From positions 1-64,000 of the forward strand of contig JASHPB010000128.1 in NCBI GenBank assembly GCA_030038355.1: DNA of 64,000 nucleotides, read 5' to 3'. The stretch comes from Candidatus Binataceae bacterium. Its GTDB lineage: Bacteria; Desulfobacterota; Binatia; Binatales; Binataceae. The notes under the pieces were generated by a model. The model saw only the letters and a list, made by a program, of their open reading frames with translations, made no database searches and was not told the DNA's origin. Every line of letters begins with the position of its first letter. Positions within the stretch are counted from its first letter, which is position 1. Positions 1-64,000 of this stretch are shown one piece after another. The position numbers were made by a program, and so were the translations under genes.

Positions 1-1
1 C

Positions 2-429
2 GCAGGGCAGCTGAATGCGCGCGGATCGTGGGCGATGCTTGCGTACTTAATCGAGGGCCTCGCGATGCTGCATGAGCGTAAGCGAGTCGCGGCACTCTAT
101 CCGCTCGCTCGCGAGTTGGTGGCGACGGGGCTCGTAGCCGCGTGGCCGCTCCTGCGTTTCATGCAAACCGTCGCAGGCATCGCCGCGGGAGCTGCCGGCG
201 CATCGAGCGCCGCAGAGGATCACTTTCGCATCGCCATGCAGCAGGCCGCTGCGATGCCCATCGCGTCGAGCAGGCCGAGATTCGCCGCTTCCACGGGATG
301 ATGCTGTTAGATCGCAACTCTGAGGGCGATCGCGAACGAGCTGGAGCACTTCTCAGCGAGGCGATTGCGACTTATACGCGTATCGGCATGCCTCAACATG
401 TCCAGGTGAATCAATCAATGCTTCCATAA
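2..429 (+). pseudogene. C-terminal part of a TPR/ATPase-type (cyclase or LuxR-like) regulator, frameshifted; 5' end outside window
   Basis: Frame 2 reads ...GSWAMLAYLIEGLAMLHERKRVAALYPLARELVATG...HFRIAMQQAAAMP to about nt 258; the homologous continuation HRVEQAEIRRFHGMMLLDRNSEGDRERAGALLSEAIATYTRIGMPQHV is in frame 1, ending at 429. Confidence 0.6.
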
Positions 430-604
430 AACTGATCAGGTCACCGCGAAACCATCGGGCACCGCGGTCGCATCCAAGTGAACGAGTGCACCGGTGCCCA
501 CGATCAAAATTATATTACTTCTCCCGAACGAAGTAGGAGGTCTATGATCCGTCGAGGCAAAGCCGGCAGCTGTCCCGGTTCCCGGGTGAGAGGTAGTCCT
601 GCCG

Positions 605-1243
605 ATGAACGACGCCCTTGATCGAGAGAAGTTCGGAAGCATTCCGCACGCGATTTCGCGCCGGGCGTTCATCAAAGGCGTTATAGCCGGCGGCCTCGGT
701 GTATCGGCAGCGGGCTATCTCTTTCGCGCTTCGAGCCTTTTCGCTCAGTCAGCCGCGGGCGAGCGTCTCATCACGATAAACGTTAACAGCGTTAACCGTC
801 ACGCCGATGTAATGAAACAGGAGACCCTCGCCTGGACGTTGCGGCATAAGCTTGGGCTGACGGGCACGAAGCTTGGCTGCGATCGCGCCGAATGCGGCTC
901 CTGCACTGTGCTGATCGACGGCGTACCCCGATATGCATGCTCGGTCCTCACGCACTCGGTGCGCAATCGCAAGGTCTTGACGATAGAAGGGTTGGAAAAT
1001 CCTGACGGTACCCTGCATCCGCTGCAGCAAGGGATCGTCGACGAGCAGGGATTCCAGTGTGCGTTCTGCATGCCCGGCTTCATCATGTCGGCGATGGGAT
1101 TCCTGAAGTCCAATCCGAATCCCACGCGCGCTGAACTCGCGCAGGGCGTATCGGGGAATCTCTGCCGATGCCAGGACTACGATAAGATCCTCACCGCACT
1201 GATGCGTGGCGCCGAGTACGTGAGGAATTCGAACTATGCCTGA
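605..1243 (+). CDS. (2Fe-2S)-binding small subunit of xanthine dehydrogenase/aldehyde oxidase-family molybdenum hydroxylase, Tat signal
   Basis: SRRAFIKG twin-arginine motif plus hydrophobic segment; plant-type 2Fe-2S motif CDRAECGSCTVLIDGVPRYAC and CAFCMPGF...GNLCRC motif. Confidence 0.93.
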   Translation: MNDALDREKFGSIPHAISRRAFIKGVIAGGLGVSAAGYLFRASSLFAQSAAGERLITINVNSVNRHADVMKQETLAWTLRHKLGLTGTKLGCDRAECGSCTVLIDGVPRYACSVLTHSVRNRKVLTIEGLENPDGTLHPLQQGIVDEQGFQCAFCMPGFIMSAMGFLKSNPNPTRAELAQGVSGNLCRCQDYDKILTALMRGAEYVRNSNYA

Positions 1244-3761
1244 ATCTAAGGACGCCAATCTCGCGCCAAACGCCCAGGTGTTCGGGGTCGGGCGCAAGCT
1301 GATTGGCAAGGACTATCCAACGCCGGATCTCTACGCCAAGGTTACCGGTCGCGCGAAGTACGCGGAGGATTTTCACGCCCCGGGAATGCTCTTCTGCAAA
1401 CTGCTGCTGAGCCCAGTCCCGCACGGTCGCGTGAAGCACCTCGACGCGAGCGAGGCTCGCGCGATGCCGGGCGTCAAGGCGATTCTGATGCCCGACGACC
1501 TTCCGCCACCCGCCGACGCCGTCACCGACAACGGCACGGTGATCAAGGCTAATCCCAAGGGTGAGCGAGCGCTCACGATGGAGCCGGTTTACCAGGGCGA
1601 GCCCGTGCTCGCTGTCGCCGCCGTCGATGAACTGACCGCGGCTAACGCGATCGAAAAGATTCAAATCGAGTTCGAGCCACTGCCGTTCGTGCTCGATCCG
1701 CTCGAAACGCTTCGGCCGGGCGGTCCGAATGCGCGCCTCGACGGAAACATCTGGATCAAGCCAGCGCCCGCCGGCAACCAAACACCGGCGCCCCATCTCG
1801 GCCAACTCAAGTGGTCCGAGGCCGACTTCGCCGCCGCCAGGGACGGGCAACTGCCGATGGGCAAGACGCCCGATCAGTGGACTTACGGCGACCTCGACGC
1901 TGGATTCAATCGCGCAGCAGTCGTACTAGACGAGACCTTCGTCACGCCCGACACAAGTCATCAGACGCTCGAGACTCGCAGCGCGATGGCCTACTGGCAG
2001 AACGGCAAAGTCTACATGCATACTGGGACGCAAAGCACCGCGCAGACCGTCCCGGCGATCGCGCGATGGCTCAAGGTCGATCCATCGAAGGTCGTTCTGA
2101 TCAGCGAATACACCGGCGGCGGCTTCGGCAGCAAAGTGACTGCCGGCATCTCACTCATCATCCCGGCTCTGCTCGCGAAGAAGACCGGCACCCCGGTGAT
2201 GATGCGTATCAGCCGCGAGGAAGAAACCTTCATCGGCCGTGCCCGGCCCAGCCTGATGGGCAGGATGAAGGTGGGCTTCTCAAATGAAGGCCGTATCGTC
2301 GCACTTGATATGTTCGTGCTTTCGAACAACGGGCCTTACGACGCGCAAGGCGATGCCGGAGCAGCCGGCCGCATAGTGTCGTTGCTCTATCAGCCGGAAG
2401 CGATGCGCTGGCGCGGCGCGACGATCCTGACAAACACGCCACCTCGCAGCGCGCAGAGTTCGCCCGGCGGCCTGCAGGGCATCATGATCATCGAACCGAT
2501 CATCGCCAAGGCCGCGCGAAGGCTCGCGCTCGACCAGGTCGCGATACGCCGCATCAACTGTCCCGAAGGCAAAGCGCCCTTCGGCCCTTCCGTCGATGGA
2601 ACGCGACCGCACGCGACCAGCGCATTTCTGAAGCAGGCGCTCGATCGCGGCGCGGAGCAGTTCCAATGGAAGGAGCGCGTCGCACGTACGCCGAAACGAA
2701 TCGGCTCAAAGGCACGCGGCGTGGGCGTCTCGCTGAGCTGCTTCGTGGGCGGCACGATAGGCTTCGATGGATTGCTGGTAATCAGGCCGAACGGCCGCGT
2801 CAGCTTCCAGTCCGGAATCGGCAATCTCGGAACGGAGTCAGTGATCGATGTGCATCGTGCGGGCGCGGAGGTGCTCGGCGTATCCTGGGACAAGTGCGAC
2901 GTGGTCTGGGGCAACAGCGAGCACAATCTGCCTTTCACCTGCGTATCGGGCGGCAGCCAGACGACGCATGCGATGACGCGGGCCGCGCACGCGACCGCGA
3001 TGGATGCGCGAAAGAAGTTGCAGGAGATCGCGGCGAAAACCCTTGGTGGCGCGCCCGAAGAATACGAGGTTGCTAATGAGCGCGTTTATCGCAAGGGCGA
3101 CGGCCGCGACCTCACATTTGCCGAGGCGGCGCAGCGCGCGATTCAACTCGGCGGCATCTACGACGGCCACGAATCGGCCCCTGACCTGCACAGGTTGACC
3201 AAGGCTTCCGTTGCGGCGCTGGCCGGCCAAGGCCTCGTCGCGGCAGCCAAGGATACCTATCCGCGCGATGGCTTTACCTTCTCCTATGTCGCGAGCTTCG
3301 CCGAGGTGGAGGTTGATGTCGAAACCGGGAAGTACAACGTGGTCGATTTTCTCGCTTACGCCGACGTGGGTTCCGTGATTCATCCCCGATCGATCGGCGG
3401 CCAGATACTCGGGCGATCCGTTCTCGGCATGGGTCACGCGCTCGGCCAGAAGTGGGTCTACGATCCGCACTACGGCGCGATGCTCTCGACGCGTTTCTAT
3501 CAGAACAAACCACCTACGATTCTTGATGTTCCTGTTAACATGCGGTGGGGCGCGCTTGACATTCCCGATCCCGAGACTCCCGTAGGAGCGCGCGGCATCG
3601 GCGAACCGCCCGTCGGTGGTGGGTGCGCCTCGATTCTGAACGCGCTTTCCGATGCGCTCGGTGACGAAATCTTCCGCCGTGCGCCTGTAAACGCCGATAC
3701 CGTTCTGACCTCGTTCGAAGCAGGGCGACCGATGCAGCATCCGCTGATGGCTTACATATGA
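1236..3761 (+). CDS. xanthine dehydrogenase family molybdopterin-binding (large) subunit
   Basis: 841 aa; typical Mo-hydroxylase large-subunit sequence incl. GGGFGSK and C-terminal GARGIGEPPVGGG (catalytic Glu motif); overlaps small subunit by 8 nt. Confidence 0.93.
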   Translation: MPESKDANLAPNAQVFGVGRKLIGKDYPTPDLYAKVTGRAKYAEDFHAPGMLFCKLLLSPVPHGRVKHLDASEARAMPGVKAILMPDDLPPPADAVTDNGTVIKANPKGERALTMEPVYQGEPVLAVAAVDELTAANAIEKIQIEFEPLPFVLDPLETLRPGGPNARLDGNIWIKPAPAGNQTPAPHLGQLKWSEADFAAARDGQLPMGKTPDQWTYGDLDAGFNRAAVVLDETFVTPDTSHQTLETRSAMAYWQNGKVYMHTGTQSTAQTVPAIARWLKVDPSKVVLISEYTGGGFGSKVTAGISLIIPALLAKKTGTPVMMRISREEETFIGRARPSLMGRMKVGFSNEGRIVALDMFVLSNNGPYDAQGDAGAAGRIVSLLYQPEAMRWRGATILTNTPPRSAQSSPGGLQGIMIIEPIIAKAARRLALDQVAIRRINCPEGKAPFGPSVDGTRPHATSAFLKQALDRGAEQFQWKERVARTPKRIGSKARGVGVSLSCFVGGTIGFDGLLVIRPNGRVSFQSGIGNLGTESVIDVHRAGAEVLGVSWDKCDVVWGNSEHNLPFTCVSGGSQTTHAMTRAAHATAMDARKKLQEIAAKTLGGAPEEYEVANERVYRKGDGRDLTFAEAAQRAIQLGGIYDGHESAPDLHRLTKASVAALAGQGLVAAAKDTYPRDGFTFSYVASFAEVEVDVETGKYNVVDFLAYADVGSVIHPRSIGGQILGRSVLGMGHALGQKWVYDPHYGAMLSTRFYQNKPPTILDVPVNMRWGALDIPDPETPVGARGIGEPPVGGGCASILNALSDALGDEIFRRAPVNADTVLTSFEAGRPMQHPLMAYI

Positions 3762-3771
3762 GGATAGCGAG

Positions 3772-4785
3772 ATGGCTGTAATCCGCGATGTGATGCCGAG
3801 CTTTGATTTGCTGCAACCGAACTCCGCCGACGAAGCGCGGAATATTCTCGCGCAGCGGGGCAGCGACGCGTGGGTGCTAGCGGGCGGTCTCGACAGCTTC
3901 GACTGGCTCAAGGACCGAATCAAAAGGCCCAAAGTCGTCGTCGACCTGAGCGGCGTCGATGAACTCAGGGGTATCCGCGTCAAAAGCGACGGCGTCGAAA
4001 TAGGTGCGATGACGACGCTCACCGAAGTCGCGCAAAATCCTGTTATTCGCGAGAACTACGGCGTGCTGGCCGACGCAGCATCGATGGTGGCGTCGCCGCA
4101 AATCCGCAACCAGGGGACGATCGGCGGCAACCTCTCGCAGGACACGCGATGCTGGTACTACCGCGCGGGATGGCCCTGCTATCGCGCGGGCGGAAACATC
4201 TGCTACGCCGACACTCCCGAGGGGCGCAATCGCGAGCACGCGATTCTCGGCGCCGACCGATGCGTCGCGGTCAATCCTTCTGACACCGCGCCGGCGTTCA
4301 TCGTCCTGGATGCGAAGTTCGTCATCCGCTCGCGGAAGGACGAGCGCGTCATCGATGCCGAGGACTACTTCATCGGCCCTGACGTCGACATCACGCGGCT
4401 GCACGTGCTTCAACCCGGCGAGCTTTTCACGGCGGTTCGAATTCCCTTTACCTGGGCGAGCTCGCGCTTTTATTTTGAAAAGATTCGCGATCGCAACGTG
4501 TGGGATTTTCCGTTGCTGAACGTTGCCTCGGCGATGTTCGTATCAAACGGCAGGATCGATCGCGTGAGGATCGCTGTGAATGCGGCCGCGGCGCGCCCGC
4601 TTCGTTTGAAGAGTGTCGAGCGCGCGGTTCGCGGCATGCCGCCCGACGCCGCGACCGGCGAGATGGCCGGCAAGCGGGCAGTGCAAGGCGCGGTACCGCT
4701 CCAGTTCAATGCCTACAAGATTCCCTTGATGCGCAACCTTGTGAAGCGCGCGATCGGAGGAGTCGAGGAGGCGAAATGGGCCTAA
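3772..4785 (+). CDS. FAD-binding subunit of molybdenum hydroxylase with four-Cys insertion
   Basis: CO dehydrogenase medium-subunit-like: GGLDSF, SPQIRNQGTIGGNLSQDTRC; Cys-containing insert RCWYYRAGWPCYRAGGNICYADT...GADRCVAVNPSD. Confidence 0.9.
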   Translation: MAVIRDVMPSFDLLQPNSADEARNILAQRGSDAWVLAGGLDSFDWLKDRIKRPKVVVDLSGVDELRGIRVKSDGVEIGAMTTLTEVAQNPVIRENYGVLADAASMVASPQIRNQGTIGGNLSQDTRCWYYRAGWPCYRAGGNICYADTPEGRNREHAILGADRCVAVNPSDTAPAFIVLDAKFVIRSRKDERVIDAEDYFIGPDVDITRLHVLQPGELFTAVRIPFTWASSRFYFEKIRDRNVWDFPLLNVASAMFVSNGRIDRVRIAVNAAAARPLRLKSVERAVRGMPPDAATGEMAGKRAVQGAVPLQFNAYKIPLMRNLVKRAIGGVEEAKWA

Positions 4786-5633
4786 TACAGTGGGCAACCG
4801 ATCCATGGGGACTAAGCGTACCCATACACATCGCGTGGTTCCTGATTTGGGTGGCGCTGATAGCAGGCATCGCTTTCCTGATCGGGCACGTCGTTTACGT
4901 GCGCTATTTTGCGAAGCCGCGACAATTTACGGCTGACCCTCCTACTCCCAGTGAAACCGAAATACCTGAGCGCGTGGCGCGGCACTCGATCGCGGCACGC
5001 ACCTTTCACTGGATCATGGCAGCGTCGATGCTGGTCCTTTTGTTCACAGCCTTTCTGCCGAAGGCTGGAGTTCAGTTCGATTGGGTGACTTATCACTGGA
5101 TCGCCGGAACAGTATTGACCGCATCGATCTTATTTCACGTCTTCCATGCATCCTTCTGGCTGGATTTTGGTTCGATCTGGCCCGACAGGATTGACATGAA
5201 GGATGCATGGCATAGGACGCGCGCGTTCTTCGGGCGGCCGGCACCGCTGCCGAGAAGGTTCGCCAAGTACCCGCTCGAGAACAAGCTCTATCACGGCGCC
5301 ATCATGATCGTCGGCACTGCAGTGATAGCGACCGGCATATGCATGATGTTCCGCATCCGCACGATCTTCTTCACCCGCGATCCGTATCTGTTGAGCGACA
5401 TGACTTGGGGAACGATCTATGTGCTGCACGGACTTGCGGGTGTCGGATTGATCGCGCTCATCATCGTGCACATCTACTTCGGCGTCCGGCCCGAGAAACA
5501 GCCCATCACAAAGTCGATGATTTTCGGCTGGATGTCTCGCGAGTTCTACCTGGATGAGCACGATCCTGCTCGATGGATCGTTAGCCGGCAGCAAGCTTCC
5601 AGAACGCCAGTCGCCTCCCGGAGCGAGGACTGA
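4776..5633 (+). CDS. cytochrome b/b561-type membrane subunit
   Basis: Multiple TM helices with spaced His residues (RTFHWIMAASM, YHWIAGT, ILFHVFHASF, LHGLAGVGLIALIIVHIYFG); start at 4776 overlaps preceding gene by 10 nt (ORF track start 4500 is an over-extension). Confidence 0.85.
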   Translation: MGLIQWATDPWGLSVPIHIAWFLIWVALIAGIAFLIGHVVYVRYFAKPRQFTADPPTPSETEIPERVARHSIAARTFHWIMAASMLVLLFTAFLPKAGVQFDWVTYHWIAGTVLTASILFHVFHASFWLDFGSIWPDRIDMKDAWHRTRAFFGRPAPLPRRFAKYPLENKLYHGAIMIVGTAVIATGICMMFRIRTIFFTRDPYLLSDMTWGTIYVLHGLAGVGLIALIIVHIYFGVRPEKQPITKSMIFGWMSREFYLDEHDPARWIVSRQQASRTPVASRSED

Positions 5634-5636
5634 CCT

Positions 5637-6041
5637 ATGGCAGTCAAATTCCTGGAACATTCCGATGCGATCGAAGAATGCTACGAATTCATGTTGGCCT
5701 ATGCGGCGCAGGGACATCCCGCTGACTCTGGAGACGCGCGCGGCGCAAAGATTCGCGAGGTGCTGACGCGAGCGGCGACCGCAATTGCAGCTCTCGCGAG
5801 GGAATATGTCGAGTATGTAAGAGATCAGCAACTCGAGCCGGCGGAAAAGTACCTTTCGATCGTCAACGTACTCGAGCGTGACGCACAGAATTCAGTGGCC
5901 TCGATTGACCTGGTCCTCGCCCAACCTTCAATCAGCTCGCAGCTTGTCGATAACCTCAATGCATCGATTCATCTGCGTGCCCTGCTTACGAGTTCGTTTC
6001 TCGTCGGCGAAGTGATCAGATCTCTCGCCGGCTCTCGCTGA
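5637..6041 (+). CDS. small helical protein of unknown function, last gene of the Mo-hydroxylase operon
   Basis: 134 aa ORF starting 4 nt after the cytochrome b stop; predicted mostly helical, no recognised family. Confidence 0.65.
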   Translation: MAVKFLEHSDAIEECYEFMLAYAAQGHPADSGDARGAKIREVLTRAATAIAALAREYVEYVRDQQLEPAEKYLSIVNVLERDAQNSVASIDLVLAQPSISSQLVDNLNASIHLRALLTSSFLVGEVIRSLAGSR

Positions 6042-6126
6042 AGCAACGAGCATAGTTAAGAGCGATTGCGGTGCGAACGTTCATTGGGCCTCGTGCCTTT
6101 CGGAGTCAGTGTGCTAATGACAGCGC

Positions 6127-7233
6127 ATGGATATTGGAATCTTCATGATGCCGTCGCATCCGCCGGAGCGCGGCTTTAGCGAGGGCTTCGAGTGGGACCT
6201 GAAGCATCTCGAGTTATGCGATCGCGCAGGCTTTTCCGAGGCGTGGATCGGTGAGCACTTCTGTTCGCCCTGGGAACCGAATCCCGCGCCTGATCTGTTG
6301 ATCGCGCAGGGTCTGCTCCGTACCTCGCGAATGAAGCTCGCGCCGGGCGCGCATTTGCTGCCGTATCATCATCCGGCAGAACTCGCGTGCCGCGTCGCCT
6401 ACCTCGATCACATCGCGAAAGGACGTTTCATGTTCGGCGTCGGTTCGAGCGGGTTGCCGAGCGACTGGCGCTTTTTCAACGTCGATGGCGCCGGCGGCGA
6501 GAATCGCAAGATGACGCGCGAAGCGCTCGAAATCATTCTCAAGTTGTGGGAATCGGAGACGCCATTCGAGTATCGCGGCGAATATTGGAACGTCAACCGC
6601 ATCGAGCCGATGCTCGGCACGCTCAAGTTCCACATCAAACCCTACCAGAAGCCGCATCCGCCAATTGGCATCGCGGGCCTGACTCCTCGGTCCGACACAC
6701 TCGAAATCGCGGGCGAACGCGGCTTCATGCCGATGAGTCTCAACATGTCGAGCGCATATCTCGCTCAGCACTGGGCAAGTGTCGAGCGCGGGGCAGCAAA
6801 AACCAACCGCACGGCGAATCGCGAAAAGTGGCGTGTCGTGAAAGAGGTTTACGTCGCGGAAACAGATGCCGAAGCAAAGCGCCTCGCGCTGCAAGGAATG
6901 CTCGCGCGCGCGTATCGCGAGTACCTGCTTCCGCTATTTCGCGATTTCGGCTTGCTCTCGCTCTTCAAGCATGACCAGAGCGTCGCCGATTTGGACGTGA
7001 CGCCGGAGTATCTAGTCGAACACAGCTGGCTCGTGGGATCACCGCGGACGGTGCGGCAGAAGCTCGACGATATGTACGGTGCTGCCGGCGGCTTCGGCAC
7101 GATGCTCGTGCTGACGTTTGACTTCTCCGAGGAGCACGAGGAGTGGGCCGCTTCGCAGCAGATGCTAATCAGTGAAGTGCTACGGTCGCCGTCGCGCGCA
7201 ACTAATGCTACGCGAGTTCCGGCTGCGTCCTAG
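6127..7233 (+). CDS. LLM class flavin-dependent oxidoreductase (luciferase-like)
   Basis: MDIGIFMMPSHPPER..., EAWIGEHF, HHPAELACRVAYLDHIAKGRFMFGVGSSGLPSDW typical bacterial luciferase-like motif. Confidence 0.9.
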   Translation: MDIGIFMMPSHPPERGFSEGFEWDLKHLELCDRAGFSEAWIGEHFCSPWEPNPAPDLLIAQGLLRTSRMKLAPGAHLLPYHHPAELACRVAYLDHIAKGRFMFGVGSSGLPSDWRFFNVDGAGGENRKMTREALEIILKLWESETPFEYRGEYWNVNRIEPMLGTLKFHIKPYQKPHPPIGIAGLTPRSDTLEIAGERGFMPMSLNMSSAYLAQHWASVERGAAKTNRTANREKWRVVKEVYVAETDAEAKRLALQGMLARAYREYLLPLFRDFGLLSLFKHDQSVADLDVTPEYLVEHSWLVGSPRTVRQKLDDMYGAAGGFGTMLVLTFDFSEEHEEWAASQQMLISEVLRSPSRATNATRVPAAS

Positions 7234-8773
7234 CTGGGAATATGGGCTGGCGGTCGCCAGAGCGATCATCTCGTCTATGGTCGAGACAGCCACAGAGGTA
7301 TAAGGCGGCGTATGAGCGCCATGGTCGCCAGCATTGGGTAGTTCTGAGAAAGTTCAACCAGGCGCTCGTGCGATCCAGCGCAGAGGAACAACCCAGACTG
7401 GACTGTGGAAGCGGAAAGGTATCGGGCTCTCCAAACGCCCTGAGCGCGATATAGCTAGCGGTCGTTTCGTCGACGCCTGGAATCTTGAGCAAACGCGAGA
7501 CCAGGTCGCTCACCTGATAAGGCGCTTCAAATGTGATTTCGTTTCCGGCGACCGCCTTTGCCAGCTCTCGAATCTCGAACTCCCGCGAGGCTCCAATACC
7601 TAACGACTCAAGGTCGGCTTTCGCCAACACCTCTGCTGTAGGAAATAGATAATCTGGTTCGCCGCCTGATGTGATTCTTCTGCCAAAATTTCTGACCAAT
7701 TCAGATAGCAGTCGTGCCGGCACAGATGCGGTCAGGGAATCCCCCAGGATTGCCTTGACTGCAAGCTCGAAACCATCCCACGCGCCAGGAATCCTGAGGC
7801 CACGGCACGATTGAACCAGGTCTTTGAGGCGCGAATCGTCTGACAAGTGGCTCGCAATCTGAATTGGATCGGCGCCTAAGTCGAATAGACGGCGCACACG
7901 CTCCACGACCTTGGCGAGATGAGTGTGCCGCTGAAGGCTAACTCGAACTTTTAATCGCGACTGCTTTTCGTCGAGTCTCACGTCGAGTTCGCCAATATCT
8001 CCGTCCACCTCGATAGTTCGCCGATAACAATCACGCTCGATCTTTTCGACGCCTGGCGTCGCCCGCTTCGCCATGAAAGTCATCAGTGCTTCCCATTTCA
8101 GCGGCGGGCGATAGGAAAGATGTACTACGATTCCACTATCCGGTGCCGGTGCGGATTGTTTGTTCATTGAATGCCGAAGTTGCGATGGTGAGGCGCCGAA
8201 CGTTGCCTGCATCACCTCGTTGAACTGCCGGACGCTGTTGAATCCCGCGCGCAGCGCTATGTCTGCGAAGGGCAGACGCGTCTTCGCAACGAGACGGCTC
8301 GCCGCGTATGCGCGGCGCATTTGTGCAATCTTCAGCGGTGAGGCTCCGACGTGTTGTAAGAAGAGGCGCCGCAGATGTCGCGGACCCATTCCCACCCGGT
8401 ACGCCAGCGCATCCACTTTGCTCGCATCGAGGTTACCATCGAGGATGAGCTTAAGGGCGCGCGAAACAACCGCACCAGTCCCAAGCCAGGCGGGAGCGCC
8501 TGGCGAGACCTGCGGCTTGCATCGTTTGCACGGCCGGAGTCCGGCAGACTCGGCATCTGCCGCCGTCGCAAACCATCTGATATTTTCTGGCTTGTTGAGC
8601 GGAACGGGACAAATCGTACGGCAATAGACCCTAGTCGTTACTACACCGGCGAAAAATCTGCCGTCAAAGCGCGAATCGCGACTACGTAACGCCTGCCAGC
8701 ATACCGTCGGATCAACCGACGCAGCAGGCAAGGAGGCGTTCCTGAGTAAAGCGGACTGAGGCGGCTCACTCAC
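7208..8773 (-). CDS. Ada-type methylphosphotriester sensor + AraC HTH + AlkA-like (HhH-GPD) domain protein
   Basis: Ada Zn motif FFAGVVTTRVYCRTICPVPLN...RPCKRCKP; AraC-type HTH FADIALRAGFNSVRQFNEVMQATFGASPSQLR; AlkA N-domain and HhH IPGVDETTASYIALRAFGEPDTFP. Confidence 0.88.
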   Translation of the reverse strand: MSEPPQSALLRNASLPAASVDPTVCWQALRSRDSRFDGRFFAGVVTTRVYCRTICPVPLNKPENIRWFATAADAESAGLRPCKRCKPQVSPGAPAWLGTGAVVSRALKLILDGNLDASKVDALAYRVGMGPRHLRRLFLQHVGASPLKIAQMRRAYAASRLVAKTRLPFADIALRAGFNSVRQFNEVMQATFGASPSQLRHSMNKQSAPAPDSGIVVHLSYRPPLKWEALMTFMAKRATPGVEKIERDCYRRTIEVDGDIGELDVRLDEKQSRLKVRVSLQRHTHLAKVVERVRRLFDLGADPIQIASHLSDDSRLKDLVQSCRGLRIPGAWDGFELAVKAILGDSLTASVPARLLSELVRNFGRRITSGGEPDYLFPTAEVLAKADLESLGIGASREFEIRELAKAVAGNEITFEAPYQVSDLVSRLLKIPGVDETTASYIALRAFGEPDTFPLPQSSLGCSSALDRTSAWLNFLRTTQCWRPWRSYAALYLCGCLDHRRDDRSGDRQPIFPARTQPELA

Positions 8774-8972
8774 TTTGCGAAACTCTCGCTCCGACAGTCA
8801 ACGGACCTCGATCAATCATACGCAAGAGCATCAGCCATGCCAGAAGATTGTCGCGAATGTGACGAGCCGGAGCGCAGGCCTTTTCGAAATTAAACGTAAA
8901 GGTGATTGTGCCGCCCGAGATTGAACAACGATTGGTCAATCGAACATTCAATTGGCGGCAGGCCGCGATCGG

Positions 8973-10637
8973 TCAGAATGTCAGTAGCAGCGCCGTTTCG
9001 AATGTGTCCTGACCGCTATAGGTGTGAGCGGTCGCGGTGCAGGTGCCGGCTAGACACGGGAAGTTCACGTTCGGACCGGCATTTGGAAAGGGATGCGCGG
9101 TCGAAAAATCGTGGCGATATTCCAGGCGTGCAGCGAGACCCGATATAACTGGTATCGAGTAGTTAAGTGTCTCGGTCAGCTCACCCAGGTTTTGCTCGAT
9201 GCCGCTTCGAGCTCCCGATGGGTCATCGAACCATTCGCCTCGGGTCGCGAGTTGTACCGAGTCAGTCAGGTTGTAGGCTGCCCACAATCCAACGCCCGAC
9301 CACCAGACGCTATGTCGAATCGGTTGCGCCGACGATGCGAGCAATGGATTCGTGTAAGCTGGACCCTCGGCGAGAGGAGAATATAACACCGGTGCCGATT
9401 GATCCACGAAAAGGTATTCGAACCCGAGCTGCAAGGGTTTGCACGGCGTCTTCCACGACAAAGTTGAATTGGCTAGTCCGCGCTTGCTACCCGACTGAGT
9501 ACCAGTTGAGGGACCAAACATGCCCTGCATATTCCATGTGATGCTTTCGGTTGGCGTTAGTGAAAGCTGCGCCTCGAGCGTCTGCAGAACATTGCGCGTG
9601 GCTATCGTATCCCAACCGTCGTTGAGCCCGAGCGTCGCGGCAGCGTATTTGTCGAAAGCATAGTTGGCGCGGATGCCGGTAACGGTGAATGGTTCGCCAA
9701 GGCTATATAAGAGATCGATGGACTGATTGAAGTTGGTGTTGTTCCACGTGGGAATGTACTCATATCCGATAAGGCTGGTGTACTTACCTGCCTGGAGATT
9801 CAGCCCGCTCCCGATCGGAACTGTGTAATTCAGGTAGACTTGCGTCGGATCCATCCATCCGGTCGGATTATGCGGACCCAGCTGATCCCCATAGTAGCTG
9901 GTAAGGCCATGCATAACCTCGGCCGTGTTCAGAAAGTTCAAGTCGATCACGAATCCGGGTTGATTCGCCACGCTTCGATTCAGATAGAACTCAGCCTGAT
10001 TCGGCTCGAAACTGCTCGCACCGAAGTAATCGAAGACCCGATAGAGGTTGTTTCCTGGCGCGGGCTGGTTGAAATTGTAGTTGGTTCCGAAATTCAACAA
10101 TCCGTGAATCGAAATGCCAGTCTTGTCGGCCAGGGTCTTGCGCGCCGACGAGATCCAGTTGGCCGTGCTATTCACCGATCGCTCAAAGCTCGAAAGGCCA
10201 CCGGTTTGCTCAATCTCAACCGGCTTCGATCCCACCGATTCGTGAGTGCCGACGTCTTGCGATGCGCTCGCAACCTCGATCGATTTTTTCGAGCAACTGG
10301 CGGCTGCGGCCGCGCTCGATTTTTCAGTGCTCGCTCGCAGCACAACCTCCGGAACTCGTACTGGCAGGCGCTGAATCCTGTGCGACGCGCCCGCTCGTCT
10401 TGCAACGCGAACAGGAGTATCGCTTGGCTTTGCTTTCGCCCTTCCTGTCGGATCGACTGGCGGTGTAGCTGAAGGTACCGAAGGTTCATTTGTAATCGCA
10501 TCGGCGGACGGCAATGAGACCCTCGCCACGTCGACCGACCGAATCAAAGGTCCGACGGCAATCGACAGAATGAGCGCGGCAAGAGACGCGAACCAAACTG
10601 ACAACATAATCCGCCGGATGTGAAATCCTATTTGCAT
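8973..10637 (-). CDS. outer-membrane beta-barrel porin, OmpL/bbp2-like
   Basis: Signal-anchor N-terminus; beta-barrel repeats (GLNLQAGKYTSLIGYEYIPTWNNTNFNQSIDLLYSLGEPFTVTGIRANY); C-terminal ...ETALLLTF. Confidence 0.8.
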   Translation of the reverse strand: MQIGFHIRRIMLSVWFASLAALILSIAVGPLIRSVDVARVSLPSADAITNEPSVPSATPPVDPTGRAKAKPSDTPVRVARRAGASHRIQRLPVRVPEVVLRASTEKSSAAAAASCSKKSIEVASASQDVGTHESVGSKPVEIEQTGGLSSFERSVNSTANWISSARKTLADKTGISIHGLLNFGTNYNFNQPAPGNNLYRVFDYFGASSFEPNQAEFYLNRSVANQPGFVIDLNFLNTAEVMHGLTSYYGDQLGPHNPTGWMDPTQVYLNYTVPIGSGLNLQAGKYTSLIGYEYIPTWNNTNFNQSIDLLYSLGEPFTVTGIRANYAFDKYAAATLGLNDGWDTIATRNVLQTLEAQLSLTPTESITWNMQGMFGPSTGTQSGSKRGLANSTLSWKTPCKPLQLGFEYLFVDQSAPVLYSPLAEGPAYTNPLLASSAQPIRHSVWWSGVGLWAAYNLTDSVQLATRGEWFDDPSGARSGIEQNLGELTETLNYSIPVISGLAARLEYRHDFSTAHPFPNAGPNVNFPCLAGTCTATAHTYSGQDTFETALLLTF

Positions 10638-10804
10638 CGGGCCTGCGCGAGCCGTAAGAGTCGGCCATCGCCATGATTCAGCTAATCTTTCCTCCGACGA
10701 TGGTCCAACTGGAGACTGGCGGTTTTCGGTCCTGATGCGGCAAAAGTTCCGCCACGCCCATTCACAAGTCAGTCGCCGTTCGGCAAACTGCGGTTTGCCA
10801 GATC

Positions 10805-11365
10805 ATGAGCAACCGCTCCGAAATCGAAAAAGGCCCCGCCGGCATCGAGGGCAAACCTCGTACCGCCGAGGCTGAATCGATCGAACTCTGGCGCGAGTCA
10901 AAGCCTAAGGCGGTTCGAGCGCAGTTCGCTGCGCCTCGTGAAGAAGCGGAGCCTGCAAACATCCGCTCTCGCAATGCGATCGGCCAGATCGCCGGCCTGC
11001 TGACGGTAGCCGCGGTCCTCGCGAGTGCAGCGCTCCTCTTCTCGGATGCCGCTCCTCGCCTCGCCACGCTGTTGCGTCTATTGATCGAGCAGATTCCGCG
11101 AGCGTGGGCCTGGCTTGGTCATGCTCCGCTATCTGCCCTGCCGCTCCTGCTAGCGGGCGCCTCTTATGTGGCACTGCAGGCCAGGCTGCGTCCGGCGCCG
11201 CTCGAATTGTTTCGCCGTTTGATGCTCGGTGGCGCCTTCCTCTTATGGGGTGTCGTCCAGCTCATGCCGCCGAGCGTACTCGCGACCAATTTGGGCGACC
11301 TCGTGATCGCCCTTTATGTCTTCGATCTTGCCCTCATGGTCCAGGCCGAACTGAACAGCGTTTAG
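10805..11365 (+). CDS. hypothetical membrane protein
   Basis: 186 aa with several hydrophobic helices; upstream of pqiABC on same strand. Confidence 0.5.
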   Translation: MSNRSEIEKGPAGIEGKPRTAEAESIELWRESKPKAVRAQFAAPREEAEPANIRSRNAIGQIAGLLTVAAVLASAALLFSDAAPRLATLLRLLIEQIPRAWAWLGHAPLSALPLLLAGASYVALQARLRPAPLELFRRLMLGGAFLLWGVVQLMPPSVLATNLGDLVIALYVFDLALMVQAELNSV

Positions 11366-11513
11366 AACTTTCCATGGGTTAGCTTTAGCGCATCCAGCGG
11401 GAAGCACTGCGACGCGCAAAGCATCTTGATTCAGTCGCGCAATCATTCGACGCTATCTCCTTCGCAGTATCTTCGTTATAAATCCGGGGGGATTCGATAT
11501 CCCTCAGGTATTC

Positions 11514-12839
11514 ATGGTCATGAGCGAGCAATACAACGAGCAAGTCACCGATTCTTCGCTGGTTGGTTGCCGCCATTGCGATCTGCTGCAGAATCTTCCA
11601 CCTCTCGCAGCTGACACTCGCGCGCATTGCCCGCGGTGCGACGAAGAGGTGGGACGCGGCGACACGAACTTGCTGAACAGGGTTCTGCCGCTAACCGTCG
11701 CGGCGGCCATCTTCTACCTGATCGCCAACACCGTTCCGATGTTGGGCCTTACCGTAGTCGGCCGCTCAGCGTCCACGACCGTGATCGGCGGGGCGCAGCA
11801 ACTATGGTCAGATGGCCGCGAGATGGTTGCGGCGCTCGTTTTGTTCACCGCGGTAATCGCGCCCGCATTGCAAATCGGATTGATGCTGACGATCGTTGTG
11901 GGCACTCGCGCACAACATCCACCGCGATGGCTTGGCTGGCTCCTCAAAAGTTATCAGTTCGCCCAGACCTGGAGCATGATCGAGGTAATGATGCTGGGCG
12001 TGCTGGTCGCGCTCGTCAAAATCGCCGACTACGCGACGGTCATTCCCGGCATCGCATTGTTCGTGCTCGGCGGGCTCACGGTGCTGCTGGCGGCGATCCA
12101 GGCTGCTTTCGACCCGCAGCAAGTATGGCATCGCATCCAATGGGCGGATGAGTCGGCGCGTAGCAAGGTAACAGCTCTGCCCAGGGCCGAGCTCAATAGC
12201 AACGCGCAGAATTTAACGGCGATGGAGCTTGGTCTGCAAATCTGCCCGAGCTGCCACATGCTGTCGCGTCCGCCCACTGGCAGCGGCGAAGGACGCTGTC
12301 CGCGCTGTGACGCCGAGCTGTCCTTTCGCGAGCGGGGTTGTATTCAGCGCACCTGGGCGTTCGTGATCGCCGCAGCGATTTGTTACATCCCGGCGAACGT
12401 CCTGCCCGTTCTTACCACCACGACCGCCACTGGCTCCGACTCGGACACGATCCTTCAAGGCGTGGTTTTGCTCTGGTCGCCGACTGGATGGCCGTTATCG
12501 ATAATCGTGCTCGTCGCAAGCATCATCATTCCAAGTGCGAAGATTCTCGCGCTCGCATACCTGCTGATAAGCGTTCAGCGAGGATCCGCCGTAAACAATC
12601 GCCAGCGCACGCGGCTGTACCGCATGGTCGAGTTTATCGGGCGCTGGTCGATGGTCGATGTTTTCGTTGATACGTTCACCGCCGCGTTGATCCAATTGCA
12701 GCCGCTGATGTCGGTCGCACCCGGTCCTGGACTTCCTTTTTTTGCCGCGGTGGTTGTGCTGACGATGCTCGCGGCAGAGTCTTTCGACCCGCGTCTTATC
12801 TGGGACGAGGCTGGTGTAAGCGAGGTGCAGTATGCCTGA
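11514..12839 (+). CDS. pqiA: paraquat-inducible protein A (two PqiA domains)
   Basis: Two zinc-ribbon CxxC motifs (CRHCDLLQNLP..CPRCDEE and CPSCHMLSRPP..CPRCDAE) each followed by PqiA TM domain (IANTVPMLGL / IPANVLPVLTT). Confidence 0.92.
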   Translation: MVMSEQYNEQVTDSSLVGCRHCDLLQNLPPLAADTRAHCPRCDEEVGRGDTNLLNRVLPLTVAAAIFYLIANTVPMLGLTVVGRSASTTVIGGAQQLWSDGREMVAALVLFTAVIAPALQIGLMLTIVVGTRAQHPPRWLGWLLKSYQFAQTWSMIEVMMLGVLVALVKIADYATVIPGIALFVLGGLTVLLAAIQAAFDPQQVWHRIQWADESARSKVTALPRAELNSNAQNLTAMELGLQICPSCHMLSRPPTGSGEGRCPRCDAELSFRERGCIQRTWAFVIAAAICYIPANVLPVLTTTTATGSDSDTILQGVVLLWSPTGWPLSIIVLVASIIIPSAKILALAYLLISVQRGSAVNNRQRTRLYRMVEFIGRWSMVDVFVDTFTAALIQLQPLMSVAPGPGLPFFAAVVVLTMLAAESFDPRLIWDEAGVSEVQYA

Positions 12840-14412
12840 ACAAGTTCAGTCGCCGATTCGAAGTTCACGGGTGGCGGAGAAACGGCGCGGCGTTTCCGTG
12901 GTCTGGATCATTCCGATTGTTGCGGCCGCGGTTGGCGTGTGGGTGGCGGTTACCCGCATCTTGAGCCAGGGTCCGGTCATAACGATTCAATTCGATTCCG
13001 CCGAAGGTTTGGAAGCAGGTAAAACAAAAATCCATTACAAGGGAGTTGACGTCGGCACACTTACAAACATCCGGCTTTCGAATAATCACAAGTATGTGAT
13101 GGCTACCGCCCAGATGGCTCCCAGGACCGAAGACTTCCTGGTCGAGGACACGGAGTTCTGGGTCGTGCGTCCGCGGATCTCAGGTGCCAACGTGTCGGGT
13201 CTCGGCACGCTGATCTCCGGATCATTCATTGGCGTGGAGATAGGACACTCGACGGAGAGCAAGCGCGAATTTGTAGCGCTCGAGACGCAGCCGGTAGTGA
13301 CGGGCGGACTACCGGGACGGTTCTTCGCTCTGAAAACGCCGAATCTGGGCTCGCTCGATGTCGGCACACCCCTATTCTTCCGGCGTCTGCAGGTTGGTGA
13401 GGTAGCAGGCTACAAGCTCGATCCTGACGGACAGGCCTTCTCGCTAAAGGTCTTCGTTCAGGCACCCTACGACCAGTACGTCACTTCCAATACGCGGTTC
13501 TGGCAAGCAAGCGGAGTCGACTTGCAACTATCGGCGAGCGGACTTAAGGTCCAAACCCAGTCGCTCCTATCGATACTCGTCGGTGGGATTGCTTTTGAGA
13601 CGCCCGCGAATGGCCCGGTTCTCCCGGCGGCCGACCAGGATACGATCTTCATGTTGTACGACGACCGTGACCAGGCTTTCGCGCCGGCCGCCCACAATCC
13701 GCAGACTTACCAGCTGATCTTCAATGAATCGGTTCGCGGTCTATCACCGGGTGCGCCGGTCGAATTTCGCGGAATCCAGATTGGCCAGGTCACCGATGTC
13801 CACGCGCAGTTCGATGTTGAGACTTTCAAGTACTCAGTGCCGGTGACGATTCAGCTTGATCCGCAACGGCTTGGCGTTCGGATCAAGGATTTGAAGCCGG
13901 GAACGAACCTCGATGGCATGCGCCACTTGTTGATCGACTCTCTCATTGCACACGGCGTAAGGGCCCAACTCAAGACTGGCAATCTACTCACTGGCGCCGC
14001 ATTCGTATCATTCGACTTTTTCCCAGGTGCACCGCCCGCAAAGGTGGATTGGTCACAACGGCCTGTTCAACTCCCCACTACTCCTGGACAACTCGAAGCC
14101 ACCGAAGCCCGCCTCGAACGTATCACGGACAAGATCGACAAGCTGCCCTTTGATCAGATCGGCAACAACCTCAACAAGGTTCTTAGCTCGCTGGATCTCA
14201 CGCTGGTAAGCGCTCGCGGCACGCTCGCCAGCACGCAGACGGCAATGGATAGCGCCAACGGCTTCGTCGGACCCGACTCGGCGCAAGCACAACAATTGGA
14301 TAATACTTTGCGCGAGATAAGCCGCGCCGCGCGTTCGGTGCGCGTCCTCGCCGATTACCTGGAACAGCATCCCGAATCCCTACTGCGCGGCAAACAAGGG
14401 GGACCAAAGTGA
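12832..14412 (+). CDS. pqiB: PqiB-type MCE (MlaD) domain protein
   Basis: Repeated MCE domains (GPVITIQFDSAEGLEAGKTKIHYKGVDVGTL..., SPGAPVEFRGIQIGQV); overlaps pqiA by 8 nt. Confidence 0.92.
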   Translation: MPEQVQSPIRSSRVAEKRRGVSVVWIIPIVAAAVGVWVAVTRILSQGPVITIQFDSAEGLEAGKTKIHYKGVDVGTLTNIRLSNNHKYVMATAQMAPRTEDFLVEDTEFWVVRPRISGANVSGLGTLISGSFIGVEIGHSTESKREFVALETQPVVTGGLPGRFFALKTPNLGSLDVGTPLFFRRLQVGEVAGYKLDPDGQAFSLKVFVQAPYDQYVTSNTRFWQASGVDLQLSASGLKVQTQSLLSILVGGIAFETPANGPVLPAADQDTIFMLYDDRDQAFAPAAHNPQTYQLIFNESVRGLSPGAPVEFRGIQIGQVTDVHAQFDVETFKYSVPVTIQLDPQRLGVRIKDLKPGTNLDGMRHLLIDSLIAHGVRAQLKTGNLLTGAAFVSFDFFPGAPPAKVDWSQRPVQLPTTPGQLEATEARLERITDKIDKLPFDQIGNNLNKVLSSLDLTLVSARGTLASTQTAMDSANGFVGPDSAQAQQLDNTLREISRAARSVRVLADYLEQHPESLLRGKQGGPK

Positions 14413-14993
14413 GCTATCGCACAACATTCTTCGCAATTCTTGCGAGCCTTGCTCTTTCAGGATGCTTAACTTCCCGGCCGGCCCGCTTCTATTCCTTGAG
14501 TGCGACTGCATCACCCGGCGCGCCGGCCCCGACCAACGTAGCAGTGCTGGTTGGACCGATCACCATTCCCGCCGCGGTGGATCGTCCTCAATTCGTGGTC
14601 CAGGTGGCGGAGAATCGCGTCGAGGTCGACGAGTTCAACCGATGGGACTCGCCGCTCAGCGATAGTATCGCGCGCGTGATCGCCGCGGATCTCTCGACCG
14701 AGCTTGGAACGCCGAACGTTGCCATTGCTCCACTCGCGAACTTCAAGCCGACGTACACCGTTGCGATCGACATTCAGCGTTTCGATTCGATCAAGGATCA
14801 AGCGGTGGTGATCGACGCGGTGTGGACCGTCCGTGAGACTACATCCGGCAATACGCGTTCAGGGCGGACGCTCGCGCGGGAGACTCTGAAGGGCCAGGAC
14901 TTTGTTTCCATCGCGGCTGCTCATAGCCGCGCGCTCGCGACCGTGAGCACCGACATTGCCACCACGATCCGAAGCCAGGCGGTAACTATGTAA
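14409..14993 (+). CDS. pqiC: PqiC-like lipoprotein, membrane integrity-associated transporter subunit
   Basis: Lipobox LALSGC; ABC-type_uncharacterised aux region FYSLSA...VGPITIPAAVDRPQFVVQVAENRVEVDEFNRWDSPL. Confidence 0.88.
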   Translation: MSYRTTFFAILASLALSGCLTSRPARFYSLSATASPGAPAPTNVAVLVGPITIPAAVDRPQFVVQVAENRVEVDEFNRWDSPLSDSIARVIAADLSTELGTPNVAIAPLANFKPTYTVAIDIQRFDSIKDQAVVIDAVWTVRETTSGNTRSGRTLARETLKGQDFVSIAAAHSRALATVSTDIATTIRSQAVTM

Positions 14994-15005
14994 GGAATCT
15001 AGCAA

Positions 15006-15962
15006 CTAGAAGTATAGAAGGATTATGTCGGCCGCGATCCAGAGAAGCACCGTCGCTAGCAGGGGCTTGTCGCGAATCAGAAGACGTGCGGGATCTCCAC
15101 CTTCGTTGCGCGCGTCGACGAGATACAGGTAGCGGAGAATACCGAACGCGACAAAGGGTACAGTCAAATACAGGTAACTGGTTCCGAGCTTCGCTTCGAT
15201 TTCCGCCGAGGCAGCGTAGATCATGTAACTGATTAACGTCGTGCCGGCGACGATCGCGAGCATCTGATCGAGCAGGTGGACGCTGTACTGCGCCAGCACG
15301 CCGCGGTGCGCAGTTGCGCTGTCGCCCATCGCAAGGAGTTCGTGCCTGCGCCTGCCGAGCACGAGCAGCATCGCCAGTACAAAGCTGATGAACTCGAGCC
15401 ACGGCGATAATTCCGCGTCAATCGCAATTCCGCCGGCAAACGCGCGCAGCACAAATCCGAGTGCTACGACGACAACGTCGAGCACCACGTATTGCTTGGC
15501 CCAGAGCGAATATCCGTACTGAAGTGCAACGTAGAGGGCGGCAATCCCGAGGAAGTTGCGGCCGAGCGCGAGGCTCAGACCCGTCGCAATGGCGCCGAGC
15601 GCGCTTGCGAAGCAGGCGGCTTGCAAGATCGTAAGATCTCCGCATGCAAGGGGGCGATCGCGCTTTTCCGGATTGAGGCGATCTGCTTCTCGATCCGAAA
15701 TGTCGTTGAGTACGTAAGCGAGGCTCGAGAGAGCGCAGAATGTTACCAGCGCGACCACGGCCAGAAGAGCATCGTGAGTGTGGCAAAGCCGATGGCTGAA
15801 AACGAGGGCGGCGAGCACCAAGCCGTTTTTGATCCACTGCCACGGCCTCGCGAGAACAATAAATGCGAGTGCCGTACCGCGTTTCGTGGCGCATCTCTCC
15901 GGCAATGGATCGAACTGGAGTGAACGCGCTCGCATGACGACGGCTGGATGAGGTGCCGCCAT
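15006..15962 (-). CDS. UbiA-family prenyltransferase, decaprenyl-phosphate phosphoribosyltransferase-like
   Basis: RPWQWIKNGLV and NDISDREADRLNPEKRDRPLACG motif characteristic of DPPR synthase-like UbiA members. Confidence 0.82.
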   Translation of the reverse strand: MAAPHPAVVMRARSLQFDPLPERCATKRGTALAFIVLARPWQWIKNGLVLAALVFSHRLCHTHDALLAVVALVTFCALSSLAYVLNDISDREADRLNPEKRDRPLACGDLTILQAACFASALGAIATGLSLALGRNFLGIAALYVALQYGYSLWAKQYVVLDVVVVALGFVLRAFAGGIAIDAELSPWLEFISFVLAMLLVLGRRRHELLAMGDSATAHRGVLAQYSVHLLDQMLAIVAGTTLISYMIYAASAEIEAKLGTSYLYLTVPFVAFGILRYLYLVDARNEGGDPARLLIRDKPLLATVLLWIAADIILLYF

Positions 15963-15967
15963 TGCGG

Positions 15968-17833
15968 TCAGAAAATCCCGGCCTGGGGCGAGAACCTGGC
16001 CGTCTTACCGACAGCCGGCGGAGTCCACGGAACGTACACACCATCTTTCCAACGCATCCATCGCAACGAAGGATCTTCGAGCGGGACCGGGAACTTGTAG
16101 AGCACCCGCTCGGGATCACCGTGCGCATCGAGCGATTCGACGACAACGGTCATACCGGGCAGCGCGAGCCGTTGGCCGGTTGAAAAGCGATCATTCGGAC
16201 TACGGACGTAGTGGCTGAATGCAGTCGGAAAGAATCCGTCGGGAAAACTTACTTGCAGCGAGCGAGGCCCGACACGCGTGACCTCGATCGTACCGCCTGT
16301 CGAGAGTGCGCGCAGATGCCGCGGCATCGGCTCTTTCTGCAGAAGGTGCACCGCCCAAATCGCCGTGACGAGATAGATGTGATCTGGCGGGTCGATGAGT
16401 ACCAGCTCTTGCGATGCGATACTCGAATCAGTTGGGACGCTCGCAATCGCACGCGTCATCCTCGAGCTGGTGTCTTTGAGGTAAGCAATCCGAGCGATCC
16501 CGAGTAACGGAGCAGCGACCAAGTGAGTTGCAAGCAGGAGGAGAGTTGCCGCCCAGGCAAACCCTTGCCAGATGCGCGCTAGCAAACCAGGATAGGCGCG
16601 CGTGAAAAGAAATTGCGTCACTTGAGCGAGAAGCGCCATCGAGCCCAGGCCGACGAAACCCAGAAGGCGATTTTCCGGACCAACTGCGGAAATCGGAATC
16701 AACGAAAGCATCAGGCCAAGACCCCAGAATCGCACCACCCGATCGCGCAGAATCAGCGGGATAAACAGGACCAGCAACAACGCTGCGACCGCGAAGCTGA
16801 ATTCGCTCATGTGCAAGGCCGTCGATGAGCCGGGCGCAAACGCCATGCTCAACTCAGCGGGAATCGGCGTCCACTGACCCATCAGCAGGAATAGGGCGCG
16901 CTGGCAAAATGCGCCGCCAAAGCCGAGCGGATTATGAAGCGGGTCCACATAAAAGCCCGAGCCCTGCGAACCGAAATTGCCAAGCTTGTAGATCAAGGCC
17001 CACGCGCCCAGCACCCCACCATGAGGCAGAAGCCGCATGATCCGCGTGCGGATCCCGCCGGTGTCGATGGTCACTGCGTAGGAAACCAGGTAGGCCACAC
17101 TAGCCAGGCCCATCTCGCCCGCGCATAGCGCCAGCGCGAACATCAACATGCTCAGCGATCGAGACCGCCAGCCGCCGAGCCTTCGCCACCGAACAAACTC
17201 GAGAATGGAGAGGAACCCAAAGCAGCCGGCAATCAATGCATTGCGATTGGCTATGTACGCGGCAGGAACAGCATGCGCGCCGTCGATCGCATACATGAGG
17301 GCCGCGAGCCCCGCGATCCAGGTCGCACCCATCACCTCGCGATAAAGAAGCGCGGCCGCCAAAACCGCCGCCGCAAGCCAGAGCAGGCTCTGCAGATGCA
17401 TCAGCGCGGGATGATTCGGCCAGAGGCGATAGTCGAGCATCATCGTGAGCGTGCTCGCGTAACGAAAGAACGCCATATGCAGGTCGGGCGAGCCCCACCA
17501 CGGCAACGTGCCATAATCGAGCTGCGCCAGGTTGTGTGCGCGATCGATGTATTGCACGAAGGTGTTTATCGGTTTGGCGTCGCCGTAGCCGAGCAGTGTC
17601 GCGCGTTGAAAGTAATCGTCGAGCTGCCAGCCGCCTGTCAGCGCAGATATCATCCCCAGAACGGACAGCAGCGCTACAGCGATTGGCAGATGACGATTCG
17701 TAAGCAACGCATCGAGGACTGACGCGGCGCGCTCGCGAATCGAGGCTGGACTTGATCGCGCGCCGTCGGCCAAACGCGCCCCTCCCAGTTGATCCGTGGC
17801 GATTCTACCCTGCTGAGCTATCGACACTTGCAT
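15968..17833 (-). CDS. polytopic membrane protein, possible GT-C-like
   Basis: Long ORF (to 17905; internal Met start at 17833), about 10 hydrophobic segments and soluble C-terminal part. Confidence 0.65.
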   Translation of the reverse strand: MQVSIAQQGRIATDQLGGARLADGARSSPASIRERAASVLDALLTNRHLPIAVALLSVLGMISALTGGWQLDDYFQRATLLGYGDAKPINTFVQYIDRAHNLAQLDYGTLPWWGSPDLHMAFFRYASTLTMMLDYRLWPNHPALMHLQSLLWLAAAVLAAALLYREVMGATWIAGLAALMYAIDGAHAVPAAYIANRNALIAGCFGFLSILEFVRWRRLGGWRSRSLSMLMFALALCAGEMGLASVAYLVSYAVTIDTGGIRTRIMRLLPHGGVLGAWALIYKLGNFGSQGSGFYVDPLHNPLGFGGAFCQRALFLLMGQWTPIPAELSMAFAPGSSTALHMSEFSFAVAALLLVLFIPLILRDRVVRFWGLGLMLSLIPISAVGPENRLLGFVGLGSMALLAQVTQFLFTRAYPGLLARIWQGFAWAATLLLLATHLVAAPLLGIARIAYLKDTSSRMTRAIASVPTDSSIASQELVLIDPPDHIYLVTAIWAVHLLQKEPMPRHLRALSTGGTIEVTRVGPRSLQVSFPDGFFPTAFSHYVRSPNDRFSTGQRLALPGMTVVVESLDAHGDPERVLYKFPVPLEDPSLRWMRWKDGVYVPWTPPAVGKTARFSPQAGIF

Positions 17834-17957
17834 AATAGTTAAGTAACCTAAATATATTGGGTGAACTAAATCAACGCAGGAAGATCGCTGCAGTCCGGAC
17901 GCCACGACGCTCGGCGGTGGTTCCGCAGCCGGCTCGCGATGTGTAATTGATCAGGCG

Positions 17958-18599
17958 ATGGGTTTGCGCGAGGAGAAGAAAGCGGAACAGCGCCGCGCGA
18001 TTCTGAATACCGCGGCCACGCTGTTTCGCAAGCGTGGCTACCAAGAGACCCGCGTCCGCGACATCGTCGAGCGACTGCGCATCAGCGAGGTCACCTTCTT
18101 CAACTATTTTCCCACCAAGGATGCACTGATATTCGCTTTCGCGATCGAGAACCTCGACTATTCAATTGCGTCCGTCAAACGCGAGCTCGAACGCCACGAT
18201 CGCAGCGTACCCGACCGCATCCGAAGCCTGATGCGCCAGTGGGCGAAGTCGTGGGACGATGACCCGGAATTTCAGGTACTCGTTGCAAAGCAATCGAGGA
18301 TGATGACCGATGTGAAGGGCCTTCTGCGCGACAGATCTCTTGAGCTCTACGAGCAATACGAAAGGCTCTTTGCCGAGGGCCAAAAACGCGCCGAGATTCG
18401 CACCGATCGCAAGGCATTGGATCTCGCAGAAATGATGGAAGGGATTTTCATCCTGATCGCCGGCAACTGGGCCAGCGGCTGGTGGGGCAAGCGATCCCAG
18501 TCTCTCGAAGAGCGTTTCATGAACGCCATGGATGTCTTTCTGGAAGGATGCGCCGCGCCCGCCGCGGCCGGATCGCGAGCCGCTCGTCGCCGACTGTGA
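17958..18599 (+). CDS. TetR/AcrR family transcriptional regulator
   Basis: N-terminal HTH RRAILNTAATLFRKRGYQETRVRDIVERLRISEVTFFNYFPTKDAL. Confidence 0.93.
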   Translation: MGLREEKKAEQRRAILNTAATLFRKRGYQETRVRDIVERLRISEVTFFNYFPTKDALIFAFAIENLDYSIASVKRELERHDRSVPDRIRSLMRQWAKSWDDDPEFQVLVAKQSRMMTDVKGLLRDRSLELYEQYERLFAEGQKRAEIRTDRKALDLAEMMEGIFILIAGNWASGWWGKRSQSLEERFMNAMDVFLEGCAAPAAAGSRAARRRL

Positions 18600-18793
18600 G
18601 CGCGCAACTTGAGCGTACAATCACCCGTGGCATCGCTCCGAGCACAACGGCACCGTTCGCGTGGATCGCTCTCGCCTACGAGGAGAAAAAAGAAACGGCT
18701 TGCGGCGAGACGTGCTTCGGCGTAAACGGTCCTTGAGATTAAGAGCAAACGGCAATTCCAGCTGATTGCCGATTCAGCGAGGAGATCTACAAA

Positions 18794-19219
18794 GTGTCAG
18801 CGCGACGCGATCTTCGTCAGCAGCAGGAACTCATCGGCGCGATACAGCCTGCCCTTCATGTGTCCCAGAACTGGAATTATGCGGTCGACGGAGCTCTGTA
18901 TAAGGCCTACATGCACCCGCCCCATGATGTCGGCGGCCAGTTCGACGCCCCTGGCGTGTACGAGGAGAAGGAAGAGGAACAGTGGGAACTCAACACTTAC
19001 GTGACCTGCGAGGTTCTCGGCTGGAGAGGGGTGTGGAACTCCGAAGAAAGACGGCGGCGAGCCGACAACGACCTGGGTTATTCGCTCTATCTGGGTATCC
19101 CTTATTACGGACGTTGGATTTTGGCCGCGGCCAGGATGCTGGTCGACAAAAACCACATTTCGCTGGCGGAACTAATCGAAAAGGTCGCGGAGGTGAAATC
19201 TCGCCATGCCAAAAAGTAA
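18794..19219 (+). CDS. nitrile hydratase beta-subunit N-terminal-half homologue (thiocyanate hydrolase beta-like)
   Basis: DVGG motif with NHase-beta-like helices (PYYGRWILAAARMLVDKNHISLAELIEKVAEV); ends where the next, C-half-like ORF starts. Confidence 0.78.
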   Translation: MSARRDLRQQQELIGAIQPALHVSQNWNYAVDGALYKAYMHPPHDVGGQFDAPGVYEEKEEEQWELNTYVTCEVLGWRGVWNSEERRRRADNDLGYSLYLGIPYYGRWILAAARMLVDKNHISLAELIEKVAEVKSRHAKK

Positions 19220-19532
19220 ACCTCCGGAAAAAGCTCAGAAATCCTCGGGCAAGGCCCGCTTCAAGCCGGGCGACCGTGTTCGCGTTAAGGACCTACCCAA
19301 CCTGTTTTACAGCCGCACTCAGATATATGTCCGCGGCGTCGTAGGCACGATCGCGGCTTGCACGTATCAGGACATCATTCCCGAAGATGAAGCCTTCAAT
19401 CGGGATGGCCGACTCGAGCAATATTACATCGTTCGCTTCCGTCAGAAGGACCTCTGGCCGGAATATCCCTTCGAGAACGATACGCTGCAGACCGAGTCGC
19501 CCGAGCGCTGGCTCGAGCCCGCCAACAACTGA
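19206..19532 (+). CDS. nitrile hydratase beta-subunit C-terminal-half homologue (thiocyanate hydrolase alpha-like)
   Basis: RFKPGDRVRVKDLPN...YVRGVVGTI...YYIVRFRQKDLWPE: NHase beta SH3-like domain; overlaps upstream ORF by 14 nt. Confidence 0.82.
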   Translation: MPKSKPPEKAQKSSGKARFKPGDRVRVKDLPNLFYSRTQIYVRGVVGTIAACTYQDIIPEDEAFNRDGRLEQYYIVRFRQKDLWPEYPFENDTLQTESPERWLEPANN

Positions 19533-19561
19533 ACGCATCGAAAAAAAGAGAGGCTAGCAAT

Positions 19562-20278
19562 ATGAGCCACACACATAATCCCGGCGATGGCGGCGCGGGA
19601 GAACGTCACGCGGCGCCAATGGTCGAAGAGATTACCGACTTCGAGGTTCTCGAGATCGCGGTGCGGGAATTGGCAATCGAGCACGGACTCTTCACCGCGG
19701 AGGATCATCGCAGGTTCACTGAGTGGGCTGAATCAGTCGGACCAGCCGCGGGATCTCGATTGGTCGCGAAGGCATGGATCGACCCCGCCTTCAAAGCCCG
19801 TGTCATGGAAGATGCCGTCAAAGCCTGCAAGGAAATCGGAATCGACTGGGCGGAGCCCACGGGATTCGGCACGCCGAGCGACTACATGAATCTTCGCGTG
19901 CTCGAAGACACGCCGACCCTGCATCACGTAATCGTCTGCACGCTCTGCTCATGCTACCCGCGGCCTCTGCTCGGCATGTCGCCCGAATGGTACCGCACCA
20001 CGAACTATCGGCGCAGATTGGTTCGTTGGCCACGCGAGGTCCTTGCAGAATTCGGCTTGGTACTTCCCCCCGAGGTGGAAATTCGCGTCGAGGATTCCAA
20101 CCAGAAGTGCCGCTTCATGGTCCTCCCGGTGCGGCCTGAGGGCACCGAGAATTGGACGGAAAAGCGCCTTGCAGAAATCGTCACGCGCGACTGCATGATT
20201 GGCGTCGCCCTGCCGCGGCCCGGCAGGACGGCAGACGTTCATCCCGTTCAGAAGGCAGGTCGGCCCGTCCAGCGTTAG
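19562..20278 (+). CDS. nitrile hydratase alpha / thiocyanate hydrolase gamma-like metal-binding subunit (Co-type motif)
   Basis: VCTLCSCYPRPLLGMSPEWYRTTNYRRRLVRWPREVLAEFG contains the CTLCSC metal-binding claw. Confidence 0.9.
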   Translation: MSHTHNPGDGGAGERHAAPMVEEITDFEVLEIAVRELAIEHGLFTAEDHRRFTEWAESVGPAAGSRLVAKAWIDPAFKARVMEDAVKACKEIGIDWAEPTGFGTPSDYMNLRVLEDTPTLHHVIVCTLCSCYPRPLLGMSPEWYRTTNYRRRLVRWPREVLAEFGLVLPPEVEIRVEDSNQKCRFMVLPVRPEGTENWTEKRLAEIVTRDCMIGVALPRPGRTADVHPVQKAGRPVQR

Positions 20279-20299
20279 AGACTTCCTCGGAGGATAGAT

Positions 20300-20653
20300 A
20301 TGAGCGTGAAAAGTGATGTCGACCCGGGCCGCATCGCGCTTCTTGAGACCATGCGCAACACAGAGAAGACCTGGGATACGCTGGCGCCACAATACGGAGT
20401 TACCAATCCGGACCCACCGTGGAAAACGAGCCTCGTCGCAATGTGCGACTGCCTTGACGTTAGCGGAGCGCTTCCAGGCCTCGAGCGGCGCCATGCCGAG
20501 GATGAGCTCGCAGACTCCGTGTATCGCGACGTTCCCGCGCCAGAGCGACAGCTGCTCGCCCTGGCCCACATCATGCTGGGCCGCGGTCTGATCAGCGAGG
20601 ACGATCTCGCGAGCCGTATGCGCGCTGTTCGATCACGGCTCGAAACGGCTTGA
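20300..20653 (+). CDS. nitrile hydratase accessory/activator-like protein (P15K-type candidate)
   Basis: 117 aa, NHase-beta N-terminus-like helices (PERQLLALAHIMLGRGLISEDDLASRMRAVRSRL), 21 nt downstream of the metal-binding subunit. Confidence 0.65.
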   Translation: MSVKSDVDPGRIALLETMRNTEKTWDTLAPQYGVTNPDPPWKTSLVAMCDCLDVSGALPGLERRHAEDELADSVYRDVPAPERQLLALAHIMLGRGLISEDDLASRMRAVRSRLETA

Positions 20654-20821
20654 GCCGCCGCTAAGGCCGAGCACCGAAGCCTCTGTTGATCAGGCCGGCA
20701 TTTCGGCGCGTGCCACGGCTGCGCGTATCCGCGTCGCTCCGCGAAATCTACATTTCCTGTTTCGACCTGTTGTAGTGGATAATTCCTGTCGACCCACAGC
20801 AAGAGCGGAGGTGAGATAGAG

Positions 20822-21313
20822 ATGGCACGGAAGAATCTGGGTGACGCCTTTGGTGGCAAGATAACGACCCTGGAAGAACAGCGTGCAATCTGGCTCGACG
20901 CCCTGCATGAAGACGCCATCTGGGAAGGTCCGACCTTCGAAATCCCGGTCGCGATGATCGGCCGCGACGCCGTGAGCCGTTTCATGGAATTTCTGTTGAG
21001 CGTTGTTCCGCGCTTCAGCACGAAACCGGCAGCGGTTTATCCAACCGCTGATCTGGAAACGGTCATCGTCGAATCCTCAGGCGGCGGAGATACCGTTCAT
21101 GGCGGCCGCTACACGCAGCGCTATTTTACCATTATCACGACGAAAAACGGCCAAGCGTATCGTATGCGCGAATACGTCAACCCGTTCCAGACTTACAAGG
21201 CCTTCGGGAAAGAGCGCTGGGAGCGGGTCATCGGCGAGATCGCCGCGAAGCACAACCGTCCGTGGCCAGCTTCGCAGCCGCCCGACCCAATCGTGTTGCC
21301 GCCCTTGCGATAA
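20822..21313 (+). CDS. SnoaL/NTF2-like fold protein
   Basis: [20 protein letters not shown]...[12 protein letters not shown]...[36 protein letters not shown]. Confidence 0.7.
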
Positions 21314-21401
21314 AACTGGCGCTTCGTCGGGTCGGCAGACTCATTTCAGGCAGGCACTCGCCAGAGTCAGAGAGAAGGAAGATCGAGGATGTCTAGTGAG
21401 A

Positions 21402-21874
21402 ATGAAGGAAACAAAGCGTCCCCCATTTCCACCGTTTACCTTTGAGACCGCCATTCAGAAAGTTCGCTTGATCGAAGATGCCTGGAACTCCCGTGAACCG
21501 AAGAAGATGGTACTCGCTTACACCGCGGACTCACGTTGGAGAAATCGCGCGGAATTCATGAATGGAAGGCAACAGCTAGTCGCCTTTCTCAAGCGCAAAT
21601 AGGCCCCAGAACTGGACTACCGCCTGATCAAGGCATTGTGGGCATTCGACGGTAATCGCCTCGCAGTAAGGTTTGCCTATGAATTTCACGATGACTCAGG
21701 CAACTGGTTCCGCGCCTACGGCAACGAGAATTGGGAGTTTGATGAGAACGGACTGAGCGATCGAAATTCGCGTCGATAAATGATCTCCTTATAAAAGAGA
21801 TCGATCGCAAGTATCACTGGCCACTTGGGGGCCCTCCCAACGGCCACCCTGGTCTGAGCGATCTCGGCCTATGA
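21402..21874 (+). pseudogene. DUF1348/NTF2-like protein, nonsense + frameshift
   Basis: [66 protein letters not shown] then TAG (21600-21602, apparently at a conserved Trp), same frame continues [51 protein letters not shown], then [33 protein letters not shown] in another frame. Confidence 0.85.
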
Positions 21875-21881
21875 GCAATAC

Positions 21882-22427
21882 TTGCAGGGCGATATCGCGT
21901 GTAACATTCGATCTGCTTTATATCGGCCAACGGAGGTAGAAGCTGTTTGGAAAAAAAATCGGTCGCCACTCATATCCGCGTTGACTCCAAAAAGAAGGGT
22001 TGTCCCCGGATCGGTTCAGACCTACCTTCAAAACTCCAGCGTGGAGAGTTCCAGCAATTTGTCGTTCGATGTTGTCTTCAACGGAGTTACGGCGCCCGGT
22101 GTTCTCGATAGTGGATCGAACGGATACTTCTTCGACGATTCGAATATTCCCGAGTGCCCCCAGGAAGCCATCGTCGAGTCTTTCATGAGCGCAACCGATG
22201 AAAGTATTGGCAGTTCCGTATCCGGCATCGTGAACTTCGACGTGGAAAATGCCCTGGACCTCTTAGACTCAGACAACGGCACCAATGACGCATTCAACGA
22301 TCTAGGCGGTACCTTCGACGGCGGTTCGTCCGTCGATGAGTTTGATTGGTGCTCAAAGTTCTTCCTCGGTAGAACCGTTTTTATCGGCAATACGGATGCC
22401 AAAATCGTCATTGGGTACACGCCCTGA
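21882..22427 (+). pseudogene. truncated DUF3443-like protein remnant
   Basis: LDSGSNGYFFDDSNIPECP and FDWCSKFFLGRTVFIGN resemble DUF3443 retropepsin-like proteins, but the N-terminal signal/barrel portion and the central part are missing. Confidence 0.5.
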
Positions 22428-22444
22428 CGTCGTTAATCGCGGCG

Positions 22445-23590
22445 CTAAGCTCCGATAGCCACTCCGACTACACGGCCGATTGCGAATGTTACGGCCGCTG
22501 CCGCAAGGCCGATCGCCAACTGGAGCATCCCGGAAGTTAGGAGATTGCGCCCCGTGAAGAGCGTTGTCCCAGCCCCGACCATGAATAGCACCAGCGCGCA
22601 TAGCACGAGGCTCACCACGATCGCCTCGCTACCTGAGAGAACAAAGAACGGCAGCACCGGGAATACCGCTCCGATCGCGAACAGCAGAAACGATGATATA
22701 GCGGCGATCGAAGCCGATCTTCGACGCCGGGACGAATCCACTCGGCTTGTCACCTCATCGGGAGCGAGGCGCGAGTGCTGAGAGATCATGCGATCCGCCA
22801 TTGCTGCCGCGGCTTCGTCGGTAAGTCCCTTTGCGCGATAAATTCGGCTTAGCTGCTCACGTTCGTCTGCAGTCATAAGCGAGATCTCTTCGGGCCGAAC
22901 TTCAATCTCGTTCAAGTAGGTTTCCATTGAGGTGCTCACCGAGAGCCACTCTCCCATCGCCATCGCGCACCCGCCCGCAACGAGGCCAGCGAGTCCCGTG
23001 ACCAGGATTGCGTGCGGCTTCATCGCGGCCCCCGCAACTCCCATCACCAGGCTGAGGTTCGAGACCAGACCATCGTTGGCGCCCAACACCGCGGCGCGAA
23101 GTGCAGTCGCCGTTCCTGTCTGATGCCTTCCCTCGAGGCGGGTCAGCGCTGCAATCGACATAGTAGGCGCCGGAGCCGCCAAAGCCTCGATCAGGCGCGC
23201 GTGCGATCGCTCGGCCGCCGGCAATCCCCCGGCTGCCGCCTCGGGCTGCGTATCGTAGTCGCCGCTTCCACCGCGCTCGAGGCTGGTCGCAATTGGCAGC
23301 ACGAACGCCGGTCCAAAGCGACGCGCAAGCAAGATCAGGGCACGGGTGCGCCAGCGCGCCTGCACTTCGGGTATGGGATGCCCGATCTCGGACAAGCGCT
23401 GCTTCCAGAACTCCGCATGGTCCTGCTCGAGTTCCGCCAACCGACGATATACGCTCGAGACTTCAGGCTTGGTTTCGAGCTGCGCCAGTCCTTGGTAAAG
23501 CGCGATACTGTCGACCTCGCCCTGAAGATTCGACAGGTATCGTCCGAGGTTCATATCGTCCTTAAGATTAATTTCTTCACCCCGCCCCAT
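22445..23590 (-). CDS. rubrerythrin-domain + VIT1/CCC1 iron/manganese transporter (Er-VIT / MbfA-like)
   Basis: N-terminal ferritin-like EVDSIALYQGLAQ...ELEQDHAEFWKQRL; C-terminal VIT domain RAAVLGANDGLVSNLSLVMGVAGA. Confidence 0.9.
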   Translation of the reverse strand: MGRGEEINLKDDMNLGRYLSNLQGEVDSIALYQGLAQLETKPEVSSVYRRLAELEQDHAEFWKQRLSEIGHPIPEVQARWRTRALILLARRFGPAFVLPIATSLERGGSGDYDTQPEAAAGGLPAAERSHARLIEALAAPAPTMSIAALTRLEGRHQTGTATALRAAVLGANDGLVSNLSLVMGVAGAAMKPHAILVTGLAGLVAGGCAMAMGEWLSVSTSMETYLNEIEVRPEEISLMTADEREQLSRIYRAKGLTDEAAAAMADRMISQHSRLAPDEVTSRVDSSRRRRSASIAAISSFLLFAIGAVFPVLPFFVLSGSEAIVVSLVLCALVLFMVGAGTTLFTGRNLLTSGMLQLAIGLAAAAVTFAIGRVVGVAIGA

Positions 23591-23686
23591 AGTACCTGGC
23601 CTTAATGCAGTCGCGATTGATCCTGTGCTATGAGACTGCTCTCATTGCAGGACTAATTCGACCCATGCCGCGCCCGGCGGAGAACC

Positions 23687-25423
23687 GTGGAGCAACATGC
23701 CGAGGTACTGATCGGACGAACGTGGCCTCAGCGCGTTCCGGGATGGCGAGACCTTATCGCGATCGCGCTGGTGATTGCGATCGTCGTCCTGCTCGGTTCG
23801 GGAGCGCGTCAGATGATCGCGCCGCTGGTCGCCTCTCGGGGCGCTACAATCTCCCTTTCGCCCGCGGCACTGCCCAACTATGCGCTCCGCACCACGCTCA
23901 GGATGCTGGCCGCGCTGCTCGCCTCGTTGATCTTCACGTTCCTCTACGCAACTCCGGCAGCCAAGAGCCGGCGCGCCGAGACGGTATTGATACCCCTGCT
24001 CGACGTCCTGCAGTCGGTGCCGGTGCTGGGTTACCTTTCGTTTACCGTGGTCTTTTTCGTCTCGCTGTTTCCGCGCTCGTGGCTGGGACCGGAGCTGGCC
24101 GCGATCTTCGCGATCTTCACCGCACAGGCCTGGAACATGACCTTCAGCTTATATCAGTCGCTGATAACCACTCCGACCGATCTGATCGAGGCGAGCCGCA
24201 GCTTTCGCTTCAGCGGCTGGCAACGATTCTGGTGTCTCGAAGTCCCGTTCGCGATGCCCGGCCTGATTTGGAACATGATGATGTCGATGTCGGGAGGATG
24301 GTTTTTTGTCGTCGCCTCTGAGGCCATCTCGGTCGGCGCATTTCAGGTGGCGCTGCCTGGCATAGGGTCTTACGTCGCGCTCGCGATTCAACAGCGCTCT
24401 CTCGCCGCAATCGGCTGGGCGATCATTGCGATGACCGTGGCAATCCTGATTTACGATCAACTGCTGTTTCGGCCGTTGGTGGCATGGGCCGACAAGTTCC
24501 GGTTCGAGCAAACTGCAGCCCAGGTTGTGCCGCGAAGCTGGGTGCTGGACCTGTTTCGGCAGGCGCCCCTAATGAAGTTCGTGACCGCGCCCTTGGGGAG
24601 CGGTGTGCAGGCGGCCGCGCGCGCACGACTGGCTCTACCGCGCAGGCCCGCCTGGCTCGTACCGTTGATACCCTCGCGACCGATCGCGGATGTCGCCTGG
24701 TACGGAATGGCCGCCGCGCTGATCGCATATGCCACGACGAGACTCGTGCAATTTGCCCGACCAGAGCTCACGTGGGCCGATGTCAAAATCGCAACGGACA
24801 ATGGCTTATTGACGCTCGCGCGTGTCGTTATCCTGATCATTCTGGCGACGATGGTCTGGGTGCCGATAGGCGTGGCAGTAGGTTTGCGGCCGCGGGTGGC
24901 GTCGAAGGTGCAGCCGGTCGCCCAGTTTCTCGCGGCATTTCCCGCCAACCTGCTCTTCCCGGTCGCCGTGTACGTGATCGTCACATTCCGTCTCGCGCCG
25001 AAGATATGGCTGAGTCCTCTCATGATCCTCGGCACTCAATGGTACATCCTGTTCAACGTTATCGCCGGCGCGAGCGCGTTTCCCGGCGACTTACGCGAGG
25101 CCGCGGCGAGCTTCCGCATACGCGGATGGCGATGGTGGCGAGAGGTGATGCTGCCGGGCATTTTTCCCTACTATGTGACCGGCGCGATTACCGCGTCGGG
25201 CGGCGCCTGGAACGCAAGTATCGTTTCGGAAGCGGTTTACTGGGGGTCAACCCGTATCAACGGCGGTGGACTCGGCGCGTACATCGCTCAGATGACCGAA
25301 GCGGGAGATTACCCGCGTATCGCGCTCGGTATCGCCGTCATGTCGGTTTTTGTTATCTCGATGAATCGGCTTATATGGAGGCCGTTCTATGCCTTCGCAG
25401 AACGCCGAACGCGGCTTGATTGA
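23687..25423 (+). CDS. ABC transporter permease, two fused BPD_transp_1 domains (nitrate/sulfonate/taurine type)
   Basis: Two permease cores with EAA-like loops (DLIEASRSFRFSGWQRFWCLEVPFAMPGLIWN; DLREAAASFRIRGWRWWREVMLPGIFPYYVTG). Confidence 0.9.
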   Translation: MEQHAEVLIGRTWPQRVPGWRDLIAIALVIAIVVLLGSGARQMIAPLVASRGATISLSPAALPNYALRTTLRMLAALLASLIFTFLYATPAAKSRRAETVLIPLLDVLQSVPVLGYLSFTVVFFVSLFPRSWLGPELAAIFAIFTAQAWNMTFSLYQSLITTPTDLIEASRSFRFSGWQRFWCLEVPFAMPGLIWNMMMSMSGGWFFVVASEAISVGAFQVALPGIGSYVALAIQQRSLAAIGWAIIAMTVAILIYDQLLFRPLVAWADKFRFEQTAAQVVPRSWVLDLFRQAPLMKFVTAPLGSGVQAAARARLALPRRPAWLVPLIPSRPIADVAWYGMAAALIAYATTRLVQFARPELTWADVKIATDNGLLTLARVVILIILATMVWVPIGVAVGLRPRVASKVQPVAQFLAAFPANLLFPVAVYVIVTFRLAPKIWLSPLMILGTQWYILFNVIAGASAFPGDLREAAASFRIRGWRWWREVMLPGIFPYYVTGAITASGGAWNASIVSEAVYWGSTRINGGGLGAYIAQMTEAGDYPRIALGIAVMSVFVISMNRLIWRPFYAFAERRTRLD

Positions 25424-26753
25424 GAGAAGGTCGCGGGCGGCGCCGAGCGGCGACCGCGTCCTCGAAATGCGCGAAGTCCACAAAGGCTTCGCCAAGCCCT
25501 CCGGTGAACCACTGCCGGTGCTGGCCGATATCAATCTCGCAATCGCAGAGGGCGAAATCCTTGGCCTCCTCGGACGTTCGGGCTCAGGCAAATCGACGCT
25601 GCTGCGGATCGCCGGCGGTCTTATCAAGCCATCGTCAGGTACGGTGCTCTATCGTGGAAAACCGCTCCTGGAGCCCGCGGCCGGCATCGCCGTGGTGTTT
25701 CAGAGCTTCGCGTTGTTCCCGTGGCTCACGGTCGAGGAAAATGTCGAAGCGGGCCTCGATGCAATAGGCCTGGCCAAAGCCGAAGCGCGCCGCCGGACGC
25801 AATCTGCGATCGAATTGATCGGCCTCGACGGCTTTCAGTCCGCCTACCCGCGCGAGCTTTCTGGCGGGATGCGCCAGCGCGTCGGATTTGCGCGCGCGAT
25901 GGTGGTCGAGCCGGTCCTGCTTCTCATGGACGAGCCATTCTCCGCCTTGGACGTGCTCACGGCGGAATCTTTGCGGACAGATTTCATGGATCTCTGGATC
26001 GAGCGACAGCTTCCGACCAAATCAGTCCTGATCGTGACGCACAACATCGATGAAGCGGTCATGATGTGCGATCGCATCCTGGTTCTGTCCTCGAATCCAG
26101 GACGAATCGCCGCTGAAATTCCGGTCCCGCTGGCACATCCGCGCGATCGGCAGGATAGTGAATTTCGCCGCATAGTCGATGAAATCTACTCGATCCTGAC
26201 CTCGCGCACGACCGAGTCGCTCAGCGCCGGCAACCACGCCCGCGGCCCCTTCGCACATCCACTGCCGTTGGTGACGGTGAATCGCTTGATGGGGTTTATC
26301 GACACGCTTGCGCAAGCGCCCTACAACGGGCAAGCCGAGTTGGCCGAAATCGCGGAAGCCTTCTCGCTGGACGTCGGCGCGCTATTCGCGATCGCCGAGG
26401 CGCTGCACATGTTGGAATTCGCCGAGCTCAAGGAAAGCGCGATCAAGATTACCGCGGCTGGCCGCCTGCTCACGCAGAGTGACACCGAGGAGCGTAAGCG
26501 GTTATTCCGTGAGCATCTGCTGCGTTTCGTTCCGCTCGCAGCACACATCCATCACGTTCTCAGCGAGCGCGAAGACCATCGCGCACCGCGCGAGCGATTC
26601 GAACTCGAACTTGAAGATCATCTCAACCCGGGTGATGCGGAAAAGTCCTTGCTGGCGGCGATCGGATGGGGCCGCTACGCGGAGCTTTTCGAATATGACG
26701 ACGACGCCCGAATCTTTGCGCTGATCGGTAGCAACAGTGAATCAGCTCTTTAA
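25389..26753 (+). CDS. ABC transporter ATP-binding protein with C-terminal AAA-associated domain
   Basis: Walker A GRSGSGKST, signature LSGGMRQR, Walker B LLLMDEPFSALD; C-terminal extension PLPLVTVNRLMGFIDTLAQAPYNGQAELAEIAEAF. Confidence 0.92.
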   Translation: MPSQNAERGLIERRSRAAPSGDRVLEMREVHKGFAKPSGEPLPVLADINLAIAEGEILGLLGRSGSGKSTLLRIAGGLIKPSSGTVLYRGKPLLEPAAGIAVVFQSFALFPWLTVEENVEAGLDAIGLAKAEARRRTQSAIELIGLDGFQSAYPRELSGGMRQRVGFARAMVVEPVLLLMDEPFSALDVLTAESLRTDFMDLWIERQLPTKSVLIVTHNIDEAVMMCDRILVLSSNPGRIAAEIPVPLAHPRDRQDSEFRRIVDEIYSILTSRTTESLSAGNHARGPFAHPLPLVTVNRLMGFIDTLAQAPYNGQAELAEIAEAFSLDVGALFAIAEALHMLEFAELKESAIKITAAGRLLTQSDTEERKRLFREHLLRFVPLAAHIHHVLSEREDHRAPRERFELELEDHLNPGDAEKSLLAAIGWGRYAELFEYDDDARIFALIGSNSESAL

Positions 26754-27138
26754 CAACATCCTGTGTCCGGTCGATTTTGACGGCCAGGCCGCGTCGGCAC
26801 TCGAATTAGCGGCGCGAATCGCAAGGACTATGGGCGCCGCGGTTTGCGTTGTTCACGTCGTTTCGGCCGACGCACAAGCTGAGCGCGGATGGCAAAAAGG
26901 TGAAGCTGTTCAACTGGAGAAAATCGCGGACGAAAAGCTGAGCGGGCTCGCCCACGATTTCATCGTCCGCAGCGGTGCCGTTGCGTTCGAAGTGCTTAAT
27001 GCCGCCGCCGACCTCGACGCCGATTTAATTGTGATGCCGACGCACGGTCGCGCCGGTTTGAAGCGGCTCGTTCTTGGAAGTGTCGCGGAGCAGGTCATTC
27101 GAAAATCTCCTGTGCCCGTCCTCACGCTAGTTCCTTGA
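26737..27138 (+). CDS. universal stress protein (UspA family)
   Basis: ILCPVDF..., DLIVMPTHGRAGLKRLVLGSVAEQVIRKSPVPVLTL ATP-binding UspA signature; overlaps ABC ATPase by 17 nt. Confidence 0.92.
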   Translation: MNQLFNNILCPVDFDGQAASALELAARIARTMGAAVCVVHVVSADAQAERGWQKGEAVQLEKIADEKLSGLAHDFIVRSGAVAFEVLNAAADLDADLIVMPTHGRAGLKRLVLGSVAEQVIRKSPVPVLTLVP

Positions 27139-27165
27139 GCTGCTGGGACAAATGATTCGGGGGCT

Positions 27166-27390
27166 ATCATCGCAGAGGTCGCGGCATTGGTCTGCGACCG
27201 AGCGCGAGCCGCCAAGTTGTCGGCGCTGCTGACGGTCGTGGCATTATCGCGAGCGCGCTCTCGGGGCCGCGATCACCACGCGCTTGGTGGAACTAGGCTG
27301 GATGGAGAGGACGAAGCGAAGCCACGCAGCGATCGGCACTGCATCGGGCAGGTAGGGGCTCCACTAGACTTCGGAGTCGACACGTCCGAA
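27166..27390 (+). pseudogene. ArsR-family transcriptional regulator remnant
   Basis: IIAEVAALVCDRARAAKLSALL (ArsR N-terminus) joined to frame-shifted AITTRLVELGWMERTKRSHAAIGTASGR*GL (ArsR C-terminus); the central HTH is missing. Confidence 0.6.
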
Positions 27391-27415
27391 GCAACCGAAC
27401 GCCGAGCAGACTAAT

Positions 27416-27435
27416 ACTTCGATCAACGTCGAAGT
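27416..27435. repeat. perfect 7-bp inverted repeat ACTTCGA-tcaacg-TCGAAGT
   Basis: Read directly; lies between the ArsR remnant and the CMD gene; not followed by a T-run. Confidence 0.6.
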
Positions 27436-27540
27436 GACGTTCTTGCTTTCGATCGTCTGGGTCATATGATTAGGGCAAGTTGCGGATAGCTCTTGTTCGG
27501 GCGCGAGCGCATAGCCCCGACATCACAGGAGGCAGCCATG

Positions 27541-28099
27541 CTGGAGGGAATAACACGCATTCCGCCGGTTGACATCGAGACACTTCCGCCAGACTTGCGC
27601 GAGGTACTCGCGGAGCAGCGCAAGCACTTCGGCGCTCCGCTGCATCCGAACCTCTTCTATGCGCGCAACCCGGCATACTTCGGCGCCGCGCGGGCGATGT
27701 GGACAGTCATCCAGCAAGCCACAGAAAGAGTACCCGGTACGCTTAAGAGCACTGCTCAACCACCGTGTTGCCTGGTGGAATGGCTGCGAGTTCTGAATGG
27801 ACTCCAAGGCTGCCGTTGGCAGCAGACTTGGCGTCCCGAATGACAAGATCGAGGATCTCAACGACTATGCGTAGAGCCCCCTCTTCACCGATGTGGAAAA
27901 GGTGGCGCTCGAATACGCAGATGCGATGACCGATACCCAGCGCGAGGTCGAGGACGAACTATTTCTGCGTCTGCAAAAGCATTACAACGACGACACCATC
28001 GCGCAGATCACAATGATCATCGCGTGGGAGAACTCGTCGTCACGCTTCAACCGCGTTCCGCATACCATCGCAGTGTTTTTGGAAGCCCTGACCGACTAG
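27541..28099 (+). pseudogene. carboxymuconolactone decarboxylase/AhpD-like protein with in-frame TGA at CxxC; possible (decayed) selenoprotein
   Basis: Frame 1 MLEGITRIPPVDIETLPPDLREVLAEQRKHFGAPLHPNLFYARNPAYFGAARAMWTVIQQATERVPGTL, +1 shift near 27745, then frame 2 RALLNHRVAWWNGCEF-TGA-MDSKAAVGSRLGVPNDKIEDLNDYA-TAG-SPLFTDVEKVALEYADAMTD...HTIAVFLEALTD. Confidence 0.8.
27806..27829 (+). promoter_or_regulatory. bSECIS-like stem-loop downstream of the CxxC TGA
   Basis: GCTGCC-GTT-GGCAGC (27809-27823) perfect 6-bp stem, extendable by AAG/CTT across a 3-nt bulge; loop begins 18 nt after the TGA with G as first loop base. Confidence 0.4.
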
Positions 28100-28163
28100 C
28101 CGCACAGGGTTACCGTACCGGCGATAGGCACAAACCAGCGGCGACGGTGGCCAGTTCAATTCG

Positions 28164-28673
28164 CTACGAGCGGCTCAATCGCGTGTGCCTGCCGGTTCCG
28201 AATACGACCAGCGCCTCCAGAATATCGCTTCGCGTGACGATGCCGACTAGCCGACCGTCGTCAGCTATCGGCACCGATCCGATTCGCTGCTGACGCATAA
28301 CCTCGGCGGCGTTGATCAAGGTGCTGTGCGGAGCAAGAGCGATCGCGGGGTGAGTCATCACCGATTCGATCTTTGTCTTGCCGGTGACTGTAGCTGCGCC
28401 AGCGGCGGTCACAGCCGCTCCGGGCGCCGTCAAAGCGGGGCCGCGAAGGTCTCGATCGGTTACGATGCCGATGAGTCTACCATCATCGACGACTGGCAGC
28501 TGATTGATGCGGTGTGTCCGTAACAGCGCGCGAGCCTGCTCGATCGAGTCATTCGGACCTGCCGTATGAAGTTTGGAACTCATCCACTCTTCACAGGTCA
28601 GGAAAGTGATGCTCTTCTTCCGATGGTGTTCTTCGTGCTTCGAATTCTTGTGCGTCGCGTTGGATGCATCCAT
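28164..28673 (-). CDS. CBS-domain pair protein
   Basis: INQLPVVDDGRLIGIVTDRDLR and RIGSVPIADDGRLVGIVTRSDILEAL. Confidence 0.93.
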   Translation of the reverse strand: MDASNATHKNSKHEEHHRKKSITFLTCEEWMSSKLHTAGPNDSIEQARALLRTHRINQLPVVDDGRLIGIVTDRDLRGPALTAPGAAVTAAGAATVTGKTKIESVMTHPAIALAPHSTLINAAEVMRQQRIGSVPIADDGRLVGIVTRSDILEALVVFGTGRHTRLSRS

Positions 28674-28726
28674 AAACAGTCTCCTCGCGATGACTCTTTG
28701 TACCGGTCAGGCCTTGATCTGTGCAC

Positions 28727-29137
28727 CTACTTCGTTTGCAGGCTCTCGACGTAGGTGACGATTGCGTCGATTCTCTTCTTCACGGCGGCGTCGCTCGCAG
28801 GATTGAATCCTTCGCCCGGATTCTGAAGTTTGACTGCAAAAAACGGCATCTCCAGGCGTGCGTGAGAGGGGATCGCCTTACGGCCATCTACGATGTCGAC
28901 TACTTCATCGAACGGAAACTTCCCGCCATGGCGGGCCGCCAGCAGGGTTATATCCGGCGGCGTTGTGGACATGGCGATAGCCTGATTCGCGGGACCATTG
29001 CCCTTGCCGTCGGCGCCGTGACAATCGGCGCAGTAGGTCTCATAGTCCTGCTTACCGGTTTGCGCCGCTGCAATCGAGAGAGGCGCGACGACGGTGGCCA
29101 GGATTGCGCCGCAGACGAGGTACCTTATCCGGTTCAT
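28727..29137 (-). CDS. secreted c-type cytochrome
   Basis: Signal peptide; heme motif YETYCADCHGADGKGNG (CADCH) and distal Met region (EMPFF). Confidence 0.9.
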   Translation of the reverse strand: MNRIRYLVCGAILATVVAPLSIAAAQTGKQDYETYCADCHGADGKGNGPANQAIAMSTTPPDITLLAARHGGKFPFDEVVDIVDGRKAIPSHARLEMPFFAVKLQNPGEGFNPASDAAVKKRIDAIVTYVESLQTK

Positions 29138-29514
29138 GACTCTTCGTCTCTGTCGGGAATTTCTTCCTCGCTGGCAGGCCTCGGCGCGGGCGATTTCACG
29201 TCGCGGCGAAGTTGGCGCAGATGATCCTCCAGGCGGCGCCGGGCGGCGTCGAACGCCTCCCTGATCGCGACTGGGAGATCTTCCGCGGGCTGCCGATTAA
29301 TCGATATCTCGGCTTGCGGCGTGCGGAGATCGATACGGACTTTGAAGGGGCCGCCACGTCGATGATGATGCACCGCCGGAGCTTCAAGCACCACATGGCA
29401 GCCGGTAAGCCGCCCGAAGTATTTTTGCAGTGCTTCGGCATGTTGCTCGATCGTTGCGCGGATGGCGTCGGTCAACTCGAAGTCGCGCGAAGTGATTTGT
29501 AGATCTCGTTGCAT
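29134..29514 (-). CDS. HPF/RaiA-type ribosome-associated (sigma-54 modulation-like) protein
   Basis: MQRDLQITSRDFELTDAIRATIEQHAEALQKYFGRLTGCHVVLEAP...DLPVAIREAFDAARRRLEDHLR. Confidence 0.88.
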   Translation of the reverse strand: MQRDLQITSRDFELTDAIRATIEQHAEALQKYFGRLTGCHVVLEAPAVHHHRRGGPFKVRIDLRTPQAEISINRQPAEDLPVAIREAFDAARRRLEDHLRQLRRDVKSPAPRPASEEEIPDRDEES

Positions 29515-29553
29515 CTTTTGGTTCCTTCCGCTGGTAACTTGTCGGTCAGCTAT

Positions 29554-29733
29554 CTAGTGCGTCATCTTCCACAAGATCTCAGCTTCGGCCTGCAGCCAGT
29601 CCTGCATAGCGTCTCCCGGTCCGTCACCTCGTGCCTCGTACAATTCATAAGCACGCTTGCAAATTTCCTCGTGGCAGTCCGCGGCAATGCCGGCCTTGGT
29701 CGATTTTTCAGAGGGGATTTTGTCTTCTTCCAT
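29554..29733 (-). CDS. DUF2934-like small protein (59 aa, absent from supplied ORF track)
   Basis: Reverse complement reads MEEDKIPSEKSTKAGIAADCHEEICKRAYELYEARGDGPGDAMQDWLQAEAEILWKMTH*; RAYELYEARG...DWLQAEAE is the DUF2934 signature. Confidence 0.8.
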   Translation of the reverse strand: MEEDKIPSEKSTKAGIAADCHEEICKRAYELYEARGDGPGDAMQDWLQAEAEILWKMTH

Positions 29734-29827
29734 TTGAGTACCCCCGTTGCCCCTCGGACTTCTGCCGGGGTCTAGCGGGCGGCGATGCTTCGATTAAAGC
29801 ACCCGCCCGCCGCTGGGAGTTGGAGGC

Positions 29828-30343
29828 TCAGGCGGCGCTTTTCTTCTCGGCGTTGCCTTTCGGAGCCTCCACTTGGATCTTCACTTCCTTGGGGATCGCT
29901 TCCTTGGGCATCGGCGCCGTAAGCTCGAGCACGCCATCGTGATAGGTGGCTTTCAGCTCGTCGGCTTTGATCCCCTTGGGCAGCGATACCGAGCGTTCGA
30001 AGGCACCGTAGCGGATCTCGCGCCTCAGGTAGTCAGGCTTCTTGGTCTCGCTCTTCTCTTCGCGCGAGCCCTTGATCGTCAGCATGTCGCCCACGACCTT
30101 GATATCGACGTTCTTCGGATCGATACCCGGCAGATCCGTGCGAACGACGAACTTGCCGTCTTCGACGCGTGACTCGATCGCGGGCCGCATCACGCCTTCG
30201 GTTTGCCAATCGGCGAACAGATCGCGGCCCGGCAAGCGGCCGAACCAATCGCGATCGAAGCCGAAGCGCTCGAGCAGGTCGTCAAACTCGTTGCGAAATC
30301 GATCCAATTCCCTTGACGGTCTCCACTTTTCGAGCAATCCCAT
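29828..30343 (-). CDS. Hsp20/alpha-crystallin family small heat-shock protein
   Basis: RTDLPGIDPKNVDIKVVGDMLTIKGSREEKSE...YGAFERSVSLPKGIKADELKATYHDGVLELTAP. Confidence 0.95.
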   Translation of the reverse strand: MGLLEKWRPSRELDRFRNEFDDLLERFGFDRDWFGRLPGRDLFADWQTEGVMRPAIESRVEDGKFVVRTDLPGIDPKNVDIKVVGDMLTIKGSREEKSETKKPDYLRREIRYGAFERSVSLPKGIKADELKATYHDGVLELTAPMPKEAIPKEVKIQVEAPKGNAEKKSAA

Positions 30344-30685
30344 TGTCCTTTGCCTCCTACGGTTTTTTTGTCTTTGTGCGCACGTGAGAAACGCGCGTGG
30401 GCGCCTTGTTATGCTTGCTCAATTGATCGAAACATCGGCGCTCACGCCCTCGGCCTATGAACTCGAGCGCGACTTCGTGCGCCGTCGAACCCGTCCCTGA
30501 TTCCAAGCCATTCGCTCAACGACCACCAAAACCCGTGCTCGACTCGTTCGGGACGTCGAACTCGCAATCCCTTCATCCGGTCACGGCCGGGGAACTCATC
30601 TCCGGAAGCCAAGCGCGGCGCGCGCCGTGCGCGGGCGGTCTCGATTGAGATGCATTTGCCCATTGTCGTGCAACCTCCGCGCCGC

Positions 30686-31105
30686 CTATGCGAGTTCCTC
30701 GCCCGCTGCAGCGAGCCAGAGTTCTTTCAATCTGTTAGGTAACTGGCTGAAGACGTAGCGGGCTTTGCCGTGAACTTCCGTCGGGCTTTCGAGCGCTTCC
30801 TGGAGCACACGGAAAACGCAAATCACGGCAGCTTCCGCGTCGTGCAGATCCTCAAGCCCAACCATGCGCTGGACCTTCTCGAGGAACCTGCAGTTATCTA
30901 TAGAGCTAGCTTCGTGTCCAGGATAGTAGAGGGACATCAAGAGCATCCTCAGTGAGCTCGGCAAGCGGGTGGCTACATCCGCTGCTTCGACTGGCGTCAG
31001 ACGATCGCGCAACTCCTGGAAAACGGCGAAGATAAGAATCTCGGCCCGACGCTCGTCACACCCGAATCGTTCAGCCACTTCCCCCACGAATAGCTTGTCT
31101 TTCAT
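30686..31105 (-). CDS. DUF2267 domain protein
   Basis: From MKDKLFVGEVAERFGCDERRAEILIFAVFQELRDRLTPVEAADVATRLPSSLRMLLMSLYYPG...VFRVLQEAL: DUF2267-like. Confidence 0.8.
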   Translation of the reverse strand: MKDKLFVGEVAERFGCDERRAEILIFAVFQELRDRLTPVEAADVATRLPSSLRMLLMSLYYPGHEASSIDNCRFLEKVQRMVGLEDLHDAEAAVICVFRVLQEALESPTEVHGKARYVFSQLPNRLKELWLAAAGEELA

Positions 31106-31281
31106 CGAGTCTCTCCGTTGAAACCTGAGCGGCGCACGATCGACCTTGCCTGCTGAGCCTGAAATCGAGCCCACGCGAGCAGCCATGGAATAGAAGCGGC
31201 GAAAATCCAAACTGTTGAGAGCAGGTTCATGGCGTCAGTTTCCTGATGATGAAAGCGAATCGGCTTGCCCTGTTTTCTTCT

Positions 31282-31671
31282 TCAAGCAGCCAACGTTTGA
31301 GGTCCCGTGGTAGGAAGGACCCAATAGCGCTTCACCGAAAGCCTGCCGGCATTGAGAGACTTGAGGCCTTTCAGCAGCAGGCCCGAATCGATTCCCAGCA
31401 AGTCAAACAAGTTCTGGAAGTCGAACAGGGCGCTGACCTCAGCCTGCGGCTCAAACCAATCGCGAACCTCCTCGAACTTTCTGCGCTGTGAGGTATTCGA
31501 ACAGCCGCGATTGGCGACGTAGGTCCTGATGGCGTCCTCGAGCACGGCCCACAGCAGCCGGTATTCACCCTCGCGAATCGAGGAGCGGTGCCGCCGAATC
31601 AGATCGTTGTACTGGCAGGGAAGAATCGCGTCAGTAAGGTCTTCGGTCTGGAGCTCGAATCGGCTGTTCAT
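31282..31671 (-). CDS. hypothetical protein
   Basis: Plausible start at MNSRFELQTEDLTDAILPCQYNDLIRRHRSSIREGEYRLLWAVLEDAIRTY; no family recognised. Confidence 0.55.
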   Translation of the reverse strand: MNSRFELQTEDLTDAILPCQYNDLIRRHRSSIREGEYRLLWAVLEDAIRTYVANRGCSNTSQRRKFEEVRDWFEPQAEVSALFDFQNLFDLLGIDSGLLLKGLKSLNAGRLSVKRYWVLPTTGPQTLAA

Positions 31672-31992
31672 TTCCGTCTTCCTCTTTCGCCTCGTCGGTC
31701 TTGCGTTGGCTGTTTTGTCCAATCGCAGAGCAGCCCTTGTGCACTTGGCGTGCCATCGAAATTCCTTGGAATTGCGAGGATAACCGTTTGAGACGTGGGG
31801 CATCCGCGCCCCACCTTGGGGCGGCGGTTCCGCGGCAACGTTTGGAGTAATCGACTCCCCAAAAGGTCCTGGTCCAGGTCATCCGCAAGAAGAGATCGGG
31901 ATTCGAAGGACTTCGACGGCCGACTGCGCAAATTCTCGCGACGCCGCCCAAGCGGCACGGATCGTGAATTGACCAGCCGTGACAGGAAGTCC

Positions 31993-32457
31993 GTGGACCA
32001 ATCCAGCAAAAGCGATTCGCGACAAAAGGCGCCCTTTGTCAACTCGATCGCGGCTCTCGCGGAGGCTCCGAAGGCGCTAACCCTATTAATCGTTGACGAC
32101 GAGAGCGAGGTCGCAGATACCTGCGCGCGGGTCTTGAAGAGAGCCGGCTTCGATTGCGTCGTTGCCTACGACGCCCCCGCCGCTCTCGAGTTATTTGATG
32201 CGACGCGCCCCGCCTTGGTCCTATCCGACATCAACCTTCCCAACGGCGACGGCTTCGAGATCGCGCGTTACGTTCGCGATCGATCCCGAGTTACGCCCGT
32301 GATTCTCATGACCGCTCATCACAACCGCCAGATCGCCGGTCAGGCGGCCCGCGCCGGGGCAACGGGTTATCTGCGCAAGCCATTTTCCAACGTTGATCTG
32401 ACGACCGCCATTAAGTCCCTGCTGGACAATATTTCGGGTCAATCGGGAACCTTCTGA
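31993..32457 (+). CDS. single-domain response regulator (receiver)
   Basis: LTLLIVDDESEVADTCARVLKRAGFDCVVAYDAPAALELFDATRPALVLSDINLPNGDGFEI...KPFSNVDL; GTG start at 31993 preferred over ORF start 31795. Confidence 0.88.
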   Translation: MDQSSKSDSRQKAPFVNSIAALAEAPKALTLLIVDDESEVADTCARVLKRAGFDCVVAYDAPAALELFDATRPALVLSDINLPNGDGFEIARYVRDRSRVTPVILMTAHHNRQIAGQAARAGATGYLRKPFSNVDLTTAIKSLLDNISGQSGTF

Positions 32458-32479
32458 GCCGGCTGACTATCAAGCGTCG

Positions 32480-33619
32480 ATGAAGCAGATCTTTACATTA
32501 GCTTACAAGCTTCTGGTCAGTGATCGAGGCAAGTACACAGCGCTTCTGGTGGGAACTACCTTTTCGGTTTTTCTAATCGTTCAGATGACATCGGCGTTTG
32601 CGGGAATCCTCACCAAGGCCTCAGCAACCGTGATCAATGTGGGTGCGAAGATATGGGTTATGGACTCAGCCGCGACCAACACTGTGTTCGGCAGTATTCC
32701 GATGCCTGACTATGTGCTCGATGCGGTGCGAAGCATCAACGGCGTGAAGTATGCCGAACCGCTCTACGTCGGTTCGGCGCTGCTGAAACTGCACGACGGG
32801 ACTTATCAGTCCGCGACTGTGATCGGACTCGACGACACGACTCTGCTCGGAAGACCTGAATTGCTGGAAGGCAATATCGACGACATCTTTGCCGAGAACG
32901 GATTTATCGCGGTCAAAGACGAAGAGTTTCCCAAGCTGGAGAATCCGAAGATCGGAACTGAATTCGAACTAAACGACAATCGTGGCGTGATCGTAGGAAT
33001 TGCCAAAGTTCCGACTGGAGCACTCTACGGTACACCGACCCTTTACACTACATATTACCGGGCCATTCAGTACATTCCGTCGATGCGCTTTACAATTTCA
33101 TATATACTCGTCGCGCCAAAAGCTGACTCGGACATTCCATACATCAAGCGAGAAGTGGCGCGTCTTGGCTACCTGGCTATGACCAGCCAGGAGTTCCAGT
33201 CCGGAATTTCGGACTATCTGAAGTATAAGACTGGCATCGGTACTAATACGCTCTTGATGACCGTTATCAGCTTTCTCGTCGGTCTCTCAATAACCGGGCA
33301 GACCTTCTACACCTTCATCATTGAAAATCTCGAACACTTCGGGGCACTCAAGGCAATGGGGGCCAAAGGTCGGGAGCTGGTCTACCTGATCATCTTCCAG
33401 GCGGGGTTCACCGCGCTCGTCGGATACGGTCTCGGGATTGGCCTTGCGACGGTGTTGATAAGCGCCGCCAAACTCAGGTTGCCGGAATATGCATCTCGCG
33501 TGACCTTCACCAATCTGGGCCTGGCGTTTCTTCTCGTCCTAATAATCGCGAGTGCCTCCGGTTATGCGGGGGTGCGCAGAGTACTGAAGATCGAACCATT
33601 CGATATCTTCCGGGGGTAG
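32480..33619 (+). CDS. FtsX-like ABC permease, DevC-like
   Basis: MacB-PCD-like periplasmic region plus C-terminal 3-TM FtsX domain (ENLEHFGALKAMGAKGRELVYLIIFQAGF); resembles DevC heterocyst-type exporters. Confidence 0.85.
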   Translation: MKQIFTLAYKLLVSDRGKYTALLVGTTFSVFLIVQMTSAFAGILTKASATVINVGAKIWVMDSAATNTVFGSIPMPDYVLDAVRSINGVKYAEPLYVGSALLKLHDGTYQSATVIGLDDTTLLGRPELLEGNIDDIFAENGFIAVKDEEFPKLENPKIGTEFELNDNRGVIVGIAKVPTGALYGTPTLYTTYYRAIQYIPSMRFTISYILVAPKADSDIPYIKREVARLGYLAMTSQEFQSGISDYLKYKTGIGTNTLLMTVISFLVGLSITGQTFYTFIIENLEHFGALKAMGAKGRELVYLIIFQAGFTALVGYGLGIGLATVLISAAKLRLPEYASRVTFTNLGLAFLLVLIIASASGYAGVRRVLKIEPFDIFRG

Positions 33620-33620
33620 G

Positions 33621-34325
33621 ATGCCGCAGGTGGCGATCATGGCCAATAAGCTCACCAAATGGTTCGGCGAAGGTGACGCCCGAACCTATGCGGTACGAGA
33701 GGCGAGCTTCGAGGCGAACTGGGGCGAAATGCTCTACATCGTCGGACCGTCGGGCAGCGGCAAAACTACTCTCTTGAGCATGATCTCCGGAATCCTTCGG
33801 CCAAACTCCGGCTCAGTCAGTATAGACGGACGTAATCTGTGGAGTTTGTCGGACGACGACATCGCGGATTTTCGACTCAACACGATAGGTTTCGTGTTCC
33901 AGGATTTTCATCTCTTCCCGCGGCTCACAACTGCGGAGAATGTCGCAGTGCCGCTGATTCTTCAGAAACGAAGCTGGCAAGAAGCGCTGCGCGCCGCCTC
34001 CAGATGCCTTGAGATCGTCGGCCTAGCGGACAAAGCAGCCCTCCCCCCGACCAGGCTCAGCGGTGGCGAACAGCAACGCGTCGCGATCGCACGCGCGATC
34101 GTTCATCAGCCCGAGATTCTGATCTTTGACGAGCCGACCGCCTCTCTCGATGGAGAAACTGGCCGCAAGATCGTTTCGTTCGTCAAGTCCGAGATTCTCA
34201 CGGCCGAGCGATGCATCATCATCGTCACTCACGACAGCAGGATCTTCGAGTTCAGTAACCGAATAATGGAAATGGAAGATGGTCGCATCGCCGGTTTCGA
34301 GCAAGGAGTAGCCTGTGAAGCCTAG
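33621..34325 (+). CDS. ABC transporter ATP-binding protein, DevA/LolD-like
   Basis: Walker A GPSGSGKTT, signature LSGGEQQR, Walker B LIFDEPTASLD. Confidence 0.93.
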   Translation: MPQVAIMANKLTKWFGEGDARTYAVREASFEANWGEMLYIVGPSGSGKTTLLSMISGILRPNSGSVSIDGRNLWSLSDDDIADFRLNTIGFVFQDFHLFPRLTTAENVAVPLILQKRSWQEALRAASRCLEIVGLADKAALPPTRLSGGEQQRVAIARAIVHQPEILIFDEPTASLDGETGRKIVSFVKSEILTAERCIIIVTHDSRIFEFSNRIMEMEDGRIAGFEQGVACEA

Positions 34326-35247
34326 GATCGAACTCGTGCTGGCCGGCCTCGGACTAATTGCCGGTCTGTTTGGCGCCTATGTGTATGGCCTTCATGCTGC
34401 GTCCGAGCCGCCTGCGTTCAATCCTGCGGCCAATCCTTATGCAAAGGGAATCTACGCAGAGGGGATAGTCGAAAGCCACCAAAGTAACGGCGAGAACATA
34501 AATATCTATCCGAACATATCGGGTACGATCGTCGAGATTCCTGTGCACGAGGGGCAATTGGCCCAGAAGGGAACGGTTCTGATGCGCTTCGACGACTCAG
34601 TTCAACGGGCTACCATGGAGGCTGCGAGGGCTCAAATCACGTATGCGCGGGCGCAACTCAAGAATGTGCGGGACGAACTCGCGAAGGACGAAGCTTCATT
34701 TCGGTTTGATCCCAAATCGATAAGCACGTACACGCTCGACGATGCCAGAAACGCGGTCAAGGTGGCGGCGGGAAACCTCGAGGTTAACGAGAGAAATTAT
34801 AACGCGGCCAGGGCCCTACTTGGCTGGTATACGATCAAGGCTCCGAGTGACGGTCGGGTGCTGGCGATCAACGCTGCGCTTGGCAGCTACGTAAATGCGA
34901 ACCAGGGCACCTACGATACGTATACCCAGGGATTTGACCCAGTAGTCGTGATGGGACCATCCGAAGAGTACCTCAACGTTCGTTGTTACATCGATGAAAT
35001 TCTGATTCACAGGCTCGAGCCGGGACCACACATGCAGGCACGGATGTTTATCCGCGGCGCCGATATCACTGTTCCATTGGAATTCGTAAGGGTACAACCC
35101 TATGTCTCCCCGAAGATCGAACTTTCCGATGAACGGCTCGAGCGGGTCGACGTAAGAGTATTGCCCGTCATTTTCCGCTTCGCGCAGAAAGAGAAGCTGC
35201 CTATCTATCCCGGTCAGTTGGTAGATGTATACGTCGCTGGAAAATAG
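34315..35247 (+). CDS. HlyD/DevB-like membrane-fusion protein
   Basis: N-terminal TM; biotinyl-lipoyl-like NISGTIVEIPVHEGQLAQKGTVLMRFD; ..YTIKAPSDGRVLAINAALGSYV. Confidence 0.88.
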   Translation: MKPRIELVLAGLGLIAGLFGAYVYGLHAASEPPAFNPAANPYAKGIYAEGIVESHQSNGENINIYPNISGTIVEIPVHEGQLAQKGTVLMRFDDSVQRATMEAARAQITYARAQLKNVRDELAKDEASFRFDPKSISTYTLDDARNAVKVAAGNLEVNERNYNAARALLGWYTIKAPSDGRVLAINAALGSYVNANQGTYDTYTQGFDPVVVMGPSEEYLNVRCYIDEILIHRLEPGPHMQARMFIRGADITVPLEFVRVQPYVSPKIELSDERLERVDVRVLPVIFRFAQKEKLPIYPGQLVDVYVAGK

Positions 35248-36754
35248 CGGGCGCAGTTGGACTGCCGTCAGCAGGTCCGCGTTCGTCGGCATGCTCATAG
35301 TGGCTTGCGTCATGGCGGGATGCGCCGTTGGGCCTGATTTCGTCCGCCCCGCCGCTCCTGCGACGGGGCGCTACGACAGTGGTGAACAGCCTGCGAATAC
35401 GATTGCGACCGTAGGCGGTGCGCAGCGGTTCGAATACAGAGGTGAAGTCGCATCGGACTGGTGGAAACTGTTCGGCTGCCCGAAGCTCGACGGCATGATT
35501 CTGCAGGCCACGGCGAACAGTCCAACCCTGCAAGCCGCCCAGGCTGCGCTGAAGCAAAGTGAAGACAACCTGCGCGCTGGCTATGGAATTTTCTATCCTC
35601 AGCTAAGCACTGGCTTCCAGCCAACGCGCCAGCAGTTCTCGCCGGCTCGTTTTGGTGAAAATGTATCGCCGAGCATCTTCAGCCTCTACACTCTCTCGAC
35701 CACGGTTACTTACACTCTCGATGTCTTCGGCGGAGAACGACGCACGGTGGAAAGCCTGGGCGCGCAAGCCGAGGTTCAATACTACAACGCCATCGGCACC
35801 TACCTGACGTTGTCGGGTAATGTCGTCAACGCGATCGTGGCGGAGGCCGCCTATCAAGCGGAAATCGATTCGACAGAACGCCTCGTCGGATTTCTTCAGG
35901 AGCAGGAAAGGATCACCGCCGCTCAAGCCAAGGCGGGTACAGTGCCCTACTCAAATCTCTTGAGTATCCAGACCCAGCTGGCAATGACTGAGGCAACCCT
36001 TCCTCCCCTTGGTCAACAACTCGCGCATACGCGTCATTTGCTGACGACGCTTGCGGGCAGATCACCTGGAGAAGATTGGGCGCCGCCGCGCGTCTCGTTT
36101 GCCGAATTCACACTACCGAACGAAATTCCGGTCAGCCTGCCATCCGATCTGGTCCGCCAGCGTCCGGATATCCTCGTCGCCGAAGCGCAACTGCATAGTG
36201 CCAGCGCGCAGATCGGCGTCGCGACAGCAGCGATGCTGCCGAGCTTCACGCTCAACGCCAACTATGGTTTGAACAGCACCTCGCTTTCGAGCCTGTTCGG
36301 AAGCAGTGCGGAGTTTTGGACATTGGGGGCAGGCCTGGCGACGCCGCTGATCCAGGGGCCTACGCTCTGGTATCAGCGCAAAGCGGCGATCGATGCTTAC
36401 CAGCAGGCGCTTGCAAACTACAGGCAGGTCGTGCTCGCGGCTCTCGCCCAGGTGGCGGATGCACTCGATGCCCTCCAGCACGATGCTGAGGCGGTCAAGG
36501 CAGAATCCGCCGCGCTCGATAGCTCAGCCGAGAACCTACGCCTAATAGAGGCGAACTACCGCGCCGGAACGGTCAACTATCTGCAAGTTCTGATTGCCGA
36601 TTACCAGTACGAACAATCACAGGTTGGCTACATCCAGGCCTTGGCACAGCGCTATCAAGATACTGGCGCGCTTTTCGTCGCACTGGGCGGTGGCTGGTGG
36701 ACAGCTCGCCACAATGGCGGCAGCTCTGCGACGACGCTGCCAGTCAGCTATTAG
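35225..36754 (+). CDS. outer-membrane efflux (NodT/TolC-type) lipoprotein
   Basis: Lipobox VMAGCAVGPDF; two OEP repeats (AEAQLHSASAQIGVATAAMLPSFTLNANYGL). Confidence 0.92.
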   Translation: MYTSLENSGRSWTAVSRSAFVGMLIVACVMAGCAVGPDFVRPAAPATGRYDSGEQPANTIATVGGAQRFEYRGEVASDWWKLFGCPKLDGMILQATANSPTLQAAQAALKQSEDNLRAGYGIFYPQLSTGFQPTRQQFSPARFGENVSPSIFSLYTLSTTVTYTLDVFGGERRTVESLGAQAEVQYYNAIGTYLTLSGNVVNAIVAEAAYQAEIDSTERLVGFLQEQERITAAQAKAGTVPYSNLLSIQTQLAMTEATLPPLGQQLAHTRHLLTTLAGRSPGEDWAPPRVSFAEFTLPNEIPVSLPSDLVRQRPDILVAEAQLHSASAQIGVATAAMLPSFTLNANYGLNSTSLSSLFGSSAEFWTLGAGLATPLIQGPTLWYQRKAAIDAYQQALANYRQVVLAALAQVADALDALQHDAEAVKAESAALDSSAENLRLIEANYRAGTVNYLQVLIADYQYEQSQVGYIQALAQRYQDTGALFVALGGGWWTARHNGGSSATTLPVSY

Positions 36755-38142
36755 CGAAGTCCATGCTTGTTGAGAATGCGATGCAGCGTCTTGCGGTCGA
36801 CGCCGGCCTTGCGCGCAGCCTCTGACACATTACCGCCCTCGCGCTTCAGCAGATCCGCAACGTAGGCTGCTTCGAGTTCACCGATCCAGCGTTCCTTGGC
36901 TTCCTTCAATGTCAGCTTGCTGGCGGAATCTGCATTGATCGGAGCCGCGGTGCTCGCTGGCTGAACTGGCGCTCTCAGGTGTTGCGGCAGCTCGGCCAGC
37001 GTAATCATCTCTCCATCGACGAGAGCGCACGCTCGCTCGACTACGTTTTGCAGTTCACGCACGTTGCCAGGCCAGGCGTACGACTCGAGCGCCGCCATCG
37101 CTTCGGGCTCGAATCCCTTCACGAGCGCATCGGCGCGCTTCCCAAATTTCCTGAGAAAATTGGTTGCCAGCAGTTCGATATCTCCTGCTCGCTCGCGCAG
37201 CGGTGGCAGGGCGATGTCGATCACGTTGACGCGAAAGTAGAGGTCTTCGCGAAACTTGCCCGTCGAGACCAGCGAGCGCAGATCGCGATTGGTGGCGGAC
37301 ACGATGCGCACGTCGATATCGATTTGGCGCGTACCGCCGAGGTGCCGAATCTGGCGCTCCTGTAGCGCGCGCAGCAGCTTCGCCTGCAACCCGAGGGGCA
37401 GCTCGCCCAATTCGTCAAGAAACAAGGTGCCGCGATGGGCAGACTCCATCACCCCCTGTTTGGCATTGGTGGCGCCGGTAAAGGCGCCTTTTTCGTATCC
37501 GAACAATTCAGATTCGAGCAGGTTCTCTGGCAATGACGCGCAATCGACCGGCACAAAGGGCTGCGCGGCCCGCGGGCTGTTGGCGTGAATCGCGTGAGCG
37601 ATTAGTTCCTTGCCGGTGCCCGATTCGCCGAGAATCAGGATGTTCGCCTCGCTTCGCGCCGCCTTGCGGACCAAGTCGAGTACCTGTTGTAGAGCGGCGC
37701 TCTGACCAATGATGTTCTCGAACCCGAATATGCCCTGGAGCTGTTCGCGCAGATTCAGGTTTTCGACTTCGAGGCGGCGCTTGGTCAGCGCTCGCGCAGC
37801 GGTCAGCCTCAACTGATCGTTGGTGAAGGATTTGGACAGAAAATCGAACGCTCCCGCCTTTACCGCCGCCACCGCAGATTCCAGCGAGGCATGACCGGTC
37901 AGCATTACCACCGGCATGTGCGGATCGACCTTCCGCGCCCGCTTGAGCATCTCCATGCCATCCAGTCCGGGCATGCGCAGATCGGTCAAGAGCAAATCGG
38001 GATGCTCGGATTCAAGCAGGCGGAGGGCTTCCTCAGGGGCGGTGGTTGAGAGGCACTGGTAGCCGGCGCTCTCCAGGATACGAACCCAGCTGCTGACGAT
38101 GTCAGGCTCGTCATCAAGTATAAGAATTCGCTCGGTTGCCAT
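36751..38142 (-). CDS. NtrC-family sigma54-dependent response regulator
   Basis: Receiver LILDDEPD...LLLTDLRMPGLDG; AAA+ GESGTGKE and GAFTGA; C-terminal Fis HTH GNVSEAARKAGVDRKTLHRILNKHGLR. Confidence 0.96.
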   Translation of the reverse strand: MATERILILDDEPDIVSSWVRILESAGYQCLSTTAPEEALRLLESEHPDLLLTDLRMPGLDGMEMLKRARKVDPHMPVVMLTGHASLESAVAAVKAGAFDFLSKSFTNDQLRLTAARALTKRRLEVENLNLREQLQGIFGFENIIGQSAALQQVLDLVRKAARSEANILILGESGTGKELIAHAIHANSPRAAQPFVPVDCASLPENLLESELFGYEKGAFTGATNAKQGVMESAHRGTLFLDELGELPLGLQAKLLRALQERQIRHLGGTRQIDIDVRIVSATNRDLRSLVSTGKFREDLYFRVNVIDIALPPLRERAGDIELLATNFLRKFGKRADALVKGFEPEAMAALESYAWPGNVRELQNVVERACALVDGEMITLAELPQHLRAPVQPASTAAPINADSASKLTLKEAKERWIGELEAAYVADLLKREGGNVSEAARKAGVDRKTLHRILNKHGLR

Positions 38143-38157
38143 GGCGACCCTAAATCA

Positions 38158-39258
38158 TCAATCATGCTGGTCCGACGTTTCGGCCGCGGGCAACTTGATC
38201 GTGAAGGTCGTACCTCTTCCGGGCTCCGACTCGACCTCGATCCTGCCGTTGTGCTCCTGGATGATGCGGCGACTCATCCAAAGCCCGAGACCGGTGCCGC
38301 TTGGTTTCGTCGTATAGAGAAGCTCGAATATTCGTTTGAGCGCGTCGGGCGAAATTCCCGGACCGCTGTCGGCGATAATCAGGTGTAGCCATCCGGGTGA
38401 TTCGCCCACTTCGCGACTCTCAATCGTCACCTGGCCTCCCTGCGGCATCGCATCACGTGCATTGCTTAGCAAGTTGACCAGCACCCGTTCGAGCGCCGTG
38501 GCGTCTCCGTTTACCTGCGCGAGGCTCCGGTCGAGTTCCGTCCTTACGTTGATGCCGTCCTTGCGCATCTGCTCGCCAATCAGCAGCAGCGTGTTTTCCA
38601 CGAGCTGGTTGATATCGAGCAGCGCGACCGCCTTGTCGCGTTGCCGGGAGAGCTCGAGAAATCCCTCGATTATGCGGCTTGCACGCTCGGCCTGGCGATG
38701 AATGGTCGCGAGGTCTTCATTGAGCTCCGAAGCAGGAGTCGACGGCGGCGACTCCAGAACCAATTCGGCGCGTGAACGGATCACTTGCAGCGGGTTGTTG
38801 AGGTCGTGCGCGATGCCGGCGGCGAACGTGCCGAGCGAGATGACCGTCTCTGCTCTGCGCGCCTCCCGTTCCAGCGCGAGGCGCTGACTGATATCGGTGA
38901 CGGCGGCCACCACCAGGTCGCCGCGCGAGGTCTCGCCAGCGTAGGTCAGCCCGATCTCGATTGGAAACTCACTGCCGTCCTTACGCCGACCTACGAGGCT
39001 GAGGCCGATGCCCATCGCGCGTGTGCGGGGCGCCGCAAAGTAATTTTCGACGTGTTTGCGATGACGCTCATGAAACCCGGTGGGAAACAGCACCTCCACC
39101 CTTTGTCCGACAAGTTCTTCTGATGAATAACCAAAGAGCCGTTCGGCCTGGCGATTCACTTCCACGATGAATCCACCGCGGTTGACGACTATCAGGCCTT
39201 CACTGGCGGCTTCGAAGTATTCTTTGTATGGCACGGAACTTCGTTCGACGACGAGCAA
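38158..39258 (-). CDS. PAS-domain sensor histidine kinase
   Basis: PAS EAASEGLIVVNRGGFIVEVNRQAERLFGYSSEELVGQ; HisKA AAGIAHDLNNPLQVI; HATPase N-D-GPGIS-GTGLGL. Confidence 0.96.
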   Translation of the reverse strand: MLVVERSSVPYKEYFEAASEGLIVVNRGGFIVEVNRQAERLFGYSSEELVGQRVEVLFPTGFHERHRKHVENYFAAPRTRAMGIGLSLVGRRKDGSEFPIEIGLTYAGETSRGDLVVAAVTDISQRLALEREARRAETVISLGTFAAGIAHDLNNPLQVIRSRAELVLESPPSTPASELNEDLATIHRQAERASRIIEGFLELSRQRDKAVALLDINQLVENTLLLIGEQMRKDGINVRTELDRSLAQVNGDATALERVLVNLLSNARDAMPQGGQVTIESREVGESPGWLHLIIADSGPGISPDALKRIFELLYTTKPSGTGLGLWMSRRIIQEHNGRIEVESEPGRGTTFTIKLPAAETSDQHD

Positions 39259-39472
39259 GATTCATATCGAACCGCAAGCCAGTATAGCGACCGATGGCAT
39301 AATGTTTCCACGATTCGCTAACCTAAAGAGGCAACTTGATTAGTACGACGTTCCAACGGCAATTTAGTTTTGCTCATCGAAATCTAATGCCTGATGTTAC
39401 TTTTGCTTAACTTTCAGATAAAATCGCGCTCCAATATCTATCCGCGAGACCGTAGAAAAACAGCAATAGAGC

Positions 39473-40612
39473 ATGGCAGCTATAGCAGGAAGAGCACTCC
39501 GTCTCGTCAAAATCGCCGGCATTGAAATCGAGATCGACTATTCATGGTTGCTTGTTTTTGGGCTGGTCCTGTGGAGCTTGGCGGCTGGTTATTTCCCCCA
39601 GGCTTATCCCGGATATGCCACCGCGCAGTACTGGGTCATCGGATTGATTGCCGCAGTGCTCTTTTTCTCGTCCGTTCTGTTTCACGAACTCTGTCACGCG
39701 ATTGTCGGCAATCGCCTCGGCGAGAGCATCGACCGGATCACGCTCTTTATCTTTGGCGGCATGGCGCACCTCAAAGGTGAGCCAAGATGCGCCGAGGACG
39801 AACTCAAGATCGCCGCGGCAGGACCGCTGAGCAGCCTGGTGCTCGGCCTGTTTTTCTGGCTGGTGGCGAACGCAAGCGCGATCGGCGGCAGCGTCACGCT
39901 GTTCACTGCCGTCTTCCGGTACCTGGCCTACATCAACGTCGCTCTCGCCATCTTCAATCTTCTGCCGGGCTATCCGCTCGACGGCGGAAGGCTTCTCCGG
40001 GCCGCGCTCTGGAAACGCTGGGGCAGTATCGAGCGCGCCACGGCACGCGCTGCCGATTGGGGCCGAACCTTGGCTTGGGGATTGATGGCGCTGGGCGTGC
40101 TCGAAATTTTTGGCGGCGCGCTGGTCGGCGGCATATGGCTGATCTTCATTGGGCTTTTCCTGCGAGGCGCCGCGGCCAGTGGTTACCAGGGAACAATCGT
40201 CGAGCAAACTCTTCAGCGCATTCGGGTCGGCGACATTATGACCGCTCGACCCATAACACTCGATGCGCAGGTGGCCATTCCTGATGCAGTCGAGAACTAT
40301 TTTCTGAAACTCGGGCACGGCGGGTTTCCAGTGACCGCCGAGGGACGAGTGGTCGGAATATTGTCTCTGCAGCTGATTAGCAGGTGCCCGATTGAAGAGC
40401 GCCCGCACAAGCGGGTAAGCGATTTGATGCGCGCGCTGGATTCGAGCATCGAAATCGCCCCCTCTGAGAGCGGTCTCTCCGCGATGCAAAAGATGAATGA
40501 CTCCAGCTCGGGCCGACTGATCGTCATCGATAAGGGTCAATTCGTCGGCCTGATCACACTTAGCGGCATCACTCGCTTCGTTCAGATGAAGACGCAACTG
40601 GCCCAGGCGTAA
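39473..40612 (+). CDS. site-2 protease (M50) family metallopeptidase with CBS domains
   Basis: FHELCHAIVG (HExxH) and LLPGYPLDGGRLLRA; C-terminal CBS pair. Confidence 0.93.
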   Translation: MAAIAGRALRLVKIAGIEIEIDYSWLLVFGLVLWSLAAGYFPQAYPGYATAQYWVIGLIAAVLFFSSVLFHELCHAIVGNRLGESIDRITLFIFGGMAHLKGEPRCAEDELKIAAAGPLSSLVLGLFFWLVANASAIGGSVTLFTAVFRYLAYINVALAIFNLLPGYPLDGGRLLRAALWKRWGSIERATARAADWGRTLAWGLMALGVLEIFGGALVGGIWLIFIGLFLRGAAASGYQGTIVEQTLQRIRVGDIMTARPITLDAQVAIPDAVENYFLKLGHGGFPVTAEGRVVGILSLQLISRCPIEERPHKRVSDLMRALDSSIEIAPSESGLSAMQKMNDSSSGRLIVIDKGQFVGLITLSGITRFVQMKTQLAQA

Positions 40613-40680
40613 TCCGCGTACGCGCAAATCTCAAGAGGTCGGTTGCGCTTTGTCGCAACGCGGCGCTCTGTCACTGGACG

Positions 40681-41151
40681 CTATGCCGTGACGGTCTCGG
40701 AGCGAGCTTTTTGTGTTTCCGCCGAGGGTCGGATCACGAGCACCGGACAAGTCGCTTCCTTAATGACCTCCTCGGTAACACTTCCCATCATGAAGTGCAT
40801 CAAGCCACTTCGGCCATGAGTGGCCATTACTATCAGATCGACGTCGAGCTCATTAGCGAGCCGAACGATATCCACGCTTGGCAGCCCGCTTGCGACTTCG
40901 AGCTTGATTTTGATGTCAGCAGCTAATTCTTTTTTGGCCACACGAGCAAGCTTCGTTCTTGCGTCGCGCTCCCATCGCGGATTCTTATCGATGGGCACCG
41001 GAACGTCCATATCCTGGTTCGGCACCTTCGTGATGTGCAGGATGTAAAGCGTTGCGTTACTCTCCTTCGCCAGCGTCGCGGCAAGATGAAGCGCGGCTAT
41101 CGAGTTATCGTCGAACTCGAAAGCGCAGAGTATTTTGGTGTATTTCAACAT
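40681..41151 (-). CDS. universal stress protein (UspA family)
   Basis: KILCAFEFDDNSIAALHLAATLAK...DLIVMATHGRSGLMHFMMGSVTEEVIKEATCPVLVIRP. Confidence 0.93.
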   Translation of the reverse strand: MLKYTKILCAFEFDDNSIAALHLAATLAKESNATLYILHITKVPNQDMDVPVPIDKNPRWERDARTKLARVAKKELAADIKIKLEVASGLPSVDIVRLANELDVDLIVMATHGRSGLMHFMMGSVTEEVIKEATCPVLVIRPSAETQKARSETVTA

Positions 41152-41271
41152 TTCCTATACTCCGACACTCCCTCCTCAACCAATTTCATGAGCCCAATTG
41201 CATTGCTGAGCGATCTCCTGACCTGAGCAAACTACAATCAACGGTTTCGATATCTCCAGCCGGCCTCCGCC

Positions 41272-42765
41272 CTAAAATTTCGACAGTGATTCCGCCGTCG
41301 CCTGATCGACTGCCGCCTTGGCGGCCGAGTAACCATAGAGAGCATTGGTATAAGCCGCGTCGTCCTGAGTGTAATGACGCTGTGCGTCTTCCAATTCCAC
41401 GATGTTAGTGAGACCCGTTTCATAGCGCTTCTCGGCAAGTTCCAATTCCGCACGCGACGCGGCCAGTGTCTTTTCGGCCCGCATGATCCGCTGAAGCGAC
41501 GCTTGCCAATTCAGGAAAGCCGTATTGACCTGCAAAATTATCTTCTGGCGCAGATCTTCGACTCCGCGGCGAATAGCATGTTGCCGGTACTCAGCCTCGG
41601 CGACCTGATCCTTAGTCAGGAAGCTGTTGAAGATGGGCCAGGTGATAAGTATGCCGACGTTGAAGTTGTTGGCAGCGGGCGTGCCAGTGCCTAACGCGGA
41701 GTATCCTCCAACCGCGTTCACTGTCGGAAAGAAATCGCTGTGGTACTGAACGATTTGTGCGCCCATAGCTTTGGCCTGGGCCTCGAGCGCTTTAAGATCC
41801 GGTCGAGCGACGAAGGCCTGCGATAACAAAGTCCGCAGTGAAGTGGTGATCGGCGAGTACGTGAGTACCTCGGCGGGCTGATAGGTGGGAGCTGAATCGC
41901 TGAGGCCCATGGCATTGTCGAGCGCTACCTTGGCGTCATCAGCGAAATTGCGGGCATCAAGCAGGTGAAGCTGAGCCCGCTCGACCTCGGCCTGGGTGAC
42001 ATAAACGTCCAGTTCCGGACGAAGACCAGCCCTGGCCTTAACCTGAGCTTCATGAAGGTGGTATTTGCGCTGTTCGACAGCCTTTTCATACACTCGAATC
42101 AATTGTTGCGCTTGCAGTAGATCGAAATATCGGTCGCTCACCTCGAAGATGAGGTCCAGTTCGGTGAACTGCTGCGATGCAGCGGCGGCGTCCGCTTCAA
42201 AGCGTCTTTGGGAGACGAATCCGTAGCGGCGGCCGAAATCGAACAGAAACTGCGAGAGAGCTACACCGGCCATGTAGTTATTGGAGGTGTCCCAGCTCTG
42301 AGTGAAGTCGCCTTCAGCAAGGTTGTGATTTATGCCAGTCAACCGAGGAAAAGCGCCGTCCGCATTGTAGTACTCGGTGTTGCCGATGCCGTTTTCTGTA
42401 CTGCGAAGATATTGGGCAGTTCCGAACAACTGCGGCCCGAGGTAAGAACGCGCTTCGCCGATCTGTTCGCGTGATGCATCAGTTTCGGCGGCCGCCTCCT
42501 GAAGCCTAGGATGATACTTAAGCGCGATCGATACTGCCTCTTTGAGCGTTAGTTCACTTCCGGGCGGAATAGGTCCCGGATTAGACGTTAAGGACTGCGT
42601 TTGCGAAGAGAAGCCCGCAGCTTGAGCGGTCGAAGGTACTCCGGCCGTTATCGAGTTGACTTGCGAACTTATGGTCGGCAAGGGCACCTGCTCGCCAGCG
42701 CTTGCAAGTCCAATTGTCGTGAGCGTCGCTGCCCCTAAAAATACGAGAACTCGTGAATAATACAT
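41272..42765 (-). CDS. TolC family outer-membrane efflux protein
   Basis: Signal peptide; LTLKEAVSIALKYHPRLQEAAAETDASREQIGEARSYLGPQL; paired coiled-coil repeats. Confidence 0.93.
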   Translation of the reverse strand: MYYSRVLVFLGAATLTTIGLASAGEQVPLPTISSQVNSITAGVPSTAQAAGFSSQTQSLTSNPGPIPPGSELTLKEAVSIALKYHPRLQEAAAETDASREQIGEARSYLGPQLFGTAQYLRSTENGIGNTEYYNADGAFPRLTGINHNLAEGDFTQSWDTSNNYMAGVALSQFLFDFGRRYGFVSQRRFEADAAAASQQFTELDLIFEVSDRYFDLLQAQQLIRVYEKAVEQRKYHLHEAQVKARAGLRPELDVYVTQAEVERAQLHLLDARNFADDAKVALDNAMGLSDSAPTYQPAEVLTYSPITTSLRTLLSQAFVARPDLKALEAQAKAMGAQIVQYHSDFFPTVNAVGGYSALGTGTPAANNFNVGILITWPIFNSFLTKDQVAEAEYRQHAIRRGVEDLRQKIILQVNTAFLNWQASLQRIMRAEKTLAASRAELELAEKRYETGLTNIVELEDAQRHYTQDDAAYTNALYGYSAAKAAVDQATAESLSKF

Positions 42766-42811
42766 TCCTGGCCTCTGTCGAAGCTCGGCTTACGGAATTT
42801 GAAAGAAATCA

Positions 42812-44095
42812 CTATTCGCCAGTTGACATTGTTCTCGAAACGGTCTGGAAATCGTTCCGCAGCTTGACGGCCACTGCTTCGCCAGGAAAAAGACTGTTGC
42901 TGAAGGGTTCAACAACAAAAGACTGATCGCTCAAGCCAGAGAGAATCTCTGTATAGGCGTCATCGCTGATGCCGGTTTTGACGCTCGTTTCCTCCAAGTG
43001 CCCATTACTAACAGTGAGCACATGAGCTATGTCCCCTGAGCGCTGAATTGCCGAGGAAGGAATGCTTAGTGCATTCAGATGGCGAATTACATCGATCGTT
43101 ACGTGAGCGTAACTCCTCGGATAAAGCAGTTCCTTGGGATTGTTGATATCAACTTCGCTAAGCATGGTACGAGTCGCAAGATCCAGCGAGGAGGCATACC
43201 TGGCGACTGTGCCATGGAAGACCTGATCGGGGAACTCCTCGAAGCGGATTACGGCCGGCGTGCCTCGATGTATCAATGGATAAGAAGCTTCGGGAACGTA
43301 GATATAGATACGCAATGTTTTGATATCGGCAATCGTGAGAATCGGACCGCCACCGCTGCGGTGCCCGCCGGCACCCTCAGTCGCGCCTGGAGAAATGATG
43401 CCGGAAGTTTCGTCGACGCCGATATCGCCGCCACCGGCGCGGATGAGCGCTCCCGGATCGGCGAATCGGCCGGTGATAACCCCGTCGAACGGAGCGACGA
43501 TTTTCGTGTAATTGACCAAAGTATCGAGGGTTCCCACGTCGGCCTGCGCTTCGCGATACTTGGCGAAGGCCATATCAACGTCTTCTTGCGAAACAAGGCG
43601 AGGATCGGTTTGCTGCACGTGTTTCAGACGTTCATACGTGATGCGCTCGATCTCAAGGCTCGCCTGCGCACGAGCGAGATTGGAGTGCAACTCAGGCACT
43701 TCGATTTCCGCCAGAACTTGTCCGGCTTTAACATGATCGCCTTTATCGACATTAATGGTCTTTAGATATCCGGTGACTTTGGCGTGCAGCGCGGCTTCAT
43801 AGAAACCCACTACGTCACCCGGCAGATCAAGCGTCTTGTTCATTTCCTTTCGGCTCGGATGGACGACATCCACCTCGGGTTGAGCGGGTGTCGTCATTGG
43901 TGTAACCGGCGATGCGCAGCCAGCCGCGAAGAGTCCCACCAAAGCCAAGGTACCGAGTAAAGCAGTCCCGCATTTGCTCACGGCTCTACCTCTCCGAACG
44001 TCGTCATTGATTGGCTTGAACATTCGTGACAGCGATATCTTGTTGCTGCCTTCACGGGGTTTGCGTCCTTGCCAGTCGCTTGTAGAAGAATTCAT
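42812..44095 (-). CDS. RND efflux periplasmic adaptor subunit
   Basis: Lipoprotein-like N-terminus; GYLKTINVDKGDHVKAGQVLAEIEVPEL...YTKIVAPFDGVITGRFADPGALI. Confidence 0.93.
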   Translation of the reverse strand: MNSSTSDWQGRKPREGSNKISLSRMFKPINDDVRRGRAVSKCGTALLGTLALVGLFAAGCASPVTPMTTPAQPEVDVVHPSRKEMNKTLDLPGDVVGFYEAALHAKVTGYLKTINVDKGDHVKAGQVLAEIEVPELHSNLARAQASLEIERITYERLKHVQQTDPRLVSQEDVDMAFAKYREAQADVGTLDTLVNYTKIVAPFDGVITGRFADPGALIRAGGGDIGVDETSGIISPGATEGAGGHRSGGGPILTIADIKTLRIYIYVPEASYPLIHRGTPAVIRFEEFPDQVFHGTVARYASSLDLATRTMLSEVDINNPKELLYPRSYAHVTIDVIRHLNALSIPSSAIQRSGDIAHVLTVSNGHLEETSVKTGISDDAYTEILSGLSDQSFVVEPFSNSLFPGEAVAVKLRNDFQTVSRTMSTGE

Positions 44096-47000
44096 AAATG
44101 CAAGGGACCAGGAAGAGAGTCAGTCCGGTGGATACGGTCAGACCGCCGACCGCTGCGCGAGCCAACGGAGCTGAAGCTTCCGATCCTGCACCCAGTTTTA
44201 GAGCTATTGGCATTAGGCCAGCCACGGTAGCCAACGCGGTCATCAGGATTGGCCTCATTCTGATGCGCGCGGATTCGATTGCAGCGCGGCGAAGTTCCTG
44301 ACCTTGCCGCCGTCTTTCATTGGCAAAGTCGACCAACAGAATCGAATTCGAGACCACGATCCCGACCATCACGATGATTCCCATGAATGATTCGATGTTC
44401 AACGTGGTACCAGTTGCCCAAAGCGTCCAAATAACGCCGATCAAGCCCATGGGCACTGCGAACATGATAATCAGCGGATCAAGGAACGACTTGAACTGCG
44501 CAACCATCACAAGATAAAGCAAGACTACCGCGAGCGACAACCCGAATCCGAAGCTCGAGAAGGATCTTTGCATCGAGACTACCGCGCCGTGATACGTTAC
44601 GCCCACTTGCGGCGGCAGGTGCATCTTTTCGACCTCGCGCTGGATCTTTGCCTGCGTGCCACCGAGATTCTCAGTACTGGGCGCGACGAGGAGATCGACA
44701 ACGCGCTGGATGCTGTAGTGATCAGCCTCGGAAGGATGGAACTCTGGTGTGATCGAGGCGACATCGCGCAACAAGAGGCTCTGCGCATGCCCGGTCTCCC
44801 GGTTGACGCTCTCGATCGGAATGTTCTCCAGCACCTGGGGAGAATCAAACCCATGCTCCGCGCCAGCGTACTGGACTGTCAAGAAGTAGTCATTCTTGTT
44901 TTCATGATCGATCCAGATGGATGGCTTGATATAGAGGTTCGAGTCGAGCGCGGTGATGACATTGGAAATTATTTGCTGCTGCGTTACGCCCAACCGCGCC
45001 GACTTTACCCGGTCGACCTGAATGTTGAGCGTAGGATAGTTCAGTTCTTGTGAGATATAGCTCTGGGACACATCCGGAAGATGAGTCAACCTGGCCTGAA
45101 GCTTCGTGGCCAGACCGCTGAGCTGGCTGAAATCGTTGCCCGCGAATTCAACGTCGATTGGGGCTATCTTTCCCAGGTTGAGGACCGCATCGATAATACT
45201 GCCCGAAGAAAACAACGTCCGCGCATCCGGAAGTTCTAGCGGCAGGATCTTCCTGAGTCGTTCCACGTAGTACTTGGTAGGTCGCCGATGCCCTGACTTA
45301 AGGGCGACCTGGATGAACCCGGAATCCTGGGCTGCGTTCGGCGAATAGATCGCTGATATGCTGGGCGCCAGTCCGATGTTCGAAATCACCATGTCGATCT
45401 CGTCCTTGGGAATCACTCTGCGGACGATCGCCTCGATTTGACGTGCCATATCGGTCGTCAACTCGATACGAGTGCCGGCCGGCGCACGGAAGTTGATAGT
45501 GAAGGTTCCCGCATCTGTTTCAGGAAACAGTTCGGTGCCAAGCAGCGGAAACATCGCGAGACTGGCCACGAAGAGAACCGTGACGCCGGCTATCACTATT
45601 GCTTTGTGATCGAGCGCCCTTTCAAGCAGCTGTTCATATCTCGCGGCGAAGCGCTCGTACCACGCGTTGAACACAGCGAACACGCCGCTGCCGCCACCGT
45701 GCTCAGCTTCCATCGCGGCTTCCTTGGTCAGAAAGCGCGCGCAATAGATCGGAATTATGCTCATCGCCACCATGTAAGACGCGGCCATTGAAAGCACGAC
45801 TGCCAATGCGAGCGCGCTGAACAGGTACTTGGCAACGCCGAACAGGAACATCACCGGAAAGAACACGATGCAGGTGGTGATGGTTGAGGCTAGAACTGGG
45901 AGCGCAACTTCCTCGGCGCCTTGGCGCGCAGCGATTCGAGGTTCTTTGCCTTCAGCGAGGTGACGGTTGATGTTCTCGAGAACCACGACCGAGTCATCGA
46001 CCAGTCTGCCAATCGCGAGCGCGAATCCGCCGAGTGTCATGATGTTGATCGTGGAGCCGTTCATATAAAGTCCGAACGCTCCGGCCAGAATTGACAGGGG
46101 AATCGAAAGGAAGATTGCAAACGTCGACCGGAAGCTTCCAAGGAAAATCAGGATCATCAGCGAGGCAAGCACCGCTCCCGAGATAGCCTCATGCTCGAGG
46201 CTGTCGATGGCTTCACGAATATAAGTAGATTGGTCGAAAATAGTCCTCAGTTTCATCCCGGCTGGAAGTCCGAATACGTTCGGCAGCAGATGCTTTACAC
46301 CGTCGACCACCGATATCGTGTTGGCCCCGACCTGCCGCAGGATGGGAATGTAGACGGAAGGCTGTCCGTTGATCAGGACCTTGTTGTACTGGATCTGGGA
46401 CGAATCATCGACTTTGCCGATGTCATCCATCAGCACCGGCGCCTGACCGCGGCCGATCTTCACCGGCACTTGGCCAATCTGCGGTACTTTTTTGATCATG
46501 CTGTTGGAATAGATGTAGTAATCCTTGGTGCCGATCTTAACGTCGCCGGCGGGCAAGATAAGGTTTGACTTGTCGAGCGCGTTGACGACGTCCATCAGGG
46601 ACAGGCCACGAGCCTGTAACGCCTGCGAATTGGCATAGGCCATGATCTGGCGGAACTTTCCGCCGAAGGGTATGGGGATCGAAGCGCCGGGTACGGTAGC
46701 TAGCTGATTGCGGACATTGTAGCGCGCCTCATCCTCTAGCTGAGTTTCGCTGAAGCCTTTCCCTTCCAGCGTTACCAGCACAACAGGTAACGAGGAAGCA
46801 TCGTACTGCAATACGAGGGGCGGCAGCGTGCCGGGCGGCATGATCCCCAGATCAGCCATCGCCAACGTTCCCATCTGGGCTGCTGCCGCCTCGATGTTGG
46901 TGCCCGGTTGAAAGAAGACCTTGATGATGCTCACGCCTGACAACGAACGTGACTCGATATGTTGAATGTTGCTGCCGAGGGTAAAAAATCGCTCGTAGCG

Positions 47001-47189
47001 GAAGGTTATGTTGTCCTCCATATCGAGCGGAGGCATCCCCTGGTAAAAGGTTGCCACAACAACGGCCGGTATCTTGATGTCCGGGAACACGTCGACCGGC
47101 ATCCGGGTAAACGCGGTTGCTCCGAGGATGGCGATGACCAGCGCCCCGACAATGATGGTGTAGGGATTGCGCAGCGAGAAACTTGGCAC
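44052..47189 (-). CDS. RND efflux transporter permease (AcrB/MdtB-like)
   Basis: 1045 aa; FTRMPVDVFPDIKIPAVVV, GRLVDDSVVVLENINRHL, two repeated halves. Confidence 0.95.
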   Translation of the reverse strand: MPSFSLRNPYTIIVGALVIAILGATAFTRMPVDVFPDIKIPAVVVATFYQGMPPLDMEDNITFRYERFFTLGSNIQHIESRSLSGVSIIKVFFQPGTNIEAAAAQMGTLAMADLGIMPPGTLPPLVLQYDASSLPVVLVTLEGKGFSETQLEDEARYNVRNQLATVPGASIPIPFGGKFRQIMAYANSQALQARGLSLMDVVNALDKSNLILPAGDVKIGTKDYYIYSNSMIKKVPQIGQVPVKIGRGQAPVLMDDIGKVDDSSQIQYNKVLINGQPSVYIPILRQVGANTISVVDGVKHLLPNVFGLPAGMKLRTIFDQSTYIREAIDSLEHEAISGAVLASLMILIFLGSFRSTFAIFLSIPLSILAGAFGLYMNGSTINIMTLGGFALAIGRLVDDSVVVLENINRHLAEGKEPRIAARQGAEEVALPVLASTITTCIVFFPVMFLFGVAKYLFSALALAVVLSMAASYMVAMSIIPIYCARFLTKEAAMEAEHGGGSGVFAVFNAWYERFAARYEQLLERALDHKAIVIAGVTVLFVASLAMFPLLGTELFPETDAGTFTINFRAPAGTRIELTTDMARQIEAIVRRVIPKDEIDMVISNIGLAPSISAIYSPNAAQDSGFIQVALKSGHRRPTKYYVERLRKILPLELPDARTLFSSGSIIDAVLNLGKIAPIDVEFAGNDFSQLSGLATKLQARLTHLPDVSQSYISQELNYPTLNIQVDRVKSARLGVTQQQIISNVITALDSNLYIKPSIWIDHENKNDYFLTVQYAGAEHGFDSPQVLENIPIESVNRETGHAQSLLLRDVASITPEFHPSEADHYSIQRVVDLLVAPSTENLGGTQAKIQREVEKMHLPPQVGVTYHGAVVSMQRSFSSFGFGLSLAVVLLYLVMVAQFKSFLDPLIIMFAVPMGLIGVIWTLWATGTTLNIESFMGIIVMVGIVVSNSILLVDFANERRRQGQELRRAAIESARIRMRPILMTALATVAGLMPIALKLGAGSEASAPLARAAVGGLTVSTGLTLFLVPCIYEFFYKRLARTQTP

Positions 47190-47303
47190 GATTCGAACTC
47201 CCTCCCACCGCTGAGCTTTATCGCGGTGGCAAATCAGACACCAATACAGACTTCATGCGATGCACGAAGTCCGCGCACTACGTGTTATGGCGCGGTGACT
47301 GGA

Positions 47304-47657
47304 CTAGAGAAAGGGATCCGGACTATCGGTGCGCGCTGAGAGCAGTTTCAAGCGCCGTATGAAGATCTGTAGCGGCGGTATCGGCAAGCTCAACTCCAAA
47401 ATGGGCCGCACCGTTTGAGCAATTGACATTGGGGCGGGCTGAGCGTGCCGCGGAATACGTTGGGCCTGAAACTCGAATTCAAAGTCCGGTTGACTCGACG
47501 AATTTTGGGTGAAGCGATGCGCTCCGGCCTCAACACTCTGTGCTGCCGCGCTACAGGAAACATGCGCATGCGGTCCGATCACCGTTGGTGCGAATGCGAA
47601 GATGCTCACTGTGACAAGGATCACGGCGAGCAGAGAAGACTGTGTGCGGTTAAGCAT
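47304..47657 (-). CDS. possible secreted hypothetical protein
   Basis: N-terminal hydrophobic segment SSLLAVILVTVSIFAFAPTVIGPHAHVSC; no family recognised, upstream of RND genes. Confidence 0.35.
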   Translation of the reverse strand: MLNRTQSSLLAVILVTVSIFAFAPTVIGPHAHVSCSAAAQSVEAGAHRFTQNSSSQPDFEFEFQAQRIPRHAQPAPMSIAQTVRPILELSLPIPPLQIFIRRLKLLSARTDSPDPFL

Positions 47658-47873
47658 CAGCCGGAAGCGGCTTCATTTTAGCGCAACCCTTTTCGAATGC
47701 AAACCCGCACCGGGCGACCGGCCCATAGATGAAATCGCCAAAGCAACGATTCGCACGAGTTCCTCGGCGTGTCGTCCCATTTGCGTTAGCCACTCGGTCC
47801 GACACTGATCGCTCCCAAATCCTGAGGATTTGAATTAAAAGAAAGGAAAACTCGTCAAGCAGTCGGAGCGTGA

Positions 47874-48239
47874 ATGTTCAAAGTTCGATCAGGAAATTGG
47901 CGGCGAATCCTCCGGATTGCCGTCGTAGCGTTCCTGGTCTTCTCTTGCGTTCGCGTCGTGTATCCGCTTCTCGCGTGTAGCCCCAATACATCGCGTCATC
48001 ACTACGCGCAGCGGGAAGAGAAGCTGACGCGAGGCACCGTCTTCGAAGTCGGGGCCGAGACGCTAAAGGTCGCGATCCTTTCAACAATTCGGCATCGCAA
48101 TCTGTGGTTGGTGGCCGCTGCCGAAGACGCCCCGCTAGCGCGGTTCCAGGCTGACGGACTTACGCTGCAAATCTGGCCAGAGCAGCAGCGCATATTCTTT
48201 CGTCGCATTCTTTCTCCGCCGAGTGACGCCGGCCACTAG
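47874..48239 (+). CDS. hypothetical membrane-anchored protein
   Basis: 121 aa with one N-terminal hydrophobic helix; weak evidence. Confidence 0.35.
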   Translation: MFKVRSGNWRRILRIAVVAFLVFSCVRVVYPLLACSPNTSRHHYAQREEKLTRGTVFEVGAETLKVAILSTIRHRNLWLVAAAEDAPLARFQADGLTLQIWPEQQRIFFRRILSPPSDAGH

Positions 48240-48370
48240 ATCCCAAACACATAGCCCCGCCTAGTTCTGAAGAATGCGGTTTCTTCTTCGCCGCGTTCGG
48301 CTTTGACCGATACGTTTGCGAAACATAGGTGCGGCCGCTGGGCGGCTCACATGAATCGGGGAACAGTGCA

Positions 48371-48916
48371 ATGACTGGTATACACAATAATCATCGGACC
48401 GATCGTGAACGACAATCGGAAGCTGCGCTCTCGCGATCGCGAGGTGAATCGCTTGAGGGGCTGCTCTGCGATTTGCGCGATCAGGAGCTCCGCAGAATAA
48501 AAGCCTACGCGCGTAACGAATCGGCCGAGGGGCAATCAATCGGCGATGAGTTGGACCGCGCGCGCCAGCACGAAGAGATCGAATTCAAGGTGAGCCTGCT
48601 GGAGCTTAGCGAGCGGCTCCTGGCGGCGATCACCTCGGCCTTGGCCCGGATGAGAGAATCCAAGTTCGAAGTATGCGAAGAATGCGAGCAACCGATCTCG
48701 CCCGCTCGCCTGCAGTCCGTGCCCATGGCCAAATACTGCCTTGATTGCCAGCGCGAGATTGAAGTCGCCGAAGAGCGCCACAAAATTCGCGCCCGAATTA
48801 CCCAAGCTCGATCAAGCAGCCTCTTCGATACCTACGCGGCTCAATCCGAAACAGTGAAGGAGAGAGGAATCAAACGCTTCCACATTCCACGAGCCAAGGG
48901 CGCGCCGCCGATCTGA
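48371..48916 (+). CDS. DksA/TraR-type C4 zinc-finger protein
   Basis: CEECEQPISPARLQSVPMAKYCLDCQREIE. Confidence 0.9.
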   Translation: MTGIHNNHRTDRERQSEAALSRSRGESLEGLLCDLRDQELRRIKAYARNESAEGQSIGDELDRARQHEEIEFKVSLLELSERLLAAITSALARMRESKFEVCEECEQPISPARLQSVPMAKYCLDCQREIEVAEERHKIRARITQARSSSLFDTYAAQSETVKERGIKRFHIPRAKGAPPI

Positions 48917-48928
48917 CGAGCGGTCTTA

Positions 48929-49933
48929 GTGAGGCTTCGGGGCCAACATGCTCCGCAACCCTCGGCCTTGACCAAAGCTTGCGCAAAAGGAGCGCTTCAA
49001 ATCTTGACGTTTGAGAAAACTCATCGATGGGCGATAGTGCTCGCCGGAGGCGACGGGAAAAGGTTCGCTCCAACGATGCAACCTATCGAAATTGGCGAAA
49101 AGCCGAAGCAGTTCTGCAAGGTTCTGAGCGATCTCACTTTAATTGAGCAGGTGCGAAATCGCATCGAGCTGATTTTGCCGAGTCACCGGATTTTCTATGC
49201 GTTATCGCGTACGCACGAACGATACTTCTGGCCGTTGCTATCCGAAGTGCTCTTATCGCGGATGGTGATTCAGCCGCTGAACCGTGGCACCGCGCCAGCA
49301 GTACTTTATTCGCTGTTGCGGCTCGGCCTTATTGATCCCGACGCACACGTTGCGCTTTTTCCGTCCGATTTCTTTGTCAGCAACGATCGGCTCTTGATGT
49401 CTTACGTAGAGAGATCCTTCGACACACTGGCTATCCGTCCCGATCTCGTAATCGTGCTTGGCATGACTCCGGATTCGCCAGCAACGGAACATAACTGGAT
49501 CGAACCAGCGAGTGCCTTTGCTTGCAACTTGGAATTGTTGTTCAGGGTGCGCCGCTTCATCGAGAGGCCTCCGGTTGAGGTCGCTCAAAGGCTATGCGCG
49601 CATGGACGATGCTTCTGGAATAGCTCCATCGTGGTCGCACGCCTGGTCAATCTACTCGCGTTGATGATCGACGTGCTACCAAATCTTTATGACGAATTCG
49701 GTCGGCTTGCGGATGTTCTGGGAACTGAGTTTGAGAGCGAGGCAGTAGAATGCACCTATCGATCGATACGGGGCATCGATTTCAACTCGAGCGTGCTGTC
49801 TGCCAGGGCATTCAAAATCACCATGATGCGTGTCGACGGACTTTTCTGGAATGATTTGGATAGTAACAGTGAAGTGCTGGCCACGTTAGAACACATCGGA
49901 GTAAGGCCAAAATGGTTGTCGGTGATCAACTGA
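48929..49933 (+). CDS. mannose-1-phosphate guanylyltransferase-like nucleotidyltransferase
   Basis: WAIVLAGGDGKRFAP...GEKPKQFCKVL...QPLNRGTAPAVLYSLLRL..HVALFPSDFFV. Confidence 0.85.
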   Translation: MRLRGQHAPQPSALTKACAKGALQILTFEKTHRWAIVLAGGDGKRFAPTMQPIEIGEKPKQFCKVLSDLTLIEQVRNRIELILPSHRIFYALSRTHERYFWPLLSEVLLSRMVIQPLNRGTAPAVLYSLLRLGLIDPDAHVALFPSDFFVSNDRLLMSYVERSFDTLAIRPDLVIVLGMTPDSPATEHNWIEPASAFACNLELLFRVRRFIERPPVEVAQRLCAHGRCFWNSSIVVARLVNLLALMIDVLPNLYDEFGRLADVLGTEFESEAVECTYRSIRGIDFNSSVLSARAFKITMMRVDGLFWNDLDSNSEVLATLEHIGVRPKWLSVIN

Positions 49934-50125
49934 ACGTTACGCCTCTTTGGTTGGCGTTCGGTGACTGAGGCCAGAGTGCGGATTCGGCATTGTTGCGGAC
50001 ATCGGTCAGACACCGAAGCGGCAGTTCGTGGTGAACGCCAATTCCTAACCGATGGAGCGCATCACGCGAGATAGCGAACGACCAGCGCCGATCGTCGCTT
50101 CAATGGTACCGGAGTCCCGACCTTC

Positions 50126-50922
50126 GCCTCATTTGTCGGATTCCTGATACTGAATCTGGCGCTCTTTGGCTGCGCATGCCTTGGCCAAGGATCGACGACG
50201 GCCCCGAAGCAACCGATTTTTTTGCGAGCTTCAGATCTACACGACGGATACTGTTGCCAGGACCATCTGATGTTCGAGGTGCGTAGTAAATGACCTGATT
50301 GCGGCGCAGAGCAGAGGCCGTGAGAAACTGCCAGTTTACTCAGTATCACAACACGGCCCGGCTCGCGTACGGACTTCTACCGTGGCTCGAAGTCGGACAA
50401 TACGTCTGCACCGGCGAGCTTGGCGAAGGCAGGTACGAATATGCGGGTGCGCGGACCAAAGCGCACTTCAGCATCCCGCAGACTGAGTCGTGGCTTGTAC
50501 AAGTCGACGGCAATGTCGAACTTTAGTATATGCGCCGCGCGGCCGTTGACGATCCGCTCAATATCGAGTTCATGCCCATGATCGAAGGCTATGTAGGCTA
50601 CTTCTTTCTGGTCGCGAATCCGGCTGTCGAAAAGCAATTCTCCGGTCCGGGCACCCATAATGGGCTCTCGTTCGAACCGAACGCCGCAATCAGTTATCGC
50701 TTGGGCGGCAAATGGAACTGGTTCGAGCCTTCGCTCGTGTATTACGGCGATCCAGGACCGATCACCAACGTATACGGCTTCAATCAGCAGCAGGATTTCA
50801 TCGTGCCTGGTTTCAACCTTTATCTGGACCCGCGCTTCGAATTCAATTTCGGTGCAGGCTTCGGACTGTCCGGCACGTTAAGCGGACAGTTCGTAAAAGC
50901 GACGATCGCTTGGGAGTTCTAG
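50126..50922 (+). pseudogene. outer-membrane beta-barrel protein, disrupted
   Basis: Signal-like FASFVGFLILNLALFGCACLGQ in frame 2 up to TGA 50291; barrel QFTQYHNTARLAYGLLPWLEVGQYVCTGEL...VQVDGNVEL in frame 1, TAG at 50524-50526, same frame continues YMRRAAVDDPLNIEFMPMIEGYVGYFF...ATIAWEF. Confidence 0.75.
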
Positions 50923-51009
50923 CCGCCGACGCGCCATGACCTTGCACTTCCCTGCGCCGGGCGACGCAATGAGAAAACTCGCGACCTCCTGCTGGAGGCG
51001 TCGAGATGT

Positions 51010-52155
51010 TTACTCGGCGATGGCAGCGTTCAAATCTTCGATCGCCTGGGCAAACTCCTCCATAAACTCCTGCACCACGGTGCGGCATGACTTGACGCTG
51101 TGCACGAGGCCAACGCCCTGGCCGACGAAGTAAGTGACCAGCTCGCGCGCTCTTTTGTTGCCGTGCTCGGCAGCGCGCTGCGCCGCCGCCAGGGTTGGTT
51201 CGCTGACCAGGCTCTGTAGCGGCATCGGAAGAGGACCCGGGCTCTCCGGTCCTTCCCACGCATCGGTGAACGCCGACCGGAGCTGGCGCGTCGGCTTGCC
51301 GGTACGGCATCGCGATCGCACGGTGTCGCGCGAGCGCGCTTCGATCATCTTCTCGCGAAAAATCTCCGTGGTCTCGGATTCGTTGGTTGCAAGCCATACC
51401 GAGCCGGTCCAGACGCCCGCCGCACCCATCGCCATCGCGGCCGCCATTTGACGACCGGTCATGATGCCGCCCGCCGCCAGCACGGGAACATTCCGAATCG
51501 GCTTGATCGCGCGAATTACCTCAGGGATCAGAACCATCGTCGCGACCTCGCCAGTATGTCCGCCTGCTTCTCCACCCTGTGCGACGATGATATCGACTCC
51601 CGCCTCTGCCTGGCGGACGGCATGCTCCGGTGCGCCAACCAACGCCGCAACCGGCACGTTGTGTTTGCGCCCCATCTCAATCATCGACTGCGGCGGCACT
51701 CCCAACGCATTCGCGATCAATCCGATCGGATGATGGAAAGAAACTTCGAGCAGCTTGAGCGCATTCTCCGCCTGCATCGAAATGGGAGAATCGGGATCGC
51801 GGGTGCGCACGCCTTCGATCGATTGCGACGGCTCGATTCCGTGCTTGAGCATCAGGTTTCGCGCGAAGTCTCGATGCTTCTGCGGAACACGCTCCTGCAG
51901 CGCGCCGTAAGTGACGCCCTTCTCATTCTTGACCAGCAGGTTTTCCGGAATGAGCACATCGATACCGTATCGCTTCCCATCGATGTGCTGATCGATCCAT
52001 TGCAGCTCGAGTTCGAGCTGATCAGGCGTAAATGCCGTCGCGCCAAGTACGCCAAAGCCGCCCGCCTTGCTCACCGCCGCAACGACGTCGCGGCAATGAC
52101 TGAACGCCACCAGCGGAAAGTCGATCCCGAGCATCTGGCAAATAGGGGTCTTCAC
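51010..52155 (-). CDS. nitronate monooxygenase (2-nitropropane dioxygenase-like)
   Basis: VKTPICQMLGIDFPLVAFSH...VAQGGEAGGHTGEVATMVLIPEV...VLAAGGIMTGRQMAAAMAMGAAGVWTGS; GTG start at 52155 with AGGAG upstream. Confidence 0.9.
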   Translation of the reverse strand: MKTPICQMLGIDFPLVAFSHCRDVVAAVSKAGGFGVLGATAFTPDQLELELQWIDQHIDGKRYGIDVLIPENLLVKNEKGVTYGALQERVPQKHRDFARNLMLKHGIEPSQSIEGVRTRDPDSPISMQAENALKLLEVSFHHPIGLIANALGVPPQSMIEMGRKHNVPVAALVGAPEHAVRQAEAGVDIIVAQGGEAGGHTGEVATMVLIPEVIRAIKPIRNVPVLAAGGIMTGRQMAAAMAMGAAGVWTGSVWLATNESETTEIFREKMIEARSRDTVRSRCRTGKPTRQLRSAFTDAWEGPESPGPLPMPLQSLVSEPTLAAAQRAAEHGNKRARELVTYFVGQGVGLVHSVKSCRTVVQEFMEEFAQAIEDLNAAIAE

Positions 52156-52461
52156 TGTCCTTACTCCTAACGGCAACGCGCTTCGCATCGAGCGCATCGC
52201 GCCCAATAACGTTGATGCGCGAGCGCACTCGTGCGTGGCACAAGCGGGCATCTATCTTGTGCCGGATTCGCCGCTGGAGTTGAGTTGTACCTCACCTCAT
52301 GCGAGGAGAGCGAGTGCAGACCGTCAGATTCCGAGGATGGTGGAAGTCTGCCGAGCATGCTGGAGACTCAAAATGCTTGTTATACTCTGGTTTGGCTGGC
52401 AGTGGGCGAGGAGTCAAACATCCTGTGCCAATGCCCGGCCGTCTGAACGAATTGGAACACC

Positions 52462-53694
52462 GTGACTCGGATCGCTATGGAAAGACCCAAGATTGATCTG
52501 CTCAGCGTTGCGTCGTTCGCCCACGGCCAGCCGCACGAACAATTCCGATGGCTGCGTGCGAACGATTCAGTGTACTGGCATGAAGAGCCCAGCGGCCCGG
52601 GATTCTGGGCGGTGATGCGTTATCAAGACGTGTACGCGGTCAGCCGCGAGCCGAAGACCTACTCGTCGTATGCCGGCGGGATCGCGATCAACGACATGGA
52701 CCCGGACGGACTGGCAGCATCGCGCAACATGATGCTCTTCATGGACCCGCCCAAGCACACTCGTTACCGCGCGCTGGTCAGTTCGCAGTTCATTCCGCGC
52801 AGCGCGCGACTGATGAAACCACGAATCGAGGAACTCGCTCGCAAAATTATCGACCGCGTGATCGCTCGTGGCGAATGCGACCTCGTAAGCCAGATCGCGG
52901 GCGAGTTGCCCTCATACGTCATCGCGGAGCTGATGGGCATCCCGCTCGAAGACGGACGGCGACTCTACGAATGGACCGAGAAAATGCATTCCTCATCGGA
53001 AGCGGTGCCGGAGATTGAAAAGCGGGCCGCGTCGGCGCAGTTGCTCAGTTACGCGCTTGGGATCGCCGAGCAGAGGCGCAACAAGCCGAGCGATGATCTC
53101 GCGACCCGTCTCTTGAATTCGGAGATCGAGGGCGATCGCGTGACGCCAGCTGAGTACGCGATGTTCTTCCTGCTCCTGATCAACGCGGGCGGTGACACAA
53201 CGCGCAACCTGCTTGCCGGCGGCATGCTCGCCTTGTTCGAAAACCCGGCTGAGCGCCGGAAGTTGCAGGGCGATCTGGATCGTCTGCTTCCGACCGCGGT
53301 TGAAGAGATGCTGCGTTACGTGAGCCCGGTCGTTTATATGCGGCGCACGGCGACCTGCGATGCGACGTTGGGCGGCAAGACCATTCGCGCCGGGGACAAG
53401 GTCGTCATGTACTACGGCTCGGCGAATCGCGACGAATCTGTATTCGCCGAACCGGACCGCTTCGACGTGGCGCGCAGCCCGAACGATCACATCGCATTCG
53501 GCGGCGGAGGCACGCACTTTTGCCTCGGCGCGCACATCGCGCGGATTGAAATTGAGGCGATGCTCCGTGAAATCCTGACCCGGCTGCCCGATATCGAAGC
53601 GGCCGGACCCGCGGAATGGCTTCCTTCCAACTTCATATCGGGACCGCGCCGACTGCCGGTCCGTTTCTCGGTTGGTTTCCGCGCCCATGCCTGA
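52462..53694 (+). CDS. cytochrome P450
   Basis: Heme-binding FGGGGTHFCLGAHIARIE; I-helix NAGGDTTRNLL; K-helix EEMLRYVSPV. Confidence 0.96.
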   Translation: MTRIAMERPKIDLLSVASFAHGQPHEQFRWLRANDSVYWHEEPSGPGFWAVMRYQDVYAVSREPKTYSSYAGGIAINDMDPDGLAASRNMMLFMDPPKHTRYRALVSSQFIPRSARLMKPRIEELARKIIDRVIARGECDLVSQIAGELPSYVIAELMGIPLEDGRRLYEWTEKMHSSSEAVPEIEKRAASAQLLSYALGIAEQRRNKPSDDLATRLLNSEIEGDRVTPAEYAMFFLLLINAGGDTTRNLLAGGMLALFENPAERRKLQGDLDRLLPTAVEEMLRYVSPVVYMRRTATCDATLGGKTIRAGDKVVMYYGSANRDESVFAEPDRFDVARSPNDHIAFGGGGTHFCLGAHIARIEIEAMLREILTRLPDIEAAGPAEWLPSNFISGPRRLPVRFSVGFRAHA

Positions 53695-53886
53695 TTAGGA
53701 AGATTGCTGCCTGCATCGCAGGTCCCGGATTCGATCAGCTCACGGCACCTCGCCCGAATGCTCTCAGCGACGGAACCGGAGTCTTGCTTCTACCGCGCCT
53801 CTGACTTCTTGCGGAGCATGGTGTAGAAGAGTGTGTTGCAGCGCAGCACCTTGTTGTGCGCGCTATCCAAAGGGAAAGGGCAGTTT

Positions 53887-54771
53887 ATGGGCAAGCTTGA
53901 CGGAAAAGTTGCGGCCATCACTGGCGCGGGTGGGGGAATCGGACGCGCGCTGGCAAAGTCGATGGCTGCGCAGGGAGCCTGTATCGTCGCCAACGACCTC
54001 GGCACGACGCTCGCTGGTGATCGGGCGACGAAATCGCCCGCTAACGATGTCGTCGCCGAGATCAAAGCGGCACGCGGCCGAGCCGTGGCCAACCTGATGG
54101 ACATCTCAACGATGGAGGGTGGCAAGGGTCTCGTCGATCAAGCGGTGAAGGAGTTCGGCAAACTCGACATCCTGGTGAACCTCGCCGGCGTCATCCGCGA
54201 TCGCATGATCTTCAACATGGAAGAAGAAGATTGGGATCGCGTGCTGGACAGCCATCTCAAAGGCACGTTTTGCACCAGCCGGTTTGCGTCGGCGCACATG
54301 CGCGAGCGCCGCAGCGGTCGAATCATCAATTTCTCCTCCAACGCCGCGCTAGGCAGTCCCGGACAGCCCAGCTACGCAGCGGCAAAGGCAGGTATCCTGG
54401 GCCTGACCTTCAGCACCGCTCAAGGATTGCGCCGTTATGGAATCACTTGCAATGCGATTTTTCCCGTCGCGGCAACGCGGATGACCGATACGATCCATCA
54501 GACAGAGTTTCGGATTACACCCAGTGCTGAGGCTCAAGGAACACCGTTCGATCCCGCCAATGTCGCGCCGATTGTGATTTTTCTGGCCAGCGACGAAGCG
54601 GCTGAGATCACCGGTCAGGTGTTCGGCTCAGTCGGCTACAGTGTGACGCGCTACAAGCACATGAGCCCGGAGAAAACCCTTCACAACAAAGAACCGTGGG
54701 AGCTGGACGACTTCTTTGAAGCGATGAAGCGAACGCTGGCGCGGGATCTGCAAAAGCCCCGGATGTCTTAG
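53887..54771 (+). CDS. short-chain dehydrogenase/reductase
   Basis: MGKLDGKVAAITGAGGGIGRA (Rossmann TGxxxGxG); catalytic S..YAAAK. Confidence 0.95.
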   Translation: MGKLDGKVAAITGAGGGIGRALAKSMAAQGACIVANDLGTTLAGDRATKSPANDVVAEIKAARGRAVANLMDISTMEGGKGLVDQAVKEFGKLDILVNLAGVIRDRMIFNMEEEDWDRVLDSHLKGTFCTSRFASAHMRERRSGRIINFSSNAALGSPGQPSYAAAKAGILGLTFSTAQGLRRYGITCNAIFPVAATRMTDTIHQTEFRITPSAEAQGTPFDPANVAPIVIFLASDEAAEITGQVFGSVGYSVTRYKHMSPEKTLHNKEPWELDDFFEAMKRTLARDLQKPRMS

Positions 54772-55312
54772 GGACGGTCTTAACACTCGAGTCGAGTTGA
54801 CGCAGCTTACTCAGATGAGTCGTCGGACTGCATTCGATTCACGACAGACATGGGGTCAACCGGACGACACCGATTCCTTAGCGCGCGATGTTGGTTCTGG
54901 CGACACGATCCTTTTCACACTGCGCCTGGCAACTTCGGCGCTGCCGCGCTAAGACGATAGGCGTTGTTTGGGAGTTTAGACGCTCGACAGCTCGAGGCCG
55001 ACGATACCTGCGAGTATAGGCGCCATGCTCACTGTCCGGGCAATGCTTGGAGATTTACCCAGCAGCACGATACGTAACAGATGCGTTTGTGCCTGAAGGG
55101 AGGGAAGAAGAAACCAGCGTGTGAAGAATCGGTCTCTGAGAGCAGCAAAGCAGGCTGGCGAAGCGGCGTCAGACTCAAATAGGCTCACGTTGTGGCTGCA
55201 GCGAGCCGGCAGGATCGTTAACCGCACCACAAATTTGACACCGGGTCCGGCGCAGGGCTATCGGTCATGTGCTCAGAAAGTTAAAAAAGGAAATTCCGTA
55301 AGGCGGGTCACC

Positions 55313-55636
55313 TTGAGAAGTAGACGGCATTCAATCGCTTCGCTCATCGCCGCGTGCCTATTTTTCGCTTCCTGCGCCGGACTCAGCGAGTCGGCGCAGA
55401 ATGTGAAATACGCCACCAAGTCAGAAGCTCCGCCAGGATGCAAGGAAATTGGCGAAGTGTCGAGCGGATCACTCATGCCTTTGTTTGACATGACCTCGGT
55501 AAAGAATTCGTTGAGAAACAAAACGGCCGAGATGGGCGGAAATTATCTTGTTATCGACGCAATAACAAATGTGCCCGGCACCAACGGAAGTTCGTCTGGT
55601 TATTCGGGTAGCGGCCGCGCATATCAATGTCCGTAG
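55313..55636 (+). CDS. DUF4156-like small lipoprotein
   Basis: Lipobox ACLFFASCAG; APPGCKEIGEVSSGS...KNSLRNKTAEMGGNYLVIDAI; putative TTG start. Confidence 0.7.
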   Translation: MRSRRHSIASLIAACLFFASCAGLSESAQNVKYATKSEAPPGCKEIGEVSSGSLMPLFDMTSVKNSLRNKTAEMGGNYLVIDAITNVPGTNGSSSGYSGSGRAYQCP

Positions 55637-56143
55637 GATCGACTGCAGGTCGGTAAACTCGCACGACGCCGTTCCCTTGGACTAGCTTGCCAACTGATAT
55701 AAACGATCAGGCAGGCCAAGCGAAATCGCGCTTACTGGTGGCAGGCACCAAAAAAACCGCTGGCGTTCTGTGACGCGAAAGTCTACATGACCATCTGAAG
55801 ACGGGTCCGCGAAGGCTAAAGCACGACCAGGTTGACGTGTAGTTCATCCGCTAGCGGCGATCCGAGAGTGGCCGCTCCGAAATCTACGCCGGGCAGGAGT
55901 GTTGGCCGTTGTGAGCGAGTTGGCCACTGCAGGCAGATGGCGAGTCTCGGTGCCCGCCGGCCGCTGTTTGGTCCATCACCCCTTTGAAGGTTGTGCTGCA
56001 GGCACTCTCGGATTAGTAGCCGAGTGAGAAAGCGAGCCCTAAAATCGAATCGTGTGAATCTGTCAGCCTGTTCGTGCCTGGCATCCGCCGGTAGAGTCAG
56101 GTGTTTCGTTGGCGACGCGCCGACCTTGTCTTGAGTTTCAGCG

Positions 56144-59047
56144 TCAGTTCATTAGGAGGACCCCGGCATTCTTCAGATCCCGCGTGTTGAAGCCCTCGAT
56201 GAACCAGCCGTAGATCTCCGCGAGCGTCGCGCGGGCCTCATCCCGACGGCCAATGTCACGCAACAATCGTGCGAGGCTCGCGGTTGCACGCAGTTCAAAG
56301 GATTTCGCCCCTTGTTCCGCGGCAATCGCGGCAGCAGCACGGAGATGTTGTTCCGCGGCTGTCGCGCTGCTTCGATCGATCATCATCAGGGCCTCGGCGC
56401 GAAGACGTTGAGCCTCAGATTCACCAAGATGCTCGCCGTTTGGCGTTGCCATCTCGGCAAACTTTGTCAGTGACTCAAGCGCATCCAGAGGTTGATCGGC
56501 CTTCAGGTACACTTCGGCGAGCATGACATGCTGGTATTTGACCATTGGTAACGTCCAGCCGGCGATACCTTGGCGGATCAACGCTGTGCCTTGTTCGAAT
56601 TTCCCCTGAAGGCCTGCTGCCCACCCCAGAACGAATGTGCAACCGGCCATGACGTGTGGATAGCCTTCGTGCTTCGCTACCTCAACGCCTTCTGTGGCCA
56701 GCCGGCAAGCCGTTTCGTATTGGCCGCGCCAAGTGGCAACCCAGCTTGCGGGGAGGAGGGTTTGCGCAATCGAGAACGGTTGCCGGAGTTCGCGTGCGCG
56801 CTCCACGGCGGACTGCGCCGAAAGCGTTGCCCGGTCCGGGTAACCAGCATTCCACCAACTTATTGCTGAGAAGCTGAGGGTCTCCGCAAGGGGTTCCATC
56901 CCTATCAAGCTCGCCCGTCCGGCTCCGTCAGGACAGTCGGCGAGCGCACCATCGAACAGTCGCACAGCATCACTCACTCGACCCATCCACAGGCTGACCC
57001 ACCCAAGTCCGGTTTTGGCGTCCGCAATTGCCGGCGAACGCTTGCTGCGCTCCGCCAGTGCCAGCATTTGCTGTGCGACCTCCAGTGACTCTGCGTAGCG
57101 GCCGCTGCTCAGATGACTTCGCCAAGTACTCCTCAGCGCCGCCGCCCGCTCGTCTTCGTCTCCTGAGCTCCGCGCAAGCGCTAGTATGCGCTCGCCGCCT
57201 GTTAGCGTCTCGGGCGAGCCCCAGCCTTCCGTTGCCGTTGCCGCACTAACGAGCATCTCTAGCAGTTCAAATTCGCGATGATCGCGATGGGGATTCTGTG
57301 GCAGCTGCGGAATTAACGCGAGAGCGGCGCGCGCCTGTGCCAAAGCCTCAGGGAACGCAGAGCGCGAGAGCGCCCGCTGCGTAGCGCGCGATAGGTACTC
57401 GACCGCCTTCTCCTGCTGGTGGCTACTGACATAATGATGTGCCAGCTCGTTCGCGATCTCGGTAGCCTGCGCTCCATAAGCTTGCTCGGCCCAGTCCGCA
57501 ATCCGCCGGTGGAGCTCGATGCGATTGCTCACTGGCAACCGATTGTAAAGCGCTTCTTGGTAAAGCGCATGATGAAAGCGAAAGCGCGGTGCGACCGTAC
57601 CATCAGGCCAGTTTAAGACGCCCGCCGCTGCCAGGAACTGCTGCCCGCGCACCAGCCGAGTGCAGCAAGCGTCGATTTGAGCGAGCGGCCGGTCGAGCGC
57701 GGCAGCAATCGGTGCGACCGAAAATTCCACTCCGGCAACACTCGCCGCTTCGAGCACGTGCTGCTCATCGTCGCTCAGCCGTTGCAGGTTACGCTCGATC
57801 ATCTGGCGGATGTTGCGAGGCGCATCGATCTTGGCCGCATCCGCTCGCGAGCCTTGCTCAACTAGGTAATCAACTACGTTTACCATCAGGAGCGGATTGC
57901 CCTCACTGCGAGCATAGATCCTTGCGGCGCTTAGGTGTTCCTTGCTGTCAGGAAAGCGCCGGGCGAGGTAGGTCGCGACGTCCGCCTGGCCCAATGGTGG
58001 CAATCGTAACTCGCTGCACTGCTGATGTAGTTCCAGTTCCTCTTTCATCGCACGCAGCGGATGCTCTCGGGTGAGTATCTCGACCGGCCGGTAGGTGCCT
58101 AAAATCGTCAGGCACGCACGTTCAGAGCGTCGCGCGACAGTGGCAATCAGGTCCAAGGTCGAGCGGTCGCTCCAATGGAGATCCTCGAGCAGCAGGACCA
58201 ATGGCATCTCCGCGGCCATCATTTCCAGCGCCTCGGCCATCTCGCGCAGCATCCGTTGCTGGGTCATTCCCTGGGCAACCCTCTGGAAGCCCTTGTGTTC
58301 TGACTCGCTCAGCAGCGACGGCATCTGCGCAAGCCAGCTCGGTGCAACACGACGCATAACCGCGAGAAGGCGGGCACCATGAGGAGCTCGACAGAGGCGA
58401 GTTAACGCTTCCAACACCGGCATATACGGCTCGCCGCTTCCGTATTGCTCGACGCACTGGCCGTGACCAATGCGCTCCACTCGGGCACGTGCAATCGCGC
58501 CGAGAAAGGACCGTGCAAAAGTCGTCTTACCGATTCCCGGCTCACCTGTGATGAAAGCGACCTGGCGGGTTCCAGCGCTCGCCTTGGCGAACATCTCGTG
58601 GATGCGGGCGAGTTGCTCCTCGCGCCCCACCATCAACTGCGCTTCGGGGTCGGCCCCAAAAGGCCCGTTCGGCCACGCCAGCATTGAGTTTCCATCCCGC
58701 TCCGACGGCTCGACGGTGCCTCCGAAACGATAACCCATTCCCTGAACCTTGATGATGAAGTGCGGATTCCGCGCATCATCATTCAAAGCACGACGCAGTT
58801 TCCGCACGGCGGTATTGATGGCGGCGTCAGAATCGAGAAAGACTCCACTTCCCCAGACTCGTTCGTGGATTTCTTCCCGAGTACGCAACTGCCCCGGTCT
58901 CTCAACGAGCAAAAGCAGCAGGTCGAATGGGATGCGCTCTAGCGGCACAGAGCGGCCATTGTGACGAAGCTCATAGGCGCCACGGTCAAGCTCGAATTCC
59001 GCGAATCTAATGATTTCTGCTGCCATTTGATGGCTCTCGCCCGCCAA
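56144..59047 (-). CDS. winged-helix (OmpR-type) + AAA ATPase + TPR large transcriptional regulator
   Basis: N-terminal trans_reg_C domain FAEFELDRGAYELRHNGRSVPLERIPFDLLLLLVERPGQLRTREEIHERVWG; Walker A FITGEPGIGKTTFARS; long TPR-like C-terminus. Confidence 0.92.
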   Translation of the reverse strand: MAGESHQMAAEIIRFAEFELDRGAYELRHNGRSVPLERIPFDLLLLLVERPGQLRTREEIHERVWGSGVFLDSDAAINTAVRKLRRALNDDARNPHFIIKVQGMGYRFGGTVEPSERDGNSMLAWPNGPFGADPEAQLMVGREEQLARIHEMFAKASAGTRQVAFITGEPGIGKTTFARSFLGAIARARVERIGHGQCVEQYGSGEPYMPVLEALTRLCRAPHGARLLAVMRRVAPSWLAQMPSLLSESEHKGFQRVAQGMTQQRMLREMAEALEMMAAEMPLVLLLEDLHWSDRSTLDLIATVARRSERACLTILGTYRPVEILTREHPLRAMKEELELHQQCSELRLPPLGQADVATYLARRFPDSKEHLSAARIYARSEGNPLLMVNVVDYLVEQGSRADAAKIDAPRNIRQMIERNLQRLSDDEQHVLEAASVAGVEFSVAPIAAALDRPLAQIDACCTRLVRGQQFLAAAGVLNWPDGTVAPRFRFHHALYQEALYNRLPVSNRIELHRRIADWAEQAYGAQATEIANELAHHYVSSHQQEKAVEYLSRATQRALSRSAFPEALAQARAALALIPQLPQNPHRDHREFELLEMLVSAATATEGWGSPETLTGGERILALARSSGDEDERAAALRSTWRSHLSSGRYAESLEVAQQMLALAERSKRSPAIADAKTGLGWVSLWMGRVSDAVRLFDGALADCPDGAGRASLIGMEPLAETLSFSAISWWNAGYPDRATLSAQSAVERARELRQPFSIAQTLLPASWVATWRGQYETACRLATEGVEVAKHEGYPHVMAGCTFVLGWAAGLQGKFEQGTALIRQGIAGWTLPMVKYQHVMLAEVYLKADQPLDALESLTKFAEMATPNGEHLGESEAQRLRAEALMMIDRSSATAAEQHLRAAAAIAAEQGAKSFELRATASLARLLRDIGRRDEARATLAEIYGWFIEGFNTRDLKNAGVLLMN

Positions 59048-59232
59048 GCCATCCTACAATTGCGGCAAGGCCCCCGAAAAGGGTGACAGACTTCAGAAAA
59101 TCTTCAGAATCTCTCTATTCCTAACAGTGTCTCTCGTTCCAGATGATAGACGCGAAGTCAAGCTAGCCGGTTTTGAATTTGCGCGCCCCGATTGAACAAT
59201 AGTGTTCGGTCGGAAACTGGAGAATTCCACTA

Positions 59233-60474
59233 ATGAAAGTCGAAAAGCCTGCCTTCTTCCCGCGCTCGGATGGCTCACGGATCCCGTACGAGGTCTACAG
59301 TTCATCCGAGATATATCGGCTCGAACAGGAGCAGATCTTTCGGGGGCCGACGTGGAGCTTCGTCGCTCTGGAGGCGGAGATTCCAAGACCCGGCGATTTC
59401 AAGAGCACCTTCGTCGGCGACACGCCAGTGGTGGTAACACGCAACGAGGACCAGACTCTTTCCGCTTGGGTTAACCGTTGCGCTCACCGGGGGGCGATGG
59501 TGTGCCGCGCCGCCCGCGGTAACACGAAGAGCCATATCTGCGCATACCATCAATGGAGTTATGACAGGCGCGGCAATCTGCGCGGCGTGCCCTTCCGCAA
59601 CGGTGTCAAAGGCGTCTCCGGAATGCCCGCCGATTTCGACCTTGAGGAGCACGGACTGCAGAAGTTGCGAACAGGAGCTTATCGCGGCCTGGTCTTCTCC
59701 ACTTTCAGCAACTCCGTGTCCTCACTCTTCGACTACTTAGGTCCGGAAATGCGTCGGGGCGTCGATCGTATCTTTCACAAACCTATAGTGTATCTCGGAT
59801 GTAGCAGGCAGTACTCGAGATCCAACTGGAAGCTGTACAGTGAGAATGTCCGCGATCCGTACCATGCCTCGCTCCTGCATCCATTTTTCAGCACCTTCAA
59901 TCTCGTACGAGCTACGACCAGAGCCGAGTGGACTTATGATGAGCACGGCCTCCACACGTGCGGGTTAGGGTTTCACACTGAAGATACGAGCGCGGCCGCT
60001 GCCTACAGAGGCATCGGAGTTACTTCATTCAAGGAAAATCTCAGGTTGGAAGATCTTTCGATCTTGGCCAACTCTAACGAGTTTGACAGACCTGCTGATT
60101 TTCAGATCGAGGCGATCTTTCCTCAGCTTGTCATTCAACAGATCCAGAACAGCTTGGTCGCACGGCAGATCTTGCCTAAAGGCCCCAACAATTTCGAATT
60201 GGTCTACCATTTCTTTGGATACGCCGATGATACGCCTGAGATGCGGATGCGTCGTGTCAAACACGCCAATCTGGTGGGGCCAGCCGGTCTGGTCTCAATG
60301 GAGGACACGCTAGCCACCGAGTTGGTGCAATTCGGCGCGGTGGGGAGCGGCGATGCGCTCTCGGTAGCCGACATGGGGCGCGACTCGCCGGAGGTGGAAG
60401 AGGCCAGCTCCATGATTTCCGAAAGTCACGTCCGGCGCTTTTGGCGCGCTTATCAGGAATTGATGGGATTATGA
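59233..60474 (+). CDS. aromatic-ring-hydroxylating dioxygenase alpha subunit (Rieske)
   Basis: Rieske CAHRGAMVCRAARGNTKSHICAYHQWSY; mononuclear Fe DPYHASLLH. Confidence 0.96.
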   Translation: MKVEKPAFFPRSDGSRIPYEVYSSSEIYRLEQEQIFRGPTWSFVALEAEIPRPGDFKSTFVGDTPVVVTRNEDQTLSAWVNRCAHRGAMVCRAARGNTKSHICAYHQWSYDRRGNLRGVPFRNGVKGVSGMPADFDLEEHGLQKLRTGAYRGLVFSTFSNSVSSLFDYLGPEMRRGVDRIFHKPIVYLGCSRQYSRSNWKLYSENVRDPYHASLLHPFFSTFNLVRATTRAEWTYDEHGLHTCGLGFHTEDTSAAAAYRGIGVTSFKENLRLEDLSILANSNEFDRPADFQIEAIFPQLVIQQIQNSLVARQILPKGPNNFELVYHFFGYADDTPEMRMRRVKHANLVGPAGLVSMEDTLATELVQFGAVGSGDALSVADMGRDSPEVEEASSMISESHVRRFWRAYQELMGL

Positions 60475-60507
60475 GCACAACTGATGCTTACCGATGGAGT
60501 GGGGTCG

Positions 60508-60996
60508 ATGGATGAGGCGACAAGCTCGGAGATGATCCTTTGGTACGAGCTGCACCGTCTGCAGGAGCGTTACGTTGGCACCATCGACTCAGATCACCTT
60601 GAGGAATGGCCCAACCTTTTCACTGAGGATGGCATCTACGAGATCGTTCCCAAGGAAAACGCCGATCTCGACCTTCCTATCGGCATCGTCCACTGTTTCG
60701 GCCGTCAGATGATGCGGGATCGCATCGTCGCACTACGGAAGGCGAACGTCTTCGAGCCGCACACCTATCGGCACATGATTTCGGGAATGGAATTCACCAA
60801 GGTCAGCACCGACACGCTCGACATGCAATCGAACTACGTCGTCGTTCAGACTCTCAGTAACGGCGAGTCGCGAATATTTCAGGCAGGACGATACATCGAT
60901 CGAGTGGTCCGTACGGTCAATGGTTGGCGCTATCAACGCAAGTTGGCAGTTTATGATACGTCCCGTGTGCAGACCTTGTTAGTCACTCCAATCTAG
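60508..60996 (+). CDS. aromatic-ring-hydroxylating dioxygenase beta subunit
   Basis: LHRLQERYVGTIDSDHLEEWPNLFTEDGIYEIVPKENADL...; directly downstream of alpha subunit. Confidence 0.92.
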   Translation: MDEATSSEMILWYELHRLQERYVGTIDSDHLEEWPNLFTEDGIYEIVPKENADLDLPIGIVHCFGRQMMRDRIVALRKANVFEPHTYRHMISGMEFTKVSTDTLDMQSNYVVVQTLSNGESRIFQAGRYIDRVVRTVNGWRYQRKLAVYDTSRVQTLLVTPI

Positions 60997-61175
60997 CTAC
61001 CGCAGAGGAGAGCTAAGGTGGTCGTAACTAAGGCAACCACAGATGAATGCTTGTCCCGTCGCCGATCGTGGTATTGCAACTCACGAACGTTCAAAGGAAC
61101 TAACTCGTGTCAAATGGTGCGATCGAGGGGGCCTGCTCGTAATCTCGCTAAAACTCCAGTCAACTCAAGCACCTT

Positions 61176-61533
61176 TGGTGGAGGCGGGGGGAATTGAACC
61201 CCCGTCCGAAGGCAGTCCGGCGATAGCCACTACACGCTTAGTCCGCGATTTGGAGCTCGCTCCAAAAGCACCCACGGACGGGCTCTCTCGAAGCCAGCCA
61301 GTTTGATCTCGGGCCACCGTCCAACCGGCGAACGACGGCACCCCAGCCCGCTAAATGACGCCCAGACCCGCCGCCGCGGGCATACGGCGGCTGGACGCTA
61401 GCGGCCCTTAGGCCGCCAGAGCGTAACCGTTATTGTCTGCGGGTAAATTTCGCAGTCTGTCTGTTTAACGGGCCGACAGTACCCCGGCGTGCGACCATGA
61501 CCCTCTTGTCTCCGTCGAATCCAGTTCGCCCCC
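61176..61533 (-). ncRNA. ssrA: transfer-messenger RNA (tmRNA)
   Basis: Minus strand 5' GGGGGCGAACTGGATTCGACGGAGAC... 3' GGGGGTTCAATTCCCCCCGCCTCCACCA; acceptor stem GGGGGCG/CGCCUCC incl. alanine-identity G3-U70; tag GCA GAC AAT AAC GGT TAC GCT CTG GCG GCC TAA = ADNNGYALAA* at 61440..61408. Confidence 0.97.
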
Positions 61534-61760
61534 AATGGCGGACATCTTTCTGACGCTCCGCTCGGTCGGAACGATTACACCTTCAATCTATGGACGATCT
61601 GGCACCCGTGCAACGCCCCTGCTGGCCTGATCATGCTCGCTCAATGAAAAGCTCCAATGCATCAATGTCTTTTTGCGGCGAAAATCTCAAAATCGCGCCG
61701 TCATACCTGCGTAGATAATCGCTCGGACACGAGGTGGCGAAAGTCATTCGGCGGCCGAGT

Positions 61761-61976
61761 TCAGATCGGGATCAGGCTGCGACAGGTCACGCAGATGACT
61801 TGCTGAACACCGTCGAGGTAGCCGCCGCCGGCGAAGCCTCGCGATACTGCTAGGACGATTCGATCGCGTTTGCCGTCTACGCGCGCCGGGTTCTCTTCAT
61901 CCTCGACGATTGCCTGGCCCGTTGTCCTGCAATTCGGGCAAAATAGCCGCGCCTTGAAGATCTCGCGTTCGGGCAT
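61761..61976 (-). CDS. small zinc-ribbon hypothetical protein
   Basis: MPEREIFKARLFCPNCRTTGQAIVEDEENPAR...GFAGGGYLDGVQQVICVTCRSLIPI, two CxxC pairs. Confidence 0.65.
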   Translation of the reverse strand: MPEREIFKARLFCPNCRTTGQAIVEDEENPARVDGKRDRIVLAVSRGFAGGGYLDGVQQVICVTCRSLIPI

Positions 61977-62134
61977 CGAAGTTCTTCACTCGACGATACC
62001 GCAGCTATCGCGTGCGATCGAACCGCACGGGCAGCTTGCTTTCGCGCGTCGTCAATCACGCGTAACATCAAGGATTCGCCGGCGATCAGAGCGCGCGCCC
62101 GAGCATTGGCATCGCGCGCAGCGAGGCGAATCGG

Positions 62135-62623
62135 ATGGCGCAAAGCAAGGACAGCAAAAAGCGCGAAGATGGTTTCGATCTCGTCGTCGAGAATCGAAAG
62201 GCGCGCCACGACTTCTCTATTGAAGAGGCGGTCGAGGCAGGGATGGCGCTGACCGGCACCGAAGTGAAGTCGCTCCGCGCGCATCGCGCAAACCTTCGCG
62301 ACAGTTACGTGCGCATCAAGAACGGCGAGGCATTCCTGCAGGGCGTGCACATCGGCGCCTATGCGCCCGCCGGACAGTTCAGTCACAAAGAGACTCGCGA
62401 CCGCAAGCTCCTGATGCATCGGCGCGAAATCAATCGTCTATGGGGACGCGTGCGTGAGCGCGGCTACTCGATCGTGCCACTCAAGATTTACTTCAAGGAC
62501 GGCCATGCCAAGGTCGAGGTCGGCCTCGCCAAGGGCAAGCACGCCTACGACAAGCGTGAGGCGATCGCGCGTAAGGCGATGCGTCGAGAAATAGAGCGCG
62601 AATTGAAAGGCCGCAATCGGTAA
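62135..62623 (+). CDS. smpB: SsrA-binding protein SmpB
   Basis: VVENRKARHDFSIEEAVEAGMALTGTEVKSLRAHRANLRDSYVRIKNGEAFLQGVHIGAY... RDRKLLMHRREINRL. Confidence 0.97.
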   Translation: MAQSKDSKKREDGFDLVVENRKARHDFSIEEAVEAGMALTGTEVKSLRAHRANLRDSYVRIKNGEAFLQGVHIGAYAPAGQFSHKETRDRKLLMHRREINRLWGRVRERGYSIVPLKIYFKDGHAKVEVGLAKGKHAYDKREAIARKAMRREIERELKGRNR

Positions 62624-62930
62624 CCAGCCGCCGCGTGATTAGCCCGCGACCGCGGAATCGCCCCTCTCCTGATGATATCAGTGGTACTTGCAACATGAAG
62701 CATCGTATTCGATAGAGATGCATCGGAACGCGTGAAGTGCACCACCGTAGCAATCATCAGAAAGCCCGCCAGTATCAGACGAAACGCATTCCCGCCGATA
62801 GCGTATAACATAATAGAAGGACGCCCGCTGGCGTCCGAAACGTGCAGGTGGAGTGGTCCGCGAAGCCTGCAAACAACTCCCGCCCCGCTCCTCTCTCACA
62901 TCTCGGCCTCCAGCCGGCCCATTAACAAAT

Positions 62931-63383
62931 ATGAAGACTAAACTTCTATCGCTCGTGGCGCTGATTGTCGCCGCGCTCGGATTCTCGGGATGCTACGACG
63001 CCTATCCGGGTTACGGATATGGCGGCGGCTGGGGCTCTTCGTACGTCGCTTCGGAACCCATTCATGCCGACCGGTTATACCCGGACGGCTGGGGCGGCGG
63101 CTTTGGCTACCCAGCCTACTCCGGCGGGCACTACTGGGATCGCGACTGGGGTTGGAACCACGGCGGTTGGGACCATCCCGGATGGGGCGGCTGGAACAAC
63201 AATCATTTCGTAGTTCCTGAGCACGGTGGATTCGTCACGCATAACTTCGGCGCGACGGGCGGTCACGGTTTCGCGATGGCGCATAACGATGGATTCCAAG
63301 GCAGCGGCTTTGGCGGATTCCATGGCGGCGGCGGATGGCACGGCGGCGGTGGTGGATTCCATGGTGGTAGCGGCCATCGGTGA
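62931..63383 (+). CDS. Gly/His/Trp-rich lipoprotein of unknown function
   Basis: MKTKLLSLVALIVAALGFSGCYDAYPGYGYGGGWG... lipobox LGFSGC; low-complexity GGGWHGGGGGFHGG tail. Confidence 0.65.
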   Translation: MKTKLLSLVALIVAALGFSGCYDAYPGYGYGGGWGSSYVASEPIHADRLYPDGWGGGFGYPAYSGGHYWDRDWGWNHGGWDHPGWGGWNNNHFVVPEHGGFVTHNFGATGGHGFAMAHNDGFQGSGFGGFHGGGGWHGGGGGFHGGSGHR

Positions 63384-63452
63384 GCTCACGCTGCGTAATC
63401 GAACAGTAACCGGTTGATCAATTCCGTCGTAAGCAGAGTTGGAGATTGAGCC

Positions 63453-63773
63453 ATGAGGAAAGATGAACAGATGATAAGCCCTCGAATCCTTGCCAAGAGG
63501 CCGCGATTCGCAAGCACCTGCCGCTACATTGCGGGTGCGGTCGCACTCGGGATGACGCTCGCGCTGGCGGGATGCTACGGGCCGCCGATGTCGCCGCGCG
63601 AACGTGACACCCTGGTCGGCGGCGCGGTTGGCCTCGGCGGCGGCGCGCTCGTCGGCTCCGCTATGGGCAGTCCGGGTGCGGGCGCTGCAATTGGTGGTCT
63701 GGCTGGTGCGGGCGCAGGTTACTTGATCGGCAATCACCAGGAGAACGAGTACTGGCGCTCCGGCGGATATTGA
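63453..63773 (+). CDS. glycine-zipper lipoprotein
   Basis: Lipobox LALAGC; GGAVGLGGGALVGSAMGSPGAGAAIGGLAGAGAGYLIGN glycine-zipper repeats. Confidence 0.8.
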   Translation: MRKDEQMISPRILAKRPRFASTCRYIAGAVALGMTLALAGCYGPPMSPRERDTLVGGAVGLGGGALVGSAMGSPGAGAAIGGLAGAGAGYLIGNHQENEYWRSGGY

Positions 63774-63786
63774 TTGACGCGGCTGG

Positions 63787-64000
63787 CTAGAGCGTCTCGG
63801 CGGCAACTTCGCTGAGATGCTCGTGCGCCTCGCGCATCCGAGCGACGCTGCGCTTAAGTTCGATCGGCGATTGCCCCGGATGCCCCAGAGTGCGCGCGAT
63901 CGCTGCGTGAAATCCCTGCGGACGAACCTCGAAACCGCGCGACAATTCGAAGGCGCCCTTCTCGTTCAGGTAGTAGCGGCGATTCAACGCAAACAACACA
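63787..64000 (-). CDS. partial hypothetical protein, possibly DUF4037/nucleotidyltransferase C-terminus; 5' end outside window
   Basis: LFALNRRYYLNEKGAFELSRGFEVRPQGFHAAIARTLG...; open to window edge. Confidence 0.5.
   Translation of the reverse strand, partial: VLFALNRRYYLNEKGAFELSRGFEVRPQGFHAAIARTLGHPGQSPIELKRSVARMREAHEHLSEVAAETL

Follow-up and report, generated by a model that had tools for sequence, protein, structure and literature searches.

Does a TGA codon inside a CMD/AhpD-like gene of a Candidatus Binataceae bacterium specify selenocysteine (Sec), and does the gene that carries it still have a working frame? The question arises from a stretch of 64,000 nucleotides of contig JASHPB010000128.1 (hereafter the window; coordinates are on its forward strand unless marked otherwise). 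From the letters of this DNA, an original prediction placed a candidate selenoprotein gene at 27541–28099, and described it as either recently decayed or intact with assembly errors. Our analysis makes it very probable that the locus, at 27538–28091, is a recently inactivated CxxU selenoprotein gene of CMD/AhpD fold (YciW-related), that inactivation of this gene in a sister species was a separate event, and that both species keep their Sec machinery.

Gene boundaries, lesions and family

The gene starts at an ATG at 27538–27540, preceded by a Shine-Dalgarno-like AGGAGG at 27527–27532; position 27541 is the first base of codon 2. Lesions were located by aligning the window copy, at the DNA level, with three others: the syntenic copy in a genome of the same genus (G001), an intact homologue from the same family (G023) and one from the same class (G042). 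First, a single extra A at 27745/27746 creates a +1 frameshift (CTTAAGAGC here versus CTTAGAGGG in G001 and CTGCGGACT in G023). Second, a TAG nonsense codon (DYA*SPLFT) stands at 27872–27874, a site where relatives have Lys, Thr or Gly. Third, two bases are missing between 28052 and 28053 (ACC--GCGTTCCG here versus ACCGGGCATTCCG in the comparison sequence), which shifts the C-terminal AFRIPSQCFWK. The first two lesions had already been read from the sequence, the frameshift as lying near 27745, and the two-base deletion had been missed. All elements that the original prediction described are present. It follows from the two-base loss that the native gene ends at the TGA at 28089–28091, reading ..FWKP*, and that the TAG at 28097–28099 is fortuitous.

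Translation illustrates what these lesions do to the product. The first frame of the gene, MLEGITRIPPVDIETLPPDLREVL...ERVPGTL, runs up to the extra A, after which the sequence continues as RALLNHRVAWWNGCEF-TGA-MDSKAAVGSRLGVPNDKIEDLNDYA-TAG-SPLFTDVEKVALEYADAMT..., and the two-base loss hides the C-terminus AFRIPSQCFWKP. A ribosome starting at 27538 loses the frame before the UGA, passes the UGA out of frame without reading it as Sec, and meets a stop at 27841–27843, which leaves a fragment of 101 aa. Since the frame is lost before the UGA and ends at 27843, no selenoprotein is expected from the locus. With its +1, TAG and −2 lesions the copy is not open apart from the UGA, and 27538–28091 is a pseudogene of the CMD/AhpD-like CxxU family without a working frame.

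The family itself is a familiar one. The best family match of the window copy is NCBIfam NF053654 (GroundWater_YciW, "YciW-related (seleno)protein"), a family described with selenoprotein members, which it matches over its whole length (residues 6–172 to profile positions 2–167, E 2.8e-60). However, the window copy is frameshifted, carries a TAG and, at 203.1 bits, scores below the equivalog cut-off of 310, as does the intact G023 homologue at 234.6 bits. On these scores the window gene is placed in a subgroup related to NF053654, not among its strict equivalog members. Homology to the CMD domain is also found (PF02627, 30 bits against a cut-off of 23).

CMD-domain and AhpD-like CxxU selenoproteins were first reported in 2005 from the Sargasso Sea (PMC1088965) and are included in current lists (PMC9312934, PMC13188914). 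The window gene has in common with them (PF02627, TIGR01926) the CMD fold and a Sec in the second position of CxxC. Unlike them, the window copy is decayed, while another CMD selenoprotein of the lineage is intact. Two solved structures, PDB 2gmy (Atu0492) and 2prr (an AhpD-core peroxidase-related protein), are distantly related in sequence to the intact homologue; 2gmy has CxxC at the equivalent place, that is, Cys where the family has Sec. Our literature search on selenocysteine together with Rokubacteria found nothing relevant. The locus is a decayed copy of an already catalogued kind of selenoprotein.

The in-frame TGA and its downstream hairpin

The TGA at 27794–27796 lies in the motif NGCEF-U-MD, in frame as C-E-F-TGA. 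It occupies the second redox position of CxxC/CxxU, as the original prediction held, and the TGC at 27785–27787 encodes the first (resolving) Cys. A search of 96 related genomes yielded many homologues in which a single TGA is the sole internal stop, and in every TGA copy that was read it stands at the second Cys position of CxxC. Altogether 40 related copies carry TGA at the identical codon, nearly all with open frames, and 12 of these come from named public MAGs. Among public MAGs, TGA occupies the site in 12 of the 13 readable homologues. The TGA-bearing public MAGs are mostly Candidatus Rokuibacteriota but also include Reyranella, Betaproteobacteria and Chloroflexota. The nearest same-family homologue (G023) is 71% identical and open except for its TGA. 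Because 40 homologous copies have TGA at exactly the same codon, its position is not due to chance, and the view that the TGA of the window gene is ancestral, not a lesion, is firmly supported.

The one public exception is a Gammaproteobacteria MAG (L079, at L079:5202) with TGC in a CEYC motif. Its hairpin downstream of the codon is mismatched and it is nested inside the TGA clade, from which we infer that Cys is probably derived there by Sec-to-Cys conversion.

A SECIS-like stem-loop follows the TGA at 27804–27831. Its upper stem pairs GCUGCC (27809–27814) with GGCAGC (27818–27823) across a GUU loop, and in the window copy the lower stem pairs CCAAG with CUUGG. The stem-loop sits at a fixed distance of +16 to +30 from the UGA and its stem is perfect in the window copy. 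All six stem pairs are found in 30 of 40 TGA copies and at least four in 37; the other three (L018, L025 and L031) have sequence of GCATCC type with the register shifted, and a fold of one of them, L025, gives a stem whose loop is 4 nt. Among 31 distinct TGA copies, a set from which the three shifted copies and some near-duplicates were left out, pairing holds in 96.2% of cells. In this set the stem scores 0.167 for covariation; shuffles give 0.060, none of 500 is as high, and all slid registers score lower. The single-sequence fold of the window hairpin (−14.6 kcal/mol, z −1.79) is modest when taken alone. Among Cys copies, three retain just one to three of the six pairs, while the TGC copy L079 retains four. 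The element just downstream of the UGA is thus a conserved, covarying, predicted stem of SECIS type. An Rfam scan of 27400–28200 returned no match.

These observations bear on the reading in which the TGA is a plain nonsense mutation (TGC to TGA) of a Cys gene within a pseudogene. The gene is broken anyway and one TGC homologue exists, both of which suit that reading. However, homologues with open frames have TGA at this very codon, the hairpin covaries and the Sec machinery is present, and the single TGC homologue has a mismatched hairpin (four of six pairs), lies within the TGA clade and has a probably derived Cys. We reject a random nonsense mutation because close homologues carry the TGA, and regard it as extremely improbable. 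A selenocysteine codon is the preferred reading, in which the ancestral gene would have relied on SelB, Sec-tRNA and the hairpin starting just downstream to insert Sec at UGA 27794–27796. Judged from its family, the ancestral product was probably a small thiol/selenol oxidoreductase with a Cys–Sec redox pair in a CMD/AhpD fold, acting as a thiol-dependent peroxidase or reductase.

Selenocysteine machinery and an intact paralogue

A look-up of the Sec machinery, which the original prediction had proposed as a check, found every component in the genome of the window: SelA (523 bits), SelB (368 bits), SelD (385 bits) and a tRNA-Sec with anticodon TCA (70.6 bits). The same genome encodes an intact CMD paralogue (L010, G000:C193:4484-4984, − strand) whose TGA occupies the corresponding CxxU position (GCPF-U-MDINAAGG) and which has the same hairpin. 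SelA and SelB are also present in the same-genus genome G001. More broadly, TGA copies were read from 27 genomes, of which 25 have SelA, the exceptions being G011 and G073, and two of the three Cys-copy relatives (G045, G052 and G069) are without SelA. The proposal of a selenoprotein gene is thereby borne out by TGA in close homologues, a SECIS-like hairpin, the complete Sec machinery and a Sec-encoding paralogue that is intact. Uniform TGC among homologues and a genome devoid of Sec machinery, the findings that would have spoken against it, are not what we observed.

Two further features of this genome were seen in passing. Its SelD is itself Sec-containing (KAAG-U-AGK with TGA; L058, G000:C206:21800-22723) and its gene adjoins selB. 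Mechanical ORF listing cuts the paralogue on C193 at its TGA into ORFs of 198 and 119 aa.

Decay in two congeners

The only same-genus genome, G001, carries its copy in a syntenic position, with the ATPase gene upstream and the CBS-domain gene downstream. This copy has three frameshifts in the DNA alignment, none in common with the window copy. In contrast, 12 neighbouring genes show no frameshift in the alignment of the two assemblies. If indels were randomly scattered, the chance that all five fall in one gene would be about 3e-7; this rough estimate takes no account of selection on real indels but is the apt comparison for sequencing errors.

Between the window and G001 copies, dN/dS is 0.228 at a dS of 0.52 (Nei-Gojobori), above the 0.05–0.16 of neighbouring genes (ATPase 0.091, permease 0.109, cytochrome 0.132, CBS 0.156, Hsp20 0.068). 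The gene thus has the marks of a pseudogene, namely disabling lesions beyond the Sec codon in both congeners and relaxed constraint. Since dN/dS is nevertheless well below 1, the gene was constrained for most of the divergence, so the loss must be recent in both lineages. The tree places the two copies as sisters (support 100/97) with relatively long end branches, amid Rokuibacteriota and proteobacterial sequences; from this placement the family seems also to move between phyla.

Could the gene instead be an intact, working selenoprotein gene whose frameshifts and TAG stem from errors of assembly or consensus in a draft MAG? The assembly is a MAG of 349 contigs, a dN/dS of 0.23 signifies constraint, and the SECIS-like stem is perfect with the ribosome-binding site and ATG intact. 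Yet this 0.55 kb holds three separate lesions next to clean genes, and in the sister MAG the gene is also broken, at three different sites. Error-prone sequencing would also have hit other genes, and the 12 neighbours are frameshift-free. We therefore reject this reading as less likely, and consider it improbable. Of the two options originally offered, decay is clearly favoured by the syntenic sister copy broken elsewhere and by flanking genes free of frameshifts in both assemblies.

The constraint on the coding sequence might also be explained if programmed frameshifting read through the shifts to yield a full-length selenoprotein. However, the lesion sites differ between the congeners and are absent from intact relatives, no slippery site is conserved, and the TAG would need readthrough as well. 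We reject programmed frameshifting because the lesions are not common to both copies; there is very little chance that it operates here. Under recent inactivation, the preferred reading, the window gene has gained its +1 and −2 frameshifts and its TAG since it served as a selenoprotein gene, and the same gene was inactivated separately and recently in the sister species, with Sec machinery retained in both lineages.

A further reading, in our estimation evenly balanced, is that both congeners shed one and the same ancestral Sec-CMD gene recently, each on its own, yet retained all of the Sec machinery, which would imply that selection shifted in both against this selenoenzyme and not that selenium use is being lost overall. 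The locus is a clear instance of a selenoprotein gene in bacteria seen soon after its inactivation, when both the UGA and the SECIS-like stem are still there, and illustrates that a gene can be lost before the Sec system is, or with that system retained. A warning follows as well: automatic gene finding breaks such loci into small ORFs. Known Sec biology is unchanged by it; this is ordinary decay of a known selenoprotein.

Two minor observations concern the rest of the window. The segment at 26737–27540 is absent from the syntenic place in G001; it comprises a gene (26737–27138, 133 aa) that we take from its sequence to be universal-stress-protein-like, and the intergenic DNA after it, about 400 bases. 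Farther along, a tmRNA gene lies at 61176–61533 on the − strand and encodes the tag ADNNGYALAA.
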